IMG/VR virus record: IMGVR_UViG_3300042115_000016
Location: 1 to 49,373 of that record
DNA: 49,373 nt
From: a virus
Direction: 5' to 3' (one strand)
The notes beneath the pieces are model-generated. The model worked only from the letters and a program-made list of their open reading frames with translations. It did no database searches and had not been told where the DNA came from. The position numbers and the translations under genes were made by a program. Shown here piece after piece: positions 1 through 49,373 of this stretch. Each line of letters starts with the position of its first letter. Position 1 is the first letter of the stretch.

Positions 1-127
1 ACTTGCGAGAGTTTTAATTTGCTCGGACTTAAACGAATCGAGAAAACTTCTCACCCCCAGATTGCTCAAGATCTGAGCAACGCTCGTATCGGCTGAATCA
101 TCGGTTTTCGCTTTGCCACCAGCACGA
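1..127. repeat. Left copy of exact 127-base terminal direct repeat
   Basis: Bases 1-127 are identical to 49247-49373. The length of exactly 127 is a common assembler k-mer, so this is probably the overlap of a circular or circularly permuted contig and not a biological terminal repeat (inference). The repeat lies inside the terminase small-subunit gene, and joining the ends restores that reading frame. Confidence 0.95.
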
Positions 128-261
128 CGATACGCCGCACGTTGAGTCAACCCTTCCAGGACGCCCAACGCCACACCTTGCTGTAAACGAGTCAGGGCGT
201 GAAATGCCGAGACCTGTTCGTCGCTCAGTTCGATGGTGCGGTTGTCGATGGTGATCAGCAT
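1..261 (-). CDS. terS: Terminase small subunit, N-terminal part (continues at right end)
   Basis: This is the 5' part of the small terminase gene, whose remainder is at 48893-49373. Joining the contig ends across the 127-base overlap gives one 204-residue frame that begins at ATG 261. The small subunit binds phage DNA at the packaging site and hands it to the large subunit. The N-terminal half reads LTQRAAYRRAGGKAKTDDSA, which resembles the helix-turn-helix of Terminase_2-type small subunits, where a Y-R-x-A-G-G-K pattern is usual. The gene is the first of the head operon, with the CGGGGTA-rich control region just upstream (about 321-593). A weak AAGG lies 9-10 bases before the ATG. Confidence 0.85.
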   Translation of the reverse strand, partial: MLITIDNRTIELSDEQVSAFHALTRLQQGVALGVLEGLTQRAAYRRAGGKAKTDDSADTSVAQILSNLGVRSFLDSFKSEQIKTLAS

Positions 262-320
262 TGCGGAAAGCCTTGCGGTTGAGGTCACACGATTGTCGCC
301 GTCGCTGACATCCTGGTCAA

Positions 321-593
321 CCCTACCCCGGTAAACTGATCCGGGGTATTTATCGGGGTATGCTGTAACCCCTTGTATTTACTACCAATATATATTTTAT
401 ACCCCGATACCCCGAATAAATAATATTAGTATAGAAGTAGATAGGTATATGAGAATACATATCATTATATATTATATCGTATGGCCAGAGAGTGAGAGCG
501 ATACGGGGTATTCGGGTAAACCCGCTACAGGCCACGTAATCCGTGGCTTCCAGGCTACCCCGGATAGTTTGCGAGTTCCGGGGTACGGGGTAT
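321..593. repeat. CGGGGTA-rich intergenic element, copy 1
   Basis: About eight copies of TACCCCG or its complement CGGGGTA surround an A+T-rich core. A diverged copy lies in the same orientation at 36216-36480. Shared blocks, in order, are a TACCCCGG hairpin, a TATACCCCGATACC(C) block, GAGAGTGAGA, CGGGGTATTCGGGTAA, TACCCCGGATAG and the end block CGGGGTACGGGGTATG. Each copy sits immediately upstream of a late minus-strand operon. It could be a late promoter/activator region or a replication origin. The sequence does not decide between them. Confidence 0.8.
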
Positions 594-618
594 GAAAACT
601 GTACAAATTTTGATCACT

Positions 619-770
619 TGTCGACTTTTAAATTAAAAATAAATTATCTCGACATCAGTTAATTTAAAAACAGCTCAAAAATGATTCATTTCAACGAAAA
701 TAAAATTACTGAAATTATAAATCGATCAAATTTTAACCAGATGTCAACCAAAAATGATTAAAAGTCGACA
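619..770. repeat. A+T-rich segment bounded by a 13-base inverted repeat
   Basis: TGTCGACTTTTAA at 619-631 is the exact complement of TTAAAAGTCGACA at 758-770. The roughly 126 bases between them are strongly A+T-rich and non-coding. Further partial symmetry is seen in ATTTTGATC near 607-615 and GATCAAAT near 724-731. It may be a DNA-unwinding segment of an origin, or a regulator binding region. Confidence 0.6.
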
Positions 771-776
771 GTGGAA

Positions 777-800
777 ATTAAAAACCCGCCGAAGCGGGTT
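777..800 (-). terminator. Intrinsic terminator of the leftmost early operon
   Basis: Read on the minus strand, AACCCGC-TTCG-GCGGGTT is followed by a T run. It lies just after the stop codon of the gene at 806-1099. Confidence 0.85.
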
Positions 801-805
801 ATGTG

Positions 806-1099
806 TCACTGCCTGGATCGTCTCAATCGACACGATTTGCACCACGCGCCACATCCTGAGGCGCGGTCATCGTCCGTCCAATACGACTCAAGCTCGCGGG
901 CTGTCCCGCACAGGTTGCAGCGCTTCGCCAGGATTCCACCGATGCTGATCATCCGCCCCGACATGAATGAGTCCACGTCGGTCGGTGGTAAAGCCTTACG
1001 GATCGTCTCGCGTCTCACACCATATAACGCAGCAACTCGACGACGCGAACCGAGACGATACATATGGAATTGAAGCTCCGACTTAGTGGCGTTTAACAT
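806..1099 (-). CDS. Small protein with HTH-like N-terminus and C-terminal cysteine cluster
   Basis: This 97-residue protein has unknown function. Residues about 16-40 (RLGSRRRVAALYGVRRETIR) look like a helix-turn-helix. The C-terminal half carries CNLC and, about 25 residues later, CGAWCKSC, a plausible zinc-binding finger. That arrangement fits a small DNA-binding regulator or an HNH-like remnant; no HNH histidines are evident. It is the last gene of the minus operon, overlaps the preceding gene by 17 bases, and is followed by an intrinsic terminator. Confidence 0.65.
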   Translation of the reverse strand: MLNATKSELQFHMYRLGSRRRVAALYGVRRETIRKALPPTDVDSFMSGRMISIGGILAKRCNLCGTARELESYWTDDDRASGCGAWCKSCRLRRSRQ

Positions 1100-1376
1100 A
1101 GCGTTCCAACTTCCTGAAATCGATACCGGTTATACGACCTAACTCTTTCCAAGTTGCACCAGCAGCCTTAAGTCGTTTCATGCGTGCAAGTTCATACGAC
1201 GTCAGTAACCCCGTGGACTTACGCAGTGGCGATTGATAACGCTTGTCGCGTTTGTAACCGGCTGCCGCAAGTGCGCGACGTACAAGGTGCACCGTACTCC
1301 CGCAGCGAGTCGCTACGGCGTGCCAGGGAAGTCCCGAGTTGCGTAAATCGATAGCCCGGTCGGTGTCTATGTTCAT
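1083..1376 (-). CDS. Small basic HTH-like protein
   Basis: This is a 97-residue, arginine- and lysine-rich protein. Two segments resemble helix-turn-helix motifs: residues about 7-35 (RAIDLRNSGLPWHAVATRCG) and about 60-90 (LARMKRLKAAGATWKELGR). It is a probable DNA-binding protein, but no named family is recognised. The ATG overlaps the stop of the upstream gene in an ATGA, implying translational coupling. Confidence 0.6.
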   Translation of the reverse strand: MNIDTDRAIDLRNSGLPWHAVATRCGSTVHLVRRALAAAGYKRDKRYQSPLRKSTGLLTSYELARMKRLKAAGATWKELGRITGIDFRKLERYVKRH

Positions 1377-2140
1377 TGCGCCGCCCCTACCATCGCTGCG
1401 TAAACGTCACGGTAATCCTGGTGTTCGTCGTCGCCACACCGCGTATCGATACCGGCCTGCACCATCGCTGGAGTTGGCATGAGTGGTACGAGCTTGTAAC
1501 CCACCGATACCGGCGCGGGCTGCGAGGCGAACAGCGGGGACAGGTCTTTGATCTCGCTATCATCGCCAGGCTTCTCTGTCTCTAGCTTGTCGCGCCACAC
1601 ATACGCGCCGAGCCCTGTTGCCCACACGTGCTCCTTGTACTGCCACGCCACCGGCCCACCGTCCCCACCCTTCAGCCGCTCGCTCTCCGGAACTGCGTCC
1701 GATGCCGGTATACCGGCATCCCTTCTATCGAACCAGTCAGCAGGAATGCGTGCGAACGTGCCGTTGCGACCTGTCACGCTTTCTGCTACCTCGCGAAGTA
1801 ATGCAGCATTCCGCTGCTCGGCGGCTGTCAGGCGCTGCTTCAGCTCACTCGCTGTTTTTGCCCAGCCATGCCGGCTCGCAACAAGACAGGGTATGCACTC
1901 GCTAACAGTTCCGACCTCAAGGAATCTGCCGGGTACGCCGGCTTCAGGGTGCGGGTTCAGCGACATAGGCAGTCCACATAAGTGCGGAGGGCCTGCGCGC
2001 TTTGCGGTGGCCAGCTCTTCCCGCAACGCAGCCAGTTCGGATTGGGCGGCGTCGAAGTCAGAGGCCGCGACAAAGTCAGCGTTTCGCCCTTCCTGCCCGA
2101 GGCCTCCGGTGAAAAAGTTATACCGTTTCACATCATCCAT
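1373..2140 (-). CDS. Phage early protein with coiled-coil segment
   Basis: This 255-residue protein resembles the common phage hypotheticals that start MDDVKRY followed by an 'ASDFDA' motif and a coiled coil. Residues about 25-50 (DFDAAQSELAALREELATAK) and a region near residue 100 are predicted coiled coil. A cysteine-containing loop precedes the second coil. The start at ATG 2140 is set by AGGAGG eight bases upstream; an in-frame TTG farther out lies before that ribosome site. Function is unknown; such genes usually sit in early accessory regions. Confidence 0.7.
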   Translation of the reverse strand: MDDVKRYNFFTGGLGQEGRNADFVAASDFDAAQSELAALREELATAKRAGPPHLCGLPMSLNPHPEAGVPGRFLEVGTVSECIPCLVASRHGWAKTASELKQRLTAAEQRNAALLREVAESVTGRNGTFARIPADWFDRRDAGIPASDAVPESERLKGGDGGPVAWQYKEHVWATGLGAYVWRDKLETEKPGDDSEIKDLSPLFASQPAPVSVGYKLVPLMPTPAMVQAGIDTRCGDDEHQDYRDVYAAMVGAAQ

Positions 2141-2194
2141 CTCAAAACCTCCTGCCAATCTATGATCGATGCCAGCCCGAAGAGGGCGGCGTAG

Positions 2195-2326
2195 TTATGC
2201 TTCCAGGCTCGCATTGATCCCGGCCCGCTGCCGAACCTTCGCCTTGTGAATCACCCGACAGATCACCGCCGCGAGAACGATTGACGCGAGCGGCCAGCAG
2301 GCGGCTGCGTAGAGTAGGTAGGTCAT
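2195..2326 (-). CDS. 43-residue single-span membrane protein (tandem paralogue A)
   Basis: MTYLLYAAACWPLASIVLAA starts a single hydrophobic span that continues to about residue 24 and is followed by a basic tail (ICRVIHKAK) and the end RAGINASLEA. A second gene just upstream (2382-2483) encodes the same pattern, ICRAIH...ERAGINAEWKA, so the two are tandem duplicates. Function is unknown. The ribosome site is weak (GGGAAATC before ATG). Confidence 0.6.
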   Translation of the reverse strand: MTYLLYAAACWPLASIVLAAVICRVIHKAKVRQRAGINASLEA

Positions 2327-2381
2327 GATTTCCCAGCACCATTACATTTCCAGCACTGAGAATTGCTGCTATGGCTGGAGC

Positions 2382-2483
2382 TTATGCTTTCCACTCCGCA
2401 TTAATCCCAGCCCGTTCCAGGGCCTTTGTGTTGTGAATGGCGCGGCAGATGGAAACCGCTAGCCAGCAGATTAACCACATCAT
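2382..2483 (-). CDS. 33-residue membrane protein (tandem paralogue B)
   Basis: MMWLICWLAVSICRAIHN begins with a short hydrophobic span and ends ERAGINAEWKA. This aligns with the neighbouring 43-residue protein through ICR-x-IH and RAGINA. The ribosome site is GGGAG about seven bases before ATGATG, and the start overlaps the stop of the upstream gene (ATGATG over TGA). The hydrophobic segment is shorter than in its paralogue, so it may be a reduced copy. Confidence 0.55.
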   Translation of the reverse strand: MMWLICWLAVSICRAIHNTKALERAGINAEWKA

Positions 2484-2707
2484 GACCGGCTCCCGTCTTC
2501 GACCGCCATGTAACTGACTTCAAACGTCAGGAACGAACCGTCCTCGAAGTAGTAAAAATGACGTGACGAATTGTGCGGGCAGTCACGACGTGAGAACGAT
2601 GTAACGGCTGCCCGGTACGGATCGCTGGACCGACGAATCGATTGTGCGATGGTCAGGTGAGTCGGGTCGTTGACTGAGCAGGTGTTCTGACGTCTATCGG
2701 CGGTCAT
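2480..2707 (-). CDS. Hypothetical early protein
   Basis: This 75-residue protein starts MTADRRQNTCSVND and contains RRSSDPYRAAVTSFSRRDCP and an acidic aromatic C-terminus (YFEDGSFLTFEVSY). No family is recognised. I chose ATG 2707 because GGAG lies seven bases upstream and because the longer frame from 2746 would run into the promoter centred on 2735-2763. It is the first gene of this transcription unit. Confidence 0.6.
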   Translation of the reverse strand: MTADRRQNTCSVNDPTHLTIAQSIRRSSDPYRAAVTSFSRRDCPHNSSRHFYYFEDGSFLTFEVSYMAVEDGSRS

Positions 2708-2734
2708 GGCGTCGCTCCAATGGTTGACGTGATA

Positions 2735-2763
2735 ATTATTATCCATAATGACGAGACCGTCAA
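2735..2763 (-). promoter_or_regulatory. Early promoter with palindromic operator
   Basis: On the minus strand, TTGACG (2763-2758), a 17-base spacer and AATAAT (2740-2735). The operator TGACG-GTCT-CGTCA occupies 2749-2762. It directly follows the terminator at 2773-2796 and precedes the gene at 2707. Confidence 0.75.
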
Positions 2764-2772
2764 TACGCGGGT

Positions 2773-2796
2773 AAATAAAAAGCCCCGAAGGGCTTG
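2773..2796 (-). terminator. Intrinsic terminator
   Basis: On the minus strand, AAGCCC-TTCG-GGGCTT then TTTATTT. It lies immediately after the gene at 2799-3227 and ten bases before the next promoter. Confidence 0.85.
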
Positions 2797-2798
2797 AA

Positions 2799-3227
2799 TC
2801 ACCGACGAGCGGTTTTAAACTGTAACGCTAGCTCACCCAGGCGACGAACGTCATTCTTACTCGGGCCGTTGTAATAGGTCGTACACCCGGCATCGGCCAT
2901 ACGCTGCACCTCGGCGTTCTGGAGCAACGACGTATCACGCGACGTCTGACACTCGACAGTCTGCCCACCAAGGTTCATACCGACCGCCTGCACCGTCACC
3001 AGACACACCTCGGCAATCGCCACAGTTTGCCGTGTGAGTTCCCCGACGCGGGTACCGTCACAGTCTGTGGCACCGGCAGCACCAGCCACACAGAGAGCCA
3101 TCGCAAACACCACACCACGTACCGCGTTACCTGTCTTGCACATTGGTCGATCCTCGTCATCTACATCCCATTGGAAGCCACATACGTGGCAGTGGTACTG
3201 ATCGCCATACCGGCGCGCCTTACACAT
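2799..3227 (-). CDS. Zinc-ribbon fused in frame to a secreted/periplasmic protein, with internal start
   Basis: The 142-residue frame has two unlike parts. Residues 1-30 carry HCHVCGFQWDVDDEDRP with flanking cysteines, the pattern of small phage zinc-ribbon proteins that normally end near residue 35-45. From M29 (ATG 3143) a classical signal peptide follows: KTGNAVRG, a hydrophobic core VVFAMALCVAGAAGA, and likely cleavage before TDCDGT. The mature part has several cysteines. Both ATGs have ribosome sites: GGGAG for 3227 and GAGGA for 3143. I infer that two products share one frame, a full-length form and an exported form. Confidence 0.65.
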   Translation of the reverse strand: MCKARRYGDQYHCHVCGFQWDVDDEDRPMCKTGNAVRGVVFAMALCVAGAAGATDCDGTRVGELTRQTVAIAEVCLVTVQAVGMNLGGQTVECQTSRDTSLLQNAEVQRMADAGCTTYYNGPSKNDVRRLGELALQFKTARR

Positions 3228-3230
3228 GGC

Positions 3231-3389
3231 TCACAGCTCCCGGATGCCGACGAACTCACAGCAATCGTCGAGACCGTCGACGTAATTTTCCCAGATTTCA
3301 ATTGCTTCACCTTCGCTCTCTGCTTCACCTTCAAAAGTGAGGGCGCGTTGCGATTCGCCGCGAGTGTACGTAATGATGAAATCGTTCAT
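3231..3389 (-). CDS. Small acidic hypothetical protein
   Basis: This 52-residue acidic protein begins MNDFIITYTRGESQRALTFE and continues with GEAESEGEAIEIWENYVDGL and a CC pair near residue 43. No family is recognised. GGAG lies eight bases before the ATG. It is the first gene after the promoter at 3419-3447 and is followed three bases later by the zinc-ribbon/secreted gene. Confidence 0.6.
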   Translation of the reverse strand: MNDFIITYTRGESQRALTFEGEAESEGEAIEIWENYVDGLDDCCEFVGIREL

Positions 3390-3394
3390 GTTCG

Positions 3395-3610
3395 TTACTC
3401 CGTGTTGGGGTTGTGTAGATTATTGACGAGTCCGTCATTTACGTCAACAACTGTTTTACGGTCCTGACGATTCGACCCGACCAACGGTAATTGCCCGTCC
3501 GATAAATGCCAGGGGATCTCGGTTTTACAGTCGGGACATTGCTTCATATTCAGCGAGCTATACCGTATCAGATCGGTACACCCGCACCGTGGGCACGACG
3601 TGTGCGTCAT
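3395..3610 (-). CDS. Zinc-ribbon protein
   Basis: This 71-residue protein has a four-cysteine ribbon, CPRCGCTDLIRY...MKQCPDCKTEIPW, in its first 35 residues. Such phage zinc ribbons are probably nucleic-acid or protein binding, with no defined role. The ATG overlaps the preceding stop (ATGA). Its last 25 codons overlap the promoter and operator of the next transcription unit (3419-3447), so the tail sequence may be constrained by that site and not by protein function. Confidence 0.65.
   Translation of the reverse strand: MTHTSCPRCGCTDLIRYSSLNMKQCPDCKTEIPWHLSDGQLPLVGSNRQDRKTVVDVNDGLVNNLHNPNTE
3419..3447 (-). promoter_or_regulatory. Early promoter with palindromic operator inside a coding 3' end
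   Basis: On the minus strand, TTGACG (3447-3442), 17 bases, AATAAT (3424-3419). The operator TGACG-AGTC-CGTCA is at 3424-3437, here in the spacer and not over the -35. It drives the gene starting at 3389. Confidence 0.65.
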
Positions 3611-3819
3611 CGCCCCTGCCTCAAGTCAGCCAGCTTACGCGTCAGATCCATGCTCGCCCGGGTAGCGGCGGCTGCGAATGGTCGATCATCCTGCCAGTTA
3701 TTACCACCGTCACCCATTTCAATAGCCGCACTCCGACGGACGTCCCGCAACGCCTTGAGCGCTTTCATCGTGCGAGCCAGTTCGATAAGCGTTTGATCGA
3801 TTGTCACATCACGGATCAT
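3607..3819 (-). CDS. Hypothetical early protein
   Basis: This 70-residue protein is mostly helical by composition (MIRDVTIDQTLIELARTMKA, then KALRDVRRSAAIEMG and TRASMDLTRKLADLRQGR). No domain is recognised. It sits in a run of overlapping small early genes and overlaps the next start in an ATGA. Confidence 0.55.
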   Translation of the reverse strand: MIRDVTIDQTLIELARTMKALKALRDVRRSAAIEMGDGGNNWQDDRPFAAAATRASMDLTRKLADLRQGR

Positions 3820-3828
3820 GGTGTTACC

Positions 3829-4155
3829 TCAAGCTGTAGTGTCGATGAATCGGCCAATGCGGTCAGCAATCGGATCGCCGTACATTTCTTTTTGGAATCG
3901 TTGCATGCACTTGGTGAGTAGTATCCGCGCTTCCTGCACCTCGGCTTTTGTCCGTGCGTAATCAGTCGAAATGATGTTGAACGACTCAACACACTTCTCA
4001 CCGTTACGTATCACCTCTGAGACCTCATCCTCTCGCACGAGTCCCACGCGCTTAACGTCGATCCACCCGTGACCGAATGGTGGCGGTTGGTGAGCCCACA
4101 GCAGCGCCGCCTTGCCCGGGTTGCGACACGTGTAAATGTATGCGATGGGTTTCAT
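3829..4155 (-). CDS. Hypothetical early protein
   Basis: This 108-residue protein begins MKPIAYIYTCRNPGKAALLW and has a helical, charged C-terminus (ARTKAEVQEARILLTKCMQR). No family is recognised; similar short early proteins with an N-terminal 'AYIY' strand are frequent in Pseudomonas phages (general impression). It lies one base from the stop of the upstream gene. Confidence 0.6.
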   Translation of the reverse strand: MKPIAYIYTCRNPGKAALLWAHQPPPFGHGWIDVKRVGLVREDEVSEVIRNGEKCVESFNIISTDYARTKAEVQEARILLTKCMQRFQKEMYGDPIADRIGRFIDTTA

Positions 4156-4156
4156 G

Positions 4157-4480
4157 TCACACTCCCATCAGCAGTAAGACCATCCCAACCCACCCGACGA
4201 GCGCAACGCCGCGCATCACGTTGAGTCGAGCTTGGAGAATATCCACGGTGGTCTCAGCCGCCCGTGTTCCGATAGGCGCGCCGAGAGTCGGTAAACGGTA
4301 AGTACCCGGTGAAAGTTTCCAGTTGTCCCACTGGCTACACGTCATGTCTACGGCTTGGAACGTAGTAGTGCATCTGTCACACTTAATGTCGACAGTCGCC
4401 CCGTCGATGAGCGACCACTTCTCGCAGTTTGGACACTGTGAGGCTCTCCCGCTCGGCAAACTTAAAATTGGACCGATCAT
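4157..4480 (-). CDS. Zinc-ribbon protein with C-terminal membrane span
   Basis: This 107-residue protein has an N-terminal four-cysteine ribbon (CPNCEKWSLIDG...KCDRC, residues about 17-37). The C-terminus is strongly hydrophobic (VMRGVALVGWVGMVLLLMGV) and ends as a single membrane span. This suggests a tail-anchored protein with a cytoplasmic zinc ribbon. Function is unknown. It overlaps the upstream gene by four bases. Confidence 0.65.
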   Translation of the reverse strand: MIGPILSLPSGRASQCPNCEKWSLIDGATVDIKCDRCTTTFQAVDMTCSQWDNWKLSPGTYRLPTLGAPIGTRAAETTVDILQARLNVMRGVALVGWVGMVLLLMGV

Positions 4481-4782
4481 GGTTTGATCCTCCGAATTAC
4501 CCAGTCTTCAGGGTTGAGCGCCCACTCGCCGGAAGTCGTCATGGCCAACATGCAACTGGTACACACCCGTGTAAATTCATCATTTTCTTCAACCGTGTAG
4601 TCGAGGTGCGTTTCACAGAAATATTCTTCGCACCCGAGATCGTTTACGCCGTGCATACCACCACACGCGTAACTCAACCCACGGTCGATAGTTGTGGCGC
4701 ATCCGGGGCAATCACATACCCCTGTGACCGCATAGCCGATATCTCGACCCTTTGAATCTTTACCGCAATTGCCCCATCCCAT
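4477..4782 (-). CDS. Cysteine-rich zinc-binding early protein
   Basis: This 101-residue protein starts MGWGNCGKDSKGRDIGYAV and has about eleven cysteines arranged as CDCPGC, YACGGMHG, CEEYFCETH and CTSC, consistent with one or two zinc sites. Phage proteins with this MGWGNCG...DRGLSYACGGMHG pattern are familiar as uncharacterised early genes. The start shares its first base with the stop of the upstream gene. Confidence 0.7.
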   Translation of the reverse strand: MGWGNCGKDSKGRDIGYAVTGVCDCPGCATTIDRGLSYACGGMHGVNDLGCEEYFCETHLDYTVEENDEFTRVCTSCMLAMTTSGEWALNPEDWVIRRIKP

Positions 4783-4985
4783 TACGCGAGCCTCCGGTTG
4801 CAGTCGGCACAGGTAACCGCACCGGTGCGGCTATTACCGAGACGAGTAGGGTGAGCGCAGATGGCGTCGAAAGCCTGCTTCGCTTCCTGCTCACTCATGA
4901 ATACGTTGGTCGCCGCCATCATCGCAGCGCTACCGAGGCTTACTTGACGTACTTTATGGATCGTTGTGTCGATGATCCAAACCAT
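4782..4985 (-). CDS. Hypothetical early protein with CxxC tail
   Basis: This 67-residue protein begins MVWIIDTTIHKVRQVSLGSA and ends with CADCNRRLA, which together with the AICAHP cysteine may bind zinc. ATG 4985 is chosen because the promoter at 5026-5054 lies inside the longer frame, and GGGAG precedes this ATG. It is the first gene of a six-gene run that ends near 3395 without a visible terminator. Confidence 0.6.
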   Translation of the reverse strand: MVWIIDTTIHKVRQVSLGSAAMMAATNVFMSEQEAKQAFDAICAHPTRLGNSRTGAVTCADCNRRLA

Positions 4986-5025
4986 TTCAGTCCCGCTCCC
5001 ACGTGTGTTAATTGATGTCGTGACC

Positions 5026-5054
5026 AGTATTAGCCATCCTGACGAGTCCGTCAA
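5026..5054 (-). promoter_or_regulatory. Early promoter with palindromic operator
   Basis: On the minus strand, TTGACG (5054-5049), 17 bases, AATACT (5031-5026). The operator TGACG-AGTC-CGTCA is at 5040-5053. It follows the terminator of the PrimPol gene by about ten bases. Confidence 0.8.
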
Positions 5055-5062
5055 TACCTCGG

Positions 5063-5114
5063 TAATAAAAAGCCCCGAACTGGTAACCAAAATTATTGGG
5101 ACCGTGTACGGGGC
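5063..5114 (-). terminator. Intrinsic terminator with long loop
   Basis: On the minus strand, GCCCCG (5114-5109) pairs with CGGGGC (5077-5072), followed by TTTTTATTA. The 31-base loop contains a further small hairpin (CCAA/TTGG). It lies just after the PrimPol-helicase stop at 5125. Confidence 0.75.
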
Positions 5115-5124
5115 GAGCTTACAA

Positions 5125-7524
5125 TCAGTTTACCACCGCCTGACTCAATGCCGCAATCGCCACGGGGTCACCCTGCGCGGCCTCGTAATGGCGTACCACC
5201 TCGGCACCCCCGACCAGATTGGCGTGGATATGACCCTGACGGATGTACAGACGTGGCTTACCATTATCCATGAGGATGTGATTATTGACGCGACCATCTT
5301 TTAACGCCGGGTGCCAGTCGTAGCCGATGGATTTCATCAGGTCGCGACGTTTGCGTGGCGCGATGGCGCGACCCATACGCAGCCGTTCGATCAGTGCGTC
5401 GAGTGCCATGCTCGACACCCAACCACCCGCGAACCCCTGGCGACCTTCCTCGATGCACTCCATCACTTCCTGTTCCACAGCGCCCAGGCTCGCCTCGACC
5501 GCTTCACCGGTGGTGCTGGTGTACGGGGCACGCTGACAGCCCAACGTGGGGTTGAACTCCACAGGAATCGCGTAGGTGCTGAGAAAATGCGCTACGTGGG
5601 CATACCCGTCGCCACGCAGCCAGTCGTACAGGTCCGGGAAGTAGTTACCGTTCATCCCATCCCGGGCGATGTCCTCGACTTGCTGTTGCGCGGTGAAGAA
5701 CACGCAGAACCGTCGGTCGTTGAGCGTCTTCTTGATGGCGTTGCGATGGTTACTGTTGAAGATAAAATTTGCACAGTTCGCCATCATCACTTGATCTTGT
5801 TGCATGGCGCGCTTCGCCAGCCGGTCACCCGTGATCATCGGTTTCAGGATTTCCAGTACCTCGGCCTTACTGTCCGGTACGTGTATATCCTCAACGCCCA
5901 CGAAGATCGACCCGAACAGCCACGAGTTGAATTTCTCGCTGATCTCACTCGCTGGCGGCAAGTGGGTGTAACGCTGACCGACGGCGTACGCCACGCAGCG
6001 GGTAATGAGCGTCTTACCGTTACCCTCGCAACCCTGAAACAACGGCGCCCATTGGAATTTATGGCCCGGGTATTGCACGATTGCGGCGGCGTAACTGAGT
6101 GCGATCTGCCGGTCACGTTCGTTCGGTAGGATCTTGGCGAGATGCACCATGAAACGCGATACGTCGCCGGGAACCTTACGTACGTTTACCGGTACGTACG
6201 TGTTCACCATCCGTCGACCCTCGTCGTCAATGATCGCCCCGGGTGGGTGGCGAGGGTCGAATACTGACCCGTCGACCTTGGGGAACATCACGCCTTGATT
6301 CTCGGTGAACGCTTCGAATGCCTTTTTGGTCGTTTTCTCGCCCGTGTCGTCCAAGCTAAAGGTGTAACCGCCGAACATCGAGTTGAATTGTTCCGCCTTG
6401 AGCATTGTACCGTTGGGTGTGAATATCCGGTGCGCATCGGCTACGTACACGCAACCCCGAAAATGATCGACCACCTGGGTGATTGGCAGGAACTGGAACC
6501 CGGCACGGATGACTGGATCGACCACCGACGCCACGGGGGTCATTTCGATAGGTTTACCGACTGAGTACCACGACGTCTGGCGCCCCACAGCACGTGGAAT
6601 CGTGCGACGGATCAGGTACTCGGGCCGCTTATCCCACTTGGCGCGCTTCAACCCCGACATGTGCATCAGGCGCAGAATACGTTCACAGTTGTTACCCGTA
6701 TAGAACGCAAGGTGCTGCGCCAAGGCGAGGTCAGCCGCCGATGCGTCATACTGTTCACCACCCTGATCAGGCGGGAAGAATTCGAGCAACTTGTCGGCGT
6801 CAGCGGTCCACAGGTCTTTAAACGATGCCCGGGCGCCGAACTGACTCGCGACTGATTCAGCTTTGAGCGCCTTCTCGATCAGTCGTGCGTCGTCCTCAAT
6901 CGGGTAACTACCCTCGCAATGCGTGGAAGTCCACTCGCTGCTGCCGACGGTCTCGGATGGGTCCAGCTTCAACCACTTCTCAACGATGTGATCCAGCGCA
7001 GCTTGGTGGGTCGCTGAACCCGCATCACCTGTCGCACCGTTACCGGTGAGGGCGATGAACCGCTCGGTGCGGTACAGGTCAAACAAATCGGATTTGGAAC
7101 CGTTAACAGGGTCTTTCGCCTTGCACGCGTGGTCGTCGATACCGACCCGTGGCGCACCACTGCCGATTATGTGAAGTCCTGACCCGGACTGTGACACCTC
7201 GACGGCGGCACCCGCGAACAACTGACACAGTTCGACTGCAATCGGTGACCACGTTGAGCCTGACAGGCAATTGTCGATGTCGATGAAGAAGAAAGGGTCA
7301 TCGTCGGTCAGTACGAAACCCACACCCCACGACTCGCCCAGGGCAGCGGCAGCGGCGCAAGCAACGTCGGGCGTAACCCAGTGTGTGGAGTCGTGAGCGT
7401 TGATGACTTTACCGGATGTGTTACACGGCTGTTTAAGGGTCTTTGCGCCGTTCGGAATCAGGTGATACAGGATAAATTGAGCGTAAGAGGCCATAGCCCC
7501 CAACGCGGGAGGTAATACTTGCAT
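5125..7524 (-). CDS. PrimPol-helicase (primase/polymerase plus D5-like helicase)
   Basis: This 799-residue replication protein probably makes primers and unwinds DNA at the phage fork. The N-terminus has the archaeo-eukaryotic primase pattern: FFFIDIDN at about 78-85 (metal-binding DxD) and QSGSGLHI at about 112-119 (sxH). After a linker, an SF3/DUF5906-type ATPase follows: Walker A GCEGNGKT near residue 498, a Walker B-like FVGVEDIH, and FIFNSNHRNAIKKTLNDRRF, the sensor/arginine-finger segment typical of D5-like helicases. The length suits a PrimPol-helicase fusion. It is transcribed with the TetR-like gene and is followed by a terminator. Confidence 0.9.
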   Translation of the reverse strand: MQVLPPALGAMASYAQFILYHLIPNGAKTLKQPCNTSGKVINAHDSTHWVTPDVACAAAAALGESWGVGFVLTDDDPFFFIDIDNCLSGSTWSPIAVELCQLFAGAAVEVSQSGSGLHIIGSGAPRVGIDDHACKAKDPVNGSKSDLFDLYRTERFIALTGNGATGDAGSATHQAALDHIVEKWLKLDPSETVGSSEWTSTHCEGSYPIEDDARLIEKALKAESVASQFGARASFKDLWTADADKLLEFFPPDQGGEQYDASAADLALAQHLAFYTGNNCERILRLMHMSGLKRAKWDKRPEYLIRRTIPRAVGRQTSWYSVGKPIEMTPVASVVDPVIRAGFQFLPITQVVDHFRGCVYVADAHRIFTPNGTMLKAEQFNSMFGGYTFSLDDTGEKTTKKAFEAFTENQGVMFPKVDGSVFDPRHPPGAIIDDEGRRMVNTYVPVNVRKVPGDVSRFMVHLAKILPNERDRQIALSYAAAIVQYPGHKFQWAPLFQGCEGNGKTLITRCVAYAVGQRYTHLPPASEISEKFNSWLFGSIFVGVEDIHVPDSKAEVLEILKPMITGDRLAKRAMQQDQVMMANCANFIFNSNHRNAIKKTLNDRRFCVFFTAQQQVEDIARDGMNGNYFPDLYDWLRGDGYAHVAHFLSTYAIPVEFNPTLGCQRAPYTSTTGEAVEASLGAVEQEVMECIEEGRQGFAGGWVSSMALDALIERLRMGRAIAPRKRRDLMKSIGYDWHPALKDGRVNNHILMDNGKPRLYIRQGHIHANLVGGAEVVRHYEAAQGDPVAIAALSQAVVN

Positions 7525-7558
7525 AATTATGTGCCCTGTTGAGTGTGACGCGTACGGG

Positions 7559-7843
7559 TCAAAGCAACGTCTGAAGCGCTCTCACCTTCAAAGCCTTCGG
7601 CGCTTTCATGGCCGTAATATCGCCTTCGGCCATCCCCGCAGCCAGGATGTCAAGCTGTTCCGATTCAATGGCGCGTTTCATGATCGCGACCTTGAGGTCG
7701 TCCATTTTCCCGTAGTGGAGGTTCACAGTACCACCCGCCACACCGGCACGCTCTGCAATTGCGTCCCTACGAATACCGCGATACCCACACTCACACGCGA
7801 GGCTAAATGCTGCGTCGAGGATCTTGTCTTTCAAATGACTCAT
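7559..7843 (-). CDS. Short TetR-type HTH regulator
   Basis: This 94-residue protein starts MSHLKDKILDAAFSLACECG, followed by RRDAIAERAGVAGGTVNLHYG, a canonical TetR_N helix-turn-helix (residues about 26-46). The usual ligand-binding C-terminal domain of TetR proteins (about 190 residues in total) is absent; only about 45 residues follow. TetR proteins bind palindromic operators as dimers. Its own promoter contains a variant of the TGACG-N4-CGTCA palindrome, so it is the best candidate in the window for the regulator of those sites (inference). Confidence 0.8.
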   Translation of the reverse strand: MSHLKDKILDAAFSLACECGYRGIRRDAIAERAGVAGGTVNLHYGKMDDLKVAIMKRAIESEQLDILAAGMAEGDITAMKAPKALKVRALQTLL

Positions 7844-7880
7844 ATGTGTGTCCCACTCTTAATATATTGGCATTGGGGCC

Positions 7881-7909
7881 AGTGTGTCACTGACTGACCA
7901 GCGCGTCAA
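7881..7909 (-). promoter_or_regulatory. Promoter with variant operator upstream of the TetR-like gene
   Basis: On the minus strand, TTGACG (7909-7904), 17 bases, CACACT (7886-7881). The palindrome is imperfect, TGACG-CGCT-GGTCA (7895-7908), followed by overlapping GTCAGTCAGTGAC repeats. The operator overlaps the end of the nuclease gene (stop at 7906). Confidence 0.6.
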
Positions 7910-8391
7910 TCGAATGACCCCGGTCCGGTTACAAATTTAAAGTCGCCGCCGAGCATCGTGACGATCTGCCCGAACCGAAGCTGTGCAACTTCCCGTTCCG
8001 TTCCCGAGTAAACCCACCCCTCGGGCTTGCACTCACGGGCGGCGAATTGCGCAATCGTGGTACCGACCATCTCAGGCGTGATGATGCGCGGTAGTGGTCC
8101 GATGAGGTCGCTCGACTTGACCTTCTTGTTCATCGCCGCCGAATCGTTACACAGTCCCCAGCGCGTACCGGGCGACGGCGGGTGTTTCGCGTCGTAAGCA
8201 CCGTTGTTGTTCCGCCATCCACGCCCGCCGAGTTCCGACCATTCCTGACGTACGGTATTCTGTACCGCCGCCTCGGACTTCGGTTTCGCCGATGTGGATT
8301 CGTGCGACTCACCGATCCCCCACATGTCGTACAGTTCGGCGAGCGCTGTATGGCTCACCCCGTGTTTCACCGCCCATGCGACGAGGCTCAT
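7906..8391 (-). CDS. PD-(D/E)XK-type nuclease (VRR-NUC-like)
   Basis: This 161-residue protein has the layout of phage VRR-NUC/Holliday-junction-resolvase-like nucleases: an early acidic helix (SEAAVQNTVRQEWSELGG), then SSDLIGPLPRIITP (catalytic Asp), then FAARECKPEGWVYSG (the E-x-K pair), and QLRFGQIVTMLGGDFKFVTG at the end. It probably cuts branched or restriction-type DNA substrates during replication or recombination. Its ATG overlaps the helicase stop (ATGA), so the two are coupled and may act together. Confidence 0.8.
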   Translation of the reverse strand: MSLVAWAVKHGVSHTALAELYDMWGIGESHESTSAKPKSEAAVQNTVRQEWSELGGRGWRNNNGAYDAKHPPSPGTRWGLCNDSAAMNKKVKSSDLIGPLPRIITPEMVGTTIAQFAARECKPEGWVYSGTEREVAQLRFGQIVTMLGGDFKFVTGPGSFD

Positions 8392-10133
8392 CGTCTAATA
8401 CTCCCGTTGATTCGTTCGATTAATGCCGTCATGTCGGCGGCTTTCCACGTTTGCGCGGTCCATAGGTCAACCCCGAACACGCTGAAGAATTTGCGCATGA
8501 TCTCCCGATCACTGAGACCAGCGGCACGCTCGTACCCCGCCCACACTGCTTCAGCCTCACGCAACTGCGCCACGACTTCCTGGGTAGCCACGAGGCGTTT
8601 AACGTTACCCATTACCCCCAACTGTGGGCACCCTTGCGCGACCAACTGGTTACGGTAATCCTCTGGCGCCATATCCACGCGGGCAATAGCTGCGCGCATC
8701 GTCGCGAGCGTAGCGGCGTCCAGTTCGTACAGGTCACCATCGACCCACTCGACCGACGAGCGCTGCGCGGGTGCCGGGATCGGTTCACCACAGTACGGAC
8801 ATGCGTCGAGGAAGCGAGGGAACGTACCGGTGCAGGTGTTACACGTCCGGGTGTCGCTCACTTCCGACTTGCTGGCGCTGCGACGTTCCCGGCGGTCGAG
8901 TGTCCACTCACGGTGGCAGATCTCCACACGTGACTGATCAGGGTAGTGAACAACCGTCGCATGGCGGGCGATGTTCCCCACGTGGTCGACGTAAATACCG
9001 AACTCCTTACCGTCCATCAGACGTAACATCCGACCGGCACGCTGAACGAACCGCCCGAACGATTCCGTGGCCGCAACGTCCTGTACTGCCTGGATCGCTG
9101 GAAGGTCAAAGCCTTCGTCAAAAAGTGCAATATTAATCAGCACCAAATATTCGCGCTTGCGGAACTTACGAATGGACCCGATACGCTCATCATCCCCCAT
9201 ATCGCCGCGTACCAACTTCGCCGGGATACCCGCCGCGTTGTACTCCTTTTCAAGCTGACCCCCCGTGATCATGTCAGGAGCAAATACGATAGTCAGGAGC
9301 CCGTCGAGTAATTTGCGATACGTGCGGACAACGTCACCCACTACCTGACCTTTCTCAGCATGGGCGACAAGTGATGATGTGCTGACAGCCTTACTCGATT
9401 CGTGCGCTGAAATTTCCCCCGTGGTTTTACTGACAGCTTTCGTCAAACTGGAACGGTCAAAGTCTGATTTGGGGGCGAACAATTTGTAATCGGTGAGACT
9501 ACCCATCGCGATGAGCTCACGCATGGACGGACCGACCACCATATCGTCCATCACCCCATCGGCGTGACGCCCGAGCCCCATACCATCTGCACGTGATGGG
9601 GTAGCAGTCACGCCCAGGCCGCGAGCATTGGGGAACATCGTCGCGGCCTTGCCCCACTTGTTATCGCGAATCAGGTGGTGCGCTTCGTCCTGAACCCACA
9701 GTTTCACGGTCGGAAGCCACGCTGCGAGCTGATCACCACGTCGCACGAGCGTATCAACCCCGGCGACCGCACATTTGCTATTGGCGTCGTAGTAGGACGC
9801 ACCGACCTCCTCCATGTGGAGTCGAACGATAAGCTTCACGACTGACTGTGGTCCGATGATGCGGTGACGTACGCGGTTACGCGCCAGCGCCAAACTGATT
9901 TGACTCACCAATTCCTGACGGTGGGCAATGGCGCACGACGCACCGGGTTCATCGGCCAGGATCGACGAGAACAGTACGGTTTTACCCGCACCGGTCGGGA
10001 GAATGGCCAACATGTTTTTATTGCCGGACGCCCAACCATGTTCAATTCCGTCGCGTACCTTCTGTTGATAAGGACGCAATGCTGGTCGTGCAACCGCATC
10101 AGCCAGTAACGTTCGGTGGAGGGCGACGGTCAT
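8388..10133 (-). CDS. SF2 DEAD/DEAH-box DNA helicase with zinc ribbon
   Basis: This 581-residue superfamily 2 helicase belongs to the type III restriction/UvrB-like group. Motif I is LPTGAGKT (about 45-52), motif II QDEAHH, motif III VTATPSR, and motif VI VQRAGRMLR. A four-cysteine zinc ribbon (CNTCTGTFPRFLDACPYCGEP) follows the second RecA domain, as in phage replication or repair helicases. It is coupled by ATGA overlaps to the small gene upstream and the nuclease downstream, suggesting a helicase-nuclease pair. Confidence 0.92.
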   Translation of the reverse strand: MTVALHRTLLADAVARPALRPYQQKVRDGIEHGWASGNKNMLAILPTGAGKTVLFSSILADEPGASCAIAHRQELVSQISLALARNRVRHRIIGPQSVVKLIVRLHMEEVGASYYDANSKCAVAGVDTLVRRGDQLAAWLPTVKLWVQDEAHHLIRDNKWGKAATMFPNARGLGVTATPSRADGMGLGRHADGVMDDMVVGPSMRELIAMGSLTDYKLFAPKSDFDRSSLTKAVSKTTGEISAHESSKAVSTSSLVAHAEKGQVVGDVVRTYRKLLDGLLTIVFAPDMITGGQLEKEYNAAGIPAKLVRGDMGDDERIGSIRKFRKREYLVLINIALFDEGFDLPAIQAVQDVAATESFGRFVQRAGRMLRLMDGKEFGIYVDHVGNIARHATVVHYPDQSRVEICHREWTLDRRERRSASKSEVSDTRTCNTCTGTFPRFLDACPYCGEPIPAPAQRSSVEWVDGDLYELDAATLATMRAAIARVDMAPEDYRNQLVAQGCPQLGVMGNVKRLVATQEVVAQLREAEAVWAGYERAAGLSDREIMRKFFSVFGVDLWTAQTWKAADMTALIERINGSIRR

Positions 10134-10297
10134 AGCTTAACCGCATCGACTGTAACGGTGACACTGTCTTCGTCGCGAGAAACGACACGTGGCGTCCCGA
10201 AGTTATACCCGCCCGACAGCTCACCGATCAGGCGTTCCAATACGGTCGTCCAGGGTGTGGCGCGTGAGCCGGTGTAAACTATGGTCATGACATTCAT
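10130..10297 (-). CDS. Small hypothetical protein
   Basis: This 55-residue protein begins MNVMTIVYTGSRATPWTTVL and has a short beta-rich C-terminus. No family is recognised. The start at ATG 10297 overlaps the upstream stop, and its own stop overlaps the helicase start (ATGA), so it is tightly coupled on both sides. A longer frame from 10447 has no supporting ribosome site. Confidence 0.6.
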   Translation of the reverse strand: MNVMTIVYTGSRATPWTTVLERLIGELSGGYNFGTPRVVSRDEDSVTVTVDAVKL

Positions 10298-10581
10298 TTT
10301 GTGCGTACCCCTACACCGTGCTGACCGGCGATAACCTTCACGTCGTTGATCGAGTAGCAGTCCACTTGGTTGTAGCTGGCGTGTTGGACATTGCACGGCG
10401 TGAAATCCAACACCAGTGCGGCGCGGGACGCTTGCCAGCCCCACCATGCACCAGCAACCCGGATCGACCGATACTCACCGTTGGACCCGACTTCAAACAT
10501 AAGGTCGATTGAGAAATCATCGTACTGCTCATTCTTGAACAGTTCCCGCATCGCAGCTTCAAACTCTTCACACATTCCCAT
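10294..10581 (-). CDS. Phage early protein (W-x-GW-x-ASRA motif)
   Basis: This 95-residue protein has an acidic N-terminus (MGMCEEFEAAMRELF) and the GAWWGWQASRAALVLD motif, seen in many uncharacterised phage proteins of about 90-150 residues that carry a 'W..WQASRAA' signature. Function is unknown. AGGGGAA lies a few bases before the ATG. It is the first gene of the helicase operon and is divergent from the 10662 gene across an 80-base control region. Confidence 0.7.
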   Translation of the reverse strand: MGMCEEFEAAMRELFKNEQYDDFSIDLMFEVGSNGEYRSIRVAGAWWGWQASRAALVLDFTPCNVQHASYNQVDCYSINDVKVIAGQHGVGVRTK

Positions 10582-10599
10582 TTTTATTCCCCTGATGTG

Positions 10600-10628
10600 T
10601 TGACGACGCCGTCATGTTCGCATAGGAT
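10600..10628 (+). promoter_or_regulatory. Early promoter with palindromic operator in a divergent region
   Basis: TTGACG (10600-10605), 17-base spacer, TAGGAT (10623-10628). The operator TGACG-ACGC-CGTCA is at 10601-10614. It reads toward the 10662 gene; the symmetric operator could also control the divergent helicase operon at 10581. Confidence 0.8.
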
Positions 10629-10661
10629 TGCCCCACATTCAACCAACGCAGAGAAATAAAC

Positions 10662-11633
10662 ATGCATATTCAAGTAGACGCTGATACCACGGGTGTCGAA
10701 CTGTTCCATCTGAGCATTCTGTTTCAGTCGCTGGCCGGTGATCGGGGTTTCGCAGTTCCGAAGCCTGAACGCGCCGCCGCCAGTCAAACTCAAACTGTCG
10801 GCGAAATGTCCGTAACCCTAAACGTCGATACCGCGAACGCCACGTCGGCAGTTGAAGCGCTTGCCGATCTGATCGACCGTACTGGCGTGAAGGTTGAAGA
10901 CGTACCGCCGGTGACTGTGTCGGGTGTCGTCCACCCCGTGGATATCGTGGCGACTGTTGAAACCCCGGAAGGCTACGGTGACGTCAAAGTAATTGACCCT
11001 GTCGCGCCACCGACCAACAACGACAAACTCGACATCGATGGTCTCCCATGGGACGCACGTATCCACTCGGGCAGCCGCGAACGCAACGCGAACGGTAAAT
11101 GGCGCACGGCCCGCAAGCCGAAAGCATTGACCGAAGAACAATGGCAAGAAACGCTGACCCGCGTAAACGCCGAACTGCGCGACCTGATGGATATTCCGGT
11201 ATCAACCGGCGCTGTAGCTGACGCGGCGGCTGAGGAAGCGTTGACCGATGCTGAAGTCGACCAGCTCGTGGAAATACTGGAAGGTATCGGTGATATCCCT
11301 GTAGCTACCGGTGCCGGTCTGGACGCAGTTATCGAACAGCGCGAGGCCATCGCACCCCCAGTCACCATCGCACCACCTGTCGTCGTCCCACCGGTTACCG
11401 CCGTGGCGCCGCCGATCACTGTCGACAAACCGGCAATCGAAACGTTCCCACAAGTGATGGTATGGCTGACCGCGCACACGCCGAAAGACGAAGCGGCGAA
11501 ACCTGGGATGGTGACAAAGGTAAATCAGATCCTGACTGACAATGGTCTGACCGTTCTGCAACAACTGAACCAACGTCCCGATTTGATCCCTCAGATCATG
11601 TCGCAGTTCATTGAAGCGTTCGGTAATGACTAA
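10662..11633 (+). CDS. Hypothetical early protein with PWDARIH motif
   Basis: This 323-residue protein is not assigned to a family. The middle carries GLPWDARIHSGSRERNANGK followed by WRTARKP, a motif also present near the C-terminus of the phage DNA polymerase. Other parts are an acidic helical segment with two similar repeats (MDIPVSTGAVADAAAEEALT and GDIPVATGAGLDAVIEQ), a proline/valine-rich linker (APPVTIAPPVVVPPVTAVAP) and a C-terminal helical domain. The repeats and linker suggest a scaffold-like replication or recombination accessory protein. GAGAAATAAAC precedes the ATG. Confidence 0.7.
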   Translation: MHIQVDADTTGVELFHLSILFQSLAGDRGFAVPKPERAAASQTQTVGEMSVTLNVDTANATSAVEALADLIDRTGVKVEDVPPVTVSGVVHPVDIVATVETPEGYGDVKVIDPVAPPTNNDKLDIDGLPWDARIHSGSRERNANGKWRTARKPKALTEEQWQETLTRVNAELRDLMDIPVSTGAVADAAAEEALTDAEVDQLVEILEGIGDIPVATGAGLDAVIEQREAIAPPVTIAPPVVVPPVTAVAPPITVDKPAIETFPQVMVWLTAHTPKDEAAKPGMVTKVNQILTDNGLTVLQQLNQRPDLIPQIMSQFIEAFGND

Positions 11634-12150
11634 GCCGACACTCGAACAAGTGCAGCAATTGCTGCACTACAACCCTACTACTGGAATCCTCACATGGTTA
11701 CCCCGTGATCCGGTCAATCATTACATCAAGATATGGAATATCAAACACGCGGGTACAACTGCTGGGACCATCGGTAAAAACGGTTACGTCCACGTTTCGA
11801 TATTCGACAGAATTTATCGCGGGCATCATGTGTGCTGGTTGTTGCATTGCGGAGCGTGGCCAAAAGTGATCGACCACGTGAACCATCGTCGATCAGATAA
11901 TCGGATTCTGAATCTGAGAACCGCAACAAAAGCGGTAAACAGTCAGAACAGGTCGATGAACACAAACAATACGTCAGGGGTGAACGGTGTGAGCTGGCAT
12001 AAATGGAATAAAAGGTGGGTTGTCCGAATTAGCTTGGGTGGTGAGAGTAAACACCTCGGTTACTTTGATGATTTGAACGAGGCTGTCGCGGTGCGCCTGA
12101 ACGCAGACCGCGAGTATGACTTTCATCCCAACCACGGAGTCGCGTCATGA
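11626..12150 (+). CDS. HNH homing endonuclease with AP2-like domain
   Basis: This 174-residue free-standing homing endonuclease has an N-terminal part with LTWLPRD, then HHVCWLLHCGAWPKVIDHVNHRRSDNRILNLR (split here: VIDHVNH plus NRILNLR), the HNH core of phage HNH_3 enzymes. The C-terminal SGVNGVSWHKWNKRWVVRIS and LGYFDDLNEAVAVR match the AP2-like DNA-binding domain. It lies inside the recombination operon, coupled at both ends (overlap with the 10662 stop and an ATGA into the nuclease gene), as expected for a mobile gene that inserted without disrupting its neighbours. Confidence 0.9.
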   Translation: MTKPTLEQVQQLLHYNPTTGILTWLPRDPVNHYIKIWNIKHAGTTAGTIGKNGYVHVSIFDRIYRGHHVCWLLHCGAWPKVIDHVNHRRSDNRILNLRTATKAVNSQNRSMNTNNTSGVNGVSWHKWNKRWVVRISLGGESKHLGYFDDLNEAVAVRLNADREYDFHPNHGVAS

Positions 12151-13307
12151 TCCTTCCATTAGTTCATGAAGCCTCAGACTGGATGCGCTGCCTGGGGGCG
12201 GCGCAAGCCCGAGCCGCCTACCCGGGTGTACCGTCTGAACCATCCGAGTCAAAGCTGGAAGGTCGCGCCTGTCACGAGGCCAGTCAGCAACTGTTGGAAC
12301 GCTGGCGCAAAGGTGGCGTGCTGGACTTTTCCGGCCTCGTCGGGAGCCTGAGTAAAGACGGCATCGTGATCACGCAGGAACTGTTCGACGCAGCGTATGA
12401 GTACGTCAACGACGTAGCGAAGTATTGCGACTTTAACTTTCTCACCAAAGAGGTGCGCGTCGAACAGCGTGTCGATCTGGGTCGTTGGTTACCGGGTTGG
12501 TACTGCATTCCCGACGCTTCGGTATACGACGTGTCGAGCAACGTACTGACCGTGTGGGACGCGAAGTTTGGTCACAGCATCGTCGACGTATTTGAAAACT
12601 GGCAACTGCTCATCGGTGCGTTCGGGATCATCCAGGCGCTCGACATTACCGAACCGGTACGTCAGGCAGTTAAGCTGGACTTACGCGTCGTGCAACCTCG
12701 CGGGTTCACCAGTGACGGCCCGATTCGTAAATGGTTCGTCACCGCCGATGCGGTTGGGAAATACTGGAATGAGCTGCACCGTGCGCTACCACTCGTGACG
12801 GGTGAGACGCCGCCGACCAAGTTCGGGACGCAGTGTAAAAACTGTTCGGCCCGGGCGAACTGCGACACTCTGTTACGGGTCAGTTACGAGGGTATCGACT
12901 TCGCCGGATCGCTCCAAACCCACACGCTGACGGGGCACAACCTCGGTGTGGACTTGAAGCTATTACGTCGTGCGCAGAAGGCTATCGAGTACCGTCTCAG
13001 CGGCCTGGAGGAACAGGCGATTCACGAGTTGAGCAATGGCGGGCTCGTATCGTATTTCAGCACTGAGCGCGGTAAGGGTCGTGAGCGTTGGAAGAAAGAC
13101 GTACCACACGCCGAAGTGATCATGATGGGCGACTTGCTGGGTGTGGATATTCGCAAGCCTGTCGAGATGGATACACCGGCACAAGTTCGTAAAAAAGGTA
13201 TTGACGAATCCGTCATAGCTGAATACAGTGAGACACCAATGACCGCACTGAAGCTGGTCGAGGTCGACGGCGCCAAGATCCGTCAGATATTCAACACACA
13301 AGGGTAA
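12147..13307 (+). CDS. DUF2800-like RecB/Cas4-type nuclease
   Basis: This 386-residue protein looks like the PD-(D/E)XK nucleases of DUF2800. GRACHEASQQLLERW near residue 33 is the N-terminal H-containing helix, PDASVYD and VWDAKFGH give the catalytic D and D-x-K, and CKNC...ANCDTL supplies cysteines of a Cas4-type iron-sulfur or zinc site. It probably processes DNA ends for recombination. It is followed by the ssDNA-binding-like gene, the usual DUF2800-DUF2815 pairing. A promoter (13201-13229) lies within its last 110 bases. Confidence 0.85.
   Translation: MILPLVHEASDWMRCLGAAQARAAYPGVPSEPSESKLEGRACHEASQQLLERWRKGGVLDFSGLVGSLSKDGIVITQELFDAAYEYVNDVAKYCDFNFLTKEVRVEQRVDLGRWLPGWYCIPDASVYDVSSNVLTVWDAKFGHSIVDVFENWQLLIGAFGIIQALDITEPVRQAVKLDLRVVQPRGFTSDGPIRKWFVTADAVGKYWNELHRALPLVTGETPPTKFGTQCKNCSARANCDTLLRVSYEGIDFAGSLQTHTLTGHNLGVDLKLLRRAQKAIEYRLSGLEEQAIHELSNGGLVSYFSTERGKGRERWKKDVPHAEVIMMGDLLGVDIRKPVEMDTPAQVRKKGIDESVIAEYSETPMTALKLVEVDGAKIRQIFNTQG
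13201..13229 (+). promoter_or_regulatory. Internal early promoter with operator
   Basis: TTGACG (13201-13206), 17 bases, TACAGT (13224-13229), with the operator TGACG-AATC-CGTCA at 13202-13215. It lies in the coding 3' end of the nuclease gene, about 85 bases before the ssDNA-binding gene, and could give that gene extra expression. Confidence 0.65.
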
Positions 13308-13313
13308 TAACGC

Positions 13314-14150
13314 ATGGCTACCAAATACACCCCGTTTAAAGCACGTCTGGTTATGGGTTCCCCGTTCGAACTGAAGACCGTGGATCACAAAGGTGTTCCC
13401 GAACCAGAAGAGAACAAGCATCACTGGTTCATGGGTTTCGCAGTGCCGAAAGGCCCAACTTGGGACGCGATCTGGGCAACCATGTACAACGAGGCAGCGG
13501 GCGATTCGAAGTGCACCGCCGCGCTCTGTGGTCAAGCTGGCTTCAACTGGAAAATCGAAGACTGTGACGCTCCGGAAGATCCGACCAAACTCGGCACCGA
13601 GTCGCGTCCAGCCGGTCACTGGTTGATCAAGTTCACACGTTACAAGGCGATGGGTCCGGTTACGCTGATCGACGGCAACAAGCAACCGATCCTGAACAAA
13701 TCCGCCGTGAAAAAAGGTGACTGGTTCTGGGTCGTCGCGTCGACCAAGTTCAACGGTGCTGCGACCGTGAAGACCAACGCCGGGATGTATCAGAACATCG
13801 AAGGTCTGATGTTCGCCGAGGCGGGTGTCGAGATCGTGAGTGAAGGCGCGTTTAACGCTGACGTCGAGTTCGCCGGTATCCAGGGCGGCGTGGTTGTCAA
13901 CGGTGGCACTGATCAGACTGGTGCACCGGTCGCAACTAAGCCGCCAGTGACTCACACCCAACCGCCTGTCGTCACCGCTGCTGTTACACCGCCGCCACCA
14001 GCTCACGATCTGGTCACCCCACCGCCTGTCGTGGTGCCAGTGGTCGAGAAGTACGAGTACAACGGTAACGTGTTGACCAAAGCTGAGTGGCTCGCGATGC
14101 CGGGTTGGAACGAAGCGCTGGTAACCTCACACTGCAAACTCGTCGCGTAA
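13314..14150 (+). CDS. DUF2815-like single-stranded DNA-binding protein
   Basis: This 278-residue protein resembles DUF2815 proteins, proposed phage ssDNA-binding proteins with an OB fold. Strands include KARLVMGSPFELKTVD, HHWFMGFAVPKG, GHWLIKFTRYKAMGPV and the typical KKGDWFWVVASTKFN and QNIEGLMFAEAGVEIV segment. A proline/threonine/valine-rich linker (about 205-245) leads to a short C-terminal domain, much as many SSBs have a disordered tail, though the last residues are not acidic. It sits between the nuclease and exonuclease genes in the replication operon. Confidence 0.75.
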   Translation: MATKYTPFKARLVMGSPFELKTVDHKGVPEPEENKHHWFMGFAVPKGPTWDAIWATMYNEAAGDSKCTAALCGQAGFNWKIEDCDAPEDPTKLGTESRPAGHWLIKFTRYKAMGPVTLIDGNKQPILNKSAVKKGDWFWVVASTKFNGAATVKTNAGMYQNIEGLMFAEAGVEIVSEGAFNADVEFAGIQGGVVVNGGTDQTGAPVATKPPVTHTQPPVVTAAVTPPPPAHDLVTPPPVVVPVVEKYEYNGNVLTKAEWLAMPGWNEALVTSHCKLVA

Positions 14151-14202
14151 CCATCCGACTGGCTCGGTCACACGGGCCTTTCAACCACGTCAGGGAATTC
14201 AC

Positions 14203-14727
14203 ATGCGAATCATGCTCGACATCGAGACAATGGGTAACGGTTCCCAAGCGGCAATCATCGCCATCGGCGCCGTGGCTTTCGATCTCAACGGTGTACACGC
14301 CAAGTTTTACTCGCAATGCAGCCTCGAATCATCCGTGAAAGCCGGACTCGTGATGGACACCTCGACGGTGCTGTGGTGGTTGCAACAGTCCGAACAAGCC
14401 CGTGCAGCGTTCAAGGGTAACGAGAAGGCTCCGACCATCTCCGAAGCGTTGGGCGACTTCTCCCGGTTCTGCTGGGAAAATCAAGTGTCCGGTATGTGGG
14501 GCAATGGCGCGACCTTCGACAACGTGATCATGTCGAATGCGTATCGCCTCACCGGTATCGATCAACCCTGGAAGTTCTGGCACGACCGGTGCTATCGCAC
14601 GATCAAGTCGATGTATCCGCAGGCGCAGTTGAAGCGGGTCGGTACGCACCACAACGCAGTCGATGACGCCGAGAGTCAGGCGGTGCATCTGATCGACATC
14701 TGCAAAACTTACGGGGTGACGCTATGA
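14203..14727 (+). CDS. 3'-5' exonuclease (DnaQ-like, Rv2179c/RNase T type)
   Basis: This 174-residue DEDD-fold exonuclease shows Exo I as MLDIETMGNG (residues 4-13, D and E), Exo II as GMWGNGATFDNVIM (about 102-115, D), and Exo III as HHNAVDDAESQAVHL (about 150-165, H and D). The spacing fits the DEDDh group of Rv2179c-like or RNase T-like enzymes. A likely role is trimming DNA or RNA ends during replication. The stop overlaps the next start (ATGA). Confidence 0.92.
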   Translation: MRIMLDIETMGNGSQAAIIAIGAVAFDLNGVHAKFYSQCSLESSVKAGLVMDTSTVLWWLQQSEQARAAFKGNEKAPTISEALGDFSRFCWENQVSGMWGNGATFDNVIMSNAYRLTGIDQPWKFWHDRCYRTIKSMYPQAQLKRVGTHHNAVDDAESQAVHLIDICKTYGVTL

Positions 14728-15002
14728 GCTGCGAATGCTACGCCGAAGTAAAGCAGAAACTTCACGATCACTTTCAAAAAGACGCGCCGGAAGGCTCGAC
14801 AAATTTTGAAATTTCCCTCGGTGGTTACCTGTTCGGTTTTACTGATGATGGTGTAACGCACCGCTCGTCGAACGATGTAAAGATCACGTATGTGGCGCCG
14901 AAGAAAGGTGGTGGTGTCAAGAAAGTCAGCAAGAAGTCATATGTCCGTGCCAGCTTTTGCCCATTTTGCGGTGTGAGTTACGAAGCGGCTGCAATAGTCT
15001 GA
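14724..15002 (+). CDS. Hypothetical protein with CxxC
   Basis: This 92-residue protein begins MSCECYAEVKQKLHDHF, has a beta-rich middle and a lysine-rich stretch (APKKGGGVKKVSKKSY), and ends with FCPFCGVSYE. Cysteines at both ends may form a zinc site. The same plan (CxC start, CPFCGxxY end) occurs in small phage proteins of unknown role. It is translationally coupled to the exonuclease and followed by a terminator. Confidence 0.65.
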   Translation: MSCECYAEVKQKLHDHFQKDAPEGSTNFEISLGGYLFGFTDDGVTHRSSNDVKITYVAPKKGGGVKKVSKKSYVRASFCPFCGVSYEAAAIV

Positions 15003-15023
15003 CCAATCTGTCACAATACGCGA

Positions 15024-15047
15024 AGCCCGGCACAGACCGGGCTTTTT
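15024..15047 (+). terminator. Intrinsic terminator before the polymerase gene
   Basis: AGCCCGG-CACAGA-CCGGGCT then TTTT. It lies 18 bases before the DNA polymerase ATG, with no recognisable promoter in between, so it may attenuate read-through into the polymerase and not fully end transcription. Confidence 0.8.
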
Positions 15048-15064
15048 CACACAGGGAGAACGAC

Positions 15065-17185
15065 ATGCGATTACTGAGTCGCTGCGAGCCTATCAACGGT
15101 TGCGGCAAGACATACCCCGCCGACCTCGACAAATGCCCCCACTGTGGTACGCCTGAAGCATTCAGCGTTGCTGCACCGCTCGACCCACGGGATTGGGGTT
15201 GGGACGAAGAGACATACCCAAATTTTTACTCGGCTGCGTTCATCCACGCCGCCACGGGGTTGGAACAGACATTCGAAATATCGGATCGTCGTAATGACTC
15301 GGCGGCTCTCATTACGTTCATGCTCGGACTGGGTCGCAGCGGTGCACGGGGTGTCGGCTTTAACAACCTGGGGTTTGACTACCCGATTGCACACTGGATC
15401 GTCGCCAACCCCCACTGTGACGTCGCCGGGATTTACGCCAAGGCAATGAGTCTGATTAATGCCTTCGACGAAGATAAGTTCGGGTCAATGATTTGGGATG
15501 ATCAACAGGTGTTCGCCCAACTCGACTTGTACAAAATCTGGCACTTCGACAACAACGCCAAACGTACCAGTTTGAAAGCGCTTGAAATCGTCATGCGGTC
15601 ACAAAACGTGATCGACCTACCGTTCCCCGTCGGGACGTACCTCACTGACGAACAGAAAGACATCACCCTTGCGTATAACCGGCACGACGTGCGCGAAACG
15701 TTGAAGTTTTACGTTCGATCACTTCCTGAAATTCATCTGCGTGAAGCGCTATCGGTGAAGTACGGGCGCAACATGCTAAACATGAGTAACACCAAGATCG
15801 GCGGTACGATCCTTGTCAGCCAGATGGAAGACGCCGGGATTGAGTGTTACGTGCGTGGTCCAGGCGGTAAACAGCCGCGCCAAACGATCCGCGCAACGAT
15901 CAAACTCGCCGATGTGATTTTCCCGTACGTGAGGTTCGAGCGCCCTGAATTCACACGGGTTCTCGAATATTTTCAGTCGATGTCGATCACTCAAACGAAA
16001 GGAACATTTGCTGACCTGACGGCGGTTGTCGACGGGTTCACGTTTGTGTTCGGCGTGGGCGGTATCCACGGATCGATTGAATCACAGGTGGTTGTGAGTG
16101 ACGACGAGTACCAGATTATTGACGTCGACGTTACGTCATTCTATCCGCGCATGGCTATCGTCAACAACATGTACCCCGAACACCTCGGTCCAGAATATTG
16201 CACCATCTACAACAGTATTTTCGAACAGCGCCGGACATTCGCAAAAGGTACCCCTGAGAACGCCGCACTCAAGGAAGCCCTGAACGCATCCTACGGCAAC
16301 TCGAACAACGCCTACAGTCCACTGTATGACCCGCAGTACACGATGCAAACCACCATCAATGGTCAATTGTTACTGTGCATGCTCGCCGAGCAATTTATGA
16401 AAATTCCCGGACTCTCAATGGTCCAGGCGAATACCGACGGCGTGACCGTGCGATGCCCACGCCCCTATCTGGATCACATGCGAGCTGTGTGCAAGTGGTG
16501 GGAAGGGGTTACCGGTCTGGAGCTTGAGGAAGCGCTGTACAGCCGCATGATGATCCGCGACGTTAACAACTACATCGCTGAATACGAGGGCGGTAAGCTC
16601 AAGCGCAAAGGTGCGTACGAATATAACACCCTGTGGCATCAAGACCCGTCGGCACAAGTGGTCGCCCGGGCGGCTGAAGCGGCATTGGTACGCGGCGAGT
16701 TGGTGCGTGAGTTCATCACCAACCACCGCGACCCGTTCGATTTTATGTGTCGCGCAAAGGTGCCTCGGTCAAACTCGTTACATCTGCGCTTCAAGGATTG
16801 GGGTATCGATCAGCAGTTGCAGGGGACGACCCGTTATTTTGTCAGCCGCAACGGTGGAACGCTCGTTAAGGTCGCACCGCCGACGGGCGAGCCTGGGACG
16901 TGGAAGCGTAAGGCGAAGCTGACCGACTCGAACTTCAACGCCGTGATGCGAGAGATTGCTGGCCAACCCGGTGAACTCGACAGCGCCGGTACACCGTGGG
17001 ACGCACGAATCCACACGGGCAACCGCAGCAAGCATGACACCCGCGAAACCGGTATATGCAGCGGCTGGCGCGTCACAGAGTGCGCCGACGCACGTCACTT
17101 CGACTGGTCAGACCTCAACAGAGAGTGGTATATCGCTGAGGCTGAAAAGCTGGTCAACCCGTTGTTGACGGGCTCGTCACGTTAA
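15065..17185 (+). CDS. Family B DNA polymerase
   Basis: This 706-residue replicative polymerase has an N-terminal four-cysteine finger (CEPINGCGKTYPADLDKCPHC, split as C7, C13, C24, C27). The exonuclease domain follows: WDEET (D47, E49), FNNLGFDYP and YNRHD. Polymerase motif A is DVDVTSFYPRM (about 353-363), motif B is KEALNASYGNSN (about 400-412), and motif C is NTDG (about 456), where most family B enzymes have DTD. The C-terminus contains TPWDARIHTGNRSKHD and WRV, a motif shared with the 10662 protein. ATG 15065 has AGGGAG upstream; a longer frame would start inside the terminator. Confidence 0.92.
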   Translation: MRLLSRCEPINGCGKTYPADLDKCPHCGTPEAFSVAAPLDPRDWGWDEETYPNFYSAAFIHAATGLEQTFEISDRRNDSAALITFMLGLGRSGARGVGFNNLGFDYPIAHWIVANPHCDVAGIYAKAMSLINAFDEDKFGSMIWDDQQVFAQLDLYKIWHFDNNAKRTSLKALEIVMRSQNVIDLPFPVGTYLTDEQKDITLAYNRHDVRETLKFYVRSLPEIHLREALSVKYGRNMLNMSNTKIGGTILVSQMEDAGIECYVRGPGGKQPRQTIRATIKLADVIFPYVRFERPEFTRVLEYFQSMSITQTKGTFADLTAVVDGFTFVFGVGGIHGSIESQVVVSDDEYQIIDVDVTSFYPRMAIVNNMYPEHLGPEYCTIYNSIFEQRRTFAKGTPENAALKEALNASYGNSNNAYSPLYDPQYTMQTTINGQLLLCMLAEQFMKIPGLSMVQANTDGVTVRCPRPYLDHMRAVCKWWEGVTGLELEEALYSRMMIRDVNNYIAEYEGGKLKRKGAYEYNTLWHQDPSAQVVARAAEAALVRGELVREFITNHRDPFDFMCRAKVPRSNSLHLRFKDWGIDQQLQGTTRYFVSRNGGTLVKVAPPTGEPGTWKRKAKLTDSNFNAVMREIAGQPGELDSAGTPWDARIHTGNRSKHDTRETGICSGWRVTECADARHFDWSDLNREWYIAEAEKLVNPLLTGSSR

Positions 17186-17193
17186 GCGACAAT
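17165..17193 (+). promoter_or_regulatory. Early promoter with palindromic operator for the IbrAB-like cassette
   Basis: TTGACG (17165-17170), 17 bases, GACAAT (17188-17193). The operator TGACG-GGCT-CGTCA is at 17166-17179. It overlaps the polymerase stop codon. The -10 covers an upstream in-frame ATG at 17192, which forces translation to begin at GTG 17222. Confidence 0.8.
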
Positions 17194-17221
17194 GACACCA
17201 TACACACCAGGGAGATACACC

Positions 17222-17875
17222 GTGCAAGATTTTGAATACCTCGCAGACCTACCACTTGACGAACGTGTTGCCGAAATTAACCGGTTGCGTGCATTGATCC
17301 ACGAGTACAGCCCGTTCAAGTCGGAACCGATTGACTTTGTACGCTGGGTGCCTACCGACTCGGTGTACGCCAACGACTACAACCCCAACAGTGTGGCACC
17401 ACCTGAAATGGCGTTGCTCGAGCATTCCATTGACCACGACGGGTTCACTCAACCAGTAGTCGGCTGGCTCGGTGAAGACGACATGTATGAGGTGGTCGAC
17501 GGATTCCACCGTACAACCGTGGCGAAGCGCTCCACCAGCGTGATGTTACGCCTACAAGGCTTCATGCCCATCGTGGCGATCCAGGCGAAGAACACCGAAC
17601 GCAACGACCGTGTGGCTTCGACCATCCGCCACAACCGGGCACGCGGCAAACACAACGTCGAATCGATGTCAGACATCGTGATCGAACTGAAGAAACGTAA
17701 CTGGTCTGACGAGCGTGTGGCTAAAGAGCTGGGTATGGACCCGGACGAAGTGTTGCGTCTGTGTCAGGTATCCGGTCTGGTCGAAGTGTTCGCCGATGAG
17801 GAATTTTCGACCGCATGGGACGCTGCGATTTTCAGCGACGAGGAACTCGACCAGATTGAAGAGGCTGACCTGTAA
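17222..17875 (+). CDS. ibrB: IbrB-like ParB/sulfiredoxin-fold protein
   Basis: This 217-residue protein has a ParB/Srx N-terminal domain: NDYNPN (51-56), LLEHSIDHDGFTQPVVGW and YEVVDGFHRT (90-98), where the DGxHR box corresponds to the nucleotide-binding GERR of ParB. A predicted helix-turn-helix follows (SDERVAKELGMDPDEVLRLC). IbrB and IbrA are a paired family, known as co-activators in E. coli and found in phages and islands. The GTG start at 17222 is preferred because the ATG at 17192 lies in the -10; AGGGAG precedes the GTG. The stop overlaps the next ATG (TAATG). Confidence 0.82.
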   Translation: MQDFEYLADLPLDERVAEINRLRALIHEYSPFKSEPIDFVRWVPTDSVYANDYNPNSVAPPEMALLEHSIDHDGFTQPVVGWLGEDDMYEVVDGFHRTTVAKRSTSVMLRLQGFMPIVAIQAKNTERNDRVASTIRHNRARGKHNVESMSDIVIELKKRNWSDERVAKELGMDPDEVLRLCQVSGLVEVFADEEFSTAWDAAIFSDEELDQIEEADL

Positions 17876-18300
17876 TGGAACGCATCTATCACACGTGGGA
17901 AAAGTGGGAGTGCTACCCCGCTGGGTTTTACGACAACAAAGGTCCGGCGTGGTTTGGCGATGACGACGGGTGTCAGGAAATGTACCGGGCGTTACTCGTC
18001 GATACCGTTTTGTTCCGCGACATCCTGAGCAAGATCATTCGTGAGTGGAAACACTCGTGTGAACATTACCTAACGAACCCGAACATGAATCGGATCGCGT
18101 GGCTCGGTCAGGCCGCAGCGGCGTACGCGTTTCGCATCCCGTCACGTTACCGGGGCGGTTACAACCTGTTGACCGAAGAACAACAGCAAGTCGCCGATCA
18201 GATCGCCTTGGATGCACTCAACGAGTGGTTGGTAGCGAATGGCGGTGAACCGCTGGCGCCGGACGAAGCGCAGTCCAAAACCGAAATGAACCTGTACTGA
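17875..18300 (+). CDS. Unknown protein between IbrB- and IbrA-like genes
   Basis: This 141-residue protein begins MERIYHTWEKWECYPAGFYD and contains GCQEMYRALLVDTVLFRDIL, KHSCEHYLTNPNMNRIAWLG and AYAFRIPSRYRGGYNLLTEE. It is helical and rich in tryptophan, tyrosine and arginine, with no motif I recognise. The first codon overlaps the IbrB-like stop, and the stop is seven bases before the IbrA-like start. Tight placement between two known partners suggests it is a third component that works with them (inference). Confidence 0.75.
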   Translation: MERIYHTWEKWECYPAGFYDNKGPAWFGDDDGCQEMYRALLVDTVLFRDILSKIIREWKHSCEHYLTNPNMNRIAWLGQAAAAYAFRIPSRYRGGYNLLTEEQQQVADQIALDALNEWLVANGGEPLAPDEAQSKTEMNLY

Positions 18301-18307
18301 GGTCACA

Positions 18308-19516
18308 ATGGAACTTAAAAAATACCTGGACATCAACGTCCTGACCGCCGCCCGTGAGCGGATCGCGTACACGTTCGATCACTTCGAGAACATTTTCATC
18401 AGCTTCAGCGGCGGCAAAGACTCGTCGGTCATGTTCCATCTGGTGATGGACGAGGCGATCAAGCGTAACCGGGTGGTCGGCGTGATGTTGATCGACTTCG
18501 AGGCGCAGTACAAACGCACGTCTGAGCACGCCGACGAGATGTTCGAGCGCTACGCCGATAACATCGACCTGCACTGGATCTGCTTACCGATAAAGCTGCG
18601 CAACGCGTCGAGCAACTTCGAACCCGTGTGGACTTGCTGGGATCCCGAGCGTAAGGCTGACTGGGTGCGCCCGATGCCAACCCGTGCAGGTGTGATCAGT
18701 GACCCGGCGCAACTCCCGTGGTTCCAACCAAACATGGAGTTCGAAGAATTTATCGTCCTGTTTGCTGAATGGTACGGCGGCGATAAACCCACAGCTGCGT
18801 TCGTGGGTATTCGTTGTGACGAGAGTCTGAACCGTTTCCGCACCATCGCCATTTTCAACAAGGGTACGCACGGTGGGAACCGCTGGACGACTGAGGTGAT
18901 GAAGGACGTATACAACGTGTATCCGATCTATGACTGGCGCACCCAGGACATCTGGATCTATCACGCCAAGAACCCAGACCGGGAACACAACGTCATCTAT
19001 GACCTGATGCACCAGGCGGGCGTCAAACCGTCGCAGCAGCGCCTGTGCCAGCCGTACGGCGACGATCAACGTCGCGGCCTATGGTTGTATCACATCTTGG
19101 AACCTGAGACGTGGTATCGCGTCGTCGCCCGCGTAAACGGTGCCAACAGTGCGGCGCTGTACGTCCAGGAGACGGGAAACATCATGGGTTACAACAAAAT
19201 CACATTGCCCGAGGGTCACACGTACAAGTCGTTTTGCAATCTGCTATTGGCGACCATGCCGAAGGTCACTCGGGATCATTTCATCCCGCGCTTCAAAGTG
19301 TTTTTACGAGGATGGAAGGGGCGCGGTTACGTCGATGGTATCCCGGACTTCGCGCCGAAGGTACTTGAAGACAAGCAATGGGCACCGTCCTGGCGCCGAC
19401 TGTGCAAAGTGCTGTTGCGTAATGACTGGTGGTGCAAAGGGTTGGGTATGACACAACCGAAGTCAGAAGCCTACGGTCGATACCTCGTCATGCGCAAAGA
19501 GAAGAAAGGTCGCTAG
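18308..19516 (+). CDS. ibrA: IbrA-like PAPS-reductase family protein (DUF3440 type)
   Basis: This 402-residue protein has the PP-loop SFSGGKDSSVM (33-43), the ATP/PAPS-binding signature of the adenine nucleotide alpha-hydrolase fold. It continues with a long DUF3440-type C-terminal region (VYPIYDWRTQDIWIYHAKNP, QRLCQPYGDDQRRGLW, GKGRGYVDGIPD-like basic loop). IbrA proteins are near 400 residues, so length agrees. True sulfate-assimilation reductases end in a C-terminal ECGLH-type motif, which is absent. A role in sulfur-based or nucleotidyl modification of nucleic acid has been suggested for this group but is not shown here. A terminator follows directly. Confidence 0.85.
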   Translation: MELKKYLDINVLTAARERIAYTFDHFENIFISFSGGKDSSVMFHLVMDEAIKRNRVVGVMLIDFEAQYKRTSEHADEMFERYADNIDLHWICLPIKLRNASSNFEPVWTCWDPERKADWVRPMPTRAGVISDPAQLPWFQPNMEFEEFIVLFAEWYGGDKPTAAFVGIRCDESLNRFRTIAIFNKGTHGGNRWTTEVMKDVYNVYPIYDWRTQDIWIYHAKNPDREHNVIYDLMHQAGVKPSQQRLCQPYGDDQRRGLWLYHILEPETWYRVVARVNGANSAALYVQETGNIMGYNKITLPEGHTYKSFCNLLLATMPKVTRDHFIPRFKVFLRGWKGRGYVDGIPDFAPKVLEDKQWAPSWRRLCKVLLRNDWWCKGLGMTQPKSEAYGRYLVMRKEKKGR

Positions 19517-19537
19517 CCCCGCAAGGGGCTTTTTATT
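19515..19537 (+). terminator. Intrinsic terminator after the IbrA-like gene
   Basis: AGCCCC-GCAA-GGGGCT then TTTTTATT, overlapping the stop codon of the 18308 gene and ten bases before the next promoter. Confidence 0.88.
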
Positions 19538-19546
19538 GTTCGGGTA

Positions 19547-19575
19547 TTGACGGGTTCGTCACGTTAAGCGATACT
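19547..19575 (+). promoter_or_regulatory. Early promoter with palindromic operator
   Basis: TTGACG (19547-19552), 17 bases, GATACT (19570-19575), with the operator TGACG-GGTT-CGTCA at 19548-19561. From TTGACGGG to CGATA it is nearly identical to the IbrAB promoter at 17165, indicating recent duplication. Confidence 0.82.
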
Positions 19576-19603
19576 GACCGGACACAACAGAGGAGTTCTA
19601 CAG

Positions 19604-19762
19604 ATGGGTTATGCAATTGTTGGGTTGTGGATGATCGCAGCCTGGGTCACACATGTGATCGTGTGCTTGAAAGTGGCGAGCTGGGGTTTCCTGATCGCCG
19701 GGGCGTTATTCTTTCCTGTTGCCATTGTACATGGTACTGGCATCTGGTTCGGGGCGTGGTGA
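19604..19762 (+). CDS. 52-residue membrane protein
   Basis: MGYAIVGLWMIAAWVTHVIV is followed by CLKVASWGFLIAGALFFPVA, giving two hydrophobic spans with a short CLK turn between them. AGGAG is placed eight bases before the ATG. Such tiny two-span proteins are common in Pseudomonas phage early regions with no assigned role; a holin-like or superinfection-exclusion function is possible. It is the only gene behind its promoter. Confidence 0.7.
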   Translation: MGYAIVGLWMIAAWVTHVIVCLKVASWGFLIAGALFFPVAIVHGTGIWFGAW

Positions 19763-19763
19763 C

Positions 19764-20039
19764 CTAACTCACGATCCGCAACCCAGCCTCGGCACTGTTC
19801 GAGGCTTTTTCACGTCTGAGCTGTTCACGCAGAATCTCTTCACGCAACGCAGACTCTCGCGCCTCCTGGCGCATTTTACGTACGTGCATGACGATGAGGG
19901 TGATCGACAGGATGATACCGACGACGGTAGCGAGTTTACCGATCTCACTCGGGATCAGATTCAACCACGTCGACAGGCCGGTCACTGTCGTGCTTGCGGA
20001 CACCACGTAGCTGGTTGGCTGAGAGTCGAGAATGCTCAT
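19764..20039 (-). CDS. Holin-like membrane protein with coiled tail
   Basis: This 91-residue protein has one span (IGKLATVVGIILSITLIVMHV, positions about 32-52) preceded by a short polar N-terminus and followed by a charged helical tail (RKMRQEARESALREEILREQ). The plan resembles small class II/III holin-like proteins of HP1-type phages, but it is on the strand opposite to the lysis genes. The start overlaps the stop of the four-span protein (ATGA). It converges with the 19604 gene, one base apart. Confidence 0.6.
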   Translation of the reverse strand: MSILDSQPTSYVVSASTTVTGLSTWLNLIPSEIGKLATVVGIILSITLIVMHVRKMRQEARESALREEILREQLRREKASNSAEAGLRIVS

Positions 20040-20133
20040 ACTTTCGGATCGCTCTGATGACTAACACGTAGGCTTGAGTCAGCATCGCGCAGACCCCCAG
20101 GGTGTAACCTGCCAGCTCTACCAGTTCCCACAT
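19945..20133 (-). CDS. Nested membrane protein overlapping two genes out of frame
   Basis: This 62-residue candidate starts MWELVELAGYTLGVCAMLTQ at ATG 20133, with AGGA eight bases upstream. It has one span followed by a basic tail (IRAIRKYEHSRLSANQLRGV). It overlaps the last 30 codons of the 20036-20506 gene and the first 30 codons of the 19764-20039 gene in another frame. Either this is a real embedded gene, as seen in spanin and holin loci, or the tail of the upstream gene is real and this is a by-product. Confidence 0.4.
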   Translation of the reverse strand: MWELVELAGYTLGVCAMLTQAYVLVIRAIRKYEHSRLSANQLRGVRKHDSDRPVDVVESDPE

Positions 20134-20506
20134 TTGAGCATTCCTGATCCGCAAGAGCGATGACTACCCCGATATACAGGGCGATAAACAGCGCGTCGTA
20201 AATTGTCGAGGGTTGATGCATCTCGTACATCGCCAACCCGACAACATTGAGGGACAGAGATACAGCGCTGAGGATCATCAACCGTACTGCCAGTTTATCG
20301 ATGGTTACGAAAAATGATAGCAGTATGATAGTAAGCGAATCAGTTAGCGCGGCGCCCATGTAGTACCATCGGTCGCTGAGCAACCCGGATACAAGGGAGA
20401 ATGTGAAGGTGGGTATAGCAAACAGGAACGCGGTTTTACGCCGTGCTGCCGACGGTTGACACCATGCAAAGATGCCAATCACGCACAGCAGCACGGGAAC
20501 GATCAT
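20036..20506 (-). CDS. Multi-span membrane protein
   Basis: This 156-residue protein has four likely spans: PVLLCVIGIFAW, TAFLFAIPTFTFSLVSGLL, LTDSLTIILLSFFVTI with LMILSAVSLSLNVVGLAMY, and YDALFIALYIGVVIALA. A polar 33-residue tail overlaps the nested ORF. Function is unknown; candidates are superinfection exclusion or lysis timing. The start overlaps the stop of the small basic protein (ATGA). Confidence 0.65.
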   Translation of the reverse strand: MIVPVLLCVIGIFAWCQPSAARRKTAFLFAIPTFTFSLVSGLLSDRWYYMGAALTDSLTIILLSFFVTIDKLAVRLMILSAVSLSLNVVGLAMYEMHQPSTIYDALFIALYIGVVIALADQECSNVGTGRAGRLHPGGLRDADSSLRVSHQSDPKV

Positions 20507-20607
20507 TTCTTGACCGACTTCTTGTCACCGGTCGGCGCCGCTGGTTTGCTACGACCCATCCCACCCGCGTCCTTGGATGGCTTCTTGTCGGCTACTTTAG
20601 GTTTCAT
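20503..20607 (-). CDS. 34-residue lysine-rich protein
   Basis: This tiny basic protein begins MKPKVADKKPSKDAGGMGRS and ends KKSVKK. It is almost entirely lysine, proline, glycine and polar residues, so it is probably disordered. It opens the minus-strand membrane-protein set and its stop overlaps the next start in ATGA. The coupling is the main support; the ribosome site is weak (GGAAGT upstream). Confidence 0.5.
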   Translation of the reverse strand: MKPKVADKKPSKDAGGMGRSKPAAPTGDKKSVKK

Positions 20608-20660
20608 GAACGACTTCCAGTATGATAAGTGCTTGACATTCTAATAGGAGCGCAACGGTT

Positions 20661-20882
20661 ATGCAATTAATCCCACAGTGGCGGGTGTGCTACAAGCGCT
20701 GGAGTACGTGGTTGCTGCTCGCGCTGGGTGGCATCAACCTGAACGACATCCTCGGGTTCCTCCCGTCAATTCAGCAGTACATGGACCCGACAGTTTACCG
20801 ATACACAATGCTGGGTCTGTCCCTGGTGACGTTCGTCGCTATCCAGATCCGTCAACATTCTGTATCGGGGCCGAAGGCATGA
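20661..20882 (+). CDS. Holin-like protein (DUF7940 type)
   Basis: This 73-residue protein begins MQLIPQWRVCYKRWSTWLLL with a first hydrophobic segment (WLLLALGGINL), then FLPSIQQYMDPTVYRYTMLG and a second span (MLGLSLVTFVAIQI) with a polar end. This matches the small 'YKRWS-WLL' membrane proteins placed before endolysins in Pseudomonas phages and annotated as holins. AGGAG precedes the ATG. Its stop overlaps the endolysin start (ATGA), consistent with a holin-endolysin pair. Confidence 0.75.
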   Translation: MQLIPQWRVCYKRWSTWLLLALGGINLNDILGFLPSIQQYMDPTVYRYTMLGLSLVTFVAIQIRQHSVSGPKA

Positions 20883-21334
20883 CTAACCTCGTGGCGTTCC
20901 TCGACACCATCGCGTACAGCGAAGGGACCGACAAAGCCGGTCAACCGACAAAGGATCGCGGGTACGACGTGCTGGTGGGTGGCGGGTTGTTCACCGGTTA
21001 CGCCGATCACCCGCGCAAGCTGATCGACCTACCGCGCCTTGGTATCAAGTCCACGGCAGCGGGGCGCTACCAGATCCTGGCGCGGTATTACGACGTGTAC
21101 AAAGCGCAACTGGGGCTGCGCGACTTCTCCCCGGCGAGTCAGGACAAGATTGCTGTACAGTTGATCCGTGAGTGTAAGGCACTGGACGACATCGACACGG
21201 GGCGTATCACCGAAGCATTGCGAAAGTGTCGGTCACGATGGGCGTCGCTCCCGGGCGCTGGTTACGGTCAACATGAGCACAAGGTCGACACGTTGGTCGC
21301 AGTGTTCAAGCGTCGTGGGGGTATCATCGTATGA
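20879..21334 (+). CDS. Endolysin (GH104 lytic transglycosylase-type, lambda R-like)
   Basis: This 151-residue enzyme has the family signature FLDTIAYSEGTDKAGQP with catalytic Glu in YSEGT (about residue 15), then GYDVLVGGGLFTGYADHPR, GIKSTAAGRYQIL and SRWASLPGAGYGQHEH. It should cleave peptidoglycan glycan strands at lysis. No signal sequence is seen, so release through a holin is expected, in keeping with the overlapping upstream gene. Confidence 0.93.
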   Translation: MTNLVAFLDTIAYSEGTDKAGQPTKDRGYDVLVGGGLFTGYADHPRKLIDLPRLGIKSTAAGRYQILARYYDVYKAQLGLRDFSPASQDKIAVQLIRECKALDDIDTGRITEALRKCRSRWASLPGAGYGQHEHKVDTLVAVFKRRGGIIV

Positions 21335-21585
21335 GTCTGACAGCGATCATCGGTATCATCATCGGTATCGTGGGTGCAATATTCGGGGCGCTCGTGATGC
21401 GACCCATTGCTAAATCCAGCGGCGTCACGGAAGGGAAAGCCCAGGCGTCACAAACCCAACAAATCGAACAGGCTCAAGCGACGGTACAGGCCGTCAAGGA
21501 ACGCGCACATGTTGAAGTCACAGTTGCTGATGATTCTGATGCTGAGCTTGACGCAAGGCTGTCAAAGCACAATCGTGCCGATTGA
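21331..21585 (+). CDS. Rz: Inner-membrane spanin (Rz-like)
   Basis: This 84-residue protein has an N-terminal span (LTAIIGIIIGIVGAIFGALV) and a periplasmic helical tail rich in Q, A and E (QQIEQAQATVQAVKERAHVE), typical of a short i-spanin. Its start overlaps the endolysin stop (ATGA). The outer-membrane partner gene is embedded in its 3' part in another frame. Confidence 0.8.
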   Translation: MSLTAIIGIIIGIVGAIFGALVMRPIAKSSGVTEGKAQASQTQQIEQAQATVQAVKERAHVEVTVADDSDAELDARLSKHNRAD

Positions 21586-21715
21586 TACGGCGTGTAGCTG
21601 GGTGAAACCGATTACCACGTCGGCAGCAGACCGGAAAGTTATGAGCCGCCAGCTCAAGGTACAAGTGGCGGCTCATAACGATTTGTACGACCTCAGGTGT
21701 GGCATTACCAAGTAA
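21509..21715 (+). CDS. Rz1: Outer-membrane spanin lipoprotein (Rz1-like)
   Basis: This 68-residue protein begins MLKSQLLMILMLSLTQGCQS, a lipoprotein signal with lipobox L-T-Q-G-C (Cys18). The start lies inside the i-spanin gene, in a different frame, giving the usual Rz/Rz1 overlap. The last 11 bases overlap, tail to tail, the end of the tail-fibre assembly gene on the other strand. Confidence 0.85.
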   Translation: MLKSQLLMILMLSLTQGCQSTIVPIDTACSWVKPITTSAADRKVMSRQLKVQVAAHNDLYDLRCGITK

Positions 21716-22286
21716 TAACCGCGACCATCGCCGCAGTGGTTGCCGCATCTACGGCAGCCAGTTTCGATGCAAGCCTCGATTGGTTCTCCTTCACGTGCTC
21801 GTTCATATCGATCATGACATCCATCAGTTCCATGTGTGTGTGCGGTATCCATTGGTAGCGCGTACCATCTGACGCCCACAGGGGTTCCGATGAGTTTGAA
21901 GCGAATGCAATCGCATACCTCGCATTGAGATTTATCTGATCGACGGTTCGACAATCATAATTATGAATCGCCCCGAGTGCGTCAGATTGAAAACTCGAGC
22001 GGACTATTTCATTGGAGCAGGCGTTACGCATTTCCGTTCGCTTCTCTTCCGCCAGCTCGCTGAGCGGACGCTCTGGGGGAATGTCTTCAACCCAGCAAGG
22101 TCTACCCTCAGGAGTAGCTCCATACTTCATTCCCATAGGGGCTTGCTGTTTCCAGTAGGTGGCGCATTCCTCTTCCGTCAGAAGGACTGCCGTAGGTGGC
22201 CAGTTCCCCCCGTTGTAAGTCCCATCGTTCCATTCTTCCGGGATAAAATAACAACCGTCTGAAACAAAATAAGCGAGACCAGTCAT
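21705..22286 (-). CDS. Tail fibre assembly/chaperone-like protein
   Basis: This 193-residue protein has an N-terminal WPPTAVLLTEEECATYWKQQ segment, a middle IPPERPLSELAEEKRTEMRN typical of tail-fibre assembly chaperones, and a DUF4376-like C-terminal half (INLNARYAIAFASNSSEPLW, YQWIPHTHMELMDVMIDM). Such proteins fold or trimerise the adjacent fibre. Its start overlaps the fibre stop. The base composition is visibly less GC-rich than its neighbours, suggesting exchange of the fibre module. Confidence 0.85.
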   Translation of the reverse strand: MTGLAYFVSDGCYFIPEEWNDGTYNGGNWPPTAVLLTEEECATYWKQQAPMGMKYGATPEGRPCWVEDIPPERPLSELAEEKRTEMRNACSNEIVRSSFQSDALGAIHNYDCRTVDQINLNARYAIAFASNSSEPLWASDGTRYQWIPHTHMELMDVMIDMNEHVKENQSRLASKLAAVDAATTAAMVAVITW

Positions 22287-22942
22287 GGGGCGACTCCAAC
22301 GGCGAAATATCTAATGTTTGTACCGGAAACAAGGGCTCCAGCCTGGTTGTACGCCTGGACAAATACGCTAGAGTTTGTAGGCGCTTGGTGTGTCGTATTC
22401 ACATCCACTGTTTGCAGTGCGTTAGTTACCACGTTTAGCACTGTCCCGAATGGTGTGGCAAATGTAGCAGTAACTCCTGATGCTCCGGTTACGACCGAAC
22501 CCCACTGCAGTAACAGACCACTGGATACATCCGGAATTCGAATATAGTCCGTTGTGTTAAACGCACGCTTGCTGAACAGGCTCATTACAGCGGCCACGCT
22601 CGGCGTTCGTCCGGTATCAGTACCTGTCGCCATTTCTGCGTTCGTGGCGAGTTCAACAATCCCAGGTGTGGTAGTCGTAGCGAGCGTTTTAGACGCGAAC
22701 ATTTGCGCAAGTGCAGTGTAATACTGAGACGCGCCTACGGCATCCACGTTGCCGTTCGGGGTGATGGCGGCAGCACTCAGTAAGGACGAGAAAAACCCAT
22801 CCCAGTCATTAGCCCAGTCCTGTTCGATATACGAACCGTCGAGCGCGCCGGGAGCGGTACGGTTCTTGAAGGCACCTTGGGGGTGTCCGCCGCTGGCAGC
22901 AGTCCATCGACCTGGGTATCGTGCGTCACGTTGTAAAGCCAT
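22283..22942 (-). CDS. Short tail fibre
   Basis: This 219-residue fibre begins MALQRDARYPGRWTAASGGH, contains the fibre motif GIVELATNAEMATGTDTGRT (a repeat typical of tail-fibre shafts) and ends in a gp53-like C-terminal fold (LLLQWGSVVTGASG, then TATFATPFGTVLNVV). It probably attaches to the DUF2612-type baseplate protein next to it and contacts the host. It is much shorter than most fibres, and the assembly protein follows. Confidence 0.85.
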   Translation of the reverse strand: MALQRDARYPGRWTAASGGHPQGAFKNRTAPGALDGSYIEQDWANDWDGFFSSLLSAAAITPNGNVDAVGASQYYTALAQMFASKTLATTTTPGIVELATNAEMATGTDTGRTPSVAAVMSLFSKRAFNTTDYIRIPDVSSGLLLQWGSVVTGASGVTATFATPFGTVLNVVTNALQTVDVNTTHQAPTNSSVFVQAYNQAGALVSGTNIRYFAVGVAP

Positions 22943-22945
22943 TTG

Positions 22946-23584
22946 TCAAACTCCTACATAACCGTGGAATTGTGCGTCAGTGTCACCGAATTCAGCATCG
23001 ACGTCACCGAATTCCGAGGGTAGAAAACTCTCAAGGAACCCATTAAATCGGACCCCTTGCGGTTTCGGGATAAGTTTTGCATTGAGTAATGCCCAGCGTT
23101 CGAGGTCCGTAATGTCACCGCTGAACTCGATACTGAACGACATGTCTTCACCGTCGATCACGCGTACCACATTCGCGCCAGGGATGAGAAACGTTACACC
23201 GTCAAGGATCGATTCGATAGTCGCATCACTGTTGTTCTTGATGATCTTCGCACGAATGACCAATCGGAAAAACTCGTCGGACATTTGCGAATCAGTACCA
23301 ACAAACAACTCGCTAAACACCGCATCGAGGTCGCCAAACTCAGCATCCACATCGCCGAACTGGGTCACCACCAACGGTGTGTTAGCGAGAAAATTACGAT
23401 CCGCAACGACGATCCGCCCTATGACATCAAGCTGTGCGCCGACGTTGTCATCAATATCATACGACCCCCGCACCGCCTGCGCAGCCGTGTCGATCTCAGC
23501 GGCAAGCCCACGTGTGGTTGCGTACCACGCGACGGCCTTTGGCTTGTTCCGGTACTGGGCGTAAATCCGATCAGGGATGTTCAT
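22946..23584 (-). CDS. DUF2612-type baseplate/tail protein
   Basis: This 212-residue protein begins MNIPDRIYAQYRNKPKAVAW and contains GAQLDVIGRIVVADRN, the pattern of DUF2612 (gpI/gp48-like baseplate component). The C-terminus has short repeats (FGDVDAEFGDLDAVF near the middle and again EFGDVDAEFGDTDAQF at the end), probably a fibre-docking segment. It lies directly after the gp47/J-like gene, sharing one base with its stop. Confidence 0.85.
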   Translation of the reverse strand: MNIPDRIYAQYRNKPKAVAWYATTRGLAAEIDTAAQAVRGSYDIDDNVGAQLDVIGRIVVADRNFLANTPLVVTQFGDVDAEFGDLDAVFSELFVGTDSQMSDEFFRLVIRAKIIKNNSDATIESILDGVTFLIPGANVVRVIDGEDMSFSIEFSGDITDLERWALLNAKLIPKPQGVRFNGFLESFLPSEFGDVDAEFGDTDAQFHGYVGV

Positions 23585-24798
23585 CAGACCACCGTTGTGG
23601 TGATGTTTGCCGACGTCCAGCGCGACAACTGGTTGAACGCTACCGCCACATTGGACGTACCACCGTTGACGGTGAACGACTGGATGTAACTATTACCGAA
23701 CTCACCAATCACCTTGTTGATGGGCGTGGTCAGGGTGAGGTACGGCACGCTCTCGCCGATGTCGAAACCGGTCTGTTTGAAGCCATCACCAGCCGGAACG
23801 AGTGTGCCCGTATTGAATTCCAGGAACGCCTCATCGATGAGATCCTCAATGTTACTTGGTAGCGTCCCATCATCCTTCAACGTGATCGCGACAATCATGT
23901 CCAAATACAGCGGTGTTGCCCAGCGAATCAGTTTCGAATTCGTCGGGTACTTCGGTGATACCACCGTGGTACTCACTGGGGTTCCTGACTGGTTCAGGAG
24001 TACGCCTGGGTTTTTCTTGACGTAGATCGCCATACCCACATCGGCAGTCGCGCCGCCGTCAACGATGATCGAGATTGAATGCGCCGGTAACCCGTGTGGG
24101 TTGTCGACTGGGTCAACCGCTGCACTGTTCGTATCATTCTCGTAAATCTTGACGCGACGAACGCCGCTCACCGCGTACAGTTCGCCGTACATCGAATCGA
24201 TTTGATTGTTACCTGGGCGACCTACTGCCGTTGCACGCTCGATACGCAGTGACGAGTCGAGTTGTTCATCGGTGCCGGGGGTGGCCACACTGGGGTTACT
24301 GACGCCCGTCCAGCCGCCGACCACGTCGACGATACCTGTCAGCGTCGCGATGTCCGCCTGAGTGGGACCGGTGACGGTGCAGGTGGCCGTAGTGGTTGCA
24401 GTGCCTGCGGTGAGGGTCACTGTCTCGTCGATTGTCCAGCGCGAACCGTTGGCGGACGACTCGATACGCTTACCAGCCGGCACAATCGTACCGTCAGTAC
24501 CTGTGAGCGTCACCTCCACGTTGGACGGTGTACCCTCGGAACGAGTCGTGCCAGTCAGCGCGCAGATCACATTGAGGTCGACACCTACGGCCTTGTTCGG
24601 GTCTTTGGAGTTGTACGCCTGTTGCAACGTCTCATCCAGCACACCGAACACTTCCGCGTCGTGGGCGAGCTTCAGGCCATCCGGGGTCGATGGGTCGAGG
24701 TTCCACGCCGGATCGATGTCGAGATAAAGCTGACGCTCTTCCTCGAACCATTCGTTTTGAGTCTTGAGGGCGTACCCCTGCGCCGTGACTTCAGCCAT
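23584..24798 (-). CDS. Baseplate protein J-like (gp47/gpJ family)
   Basis: This 404-residue wedge protein includes GYALKTQNEWFEEERQ, SSANGSRWTIDETVTLTAGT, and the diagnostic LDSSLRIERATAV with MYGELYAVSGVRRVKIYEND and SISIIVDGG. These match Baseplate_J proteins that join the tail hub to the fibres in contractile tails. It overlaps the gp25-like gene upstream by eight bases. Confidence 0.92.
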   Translation of the reverse strand: MAEVTAQGYALKTQNEWFEEERQLYLDIDPAWNLDPSTPDGLKLAHDAEVFGVLDETLQQAYNSKDPNKAVGVDLNVICALTGTTRSEGTPSNVEVTLTGTDGTIVPAGKRIESSANGSRWTIDETVTLTAGTATTTATCTVTGPTQADIATLTGIVDVVGGWTGVSNPSVATPGTDEQLDSSLRIERATAVGRPGNNQIDSMYGELYAVSGVRRVKIYENDTNSAAVDPVDNPHGLPAHSISIIVDGGATADVGMAIYVKKNPGVLLNQSGTPVSTTVVSPKYPTNSKLIRWATPLYLDMIVAITLKDDGTLPSNIEDLIDEAFLEFNTGTLVPAGDGFKQTGFDIGESVPYLTLTTPINKVIGEFGNSYIQSFTVNGGTSNVAVAFNQLSRWTSANITTTVV

Positions 24799-25141
24799 TA
24801 AAAGTTACCTCGTCGACGCCGTAAATGGTGAGGATCCCGGCAGTCACGCTGTACTTGCGGGAATCAATATCGAAATCTGTGTCGAAACTGGTCAACCGGA
24901 CAACGCCCGGGGTCGCGGCGATCCGTACCCGTAGGACCGACTCGGCGACGTCCAGGCTCGTGAACTTCCCGAGGATCTGTTCATACCACGGCGTACCGTC
25001 GGTAATGTTCCGGAAATACTCACCGAGGAACAGCGCGAGACGAGTTTTCACCGTTTGCGCGATCTCTTCCCGGCCCGTCAGGAACTGTTGACCGCTGGTC
25101 ACGATGTCGCCAGTTTCGTCGTCGAGGCGTCGAACAGTCAT
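24791..25141 (-). CDS. Baseplate wedge protein (gp25-like)
   Basis: This 116-residue protein starts MTVRRLDDETGDIVTSGQQF and continues VKTRLALFLGEYFRNITDGT with PWYEQILGKF, the typical gp25/GPW-like beta-helical wedge. In contractile tails it sits at the sheath-baseplate contact. Overlaps join it to genes on both sides. Confidence 0.88.
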   Translation of the reverse strand: MTVRRLDDETGDIVTSGQQFLTGREEIAQTVKTRLALFLGEYFRNITDGTPWYEQILGKFTSLDVAESVLRVRIAATPGVVRLTSFDTDFDIDSRKYSVTAGILTIYGVDEVTFNG

Positions 25142-25854
25142 GGTGTAGGTGTCCCGGATGTACCTGCGCCAGTAGTGACGCCAGTATGGCGATGAGTCTT
25201 GAGGAATATCGTACCAGCTTTCACGTCGTTCGGTGTGATCACAAGGGATGCCGGGTCGATCGTGACACCGTTGATGTCTACCACACCGTCGGCACCGATA
25301 CGAATGAAGCCCGAACCGTTCTGCATCGACGCCGATCCGTCGGGCATCAGATTGAAATTCGCCACACCATTGTTCAGGGTGATCGTGTTGTCATTCTTCA
25401 ACCACGCGAACTGTGTGCCGGCCTTGTTGCTGATCCGGATACCGTTGTTCTGGAACGCCGGAAGCTTGTTGGGTAGTGAGCGAAACCCCGGAAGAAAGAA
25501 CGCATCTTGTGGATCGTGAAAACGACCGATGGGATTTGCGGCCACGCCGCCCGTCTGAATCCATCCATCCACGCATCGCTGACTGAACAGGATGTCCCCC
25601 TCGCACCCTGGGTCGATCTGATACTCGATGTGGAAGTCCCCACCGGGGAAATATACCGGCGTTTCGATAATCGTCGGCGGTTCGAATGTCGCACCGTTCA
25701 AGTCCACACGGGTAATGCCGATCTGCACTTGGGCGAGCTGGGTCACGGGGTCGAAGGCGAGAATGTGACCGGGTGACGAGGTGGCAACACCTTTCATCAT
25801 TTCCCGGAACGCTTCCCGTAGCATTTGTGGCTGCTGTGCCCGCGTATGCGCCAT
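25138..25854 (-). CDS. Baseplate puncturing spike (Gp138-N type)
   Basis: This 238-residue protein has an N-terminal OB-like domain (SPGHILAFDPVTQLAQVQIG), the motif PVYFPGGDFHIEYQIDPGCE with GDILFSQRCVDGW, and a C-terminal beta-helical repeat (TITLNNGVANFNLMPDGSAS, then VVDINGVTIDPASL). This is the Gp138_N/gpV-like spike at the tail tip. It ends HRHTGVTTGAGTSGTPTP, an H-x-H pattern often binding a metal at the spike apex. It opens the baseplate operon; a promoter-like TATTAT lies about 30 bases upstream. Confidence 0.9.
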   Translation of the reverse strand: MAHTRAQQPQMLREAFREMMKGVATSSPGHILAFDPVTQLAQVQIGITRVDLNGATFEPPTIIETPVYFPGGDFHIEYQIDPGCEGDILFSQRCVDGWIQTGGVAANPIGRFHDPQDAFFLPGFRSLPNKLPAFQNNGIRISNKAGTQFAWLKNDNTITLNNGVANFNLMPDGSASMQNGSGFIRIGADGVVDINGVTIDPASLVITPNDVKAGTIFLKTHRHTGVTTGAGTSGTPTP

Positions 25855-25899
25855 GTGTCAACCCCATTAAATATGGACATGATAATACATTGACGACGC

Positions 25900-25928
25900 T
25901 TGACAGTCACGTCATTAAGTGCGACTGT
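25900..25928 (+). promoter_or_regulatory. Early promoter with variant operator, reading into a terminator
   Basis: TTGACA (25900-25905), 17 bases, GACTGT (25923-25928). The palindrome is the variant TGACA-GTCA-CGTCA (25901-25914). A second TTGACG half-site lies ten bases upstream (25890-25895), giving an overlapping alternative with CATTAA as -10. It reads into the terminator at 25957. Confidence 0.55.
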
Positions 25929-25934
25929 GCAACC

Positions 25935-25977
25935 TCCCTGCTTGTGTTGATGTGTTGCCCGGTTCGCCGGGCTTTTT
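25935..25977 (+). ncRNA. Possible very short RNA between a promoter and a terminator
   Basis: A start near 25935 and the terminator at 25957-25977 would give an RNA of about 45 bases whose 3' half is the terminator hairpin. No ribosome site or convincing ORF is present. It may be a small RNA, or simply a remnant of a deleted cassette between promoter and terminator. Confidence 0.35.
25957..25977 (+). terminator. Intrinsic terminator
   Basis: GCCCGG-TTCG-CCGGGC then TTTTT. It is followed 12 bases later by the promoter at 25990, the same terminator-promoter arrangement as at 19515-19575. Confidence 0.88.
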
Positions 25978-25989
25978 AACGGGTAGGGA

Positions 25990-26017
25990 TTGACGGATTC
26001 GTCACGAGTGTTACAGT
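25990..26017 (+). promoter_or_regulatory. Early promoter with palindromic operator
   Basis: TTGACG (25990-25995), 16 bases, TACAGT (26012-26017). The operator TGACG-GATT-CGTCA is at 25991-26004. It drives the two small genes at 26046 and 26180. Confidence 0.75.
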
Positions 26018-26045
26018 GTCGATACACAACACGAGGGTCAGCGAA

Positions 26046-26183
26046 ATGACACCATTCGAGCAAGGTTACGCAGCGTTCCTGGGCGGCGTCGGTAAAGACG
26101 CCAACCCATTCGGCGACGCGGCACCGTGGTCAGCAAACAAGTGGGTCGATGGCTGGACCCGGGCTCAGAGGGATCGGAAATGA
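26046..26183 (+). CDS. Ribosome-modulation-factor/CrpP-like small protein
   Basis: This 45-residue protein reads MTPFEQGYAAFLGGVGKDAN followed by PFGDAAPW...KWVDGWTRAQ. The pattern G-Y-x-A-F...NP...W-x-x-GW-x-x-A is that of ribosome modulation factor and the related CrpP/phage Rmf-like proteins. Those bind ribosomes (Rmf) or have other proposed roles; which applies here is unknown. The stop overlaps the next start in ATGA. Confidence 0.7.
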   Translation: MTPFEQGYAAFLGGVGKDANPFGDAAPWSANKWVDGWTRAQRDRK

Positions 26184-26317
26184 AACGCACCTACGCCACG
26201 CGGATCTACACGTTTCAGGAACTGATGAACCGTCTCGACAGTGACTATTGGTACGTTCATCATCACGGTATGGGCTATTACACGTTCGTACCGGTGCAAC
26301 AGCCGGGGAGGGGTTGA
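26180..26317 (+). CDS. Small hypothetical protein
   Basis: This 45-residue protein reads MKRTYATRIYTFQELMNRLD, then SDYWYVHHHGMGYYTFVPVQ. It is tyrosine- and histidine-rich. It is coupled to the Rmf-like gene by ATGA and its stop is directly adjacent, tail to tail, to the hub-lysozyme gene. No family is recognised. Confidence 0.6.
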   Translation: MKRTYATRIYTFQELMNRLDSDYWYVHHHGMGYYTFVPVQQPGRG

Positions 26318-27742
26318 TTAACGCGCAAACTGTTGCCCGCGCATCAGCGATGTATTCACGCGGGCAACTGCTTCACCCCGTGTAATCTGGTCATCCCGGT
26401 TCACGTCCAACCCTGCGTTCGCAGCGTACTCTGCCGAATACGTACCCACCTTCGCCCACATCACGTACGAATCCGGACGACCCATCGCCACCGGCCACAG
26501 TACGGCCATGTAGCAATCCCCCAGGTTCGTGATCCGACTCGCATACTGCGCGAAATATTTCTCGACGTAATCCAGTTGCTGAACGGCAGTCATGCGTCGC
26601 AGAGCAGTCGTCGTGGTACCAAGTCCACGCGCTGTGCGGTCGATAAACTGGATCAGGCCAGTCGCTGAGCTACCCGGATTACTGGTGGTCGGGTCGAACG
26701 TATAACCAGTCTCGAACCCCATTACCGCCATCAGCCAATCGGGGTTGATGTTCAGGCTGTCGCCCATCTGACGTACACGTACACGGAAGTCCTGAGCTAC
26801 TCGGGCGCCCCACACCAGTACACCCGTGGCGTCGACAGAGTTCGGTACGGTTCCAGGCGCGGGCGCTACAGCACCGGCACGAATCCCGTCAATCTCGGTC
26901 GTCCACAGATTGCCGTGACTGTCGCCACGTTGGCGCAATGCGAAAATGTTGTAGTCGCCATTCGCTGACGCATCACCGCCCAGCTCAACCACGTACAGGT
27001 TGCCGGTGTTGTACGTCGCGAACTCACTCTGCAATGTGATCTTACCGTTCACCCGGAAATATGGGTTCATCTTGACGCTGACGAACACTCCCAGGCCGTC
27101 GGGACCACGTGTCACCTCGGGGATACCCTGCATGCCGGTGAACTGACTGATCAGTGTCGGGGTAACAGTGCGCGGAAAGTTACGGCGAGTGACGACCAGT
27201 CGACCACGTTCCTGCACCCAGTCGAAGCCGTACGCGTATCCGAGGTCGAACAGAATCGTCGGTATGTCGCCGTTTGTGTTGTAACCGCTGACCAGCAACG
27301 GCGAGTCGACGAACTGCCCCTCGTCTACATCGAGTTGGATGGGCCACGAGCGCGCCAGATCGCGCAGGACGTCGACGATACGCGTTCCCTTACCGTATGA
27401 ACCCTGCGCCGACCCGCGATCCTTGACGGGGTCACCCGACTTGCAGATCAACCGCGTGACAATCTCGGTCGACCCTGGGTCACGCTCACGTAGAACGTTC
27501 GTCACATACCCAATGAATAGTGTGTCGTTCGCATCCTCGAAACCAGCGCGGAACACAATCGATGAACCCTGTTGAATCGCGGTCGTCTTGAGCAGGTTGT
27601 AAATCCGAATGTCAGCGAGCGACAGGGCGTCGCCCGGGCTGATCTGGATGTCGAACACCACGCGGAACATCCGTAATCCGAACTGAGGCTCGATGTACGG
27701 CTCACCGTTGATATCCATCGACCACGTGCGACCGTTACTCAT
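26318..27742 (-). CDS. Tail hub fused to lytic transglycosylase
   Basis: This 474-residue protein has an N-terminal hub domain (about 1-300) with gpD/gp27-like strands (FRVVFDIQISPGDALSLADI, RIVDVLRDLARSW, GYAYGFDWVQERGRLVVTRR). A linker leads to an SLT-type transglycosylase: MAVMGFETGY with catalytic Glu344, then SSATGLIQFIDRTA and YVEKYFAQYA. Near the end, DVNRDDQITRGEA (446 onward) looks like a calcium-binding EF/dockerin loop. The enzyme would open peptidoglycan during injection. Confidence 0.9.
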   Translation of the reverse strand: MSNGRTWSMDINGEPYIEPQFGLRMFRVVFDIQISPGDALSLADIRIYNLLKTTAIQQGSSIVFRAGFEDANDTLFIGYVTNVLRERDPGSTEIVTRLICKSGDPVKDRGSAQGSYGKGTRIVDVLRDLARSWPIQLDVDEGQFVDSPLLVSGYNTNGDIPTILFDLGYAYGFDWVQERGRLVVTRRNFPRTVTPTLISQFTGMQGIPEVTRGPDGLGVFVSVKMNPYFRVNGKITLQSEFATYNTGNLYVVELGGDASANGDYNIFALRQRGDSHGNLWTTEIDGIRAGAVAPAPGTVPNSVDATGVLVWGARVAQDFRVRVRQMGDSLNINPDWLMAVMGFETGYTFDPTTSNPGSSATGLIQFIDRTARGLGTTTTALRRMTAVQQLDYVEKYFAQYASRITNLGDCYMAVLWPVAMGRPDSYVMWAKVGTYSAEYAANAGLDVNRDDQITRGEAVARVNTSLMRGQQFAR

Positions 27743-28035
27743 TCAGTCACCCACACCAGATGGTTTGCGATGCCGAGATTATCGAGCGTCACGGGGTCGC
27801 CAACGAATACGAGTAGTCCGATCTTGGCGCGGTAGTTCGCGATCACATCGCACCCTGGCTCAAGCATCGCACCGCGCACGAGCGGCGACCCATCGCGATA
27901 CAGGTTCATCGACCATGCCGGGTTGTCGAGGTACGAGATATAGTCAATCTCGAAGTCGATCAAGTTCACACCGAGTTGGGCTGAGAAGCGCTGGTGGGCA
28001 TTCGTCGAGCCGCTGAGAAGTGGAATTTCAACCAT
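27739..28035 (-). CDS. DUF6983-like baseplate/tail protein
   Basis: This 98-residue protein has MVEIPLLSGSTNAHQRFSAQ followed by LIDFEIDYISYLDNPAWSMN and LYRDGSPLVRGAMLEPGCDV. This is the beta-sandwich 'plug'-like small tail protein (cyanophage baseplate plug/DUF6983 group) normally encoded beside the hub. Short overlaps link it to both neighbours. Confidence 0.8.
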   Translation of the reverse strand: MVEIPLLSGSTNAHQRFSAQLGVNLIDFEIDYISYLDNPAWSMNLYRDGSPLVRGAMLEPGCDVIANYRAKIGLLVFVGDPVTLDNLGIANHLVWVTE

Positions 28036-28691
28036 TAGAAAATACTCTCAAGGACCGAATCGACCTGTTTCGTAACAGCAGCCTTCGCATCGGCAACCAT
28101 TTTCTGACCGCGATTAATTGCCCGGGTGATCGCCGACTTCGATTGATCGCCGTCGCGCAGTTGATCGGGCGCGGGAGGACCGACAAACGAGATACGTTCC
28201 AGGGTGATCAGTTCTTGTAGATCGGCGATGAATATCAGACCGTTCTCATTGCTTGGATCTTTCGTGCGCGATAACCGAGTGATTACCATGTTGTTCAGCG
28301 TGATGTCACCCGCATCGATGGTGAATGGGTCACCCGACTGCATGAGGACGATCAGGAACTGTAACGTGGTGCTGGCACGTGTCTCATCGCTGCCCGCCAG
28401 AAAACCCGCCGACAGACCGGCGATGCTGGCAACGAGGGGGTTATTCGTCAGGTTCGACAGCGCACCACCGAGGAAGTCGGTCAGTTGTACCTTGAGCGGG
28501 TTGTTACTCACCGCTCCGACGAGTGACCACTTGAACGGCTGCAAGATCCGATGGTCGGACACCCGAACACCCGATTCAATCGGGTACGTGGTCACTTCCA
28601 CCGTGGCTTCGAACGTATCCTCAAGCACCGCATCGAATGAGTAACCCGCGATGGTCGGTGCCTGTTTGGTGAAAAGTTGGACGATACTCAC
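28035..28691 (-). CDS. Dit-like baseplate protein
   Basis: This 218-residue protein begins MSIVQLFTKQAPTIAGYSFD with TFEATVEVTTYPIESGVRVS and DHRILQPFKWSLVGAVSNNP, the N-terminal signature of Dit-like tail proteins in contractile phages. The C-terminus is helical and basic (SAITRAINRGQKMVADAKAA). It lies between the tape measure and hub genes, as expected. Confidence 0.85.
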   Translation of the reverse strand: MSIVQLFTKQAPTIAGYSFDAVLEDTFEATVEVTTYPIESGVRVSDHRILQPFKWSLVGAVSNNPLKVQLTDFLGGALSNLTNNPLVASIAGLSAGFLAGSDETRASTTLQFLIVLMQSGDPFTIDAGDITLNNMVITRLSRTKDPSNENGLIFIADLQELITLERISFVGPPAPDQLRDGDQSKSAITRAINRGQKMVADAKAAVTKQVDSVLESIF

Positions 28692-28694
28692 GGG

Positions 28695-30026
28695 TTACCT
28701 CGCCGTCGATGAGCGGACATCGTCGATTGTACTGTAATTCGACCGCTCCTGTACCTCAGTGATTTTCGATTCCAACGCCTGACCATCAAGCGACACGTTC
28801 ACGTTGAGTTCGTTCGACACGTTCACTTTTGCCGTCTGGATCGCTCTCACCAGTGCGTCGTTGTCTTCCTGGGTGCGGGTGACGTCCTTGTACGGTGACG
28901 GCATCGCGTCGGGTGCGTAGTCGGCTGACTGTTGCCTGTTGTGCCACGACGGTGCGTCACTCGGGCCACTTTCTGTGTTGAACAACCAGTTGGAAAAATC
29001 AACGGCTTTACCGAGCCCCATCTCGCGAGCAGCCTTATCGACACTTTCCTCTGTCGACTTTAGCGACGGGAAATTATTTTCGAGGGTGTCGAACAATATA
29101 TCCGTGGCGAGTGTTGCACCCCCAACGATCATACCCACAGTGCCTGCTTTGCTCGCTGCACCGCCGACGGTCTTCAAACCGAGCTTCGATGTGAGCGCGC
29201 CAAGCGTAGTTGCGAGCGCACCGCCGCCCAACGCTGCCGCCGAGCCTGGATTATCCGCGACGGTGTCGACCACTCCGCTGATGTCGTCGCGATGTTCCTC
29301 GATGAACCGATTGGTCCACGTGGAGAACCTGACCAATCCCGGTAGAGTCTTCTCGGTCAGCTCGTTGGTAATCCCCTGCATCCGTAAGCCGAACTCAGCC
29401 ATTTGATCACTGAGTGCACGAGAGTTGTCAGTCAGTTGACCAATAGTGCCGGTCAGATCCTGGGAGCGTTGTAGCAGAGCCTCAAACGCTTGGGGGCCTT
29501 TTTCGAGCGAGCGCATGGTGGCATCGGACAATCCGAGTGATTCCTGAACCAGTTGACGCTGATTCTTGTTCAGACCCGGCATCTGTTCCGAGAGCGTGGA
29601 TAGGAATCCTTCGACTGTCTTCTTGTCGGTCAAACGGGTGATGTCGACACCCGCCATCGCGAGTTCGGAGAACGGGCCGATCTCACCTTTGAGTTGCAGG
29701 TTCGTCAGGGCTGTCTCGATTCCACGCACTTCGGCCAACGCAGCGGCGGCATCACCGCCCATCAACTTGAGCGCGCCGCCCAGGTTCGCCACGAACTGTT
29801 TGTTGGTGTTGAGATTGTTCGTCGCCAGGGCGAGCTGATCGACGCGCTGAGCAGTGTTGACAGCAGCAGACGCCACGCCTGCGAACACGCCGAGGATCGC
29901 AGCAGACACGGCAAGCGTGGACACCTTGACGCCGTTCAGGCTGCGCTCGATGTCGCGAGTACCTTTGTCGAAGTCTGAGGTGTCCCAGCCGATGCCCACG
30001 AGGAAGCTTGTGAGTACGTTCGCCAT
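28695..30026 (-). CDS. Tail tape measure protein
   Basis: This 443-residue tape measure begins MANVLTSFLVGIGWDTSDFD and KGTRDIERSLNGVKVS, then a hydrophobic helix (LAVSAAILGVFAGVASAAVN), long helical stretches and a glycine/alanine-rich hydrophobic zone (SAAALGGGALATTLGALTS). The modest length predicts a short tail; by the usual 1.5 angstrom per residue it would be near 65 nm (estimate). AAGGACTGAAC precedes the ATG. A strong hairpin terminator sits 15 bases upstream of the start. Confidence 0.9.
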   Translation of the reverse strand: MANVLTSFLVGIGWDTSDFDKGTRDIERSLNGVKVSTLAVSAAILGVFAGVASAAVNTAQRVDQLALATNNLNTNKQFVANLGGALKLMGGDAAAALAEVRGIETALTNLQLKGEIGPFSELAMAGVDITRLTDKKTVEGFLSTLSEQMPGLNKNQRQLVQESLGLSDATMRSLEKGPQAFEALLQRSQDLTGTIGQLTDNSRALSDQMAEFGLRMQGITNELTEKTLPGLVRFSTWTNRFIEEHRDDISGVVDTVADNPGSAAALGGGALATTLGALTSKLGLKTVGGAASKAGTVGMIVGGATLATDILFDTLENNFPSLKSTEESVDKAAREMGLGKAVDFSNWLFNTESGPSDAPSWHNRQQSADYAPDAMPSPYKDVTRTQEDNDALVRAIQTAKVNVSNELNVNVSLDGQALESKITEVQERSNYSTIDDVRSSTAR

Positions 30027-30040
30027 GTTCAGTCCTTACG

Positions 30041-30064
30041 AAAAAGGGGCCTCAGAGGCCCCTT
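30041..30064 (-). terminator. Terminator-like hairpin between chaperone and tape measure
   Basis: On the minus strand, AAGGGGCCTC-T-GAGGCCCCTT then TTTCG. It covers the stop codon of the frameshift ORF (30052) and lies just before the tape measure start. Because the late operon continues, it probably attenuates transcription or sets a ratio between upstream and downstream genes. Confidence 0.7.
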
Positions 30065-30237
30065 GCTTCAAGTTGCGCCACTCGGGCGGCGTGCAGTTCG
30101 GTGATCGTCTGATTGAACCGTTCTACATCACCCAGCGAGTACGTCCCGTCGTTCAACTGCGCCCAGGTGCAAAGGGGAGGGCATACGCCTTCGATCCCCG
30201 TACACGGACGCATCAGATACCAGTTTACTGCGCTTCG
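30052..30237 (-). CDS. Frameshift extension of tail assembly chaperone (GT-like, DUF6889 type)
   Basis: After a -1 shift at the GGGAAAC heptamer (30243-30237), ribosomes enter this frame and add 61 residues (RSAVNWYLMRPCTGIEGVCP ... SLGDVERFNQTITELHAARV). The fusion is 193 residues long. The W-Y-L-M-R-P pattern matches the small DUF6889-type ORF seen after tail chaperones. The open frame runs back to 30288 but lacks its own ribosome site, supporting expression by frameshift. Confidence 0.8.
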   Translation of the reverse strand, partial: RSAVNWYLMRPCTGIEGVCPPLCTWAQLNDGTYSLGDVERFNQTITELHAARVAQLEARGL

Positions 30238-30632
30238 TTTCCCGGGGCTGGCGGCTGCTTGGCGTCGTCGATGGCGCTTTGCAGCCACGAGGAAAAATCC
30301 CCGAGATTGAAAATCAGTAGCTTCGACAACAATTCGTTGTACTCGACCATGCGACCGGAGAAGTCCTCGACCGTGACGGGGATCGTCGTACCGGCGACGA
30401 ACACCTGATTCATGATGATCTCAGCAACCTTGACCTTTGCGGCGTACTGCATACCCATCATCATCGTCCGAACGATTTTGTCATCCAGCGACTTACCCAG
30501 GTTGGCGGCAACCATAGCCTTGTCGATCAGGATCGGAGCCAACATGCTCAGCAGTTCATCCTGTTTCACTGCTGACGCCATTGCCGCGTTATACGTCTTG
30601 GCGCCGACGGTGAATGCTTTGACTTGACTCAT
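30225..30632 (-). CDS. Tail assembly chaperone (G-like) with frameshift site
   Basis: This 135-residue protein begins MSQVKAFTVGAKTYNAAMAS and is helical in the middle (KIVRTMMMGMQYAAKVKVAE). It precedes the tape measure, the usual place of the G/GT chaperone. Codons CCG GGA AAC near the end contain the slippery G GGA AAC, followed within 12 bases by the normal stop. The zero-frame product ends after NEAQ; the shifted product continues in the next ORF. Confidence 0.85.
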   Translation of the reverse strand: MSQVKAFTVGAKTYNAAMASAVKQDELLSMLAPILIDKAMVAANLGKSLDDKIVRTMMMGMQYAAKVKVAEIIMNQVFVAGTTIPVTVEDFSGRMVEYNELLSKLLIFNLGDFSSWLQSAIDDAKQPPAPGNEAQ

Positions 30633-30635
30633 CGA

Positions 30636-31043
30636 TTAACCCCGGCTCGCCGTCCAGTTGTTGAACTCGAACATGAACTGATCGTCATTGATGGTCATGC
30701 CGCCGCGACCACGCTCGCCGTCGTTCACCATCACGCCTTCGACGCCGAGGGCAACCTCAAGGGTGCCGATCTGCGTGTAAGTCAGCGTGATGTTGGCGTT
30801 TGACGTGTGGAGGCCTTGCAGGTATGCCGAGTCGGGCGAACCCGGGTTCAGGTACAGGCTCACCGCACGCCCCGGGTTGATCCGGTTGAGGCGAATGGCG
30901 TTACCACCCTGACCGCGCCGAAGCGCCGCCTTCGGGTCGATTGGGGCGTCGGTGTACGGTGTAGCAGTCTCGCCCCAATCTTTGATCTGACGACCGTTGA
31001 CGGTGACGACACAGAGGTCCGTAGAGAAGTTACTCAAAGACAT
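30636..31043 (-). CDS. Tail tube protein (DUF3277 type)
   Basis: This 135-residue protein has MSLSNFSTDLCVVTVNGRQI, GKGGNAIRLNRINPGRAV-like strands (GNAIRLNRINPGRAVSLYL) and GGMTINDDQFMFEFNNWTAS near the end. This is the pattern of DUF3277 tube proteins encoded directly after a DUF3383-type sheath. It forms the inner tube of the contractile tail. Confidence 0.85.
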   Translation of the reverse strand: MSLSNFSTDLCVVTVNGRQIKDWGETATPYTDAPIDPKAALRRGQGGNAIRLNRINPGRAVSLYLNPGSPDSAYLQGLHTSNANITLTYTQIGTLEVALGVEGVMVNDGERGRGGMTINDDQFMFEFNNWTASRG

Positions 31044-31054
31044 TGCGATACCCC

Positions 31055-32194
31055 TTAGTAGACGTCGATATCGACTTGGACAGCATGGATAGCGCCAGCG
31101 CGAAAGATACGGATGCGGAGTGGTGCCGATTTACGAGCATTACGATCAGCCTCGGACAAATCGAGGATGTCCTCGGGTTTGGTCATGATCTCGAAACCAA
31201 TGGTGTATTTCTCGATACCATCATCTGGGTCGATGTAATTGCGCGGGCCAAGATAACCGTTCGAGATGAACTGCTGACACACTTGACGCGCTGTACCAAT
31301 CAGAACAGCCTGACCGACAGGGGTCTGTGCCAGTTTGGTTGGGTTGTTCGCCAGGGCGTTATACAAAGCGGTGGTGAGGAAGTTCACCATTGCGTCCAAG
31401 TTCACAACGTCATCGATGAACTCGCCGTATGCACTGTGGGTTCTGGTGTTAATCCAGCGCCCCGCGTCAGTCGAACCTTGATTGTCCACGACGGTGTAAA
31501 ACACAGCCTTGACGGTGTCGAGCATCATGTTCGAATAAGCGGTGTCGGTCAGATCCTCGGCGGTCACACCGGGGGATTTCTTGAACTCGCCGGTGATGGT
31601 CGACAAGTCGGCCGAGTAGTTCACGGCGGCGAAGTGTTTCGCCAGGGCGTTACCGGCATACGCGTCGGTCGCGTGGACCGGCGTGAACACGTGGCGGAAC
31701 CCGGCAGTCGTGAAGTCAATCGCGATATTGCCCGCAGTGTTCGCACGGATCAGCCCTGCCGACGTACCGGTCTGGTTGTTGATGAACATCGAACCGTTAT
31801 CTTCACACCATTGAGCGATCAGGGTAGCGGTCGCTTCAACTGCCAGGATCGGCGCGGTGATCATAGTCCAATACCACCAGACGACGTTACGTGCCTTGTT
31901 CAGCGTAGCGGTGAAGGTCGCATCAGCAAGAGCGGTTGCCCACACTTTGAGTTCACGCGTTGCCGGGGTGCCGCCGAGCCAGCGCTGGGCAGCCTTGTAC
32001 GTCTCGGTGGTGTCCGGGAAATCAACCGCTAGAGCGGTCAGCGTGAAATAGGTACGGTAGGTATCGGCGGTGAATCCGACAGGAAGCTCGCCGTTCGGAG
32101 CGAACAACATCGCGCTTGCGAAGTTAGCTGTCCCGAGGCCCGCAGGTCGAATTCTCGTGTTGATCTGAATGATATTCGTTGCTGGGTAGCTCAT
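31055..32194 (-). CDS. Contractile tail sheath (DUF3383 type)
   Basis: This 379-residue protein begins MSYPATNIIQINTRIRPAGL and shows FTLTALAVDFPDTTETYKAA, VFTPVHATDAYAGNALAKHF and a C-terminal YVAL-type strand exchange region (PLRIRIFRAGAIHAVQVDID). It corresponds to DUF3383 sheath proteins. GGAGTTAGCAA precedes the ATG. It lies next to the tube gene; the spike module lies upstream. Confidence 0.9.
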   Translation of the reverse strand: MSYPATNIIQINTRIRPAGLGTANFASAMLFAPNGELPVGFTADTYRTYFTLTALAVDFPDTTETYKAAQRWLGGTPATRELKVWATALADATFTATLNKARNVVWWYWTMITAPILAVEATATLIAQWCEDNGSMFINNQTGTSAGLIRANTAGNIAIDFTTAGFRHVFTPVHATDAYAGNALAKHFAAVNYSADLSTITGEFKKSPGVTAEDLTDTAYSNMMLDTVKAVFYTVVDNQGSTDAGRWINTRTHSAYGEFIDDVVNLDAMVNFLTTALYNALANNPTKLAQTPVGQAVLIGTARQVCQQFISNGYLGPRNYIDPDDGIEKYTIGFEIMTKPEDILDLSEADRNARKSAPLRIRIFRAGAIHAVQVDIDVY

Positions 32195-32264
32195 TTGCTA
32201 ACTCCGAGAAGGTGTGTAATCCCGCGAGAGTCTATCACGGGATTTGAGGGTGTGGCTATGCGTA

Positions 32265-33026
32265 TCAGAACGTCGCAATCCCATAATTAGCTGAGAGAAA
32301 ATTACTCAGGTATGTAAAGTTCGCATCGATCTCCGCTTTCGACAGAACGGCATCGTGCATCGCGACAAGCGCGACATCGGACGATCCGGTTTCCCCTGTG
32401 TATGTCCCACCAATAAGAATAGGAGATCCCGTGTAAACTGTCCGCGCCCCCGCTGTCGAATCAAACGACCAAGTAGTCGTACCGTTCTTGCGCCATCCGG
32501 TACGAGCTACACCATCCGCCTGTACGACACCCGCGAATCCATTCCATGAGTCCATGTTTGCGCCGGTAACGGGGAGCGCGAATGCCTGACCTGTTGTCGC
32601 CTGGCTTCGGTCAAATCGATTTTGTAGGTTGCTGGTTTCCTCCCACTGCATTGAGTCTCCACGGAACTGGCTTGCAACGAAACGCCGGTTAGAGACAAGA
32701 CATGCGCGGTCTATCGTTGCGGATATTGGCTTTGGACGAGCGATAATCAACCATGTTCGATCAACGGTTTCGACCAATCCTGTATTGAAGTAGTTGGCTG
32801 GGCCAAGTGTTGCGCCAAACGATCCGAATGCTGGAGCCCCGGTCGCGGCTAGGGGCTTGGTAGGGTCGGCGTAGTTCTTCAGGCTGACCGCCGAATTGCC
32901 ATTAATCAGATACAGGCCGGTAAGCCCGGCTGCATTTGGCAGGGATAACTCAGCAAAGCTAGATAGCTTGCGGTGAGCACCTGGAAGAACCACATCCCCA
33001 AGTTTCAGGCTGTTAGTCGTTGACAT
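32265..33026 (-). CDS. Tail-spike accessory with LamG/concanavalin-like fold
   Basis: This 253-residue protein has strands such as TVDRTWLIIARPKPISATID, NMDSWNGFAGVVQADGVART and the end SSDVALVAMHDAVLSKAEID, which resemble the LamG/concanavalin carbohydrate-binding domain. The N-terminus (MSTTNSLKLGDVVLPG) is a short attachment segment. With the SGNH spike next to it, it is probably part of the adsorption apparatus. Its base composition is more A+T-rich than the surrounding tail genes. Confidence 0.65.
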   Translation of the reverse strand: MSTTNSLKLGDVVLPGAHRKLSSFAELSLPNAAGLTGLYLINGNSAVSLKNYADPTKPLAATGAPAFGSFGATLGPANYFNTGLVETVDRTWLIIARPKPISATIDRACLVSNRRFVASQFRGDSMQWEETSNLQNRFDRSQATTGQAFALPVTGANMDSWNGFAGVVQADGVARTGWRKNGTTTWSFDSTAGARTVYTGSPILIGGTYTGETGSSDVALVAMHDAVLSKAEIDANFTYLSNFLSANYGIATF

Positions 33027-33031
33027 CTAGA

Positions 33032-34318
33032 TCACCTGTCGTTGAAGAATTTAATGGACGTTCTACCTGCCGGCGTTTGAGCGCCAGCACTACTTAAGTG
33101 GAAGTCGTCATCAAACGAGCCGAGGGTATTCATTTGCGCCCATGTGCCGAACTCGTCATACAGGCTGTAAAACTCACACCCCAGAGAAGCCGATAGGCGG
33201 ACCATGGCATTGCGGAAATTAACAAGGGGTATCGTTGCCACGCCATTGGTCTTGGCGGGAGCCATTAATATAATCCCAACGCTCGGTACGGCTGCGCGGT
33301 ATGCGTTTATCAGCGTTGTTAGATGTGTTTCAAAATCTGCCACGGTGACTGATTGGCGATAGTCATTGGTGCCGAGGATGATAACCACTACATCCGGATC
33401 CAGTTTGGTGGCGTAGTACCCGATCTTATTGGAAAACACCGCTAAGTTCTGCGCGATTGAACCGGAGTTCCCGCACTTGTTGAGAATAGCACCCGCTACC
33501 GCATCGCGGGTAAAATACATTCCGTGAATACAAACTGTACCAGTGTTAGCCGCAGTAGTACGCACCTCGACGGTCCTCGCGATGTTAGCCATGTCAGTGA
33601 TCTTCACAGACAGGGTGGTACCGGTGTTGGCGCAAGTCACTGTTTTCCAAGTGCCGGAATCAGACTCCTTGTACTCAAAGTATCCATTTAGGTCTTGATA
33701 GAAAATCTCCACCTCGGTAGACGTAACATTGCCGACCAGCCATCGTGCGTTGGTAGCCGTGGTAGAGATAGATCGACCATCAATACCGCAGCCATTAGTA
33801 GGGGCCAGCCCGGCAGTAGACGCGTCGTACTGTGTCCAAGTGCCGATCAATGTAGATGTCAAGCCATTGAGAGTGTTGGTTCCCGAGTTAACTGCGAACC
33901 AGCCGTCAGCACTCTTACCGAATAAGGCGTACAGCCTGTCAGCAATAGCCTGGGACACGGGCGGTAGCTCAGCCCAAGAGTCGCCAGTGATCAGAACCTT
34001 CGGCTGAGAAAGCAGGCCGGCGCGAAGCTTGCCGGCAGCGGCTCGATACTTGAACAGGGTCCGACCGTCGGAACTGGTTTTCAGGGAGTTGGTGTATGCT
34101 GCTGAAAACGCCGAGATGTTTTCAGCCAGCGGCGGAGCAACATCTGTAGCGCCGAGCAGCCCGTTTTGCAACCATAACACCACATTGGGGTCTGGTGCGT
34201 TATCCCACGCCAGCGGGACCATTATGTCGTCAGCCGTCGCACTTGGGATCTTATCGGTACTGGCATAGAGTGCGTCAGCCTGCGTTTTACTTATCCCCGG
34301 CGCATCAAGAATACTCAT
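33032..34318 (-). CDS. SGNH-hydrolase tail spike
   Basis: This 428-residue protein has a short N-terminal attachment part and an SGNH esterase domain: KVLITGDSWAELPP with Ser114 (block I), VVIILGTNDYRQS (block III, Asn) and DDDFHLSSAG near the C-terminus with Asp404/His407 (block V). Such spikes deacetylate O-antigen or capsule during adsorption. A beta-rich insertion (about 140-260) may hold the carbohydrate-binding part. It is the central gene of a module placed between the sheath and neck genes. Confidence 0.85.
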   Translation of the reverse strand: MSILDAPGISKTQADALYASTDKIPSATADDIMVPLAWDNAPDPNVVLWLQNGLLGATDVAPPLAENISAFSAAYTNSLKTSSDGRTLFKYRAAAGKLRAGLLSQPKVLITGDSWAELPPVSQAIADRLYALFGKSADGWFAVNSGTNTLNGLTSTLIGTWTQYDASTAGLAPTNGCGIDGRSISTTATNARWLVGNVTSTEVEIFYQDLNGYFEYKESDSGTWKTVTCANTGTTLSVKITDMANIARTVEVRTTAANTGTVCIHGMYFTRDAVAGAILNKCGNSGSIAQNLAVFSNKIGYYATKLDPDVVVIILGTNDYRQSVTVADFETHLTTLINAYRAAVPSVGIILMAPAKTNGVATIPLVNFRNAMVRLSASLGCEFYSLYDEFGTWAQMNTLGSFDDDFHLSSAGAQTPAGRTSIKFFNDR

Positions 34319-34326
34319 GGGTCACC

Positions 34327-34758
34327 TTATACAATTGTGATGGCGGGTTGAGCTGTCACGGCACCATTAACATCTCTGGTGACGGCCGGCTGCGTAATAA
34401 GTTTTGCCGGAGTACCAGCATACGTCGCATGCCAAGCATCAATTGCGCCAGGAAATTCAACGCTCGCAACGTCGGTCGTGAACACGCCAGTAATGCCATC
34501 AGGCCATACTATGCTTGCCGATATGATCGCGCTATTCGCATCTCTCGTAGCCGAGACGAGTTGAAATGTCTGCGTATATGCCCACCCGGAAAGTGTCGAC
34601 GAATTGGCAGACGCCATCTGAGTCGACAAGGCTGCCGTGCGATTAAGCAGGGCCTGAGCCTGACTGTTCATTGGTCCACCGGGACCACCCAACGCCGGAG
34701 TGGTGACCTCCAACTGTGGGACGTTGTCCATACCCGGAACAGGTGTAAGGTTCGTCAT
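34327..34758 (-). CDS. Spike-module N-terminal/anchor-like protein
   Basis: This 143-residue protein begins MTNLTPVPGMDNVPQLEVTT and PALGGPGGPMNSQAQALLNR, a sequence common at the N-terminus of Pseudomonas tail spikes (attachment domain with 'QAQALLNRTA'). It ends in a beta-rich domain (SIVWPDGITGVFTTDVASVE). I infer that it anchors the SGNH and LamG-like proteins to the virion. Confidence 0.7.
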   Translation of the reverse strand: MTNLTPVPGMDNVPQLEVTTPALGGPGGPMNSQAQALLNRTAALSTQMASANSSTLSGWAYTQTFQLVSATRDANSAIISASIVWPDGITGVFTTDVASVEFPGAIDAWHATYAGTPAKLITQPAVTRDVNGAVTAQPAITIV

Positions 34759-35348
34759 GCTGTTGCCCCGCTCAATGTGTAGTTACCGTCAAGCACCCAT
34801 GATCCATCCACGAGTAGGGTGGTTGGTGGGCCAATGTTGATCGTCTCTAGCGTCACACCGTTTTCATTCTCCACGATCACGCTGGCGCTGAGGATGTTGT
34901 TCACGTCGTTGATATTCGACACCTCGTAACCGAGACGAATCGAGATCTGCGCACGCTGTTCCCAGTTGACCGATTGCAACGCTGTGAGGTTGTTGGCGGC
35001 GGAAGTACCCAACCAGCGTACTTTTGCGCGGAACAGATCCATCGACACATCGGGGCGCTTGTTGCACTCCTTGAGACGTTCGACCCGGGTCATTGCGTCG
35101 CCTCGGTAGAAATTCACACTGGCTGTGGCGATGACCTGAGCGCGGACGTCGACGGTTACGAGGTCGCCCACCTTGTTGACGGGGTAAATGTGAGCCTGAC
35201 CGCGCTGGTCGATACTCTGGCGCGGGCGAATCGACGCATACTCACCGGTAGGCGATTTGGCGTTCTGATCCGCCAGGATGCACTCGGGGACGCCCGTCAC
35301 GGTCATGATGATCGGTCGCAGAATGGCGAACAGTTCCTCATTGGTCAT
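34755..35348 (-). CDS. Neck/tail terminator protein (gp12-like)
   Basis: This 197-residue protein begins MTNEELFAILRPIIMTVTGV and has AKSPTGEYASIRPRQSIDQR and AQISIRLGYEVSNINDVNNI, matching the LIC12162/phage neck terminator gp12-like group. It should cap the tail tube at the head-tail joint. Its last C-terminal strands (ENGVTLETINIGPPTTLLVD) point to a small appended beta domain. Confidence 0.8.
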   Translation of the reverse strand: MTNEELFAILRPIIMTVTGVPECILADQNAKSPTGEYASIRPRQSIDQRGQAHIYPVNKVGDLVTVDVRAQVIATASVNFYRGDAMTRVERLKECNKRPDVSMDLFRAKVRWLGTSAANNLTALQSVNWEQRAQISIRLGYEVSNINDVNNILSASVIVENENGVTLETINIGPPTTLLVDGSWVLDGNYTLSGATA

Positions 35349-35694
35349 CTTGGCGGCTCACGATAATTTTGCAGTAATTGCGCCAGTACCGGTTGTCGCA
35401 CTTGTGCGCCTTCCACGTTTGACCGATGAAAGTCCACGTACCGGTTTGGTCGATCAGTTGCATGTTGCCCGCGTTCACGTAGATGCGTCGTGCGTCGACG
35501 ATCCGTTCACCGCCCTGTTGCAGAAAGTCGAGTTCTCGCTCGCTGACGGGCTGGATGTTCACGACGTAGGGTTCGGTGGTGGTCGAGCCAGGGACAAATA
35601 TCCCGTCGACGTAGCCGCCGCCAGTCATCGCTGTGCGAGTAGCAGGGACCGACACGAATACCGCGTCAATGTGTCCGATCATATCGAGCGACAA
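35338..35694 (-). CDS. Head-tail connector/neck protein
   Basis: This 118-residue beta-rich protein contains VSVPATRTAMTGGGYVDGIF and VSERELDFLQQGGERIVDAR, with ends similar to head-completion/neck proteins. The frame starts at TTG 35694, seven bases after a good GAGGGG; the first ATG is twelve bases later. It overlaps the terminator gene and is two bases from the HK97 gp10-like gene. Specific family is uncertain. Confidence 0.65.
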   Translation of the reverse strand: MSLDMIGHIDAVFVSVPATRTAMTGGGYVDGIFVPGSTTTEPYVVNIQPVSERELDFLQQGGERIVDARRIYVNAGNMQLIDQTGTWTFIGQTWKAHKCDNRYWRNYCKIIVSRQDDQ

Positions 35695-35695
35695 T

Positions 35696-36178
35696 TTACA
35701 ACCCCTCTGTCGGTTTTTCGTCGGTGACTGTGGACGTGACAGAGGCGCGCATTCTACCCGTGTCGATAAGGGGGTTATCCGATCCCTTCTTGGCGATTGT
35801 ATACGGTGCGTTGGGCGGTGTCTTCAGATCCGTGATGTACTGCTGGGTCGCACCAGCCGCCAGGATGCCGACACCCTCGATGACAGTGTCGCAGTTTGCA
35901 CCTTTGCCGATCTGGTCGCGTACATAGTCAATCACATCAACAGTACCCGACTGCACGCCGACGTCGAGCCAGGGGCGGGCGGGAATCTTGGGTGGTCCAT
36001 CGGTTCCGAAATGTTGGAGAGCGCCGAGTTCGGCCTCGGTCATCTGTGCACCTTCGACTTTCCCCGCGTCCTCGTGAATCCCGACAAGCGCGTAACGTCC
36101 GCCGCGAAACTTTTTCAGTTCCGTTTTGAGGGTGTCGACGGCCCGTTGGAAGTCAACGGTTTTCAGTGAGATAGCCAT
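35696..36178 (-). CDS. HK97 gp10-like tail completion protein
   Basis: This 160-residue protein has LKTELKKFRGGRYALVGIHE and a conserved LGALQHFGTDGPPKIPARPW segment, diagnostic of gp10-like/HK97-type completion proteins ('N-E-FGT-IPARP'). The C-terminus has LIDTGRMRASVTS, also typical. It is the first gene of the connector/tail operon, directly downstream of CGGGGTA element copy 2. Confidence 0.9.
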   Translation of the reverse strand: MAISLKTVDFQRAVDTLKTELKKFRGGRYALVGIHEDAGKVEGAQMTEAELGALQHFGTDGPPKIPARPWLDVGVQSGTVDVIDYVRDQIGKGANCDTVIEGVGILAAGATQQYITDLKTPPNAPYTIAKKGSDNPLIDTGRMRASVTSTVTDEKPTEGL

Positions 36179-36211
36179 GTCTCGAATAATACCACAACGG
36201 TTATCGTGACA

Positions 36212-36248
36212 ATCCTTACCCCGGTAATTCTATACGGGGTAAGGATTC
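36212..36248 (-). promoter_or_regulatory. Hairpin in the leader of the tail operon
   Basis: AATCCTTACCCCG (36212-36224) and its exact complement (36236-36248) are separated by 11 bases. It is about 35 bases upstream of the gp10-like start, so it would form in the mRNA leader. Element copy 1 has a shorter counterpart at 324-348 before terS. Confidence 0.65.
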
Positions 36249-36480
36249 GGGGTATCGCTGAGAGTACCGGAATAGACACATCCTTTTATTTTATACCCCG
36301 ATACCCTTAATAAATTATATTGGTAGTAGGAATGATATGTATGTAATACAGTAACGTATATAGCTGGCGGCGTGAGAGTGAGATCGATGCGGGGTATTCG
36401 GGTAACACCCCTGAAACCCGCGAGCTAGAGCGCTAGAATCGTACCCCGGATAGGTTACGAGTTTCGGGGTACGGGGTATG
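36216..36480. repeat. CGGGGTA-rich intergenic element, copy 2
   Basis: This is the second, diverged copy of the element at 321-593, in the same orientation, with about eight TACCCCG/CGGGGTA motifs around an A+T-rich core. It lies upstream of the gp10-like/tail operon, as copy 1 lies upstream of terS. The two copies flank the head module (about 13.4 kb across the circle junction). Confidence 0.8.
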
Positions 36481-36514
36481 GTTTCAGCACCAGTAAACCT
36501 GGGAAAGACATTTC

Positions 36515-36623
36515 GTGACCAGTAACACCAATGTGGTCACGCTGGAACTACCAAGTCACCCTCATTTCCGTGACCAGAAAATCACAGCGGACGTTTCGTG
36601 ACTATCTGACACGATCTGGTCAC
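36515..36623. repeat. Cluster of five GTGACCA-type sites
   Basis: GTGACCA at 36515-36521 and 36570-36576, the complement TGGTCAC at 36534-36540 and 36617-36623, and GTGACTA at 36598-36604. Three of the direct copies are preceded by TTTC(C)G, giving TTTCGTGACCAG. Spacing is irregular (about 13-37 bases). This looks like binding sites for a regulator or replication initiator next to the promoter at 36648. Confidence 0.6.
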
Positions 36624-36647
36624 AAATGACCGTTCGTCCGACCATGA

Positions 36648-36675
36648 TTGACGGTTTCGTCATTTCACCCATACT
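36648..36675 (+). promoter_or_regulatory. Early promoter with palindromic operator
   Basis: TTGACG (36648-36653), 16 bases, CATACT (36670-36675), with the operator TGACG-GTTT-CGTCA at 36649-36662. It drives the 188-residue gene at 36757. Confidence 0.78.
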
Positions 36676-36756
36676 GACATTGCCGCACAGACATGATAAC
36701 GACGGCGCTACACATGCACGGACGCTACCCAACCTAAACACTTGAGGTAGTGAACA

Positions 36757-37323
36757 ATGAACGCTCAAACATTAGCAGTGGACTTCACCAACATCGCACG
36801 CAAAGCCAAAGGCGTTGAAAGCGCCGCAAACGGGATGTTCTCGACATTAAAGGCTGAGGACGTTGCCGACCTGGGTCACTTCAACGAGGTAGTCCGGGAC
36901 GCCTTCAAGATCAACGGGTGGAGTCAGACAGCGGGTCGCCCCGTGGCAGGCTCTAAAGAGAAGCCCGCACCCGACGCCGTAAAACTCTACGTGTCAACCT
37001 TCCGAGCCGCCTACCGCCTGGGTCTTGACGTTCTCAGCTTTGAGACGGTCGGGGCGATGCGTACGACCATCCGTGAGATACGTGCAGCCTCGCACCAGCG
37101 CAAGCTTGCCGAGCCGCCAGCACCGTCGCGTCCTGAGATGGAAGGAGTGATCGTGACGGGTGCGGATACCCTAATAGGTAAACTGTGGCATGACGCGATG
37201 TTGCTGGCCGATAAGATCCCCACCGACCATCAGCAAGAGATGGAACGCGAAGTACGAATGGTGATGCAGCGGTTCCTTCGATTCGCACCGCCCGAACTCA
37301 CCCTGGTGCCGATGGCGGCGTGA
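36757..37323 (+). CDS. Unknown early protein near the GTGACCA sites
   Basis: This 188-residue protein begins MNAQTLAVDFTNIARKAKGV and is helical throughout (DVADLGHFNEVVRDAFKING, PDAVKLYVSTFRAAYRLGLD, TVGAMRTTIREIRAASHQRK). The basic, helical character and the position beside the GTGACCA cluster make a DNA-binding or regulatory role plausible, but no family is recognised. GAGGTAGTGAAC is upstream of the ATG. Confidence 0.65.
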   Translation: MNAQTLAVDFTNIARKAKGVESAANGMFSTLKAEDVADLGHFNEVVRDAFKINGWSQTAGRPVAGSKEKPAPDAVKLYVSTFRAAYRLGLDVLSFETVGAMRTTIREIRAASHQRKLAEPPAPSRPEMEGVIVTGADTLIGKLWHDAMLLADKIPTDHQQEMEREVRMVMQRFLRFAPPELTLVPMAA

Positions 37324-37334
37324 TAATAATTATA

Positions 37335-37363
37335 TTGACAGGCTCGTCATTCTGATCCACAGT
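37335..37363 (+). promoter_or_regulatory. Early promoter with near-perfect operator
   Basis: TTGACA (37335-37340), 17 bases, CACAGT (37358-37363), with TGACA-GGCT-CGTCA at 37336-37349 (one mismatch to the palindrome). It drives the four-gene cluster 37399-38121. Confidence 0.68.
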
Positions 37364-37398
37364 GACTCCATCGAACCCCAACCGATGGAGTCACAACC

Positions 37399-37599
37399 AT
37401 GAAACACGTCGCAGGCAGTATCTACGAGATCGTCACCGGTCAAAGTTTCACGCAGCGTCTGATTCGTCGCAAAGTCGGCAACGTGTTCCGTCGGTTGAGG
37501 GGTGAGGCACCGCGCCGGAGCTGGGAAGACGGTCGAGTCAACAAACCAAGCGTCGAAGAATGTCAGCGCCTGAACGACGAAGCGGGGCGGTCGGTATGA
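37399..37599 (+). CDS. Small basic protein
   Basis: This 66-residue arginine-rich protein reads MKHVAGSIYEIVTGQSFTQR, then LIRRKVGNVFRRLRGEAPRR. It has no recognised domain; the basic middle suggests nucleic-acid binding. Its stop overlaps the next start (ATGA). Confidence 0.6.
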   Translation: MKHVAGSIYEIVTGQSFTQRLIRRKVGNVFRRLRGEAPRRSWEDGRVNKPSVEECQRLNDEAGRSV

Positions 37600-37730
37600 T
37601 CGCGCTACTGGTGTTCAGGTTCTTCGTGCTGCGCGAGAAACCGTCGATCAAGCCCAAGCCGGTGTATCACCGCACGTGGCCCGACGAAGTCCCAGGCTAT
37701 CCGGCATCAGAGTTCGTGAGGGGGCTATGA
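37596..37730 (+). CDS. Small hydrophobic-start protein
   Basis: This 44-residue protein starts MIALLVFRFFVLREKPSIKP and continues KPVYHRTWPDEVPGYPASEF. A short hydrophobic N-terminus could be a membrane anchor. It is coupled on both sides by ATGA overlaps. Confidence 0.55.
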   Translation: MIALLVFRFFVLREKPSIKPKPVYHRTWPDEVPGYPASEFVRGL

Positions 37731-37915
37731 CCAACGTGACCATAACGTTCAAAGGCGCCCCAGGCACGGGCAAGTCCACGCTGTCGAAGATCGCACGCGA
37801 CACGCTTGAGTCGTTGGGTTTCGTATGCAGCGAGACGCGCTACAACGATGCACACGGCAACGAGAGTTTCGTCGTGCAGAACCCGCGCAAGACAATCAAG
37901 GAGTCGGTGCGATGA
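37727..37915 (+). CDS. Minimal P-loop protein
   Basis: This 62-residue protein reads MTNVTITFKGAPGTGKSTLS followed by KIARDTLESLGFVCSETRYN. It has a perfect Walker A (GAPGTGKST, residues 10-18) and the first strand-helix-strand of a P-loop kinase/NTPase, but nothing after that. Short P-loop ORFs of this kind recur in phages. It could bind nucleotide or assemble as an oligomer, and it is not obviously a truncation, because it is coupled to both neighbours by overlaps. Confidence 0.75.
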   Translation: MTNVTITFKGAPGTGKSTLSKIARDTLESLGFVCSETRYNDAHGNESFVVQNPRKTIKESVR

Positions 37916-38121
37916 AGTTCATCGATTGGTGCAATGCGCCACATGATGCTGAAGCCGGTACACCGGACTGCAGTCAGTTTTATGCGTGCTGGTACAAACG
38001 TAACCAGTGGGGTGATGTAATGGTGATTATCGACGGGGAGGGTGTTGACTGGGTCCACATGGGCGGTCGCAAGGATTTCCCATGTGGTCACCAACTCAGA
38101 CCTGACATCACACCGCAATAG
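37912..38121 (+). CDS. Small hypothetical protein
   Basis: This 69-residue protein reads [20 protein letters not shown], then [20 protein letters not shown]. Cysteines and tryptophans are enriched, and [10 protein letters not shown] near the end may bind a metal with the other cysteines. Its last 14 bases overlap the end of the DUF4054-type gene tail to tail. Confidence 0.6.
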
Positions 38122-38521
38122 CGCCCATCCCCGCCCGACGACGTAGGCGATAGAACTGGGTGCCGTAGTTGGTGTAGGTCAGCCAGTCGTCACCCACATT
38201 CATCATGGACGGTACGCGATACTGAATGGATTCATCCCCCACCGACTTAGCCTGTACGTTCAGGCGAGCGTCTGACGATGGCTCAGCGCTAGCACCGACT
38301 GTGCCGTAGTTCGTGCTGAGCCAGTGTGCAGCGAAGTAGAACATGCCCCGGCGCTTGAAGTTGTTGCACTCCGGCCCGTACGCACCCCATCGACTCGAAC
38401 CCGTCTCAGTGTCGGCTTCACACAGCGCCTGGGTGATGAGCGTATCGGGCCACTTGACTGGATCGGCGAACGCGAACATCTCGGTTCGGAACTGGGTGAT
38501 CATTTCGGCGGTAATGAGCAT
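38108..38521 (-). CDS. DUF4054-type head completion protein
   Basis: This 137-residue protein begins [20 protein letters not shown] and has [35 protein letters not shown] and [16 protein letters not shown], matching DUF4054 adaptor/head-completion proteins found near DUF2184-type capsids. It is the last gene of the head operon. Confidence 0.88.
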
Positions 38522-39084
38522 TACGGGCGTTCCTCGTAAATGAGATCGTAGATACCTTTCGCGGTACCAGACCCCGTGTAACTGGTAAACACCAGATAGT
38601 ACGTGTTGGCGGGTAATCCACGCTCCTTCGCCGACTCACCACCCACTGTCGTCTGCTGGGCGGTAGCACCCGCGACGAGTATTTCAATCGTCTCGACCGG
38701 TAATTCACCCCCACCCGGGGTGAACGTACCACCTGTGTCAATGGTCACCTGTCCGACGTACACAGGGGTGTCCGATTGCAGATTGTTAGGGAACAGTCCC
38801 ACGACCGGTACCCACACGCCGCCTGGTGTCCCTTGAGCGGATCGATACGCCTGGAAGCGTAATCCCACCTCACTCGCACTCATCTTCTGCAATTGAAGAA
38901 TGAAATTGATCGGCGCCGTCACGCGCAATATGACTTGGGCGGTCGTGGCGATGCTGAGCGGATAGTTGATCCGAAACTCCCGACCTTCCCAGAATCCTGT
39001 CTGACCCACATCCACGCGAATACGTGGCCTCACGCGGGACGTGATGAGTAGCTTGTTGAACCATTGTGGTATCGACTGGAACAT
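38521..39084 (-). CDS. Structural protein, unknown
   Basis: This 187-residue beta-rich protein begins [20 protein letters not shown]. The repeats of valine, threonine and glycine ([40 protein letters not shown]) suggest a virion surface or decoration protein. The ATG at 39084 overlaps the stop of the gene upstream (TAATG). Confidence 0.6.
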
Positions 39085-39332
39085 TAGACGGCCCTCGCAT
39101 TCACACCGCCGCCAGCGGCACACATCGCCCACGCACCAGCATCACCGGCATTGTTCACCGCTGTCTCACGTGCTGCGATCACCGCGTGGTTGGTCACAAT
39201 TTCAGCTTGAGTCATAGCGAGCCGCACATCATCCGTGCCCACGTTCTGGATCTGGAGTTGTGTACCCACGGCTATACCTGTCGCAGCGTACAGGTCGACG
39301 GCTATCCCAGCCGGTAAAACGATATTCGCCAT
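39084..39332 (-). CDS. Small structural-type protein
   Basis: This 82-residue protein reads MANIVLPAGIAVDLYAATGI, then AVGTQLQIQNVGTDDVRLAM, a pattern of small beta-barrel virion proteins. GAGGTGTGTT precedes ATG 39332, so the four extra residues of the longer frame are unlikely. It lies between a terminator (39371) and the next gene, and its promoter is not obvious. Confidence 0.6.
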   Translation of the reverse strand: MANIVLPAGIAVDLYAATGIAVGTQLQIQNVGTDDVRLAMTQAEIVTNHAVIAARETAVNNAGDAGAWAMCAAGGGVNARAV

Positions 39333-39370
39333 AACACACCTCACTGTTGATGGCTACAGGGTAGCACGCA

Positions 39371-39395
39371 TGAAAAAGCCCGCACAGTGGCGGGC
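39371..39395 (-). terminator. Intrinsic terminator inside the head operon
   Basis: On the minus strand, GCCCGC-CACTGT-GCGGGC then TTTTTC. It lies between the genes at 39463 and 39332, so it would reduce transcription into the downstream completion genes. Confidence 0.82.
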
Positions 39396-39462
39396 CGGTG
39401 TTGCACCGGAAAGATTTGGGCTTCTGCGAGAGGCCTATCCGGTTTTGGCGCTGGTTGTTCGT

Positions 39463-39771
39463 TTACGAGTTCGCTTTGTCAATCTCTGCCTGGATGCGGG
39501 CGGCGTCCCACTTTTTATCGACCTTGATGCCGAGCAACATTGCCTCGTCGCGCAGCGCGCCCAGGTCACCACCATCCGACTCAGGCGCGACCACTTGGAT
39601 CAGCTCGCCGATCTTGATCAGGTTCTTGACAAAGTCCGACTTGCACAGCGCGTCGGGCACTTCGGTCGGCGGGTTCTCGCCCGGGAGGACATCGTAGTGT
39701 TCGGTATAACCTTCACCAGCCATTGGACCGTTGACGGTGATGAGTCGCTTAGCATTGTTTCGGAGCCACAT
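39463..39771 (-). CDS. Small head-region protein
   Basis: This 102-residue protein begins MWLRNNAKRLITVNGPMAGE with YTEHYDVLPGENPPTEVPDA and a helical acidic end (WDAARIQAEIDKANS). Small proteins of this layout follow the major capsid gene in similar phages, but no role is known to me. Confidence 0.6.
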   Translation of the reverse strand: MWLRNNAKRLITVNGPMAGEGYTEHYDVLPGENPPTEVPDALCKSDFVKNLIKIGELIQVVAPESDGGDLGALRDEAMLLGIKVDKKWDAARIQAEIDKANS

Positions 39772-39816
39772 GTGGGATTACCTCGTTAGGTTTGGTTGAA
39801 CGAATAGTGACACGGG

Positions 39817-39845
39817 TTGACAGGGTGGTCAATCGGTCGTATTTT
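39817..39845 (+). promoter_or_regulatory. Promoter with variant operator for the HNH gene
   Basis: TTGACA (39817-39822), 17 bases, TATTTT (39840-39845), with the imperfect palindrome TGACA-GGGT-GGTCA at 39818-39831. It drives the endonuclease gene at 39929. Confidence 0.6.
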
Positions 39846-39928
39846 ACATGGGCGGATAGAGGGCACTCGAACGCCAGCTAGTCACTGGTTTCCGCAATCC
39901 CCGACTCCTTTTGACCGAGGTTACATCG

Positions 39929-40633
39929 ATGCAAATTATCCCCCGCGCCGAAGCCACGTCTGCTGGCTTGACTCACTATTTTACGGGTGCCCCGTGCAAG
40001 CATGGTCACGTTGCTGCGCGATATGTGCGTGACGGGAAGTGTTCGACATGTGTCCAGGCTCGAGTGTTGGCGCACAAGCTCGCAAAACCCAACATGGTTA
40101 AAGAAACGAATCGCCGGTACCACGCTGCGAACCGTGACGCCCATCTGGCGGCTGCCAAGGTGTATCGGGAATCCAACCCAGAGAAGGTCGCAGCAGCGAA
40201 GAAACGTTGTTACGAACGCACCAGAGTCCCAAAACCTCGAGTGTACGTCCTCAGACCAAAAGAGGAAAAGGTGGCATCGGCGAACAAGTATTTCCGTGAT
40301 CGTCGCAAGAGTGACCCAGTGTTCAAGCTTGGCGCGTACACCCGAAATATGCTTCGTCGTGTTCTACGGGCGACAGGTGAGGTAAAGAAAGGTTCGACTC
40401 GCGACATATTGGGATACGACGGTACACAACTTAAAGCACATATCGAGGCGCAGTTCCAACCCGGGATGACATGGGAGAATTACGGTGCGTGGCACATCGA
40501 CCACAAGATACCGGTGAGTCTTATGACTCTCTACGGTGTCAACGATCCAGCGACCATTAACGCGTTGTCGAACCTGCAACCCATGTGGGCGCTTGATAAT
40601 CTGGTAAAAGGTAACCGTTCGGTCTGCCAATAA
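39929..40633 (+). CDS. HNH endonuclease with zinc finger
   Basis: This 234-residue homing-type endonuclease has CKHGHVAARYVRDGKCSTC (residues about 24-42) as a zinc finger, two basic helical stretches (NRDAHLAAAKVYRESNPEKV), and the C-terminal HNH core AWHIDHKIPVSL with NALSNLQPMWALDNL. It is inserted on the plus strand between the major capsid gene and the next head gene. Start ATG 39929 has GAGG upstream; an in-frame TTG at 39911 is less likely. Confidence 0.88.
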   Translation: MQIIPRAEATSAGLTHYFTGAPCKHGHVAARYVRDGKCSTCVQARVLAHKLAKPNMVKETNRRYHAANRDAHLAAAKVYRESNPEKVAAAKKRCYERTRVPKPRVYVLRPKEEKVASANKYFRDRRKSDPVFKLGAYTRNMLRRVLRATGEVKKGSTRDILGYDGTQLKAHIEAQFQPGMTWENYGAWHIDHKIPVSLMTLYGVNDPATINALSNLQPMWALDNLVKGNRSVCQ

Positions 40634-40653
40634 AAACCCCGCCGAAGCGGGGT
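40631..40653 (-). terminator. Intrinsic terminator after the capsid gene
   Basis: On the minus strand, ACCCCGC-TTCG-GCGGGGT then TTTTATT. It lies just after the major capsid stop and overlaps the HNH stop on the other strand. Confidence 0.85.
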
Positions 40654-40673
40654 CTGTCAATCGTTACATGATG

Positions 40674-41699
40674 TCACAGGCTATCGCGGTACGCACCCGA
40701 GAACGGGTAACGGAACTCGACACCCGAGAGCTTGTACTCGGCGGGGATGAACACGTTCAAACCTTTCATCTGTGGCGCCAATGCGCGCCATGGGATCGGG
40801 TTGACCATGCCCAGGTTCTCGTCGTTCAGCTCGTAAGCCAGCATCCGGTCCTTGTTGCCGTTCGACACGCCAGCAGCGGCGAGGTTAGCGGCGGTCAGTT
40901 GCAGACGCGGCTCGACGCGCAGTTCACCACCGGTCAAGGAGGTGTACAGGTTGTTCTTCTTGAAGAACTCCAACACGGTGGTGTCGGTACCGGTGTCCAT
41001 ACGCTTACTGGAGATCTGAGCCCAACGAGTGGAGTCCAATACCAGAACGTTTGGAACGTGTACGTTCGCCGAGCTGGTCCACACTTTGACCAGCAGCGAG
41101 TTCATGTCCGCCACGATCTCAGCACCAGTGGCGGTCGCCCAGTTCACGGTGGACGAATCCACAGCGAGGTTGGCGTTGTTGAACAGACCGGTCATCTGAC
41201 GGGAGGCGTCACCGAAGTAAGCCACACGCTGGGTGTGTTCCTGCGAACCACGGAACGCCGCCTGGGCCTTGGTGGTGTCCAGTGGGATGCGCATCTGTTG
41301 CGACTTGCGCAGCTCGTCCAGGCTGTAATCGTAGCTGTTGCCAGCGTAACCGATTGGCACCGAGGATTTGTTTGCAGCGATGGCCACGTTTGGCAGATCG
41401 TCAGCGCTGGAGCCGATAAACTTGCCGATGGTGACAGCGTCGTACGAGATGTAATCCCACGAATCGGCCCACTCGGGAACGTTCGTGTTGATCGGGATCA
41501 GGCTCGCGAAGTTGATCGCGGTGTATTTCGACTGGTAGATCCGAGCTTCCAGATTCGCCAGTTGCGAGATGTAGAACGCGATACCGTCGTCCACGGTCGG
41601 TAGACCGTCGTTGAAGGTGATCATGTGACCTTTCGGCAGACCGTTGCGTTCAGCGTAAGCATCTGCGACGGCAACGGAAATCTTAGTGCGCTGAGTCAT
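40674..41699 (-). CDS. Major capsid protein (DUF2184 type)
   Basis: This 341-residue protein has FYISQLANLEARIYQSKYTA, DSWDYISYDAVTIGKFIGSS, SYDYSLDELRKSQQMRIPLD and a C-terminal YKLSGVEFRYPFSGAYRDSL, which match DUF2184 capsid proteins with an HK97-like fold. The neighbours (cement protein and DUF2213-type prohead protein) confirm the assignment. A strong terminator follows. Confidence 0.92.
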   Translation of the reverse strand: MTQRTKISVAVADAYAERNGLPKGHMITFNDGLPTVDDGIAFYISQLANLEARIYQSKYTAINFASLIPINTNVPEWADSWDYISYDAVTIGKFIGSSADDLPNVAIAANKSSVPIGYAGNSYDYSLDELRKSQQMRIPLDTTKAQAAFRGSQEHTQRVAYFGDASRQMTGLFNNANLAVDSSTVNWATATGAEIVADMNSLLVKVWTSSANVHVPNVLVLDSTRWAQISSKRMDTGTDTTVLEFFKKNNLYTSLTGGELRVEPRLQLTAANLAAAGVSNGNKDRMLAYELNDENLGMVNPIPWRALAPQMKGLNVFIPAEYKLSGVEFRYPFSGAYRDSL

Positions 41700-41701
41700 G
41701 A

Positions 41702-42199
41702 TCAGCCCCCAATGTTCAGAGAAATTTTAGCCAGCGCACCGGCACCCGCCGAACTGGTCCATTTGGCGTCCGGCACTTGAACGGCCAGGGTCGCAGCAGC
41801 GCCGACAACGTTCGAGAACTGACCCTGGTTGGTACCAGTACCATCACCGATCACCACCCACACCGGATCATCTTTGGCTACGGCCACGCGGGCAGTTACC
41901 CAGATCTCGCCGCTGGTCACGACGGTCATGTCGCGCTTGGCTACAGCACCGACCACATCGCCGGTCGCATAGGCGCGGTTCAGTTCACGCTTGATTACGC
42001 CGATGAAGTTCGCAGCGGTCGAGGTCGATACAGGCAATTTTGCGCCGTCGTCGCCGTCGGTCACTACACCCAGGCCGAACGCGAGGTTCACCGTACCCTT
42101 GTTGAGCTTCGATACGCCGTTGTTGAGCTGGAAGCCGGTAGACACCATGCCCGCATACGCGACGCCGTGGTTAATTGCGTTACCACCAATAACTGGCAT
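41702..42199 (-). CDS. Capsid cement/decoration protein (DUF2190/gp24-like)
   Basis: This 165-residue beta-rich protein has FIGVIKRELNRAYATGDVVG and MTVVTSGEIWVTARVAVAKD, typical of the structural cement proteins encoded between the prohead and capsid genes. GGGGAAATAATC precedes the ATG. Confidence 0.82.
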   Translation of the reverse strand: MPVIGGNAINHGVAYAGMVSTGFQLNNGVSKLNKGTVNLAFGLGVVTDGDDGAKLPVSTSTAANFIGVIKRELNRAYATGDVVGAVAKRDMTVVTSGEIWVTARVAVAKDDPVWVVIGDGTGTNQGQFSNVVGAAATLAVQVPDAKWTSSAGAGALAKISLNIGG

Positions 42200-42201
42200 G
42201 A

Positions 42202-43338
42202 TTATTTCCCCTTCCAGGCGTTGGCCTGAGATTCTTTGAACGTGGTGTAACCGTCAGCTACGACGACCGGTGCAACAGTGTTCAGGCCCGCAGCGTCTTG
42301 CGCTAGTTTGGCGAGTTGAGCGACCAGCGCCGAAGTGTCACCAGTAACTGTGGTCGTGACATCAGTTTCGGTCGGCTCAGCTTCAGCAGCCATGTCGAAC
42401 GATGCCTGGATGTACGCCGGGGACTTCGCAGCCCAGTCAACGGTTGGACGCTTGACCAGTAGTGCAGCGCGCATGATCTCGGTCGGGTCGACGCTGTCGC
42501 AGGTGAACGCATCGCCAGCCACTTTACGAGCGGTGGTGTTCAGCGCACCCAGGGCAGCCACACGGGACTTGATCGCGTCGTCGCTGCCCAGCGCCAGAGC
42601 GGCGGTCAGTTTCTCGGCGGTACCGTCGGCAGTCGCTTGAGCAGTCTCGGCGGCAGCTTCAGCAGTGGTTGCGCGCAGGGTCAGTCGGTCGAACGCGTCG
42701 GCGACTACCTGAGCATTTGCAGGATCAGCAACATCAACGCTGCGCCCGCTATCAGTGGTAATGAGTACAGGCATTGTGTTGCCTCCAGAGTGGGTATGGT
42801 CGAACACTTTCGCATTAGCACCCGCCCGGGCACGATCCACCAGGGCGACGTGGTTAATCTTGATATCGCTTTGAACATAATCATATGGTTCGCCGTCGAC
42901 GGTCATGCCTGGCGCTTCAGTGTACACAGCGGTATAACCCACGCTGAGTTCACACTTGCCCATGTTCAGAGCGTTGATAGCCGTCTGGTCTTTAACGATC
43001 AGATCACATTGGACGAAATCGCCTTCGCGCCGACCCGCACCGCGCACCACACCAGCGGAAACCTTTTTAAAGTTCTCACTGTTGACGAGGCCGTCAGGGT
43101 GGTTTACAGTGACGTCAACGCCATCGAATGAGGCGAGCGATTCATCCTTGAACACTTCTTCAGCGGGACGGTACACGCGGATGATGCGATTCGGATCGCC
43201 AGGAAGGCCCAGCTCACGAGCGAGATATTCCTGAATGCCAGTACGTGCGACGTTACCCGGAACGCGCAGAAATCCCTCGTCGGTATATTCACGACGAGTG
43301 ACGCGATAGCTTGATCTGTCACAAACGATGATCGGCAT
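42202..43338 (-). CDS. DUF2213-type prohead protease/scaffold
   Basis: This 378-residue protein begins MPIIVCDRSSYRVTRREYTD. Its N-terminal half has FDGVDVTVNHPDGLVNSENF (prohead protease fold of DUF2213), and the C-terminal half is alanine-rich and helical (LRATTAEAAAETAQATADGT), like a scaffold. The ATG at 43338 is chosen over an upstream in-frame TTG. A perfect promoter/operator on the other strand (43082) lies within codons for the conserved VNHPDGLV segment. Confidence 0.87.
   Translation of the reverse strand: MPIIVCDRSSYRVTRREYTDEGFLRVPGNVARTGIQEYLARELGLPGDPNRIIRVYRPAEEVFKDESLASFDGVDVTVNHPDGLVNSENFKKVSAGVVRGAGRREGDFVQCDLIVKDQTAINALNMGKCELSVGYTAVYTEAPGMTVDGEPYDYVQSDIKINHVALVDRARAGANAKVFDHTHSGGNTMPVLITTDSGRSVDVADPANAQVVADAFDRLTLRATTAEAAAETAQATADGTAEKLTAALALGSDDAIKSRVAALGALNTTARKVAGDAFTCDSVDPTEIMRAALLVKRPTVDWAAKSPAYIQASFDMAAEAEPTETDVTTTVTGDTSALVAQLAKLAQDAAGLNTVAPVVVADGYTTFKESQANAWKGK
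43082..43110 (+). promoter_or_regulatory. Plus-strand early promoter inside the prohead gene
   Basis: TTGACG (43082-43087), 17 bases, TACAGT (43105-43110), with the operator TGACG-AGGC-CGTCA at 43083-43096. It is the only candidate for the two plus-strand genes at 43402-44324, about 290 bases downstream. The coding constraint of VNHPDGLV on the other strand means the match could be partly fortuitous. Confidence 0.6.
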
Positions 43339-43401
43339 TAACTGATCCACATGACCCAATGCGGGCAATCATAACCGTTAACAATGAATGAGGCAAATAA
43401 C

Positions 43402-43860
43402 ATGGCGCCAGTCGATGCAAGTCATCATGACCCGAAAACGGGACACCTTTATAAGATGATCGGTTACAGCGTCATGATATGGGACGACGCTACACATAAG
43501 TGGTGCAAATCAACGGTATACCAGTCGTTAGCGGACCTTACCGAGATCGTTTACGCGAACGTAGGCTCGGCGCGAGCCACAACCCCAACACCGCGCATCG
43601 CTGCCCACGAGTTCCTAGAACGTGGCGTCAGTCACATGCGTGACCGTGCGGTGCAACGTGACAGCGAAGCGGGTGAACGGTCGATGGCTCGCGCTGTGGC
43701 GGCGTTCAACGCCCAGGAAGGTACGAACTTGACCGAGGCGCAGGGGTGGCGATTCATGATTCAGCTCAAGTACGCCCGGGCGGTTAACGGCGTGTTCGTG
43801 GCGGATGATTACGAAGATTTAGCGGCATATGCGGGACTGGCGGGGGAGGCTGCGCAATGA
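43402..43860 (+). CDS. DUF6378-type phage protein
   Basis: This 152-residue protein begins MAPVDASHHDPKTGHLYKMI. The C-terminal half, FNAQEGTNLTEAQGWRFMIQ with LKYARAVNGVFVADDYEDLA and AYAGLAGEAA, is the DUF6378 pattern found in many phages. Function is unknown. GAGG is eight bases before ATG 43402. The stop overlaps the next start. Confidence 0.8.
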   Translation: MAPVDASHHDPKTGHLYKMIGYSVMIWDDATHKWCKSTVYQSLADLTEIVYANVGSARATTPTPRIAAHEFLERGVSHMRDRAVQRDSEAGERSMARAVAAFNAQEGTNLTEAQGWRFMIQLKYARAVNGVFVADDYEDLAAYAGLAGEAAQ

Positions 43861-44324
43861 GTGGGTTTGTGATCAAGCATCAAATGCAACCATGCCCGGT
43901 ATCGTGCGTATCGACGTGTATCGCAATGGTTGCAGGTAGACCAGTCGATCAGATTGTTGAAAAATTCCACACCGCCTATCGCGAAACTGACTTATCAATC
44001 GGTGACATGTTGCGCGATTTAAACATTGATTTTACTGACTATCGCAGTTCCGAACGTCAGTCAATTGATGCGGATGGCGTGTACCTGTGCGGTGTTCCAT
44101 CGTTGAATATTCAGGGTGGTATGCATCAAGTCGTAATTGAAATGGTGAACGACGGCGAGTGGACCGTACTCGATCCAAACATGGGTCGCGGTGATCGTCT
44201 GTATTACGCCGCCGGACCAACCGACGACCCGCTCAGTGTGCAAATGGCCGGTGGTTACAACATCGATGCGTTCATTACCCATGAAACGTTGAGCGCGTGG
44301 CACACCTTCTGGGTGGGTGTCTAA
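43857..44324 (+). CDS. C39-like/papain-fold cysteine peptidase-like protein
   Basis: This 155-residue protein has QPCPVSCVSTCIAMVAGRPV (Cys17 as nucleophile in SC-x-x-T), GGMHQVVIE (His90) and WTVLDPNMG (Asp106), the C-H-D order of C39-like peptidases. Phage examples ('SCLPT-AM') are common, with unknown targets. It is expressed from an early-type position between head genes and its stop overlaps the MuF-like stop by four bases, tail to tail. Confidence 0.8.
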   Translation: MSGFVIKHQMQPCPVSCVSTCIAMVAGRPVDQIVEKFHTAYRETDLSIGDMLRDLNIDFTDYRSSERQSIDADGVYLCGVPSLNIQGGMHQVVIEMVNDGEWTVLDPNMGRGDRLYYAAGPTDDPLSVQMAGGYNIDAFITHETLSAWHTFWVGV

Positions 44325-45100
44325 CCCTTACCCTCCTGAAACGCCTTAACCTTCGAGTCCGGGACGGCTACCGCAATACAGCGACACTGGTAGTCGGACC
44401 CTGGCTGAATTGGTTCACCCTTGTCGCTCAGCGGCAAATCGTCCCACCGATAAACCCCTTTCCCGTAGTCGGTCACCTTATCCGCGATCTCGCGGTGACG
44501 ATGGCGCACGCGTTGATCGTGACTGTCGACCCATTTGAAGAAGGAAAATCCCGCAGCGGTCTGTTTACGCTTGTTCAACTCCCCCTGAACCTTCGCCGAT
44601 TGATCTCTCGCGATCATTTTCGCCCGACGCGCCGTAATCCCAAACTGTGACGCGAGCTGCGCCTCAATGAACGATGGTCGCATACCGGCGCGCATGTTCG
44701 TCATGACGATGTTCTGCACTTGCTCCAGATACTGCGCAGGAATCGACGTGATGAGTGTCGCGTTCTGGTACGTCGCAGCGTCGAGATAATTACGCGCCTG
44801 TTGCGAGTTGCTAAACACGTCGATACCGAACGACCGTCGCCCGCGTGAATTCACACGCATCTGTGACCGCACGAACTCTGACGCGATTGATTCGGCTGCC
44901 TGACGTGCGGGAGGGCTGAGCCACTTACCGAGCAGGAACTGTAACGCCCTGGCGATAGTGTCGGCCCAACCGTCCAGTGTCGGCGTCGAGTCCTGAACGT
45001 ACTCGGGCGCGTACTGTTTCACGAGCGGAACAATCACCTCGTCGATGTCTTTCCTCACCGCCCGGGCGATTCGCTGAAGTGCTGCGTTATATCGAACCAT
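44321..45100 (-). CDS. Mu F-like head morphogenesis protein
   Basis: This 259-residue protein has YLEQVQNIVMTNMRAGMRPS, RRAKMIARDQSAKVQGELNK and the SHDQRVRHRH...GSDYQCRC end typical of the SPP1 gp7/Mu F domain. These minor head proteins sit by the portal. The region before the ATG holds the neighbouring plus-strand promoter and shows no good ribosome site. Confidence 0.9.
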   Translation of the reverse strand: MVRYNAALQRIARAVRKDIDEVIVPLVKQYAPEYVQDSTPTLDGWADTIARALQFLLGKWLSPPARQAAESIASEFVRSQMRVNSRGRRSFGIDVFSNSQQARNYLDAATYQNATLITSIPAQYLEQVQNIVMTNMRAGMRPSFIEAQLASQFGITARRAKMIARDQSAKVQGELNKRKQTAAGFSFFKWVDSHDQRVRHRHREIADKVTDYGKGVYRWDDLPLSDKGEPIQPGSDYQCRCIAVAVPDSKVKAFQEGKG

Positions 45101-45103
45101 GTG

Positions 45104-45132
45104 TTGACGAGTCCGTCAGAAGGGGTTACAGT
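45104..45132 (+). promoter_or_regulatory. Early promoter with palindromic operator
   Basis: TTGACG (45104-45109), 17 bases, TACAGT (45127-45132), with the operator TGACG-AGTC-CGTCA at 45105-45118. It starts three bases after the MuF-like gene's ATG (on the other strand) and drives the gene at 45170. Confidence 0.82.
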
Positions 45133-45169
45133 TCGGTTCACATTAACACAACGGTACGAGGGTTACAGG

Positions 45170-45766
45170 ATGGACATGAGTAGCAAGCCGGAAGGCGCAA
45201 CGCATTACAGTGAATCGTTTGATCGATGGTACAAACTTGACGTGTCGGGTGAATGGTTCTTTTGGTTGGGTGGTGAGCGGTGGGAGACGAGTAACGACCT
45301 GAACGGCGGGGATGGTGTTCCCGACCTCACGTCGCTGCACCCACCACTCGAAACGATGCTGACCGAGTGGCGCGACCTTGAGGCACGTGCCCAGGCGGCA
45401 CAGGCTGAAGCCGACGCGCTGTTTGAACACGCCGGTCAATGCCACGGTGAGATCGTTGTGCGACTCGCTGAACTCGGTTGGGGTGCGCCACGTGGTAAAC
45501 CGGTTGTGACGCTTGATGAACCAGAGGTATTCGTCGCATTGAGTGAGGACTGGTGGAAACACGTCAAGGTGGGCGATATGCTCACGTATCACGCTGGTGA
45601 TGGTGGGTGCCACATGGGTAAATATTTTACAGACGGCCAATCGTACAAAGTATTCAGTGTCGATAATGACGAGGATGCGCACTATCCGTGGGAAGTATGG
45701 TCCGATAGCCCCGACACCTATTACTGGGGCTCACCTGACTATTTCACCCCATCAACACAGCCATAG
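45170..45766 (+). CDS. Unknown accessory protein
   Basis: This 198-residue protein begins MDMSSKPEGATHYSESFDRW, has a coiled segment (EWRDLEARAQAAQAEADALF) and a C-terminal beta domain (VKVGDMLTYHAGDGGCHMGK, DGQSYKVFSVDNDEDAHYPW). No family is recognised. GAGGG lies seven bases before the ATG. Its end overlaps the portal gene's end by 23 bases. Confidence 0.7.
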   Translation: MDMSSKPEGATHYSESFDRWYKLDVSGEWFFWLGGERWETSNDLNGGDGVPDLTSLHPPLETMLTEWRDLEARAQAAQAEADALFEHAGQCHGEIVVRLAELGWGAPRGKPVVTLDEPEVFVALSEDWWKHVKVGDMLTYHAGDGGCHMGKYFTDGQSYKVFSVDNDEDAHYPWEVWSDSPDTYYWGSPDYFTPSTQP

Positions 45767-47132
45767 CCGATTCGTGTGATACACCGTCGCGGGTCAGGGC
45801 GGTGTAGGCACTCATGAACGCGTCAGTCGATAACGCTGGCGCTTTCTCTTCGACGACCGGTTCGGCAGGCATGTTCGGCTCTTCCAACCCTTCCAGTTCC
45901 TCGATGTCCTCGTCGTTGAACTGATACGCCTCTTCAGCCTGGAGACGGCGTTGAATCTGACTCACTTGAACCACACCCGCATCGAGATACGCGATATCCG
46001 TATCGGCACGCGACTTCGCGGCTGTCGCCATCGCCACAGTGTCGGGCTGATCGAGTGGGTTCCAGACGTAGTTATAATCCTTCGGCCAGTAACCCAGCGC
46101 CGAACGTACCAACACCTGATCGAGTGAGCGTAGGCCCGGGTCGAGCTGCGTCAGTTGTTTCGAGCGGATCGAATTCTTGTAGTTGGTGTTGTCACCTTCG
46201 CCAGTGGCGTTAAGCCCCTTGGCAGACGTACCGAACAGGCGAGTGACCGGGATATCAGCCGCACCACTGATCCACGTCATGAGGGTTTCAAGCACTGGAG
46301 CGACCCCGGCAAGGTCCAGGGTCTTACGATCGTACGTCTCGTCACCGTCGAGCAACGCCATCTGTACGAGCGATTTCATCTGACTGAACAGGGTGTAACG
46401 GTCGATAATCGCCGAGTCCTGATCGCTTGCCAACTCGTCGCTCAAGCCCACACGTGTGATCACATCGACGTTCGCTTCCTGCATCAGCTCAGCGATACCG
46501 TCCTTACTCGCGACGATGTCCATAATGTCTTCGAGACACTTGCGCAGTTCCGAGTCGCCCCAGCCTTGCGTTTGGGCACGTTGACGACGTGGCAGCTTGG
46601 CGCCCATGAACCGCGCAAAGTGTGACCAGTGAACCTGTTGCCCGCCACCGTTGATGGTGTAGAACTCCGGTTCGAGGTAATTGGCGGCGAGCACGTTCCA
46701 GGTGTTGAGTGTCATCGCTTGCATGTCGAAGCGGTCGAACACGATCACACGTTGCAAGTCGCCCTTGCGCACCGCGTTCAGGTTGAGCGGTTTGGTCAAG
46801 TCTTGACCGGTGATCATAAGAATGCCGCCACCACCGTACAGACGTGCCCAGCTCAGCGCCTCGTTGCAGTCCATCGGGATGTGGAGGCGATCCTCTTCGG
46901 CGCGGATCTCGTCAGCACCGTCACACTTGATCGTACGCCACTCACGCGTCATGTCCTCGGCGGGGATGTCGACAATTTGACGGGCTAGCCAGCTTGACTG
47001 ATATGCGGCATCCCAGCTCGCCCAGTTGTTGAGCACGGCGTAACTGAACTGGTTGTGGGACCGCTTGGCCTTCGAAGTGCCGAGACCGGAAGCAACGTTC
47101 ACGAGTCCGTCGGTAGTGGCTGGTAGAGTCAT
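45744..47132 (-). CDS. Portal protein (DUF1073 type)
   Basis: This 462-residue portal begins MTLPATTDGLVNVASGLGTS and has FSYAVLNNWASWDAAYQSSW, IVDIPAEDMTREWR, GGGILMITGQDLTKPLNLNA and ADIPVTRLFGTSAKGLNATG, typical of DUF1073 portals. No ribosome site precedes the ATG; instead two micro-ORFs chain into it by ATGA overlaps (47129-47157), starting from a GGAG. Confidence 0.92.
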   Translation of the reverse strand: MTLPATTDGLVNVASGLGTSKAKRSHNQFSYAVLNNWASWDAAYQSSWLARQIVDIPAEDMTREWRTIKCDGADEIRAEEDRLHIPMDCNEALSWARLYGGGGILMITGQDLTKPLNLNAVRKGDLQRVIVFDRFDMQAMTLNTWNVLAANYLEPEFYTINGGGQQVHWSHFARFMGAKLPRRQRAQTQGWGDSELRKCLEDIMDIVASKDGIAELMQEANVDVITRVGLSDELASDQDSAIIDRYTLFSQMKSLVQMALLDGDETYDRKTLDLAGVAPVLETLMTWISGAADIPVTRLFGTSAKGLNATGEGDNTNYKNSIRSKQLTQLDPGLRSLDQVLVRSALGYWPKDYNYVWNPLDQPDTVAMATAAKSRADTDIAYLDAGVVQVSQIQRRLQAEEAYQFNDEDIEELEGLEEPNMPAEPVVEEKAPALSTDAFMSAYTALTRDGVSHESAMAVLMG

Positions 47133-47157
47133 GTTGACGAGCCCGTCATAGTGTCAT
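47129..47157 (-). promoter_or_regulatory. Two overlapping micro-ORFs leading to the portal start
   Basis: After GGAG (47164-47161), ATG ACA CTA TGA (47157-47146) is followed by an overlapping ATG ACG GGC TCG TCA ACA TGA (47149-47129), whose TGA overlaps the portal ATG (47132). This chain could carry ribosomes from the only visible ribosome site to the portal. Confidence 0.45.
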
Positions 47158-47162
47158 ATGCT
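47134..47162 (+). promoter_or_regulatory. Early promoter with palindromic operator
   Basis: TTGACG (47134-47139), 17 bases, TATGCT (47157-47162), with the operator TGACG-AGCC-CGTCA at 47135-47148. It abuts the portal ATG on the other strand and drives the gene at 47203. Confidence 0.82.
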
Positions 47163-47202
47163 CCAGTGTATCTTAAACGTGGCACAGAGGGGAAATACGG
47201 TT

Positions 47203-47523
47203 ATGGATTTGCAGGCGATCACCACCGATGCACCCGAGGATGATGAATTTGATTCACCTCATGGCTCAAAATGGATTGTCGCCGTAGATGATTGCGGGCT
47301 CGTATCGATTCTTCGTCGTCCCAATATTCACTACAGCTTTTTCGACAATGGCGAAGGCGCAGAAGAAATAGGTTTACCGTCAGAGGCGCCGGGTACCAAT
47401 CCTGGTGTCTATGAGTGGACTTGCGACTTCACTCAAGTTATCGATTGGGAATCTGGGCTACCTGACGATTACACTTTTGACGTCATTGCTGAAGTCTGCC
47501 TGTACTCGCTCCCCACCTCATAA
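47203..47523 (+). CDS. Small acidic accessory protein
   Basis: This 106-residue acidic protein begins MDLQAITTDAPEDDEFDSPH and has alternating beta segments (WIVAVDDCGLVSILRRPNIH, YEWTCDFTQVIDWESG). No family is recognised. The charge would suit a DNA-mimic or a protein inhibitor, but nothing proves this. Its stop overlaps the terminase stop by six bases, tail to tail. Confidence 0.68.
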   Translation: MDLQAITTDAPEDDEFDSPHGSKWIVAVDDCGLVSILRRPNIHYSFFDNGEGAEEIGLPSEAPGTNPGVYEWTCDFTQVIDWESGLPDDYTFDVIAEVCLYSLPTS

Positions 47524-48909
47524 CATCGATCCAATCGGCACTTTCGCCAACATCCCCCGGCACGCAGCGATGATGAACGAGTCTGCGATGTTGGGGGATA
47601 GGATCTCACGCTTGGCCAAATCCTTCTTGCTCTCCACCTTGACCTTCCCGGCGTTGTCGAAGTCACGCATTGGCGTCGATAGCTCATCGATCAGCTTGTT
47701 CAACAACTTCGCGTCGCACTCACTCGACAGGCTGATCATCTGATCGGCGGGGAACTGTCGACCCTTCGTCACGGCCAGATACGTGTTACGGAATCGATCC
47801 GCTGCGAGCCACCATGCTTGGGCCTTCAGGTTAGCGAAAAAGTCCTCATTGGTGATCTTGGTGTCGCCGTAGTGACGTTTCGGATCGCTTACCTTACCGC
47901 CAGCGTTGAAACGGTAGTGACGGCGCCATCCGAGCGAGTTGAGGTGCGACCCTGTGCCAGCGCCTACCCCGATGCTGTCGTAACCGATCTGCGAGACCTG
48001 GAGACGTTCAGCGGTCATCTTCACACGGGCTGCCGACTCGCGTAACTCATCCTGTCCACCTTTCCACTCGTCGAGGTCGATACAGACCATGCCGTCCATC
48101 GCAGTGGTGGCGTTCTTGTCGTCCCCATCGTCCGCCACGTCGTAACCGACGGTCTTACCCCCGGTCCATGTACCCGACAGGGGCTTAACGGTCTTGTGCG
48201 CGTCCACAGCGGCTTGGAGCCACGCACGTTTGATCACGACGCTGTCGTCGCTGTCGAACGGAACGCCTTTGTAGGTGTGGATCGCGAGGTCGTAGTCTTC
48301 CTCGAACGCCGACTCGATGTCAGCCAGGGCGGAAGGGGATAGGAACGGGTTCTCGTCGTAATTGATTTGACGGATCAACGTGCCGCGTGGTGGTGAGATA
48401 ACGAGACGTTTCCAGGCGAAGTCAGTAGCGAACCGGGCGTTGAACGAGAACCACATCTCGGCACCGTCGTTACGCATGACCGTCGGGCGCACCGTGTTGA
48501 ACGCTGACTCGGTCATCAGGTGGGCTTCTTCCCACCATGACACCGTCGCACCCTCGAACGATTTGATCTCGTCGACGTTACGCGCCACACCGTAGAATCG
48601 GAACAGCGACCCGTTGGTCTTGTGCTCAATGGCATCGGCGTAAATCTTGAAATTCTTGTCCAGCTCGAAATAGCTGATCTTGTCCTTCAGCAACGTGTAC
48701 ACCGAGTCGGCGATACGGTTCTGAAACATCCGCAGGCACAGGAAACGTTCGGTGCTGAAGTTCGCTCGGGCTATGGCCACACCCGCCATGTCGTGGGACT
48801 TGGAGGACATCCGGCCACCGTGCAACACCCTGAACCGCACCGGGTCGCCTTCGGGCGTCTCACGGGTTGTCCAGAAGTCACGGAGTGCGGGATTAAGAGT
48901 TGGAGCCAT
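47518..48909 (-). CDS. terL: Terminase large subunit
   Basis: This 463-residue ATPase-nuclease has a Walker A-like HGGRMSSKSHDMAG near residue 30, Walker B VSWWEEAHL near 125, and a C-terminal nuclease with GYDVADDGDDKNATTAMDGM and YDSIGVGAGTGSHLN. It packages DNA into proheads. ATG 48909 is preferred over an in-frame TTG at 48921. It overlaps the small-subunit gene by 17 bases. Confidence 0.93.
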   Translation of the reverse strand: MAPTLNPALRDFWTTRETPEGDPVRFRVLHGGRMSSKSHDMAGVAIARANFSTERFLCLRMFQNRIADSVYTLLKDKISYFELDKNFKIYADAIEHKTNGSLFRFYGVARNVDEIKSFEGATVSWWEEAHLMTESAFNTVRPTVMRNDGAEMWFSFNARFATDFAWKRLVISPPRGTLIRQINYDENPFLSPSALADIESAFEEDYDLAIHTYKGVPFDSDDSVVIKRAWLQAAVDAHKTVKPLSGTWTGGKTVGYDVADDGDDKNATTAMDGMVCIDLDEWKGGQDELRESAARVKMTAERLQVSQIGYDSIGVGAGTGSHLNSLGWRRHYRFNAGGKVSDPKRHYGDTKITNEDFFANLKAQAWWLAADRFRNTYLAVTKGRQFPADQMISLSSECDAKLLNKLIDELSTPMRDFDNAGKVKVESKKDLAKREILSPNIADSFIIAACRGMLAKVPIGSML

Positions 48910-49373
48910 AGAAATCGTCAAGCCTTGCGCGGGTAGTTACTTCACCGGAAAGTTTAATCTCGGTTGGTTTGTTGTAACCCTGGAGATCAGCGATCTGTTT
49001 CATCGCAGCAACTTGACTATGTGTTTTAACTTTCAAGCCGTCTTTACCGGCTGTAAGTTCGCTGATGATTGCAGTACCAGCACCAGTCATTTTATCGGGA
49101 TCTTTAAACGACCATCCAGCTTGTGCAACAACTTCACCCGACTCTTCGTCGATGAGCGGGTTGTTATGTAACGAGATTACATCGTCGATATTAGTTCGGG
49201 CCATCGCAGTTAGACGCTCTAACATTTCCTCACGGGACATGATTGAACTTGCGAGAGTTTTAATTTGCTCGGACTTAAACGAATCGAGAAAACTTCTCAC
49301 CCCCAGATTGCTCAAGATCTGAGCAACGCTCGTATCGGCTGAATCATCGGTTTTCGCTTTGCCACCAGCACGA
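48893..49373 (-). CDS. terS: Terminase small subunit, C-terminal part (continues from left end)
   Basis: This part ends in RLDDFYGSNS and contains AMARTNIDDVISLHN and AAMKQIADLQGYNKPTEIKL, the end pattern typical of Terminase_2-type small subunits ('LxxxxGYxKPxK'). Translation continues from the 5' part at 261-1 across the circular junction; the full protein has 204 residues. An ATG at 49315 lies inside the protein and is not the start. Confidence 0.88.
   Translation of the reverse strand, partial: RAGGKAKTDDSADTSVAQILSNLGVRSFLDSFKSEQIKTLASSIMSREEMLERLTAMARTNIDDVISLHNNPLIDEESGEVVAQAGWSFKDPDKMTGAGTAIISELTAGKDGLKVKTHSQVAAMKQIADLQGYNKPTEIKLSGEVTTRARLDDFYGSNS
49247..49373. repeat. Right copy of exact 127-base terminal direct repeat
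   Basis: Identical to bases 1-127. See the left copy; one copy should be removed when the circle is closed. Confidence 0.95.

Follow-up and report, generated by a model that had tools for sequence, protein, structure and literature searches.

The closest described relative of the locus analysed here is the IbrA/IbrB pair of E. coli and many phages (PHROG 2302 and PHROG 2159, DUF3440), with which it shares homologous genes lying adjacent on one strand. Among 5426 complete E. coli genomes, 1853 have a site that matches 80% or more of the IbrAB pair of phage PhiR5_2, making the pair very common. E. coli IbrAB was reportedly described by Sandt et al. in 2002 as an activator of prophage eib genes. 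The sole experimental work on IbrAB known to us, in E. coli, describes gene activation, and we found no account of IbrAB biochemistry in the open-access literature. Classical IbrAB, as seen in E. coli and in streptococcal, lactobacillar, fusobacterial and Flavobacterium phages, is without the third gene, here called X, that the present locus carries. Because of this third gene, which 73 of 132 relatives carry as a fusion with IbrB, the locus is not the two-gene form, and we refer to it as a variant of IbrAB. The novelty is the third subunit X and its fusions, not IbrAB as such.

Other described systems resemble single components. IbrB is similar to ParB, Noc and KorB in its N-terminal ParB/Srx fold and, as predicted from a fused homologue, in a KorB-type helix-turn-helix (HTH). 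Unlike them, it has DGFHR in place of GERR and no visible ParB C-terminal dimerisation domain, the place of which is occupied by X in the IbrB-X fusions. SbnI and the free serine kinase have the (V)IDGxHR motif in common with IbrB, although this similarity is weak (E 0.3) and IbrB adds the putative HTH. The likeness to Dnd/Ssp and BREX type 4 lies in a PP-loop enzyme of the PAPS-reductase superfamily and, in Dnd, also in a ParB-superfamily protein, DndB (2024 Dnd reappraisal). That reappraisal mentions neither IbrA nor IbrB. In contrast to these systems, there is no universal cysteine in IbrA, no cysteine desulfurase in the phage, and X has no fold match in the PDB.

Layout and transcription of the cassette

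The virus record comprises 49,373 bases and was analysed as a whole (hereafter, the window). An identical 127-nt direct terminal repeat at 1-127 and 49247-49373 suggests that it is probably a complete phage genome. The window also contains two diverged copies of a region of TACCCCGG-type repeats, at 393-594 and 36287-36480 (pieces 84-92% identical), which are possible origin or recombination sites. The three-gene unit of IbrB, X and IbrA, lying between promoter and terminator, was confirmed as real and is made up as follows.

17165-17193, plus strand: predicted sigma-70-like promoter (-35 TTGACG at 17165-17170, 17-nt spacer, -10 GACAAT at 17188-17193)
17166-17179, no strand: operator palindrome TGACG-GGCT-CGTCA, which overlaps the -35 box; 12 copies match exactly across the window
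17210-17215, plus strand: likely ribosome-binding site GGGAGA, of which GGGAG is kept in L001-L005
17222-17875, plus strand: IbrB, 217 aa, ParB/sulfiredoxin-fold protein with DGFHR and a putative KorB/Noc-like HTH
17875-18300, plus strand: protein X, 141 aa, undescribed all-helical family
18308-19516, plus strand: IbrA, 402 aa, PP-loop ATP pyrophosphatase of the PAPS-reductase superfamily plus DUF3440
19515-19537, plus strand: predicted Rho-independent terminator (stem AGCCCC-GCAA-GGGGCT plus T-run)

The first-pass annotation had placed the three open reading frames correctly, with the 141-aa X overlapping IbrB and ending shortly before IbrA: the stop of IbrB and the start of X share one base (TAATG), and the IbrA frame begins seven bases after the end of X. 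Compared with five relatives, dN/dS was about 0.01 for IbrA, 0.01-0.04 for IbrB and 0.04-0.17 for X, the fastest-evolving gene of the cassette. All three frames are thus under purifying selection, indicating that they are genes and not chance ORFs.

The candidate promoter and terminator are convincing as read from their sequence. The promoter is kept in L001, L003 and L004, and its geometry is repeated before the next unit (19547-19575). IbrB had first been read from ATG 17192, which gives a longer ORF of 227 aa. We revise this start, since ATG 17192 falls inside the -10 box and a transcript from the cassette promoter would be without it. The likelier start is GTG 17222, shortly 3' of GGGAGA. 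L002 and L005 have an ATG at the position of this GTG, and the promoter-to-start distance is 57 nt both for IbrB read from GTG 17222 and for the next downstream unit.

The cassette had also been credited with an operator-promoter of its own, a claim that stands for the promoter and terminator but not for the operator, which is shared. Exact copies of TGACG-N4-CGTCA are found across the window at 2749, 3424, 5040, 10601, 13202, 17166, 19548, 25991, 36649, 43083, 45105 and 47135, and a private cassette operator was therefore rejected. With up to one mismatch, there are 20 sites against 4.7 expected, a number reached by none of 100 shuffles. The copies nearly always cover a -35 box, and four related genomes have 9-13 exact copies each. 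This distribution points to a phage-wide regulon, not a private switch. A small operator-driven unit (19520-19765, with a 52-aa ORF at 19604-19762) lies 3' of IbrA in the window and is absent from that place in L001-L004.

The cassette promoter sits at the 3' end of the DNA polymerase gene. The position next to the polymerase is accurate yet incidental, since the cassette of L005 lies elsewhere. There, the cassette genes, with a DNA identity of about 84-90%, occupy a different neighbourhood with a similar operator ahead of them, suggesting that the cassette moves as a self-contained unit.

Protein X and its linkage to IbrA and IbrB

X had no family match in Pfam, PHROGs, NCBIfam or PADLOC and no match among PDB sequences. 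Its predicted structure is all-helical (pLDDT 92.9) and found no PDB fold match, while a fold search of BFVD returned one significant match, a viral protein of 116 aa, the same length as the X homologue of Pseudoalteromonas phage XCL1123. Residues W58, S61, E63, N72, W76 and G78 are kept in all the types aligned. Meanwhile, H6, C13, C62 and H64 vary little or not at all within the main subfamily and occur as a set only there. A universal metal site formed by these four residues was rejected, as it is lost in the Amjad_SA and Gaia types, leaving X without a universal catalytic signature. In tblastn, X had weak matches to Salmonella jumbo phages (E 0.4), which we disregarded. One X homologue (PP438406.1, 26942-27367; L081:4001-4426) was deposited as 'ParB/sulfiredoxin', a label that its sequence does not support and that was probably carried over from fused homologues.

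With X as the only query, 2.9 million viral contigs yielded 106 relatives, 80 of which were kept. IbrB lies immediately upstream and IbrA downstream in 78 of these loci; in the other two, X lies at the contig edge, which alone accounts for the missing IbrB. Among the 78 loci, 52 encode X as the C-terminal portion of a single polypeptide with IbrB, following a variable linker. Two more distant X types, recognised by profile at E=2e-15 or better when a small set of sequences was searched, were represented by Pseudomonas phage Amjad_SA and by Pseudoalteromonas phage XCL1123 with mycobacteriophages Gaia and Nebkiss. They contributed 21 further viral loci, all with IbrA and IbrB, bringing the X-based searches to 101 viral loci, in each of which X neighbours IbrB, IbrA or both.

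After removal of near-identical loci, 132 non-redundant loci with all three genes were available, and in every one the genes share a strand. Four arrangements occur: IbrB-X fusion then IbrA (73 loci), IbrB, X, IbrA as separate genes (42), X, IbrA, IbrB (12) and IbrA, IbrB, X (5). Gaps between neighbouring genes are no longer than about 100 nt in 117 loci. On the IbrA tree, which was made with FastTree and has several long branches, fusion state requires seven changes (fusion or fission), at least four of them on well-supported branches. The earlier suggestion that the middle gene is an additional component of the IbrAB locus is strongly supported by these complete loci and their fusions.

When the search was started from IbrA instead, 76 of the 80 nearest loci proved to carry X, a proportion that speaks for the X clade only, since this search retains the closest relatives. 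Among the remainder, one locus is at a contig edge, the IbrB of L183 is broken or partial, and X is missing from L170 and L192. X was not found in the examined IbrAB loci of E. coli-type, Streptococcus, Lactobacillus, Fusobacterium, Flavobacterium and Chlorobiaceae phages. Hence the absence of X from other IbrAB loci, which the first-pass annotation had named as grounds against its reading, is seen for classical IbrAB but not in the close IbrA clade. X is a near-obligate companion of IbrAB in one phage clade. It is also almost confined to viruses: among 84,980 species genomes, only 5 contained it (four with IbrAB, one at a contig end without either), and a search of plasmids returned no match.

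Domains of IbrB and IbrA

Profile matches bear out the first reading of IbrB as a ParB/sulfiredoxin-type protein with DGFHR and of IbrA as a PP-loop protein of the PAPS-reductase family. IbrB matched PHROG 2159 (E=4e-67), with a weak match to ParB_N, and the annotated IbrAB of phage PhiR5_2 has the same ParB-like partner beside IbrA. The model of a natural IbrB-X fusion has two ordered parts and a poorly predicted linker, and its low pTM (0.48) leaves no interface readable. In fold comparison, the IbrB part of this model resembles Noc, ParB and KorB with a best E of 2e-6, and superposition of the KorB DNA-binding domain on it covers 49 residues at 0.8 A rmsd. IbrB thus models as a ParB-like domain followed by a KorB-like HTH. 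DGFHR is at the aligned position of GERR, the nucleotide-binding motif of ParB CTPases, suggesting that the nucleotide chemistry of IbrB may differ from theirs. The surrounding VIDGFHR aligns with VIDGVHR of SbnI and is closer to it than to the GERR of ParB.

IbrA consists of a PP-loop PAPS-reductase domain (PAPS_reduct, E=8e-15) followed by DUF3440 (E=2e-33), and matched PHROG 2302 at E=3e-83. Among chains of known structure, CysD, FAD synthase and PAPS reductases come closest to IbrA. The PP-loop S-G-G-K-D-S is kept across 16 diverse sequences, one of which has SAGKDS, and several R, E and D positions are kept in all 16. No cysteine is common to the 16 sequences: C247 and C376 are invariant within the X clade, and neither is kept across IbrA. 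The ECGLH motif, which carries the catalytic C-terminal cysteine of PAPS reductase (CysH), is not present in IbrA. The lack of an invariant cysteine argues against PAPS reduction and against thiolation of the DndC type. Meanwhile, the window phage has no match to thymidylate synthase (PF00303), which is evidence against thymine hypermodification via a dUMP hydroxymethylase. In L082 (4239-4595) and L083 (4643-4957), a small ORF after X resembles the C-terminal part of IbrA (the DUF3440 tail), beside a full IbrA.

Proposed function and alternatives

We tentatively favour, at somewhat less than an even chance, the reading that the X-containing IbrAB variant is a three-protein phage machine for ATP-driven DNA or nucleotide modification guided by IbrB. 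IbrB, with its ParB/Srx domain and KorB-type HTH, would bind DNA and a nucleotide. IbrA would use ATP to adenylate and thereby activate a nucleobase or a nucleotide-linked substrate. X, as a helical subunit flexibly tethered to IbrB in the fused forms, may deliver either the substrate or IbrA to the complex. Most probably, phage (or host) DNA or nucleotides would then be modified during infection, which could shield the DNA or alter promoter activity; altered promoter activity would also fit the gene activation reported for E. coli IbrAB. The analysis itself shows the genes, how they are linked and fused, their predicted folds and their motifs; we infer that the proteins form a complex and act on DNA, and likewise what chemistry they carry out and how the phage benefits. 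A three-protein machine is supported by the constant association of X with both Ibr genes across three gene orders, by the 73 fusions and by a minimum of four fusion or fission changes, and the strong purifying selection on the cassette was counted in its favour as well.

Further enzymes have entered the cassette in some lineages.

L113:6299-6739, with equivalents in L098, L101, L104, L108 and L109: GNAT acetyltransferase gene between X and IbrA, in six Amjad-type loci
L082:3075-3467, L083:3122-4021, L115-L118: ectoine-synthase-like cupin in loci of the order IbrA, IbrB, X, either between IbrA and IbrB or fused to IbrB

The cupin-IbrB fusion occurs once, in mycobacteriophage Nebkiss. As judged from gene content, the recruitment of these enzymes would be easier to explain in a modification pathway than in a factor that acts purely on transcription. 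A more specific version of our reading, in which IbrB is the guide, IbrA the adenylating enzyme and X a subunit of a new kind of phage DNA modification, with lineage-specific GNAT and cupin steps and an undescribed nucleoside as product, appears rather unlikely.

The proteins could instead form a transcription regulator, in which IbrB binds DNA via its HTH, IbrA and X act as co-regulators, and phage or host genes are switched without chemical change to the DNA. The reported role of E. coli IbrAB as an activator of prophage eib genes is consistent with this, as is the fold match of IbrB to KorB, itself a repressor, and to Noc. However, IbrA retains an intact PP-loop and invariant acidic residues at a dN/dS of about 0.01, neither of which a purely structural role would need, and together with the inserted GNAT and cupin enzymes this leads us to consider a regulator unlikely. 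Counter-defence or host takeover at the nucleotide level, with IbrB as a kinase like SbnI or SerK, IbrA as a nucleotidyltransferase and a signal or pool nucleotide changed in place of DNA, would explain the alignment of IbrB with the SbnI motif, the weak resemblance of its ParB/Srx core to the free serine kinase (rank 37, E 0.16) and the resemblance of IbrA to CysD and FAD synthase. Likewise, X has the highest evolutionary rate of the three, which might reflect interaction with a host target. Nevertheless, the KorB-like HTH suggests that DNA is the target, and no component resembles a known defence protein, save for weak DndC and BrxP profile matches of IbrA, making this explanation improbable. 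Those same matches (E about 5e-6, partial), the ParB-superfamily partner that the cassette shares with Dnd, and the invariance of C247 and C376 in the X clade would suit sulfur transfer to a phosphorothioate or thio-nucleoside, as in Dnd, Ssp and BREX type 4, with IbrA as a DndC/SspD-like enzyme. Neither cysteine is kept across IbrA, though; no cysteine desulfurase was found in the window phage, for which a host enzyme could substitute, and X matches no solved fold. We regard sulfur transfer as very improbable.

For a pair as common as IbrAB, a constant third subunit repeatedly fused to IbrB shows what to co-purify, and the GNAT and cupin insertions are chemical clues to its activity. The phage cassette makes the function of IbrAB testable with a defined complex.

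No obligate fourth gene of the cassette was found, the commonest neighbour being a helicase family (23 of 145 loci). In four phages without X, a SNF2-type helicase lies near IbrAB, in some of them with a small protein.
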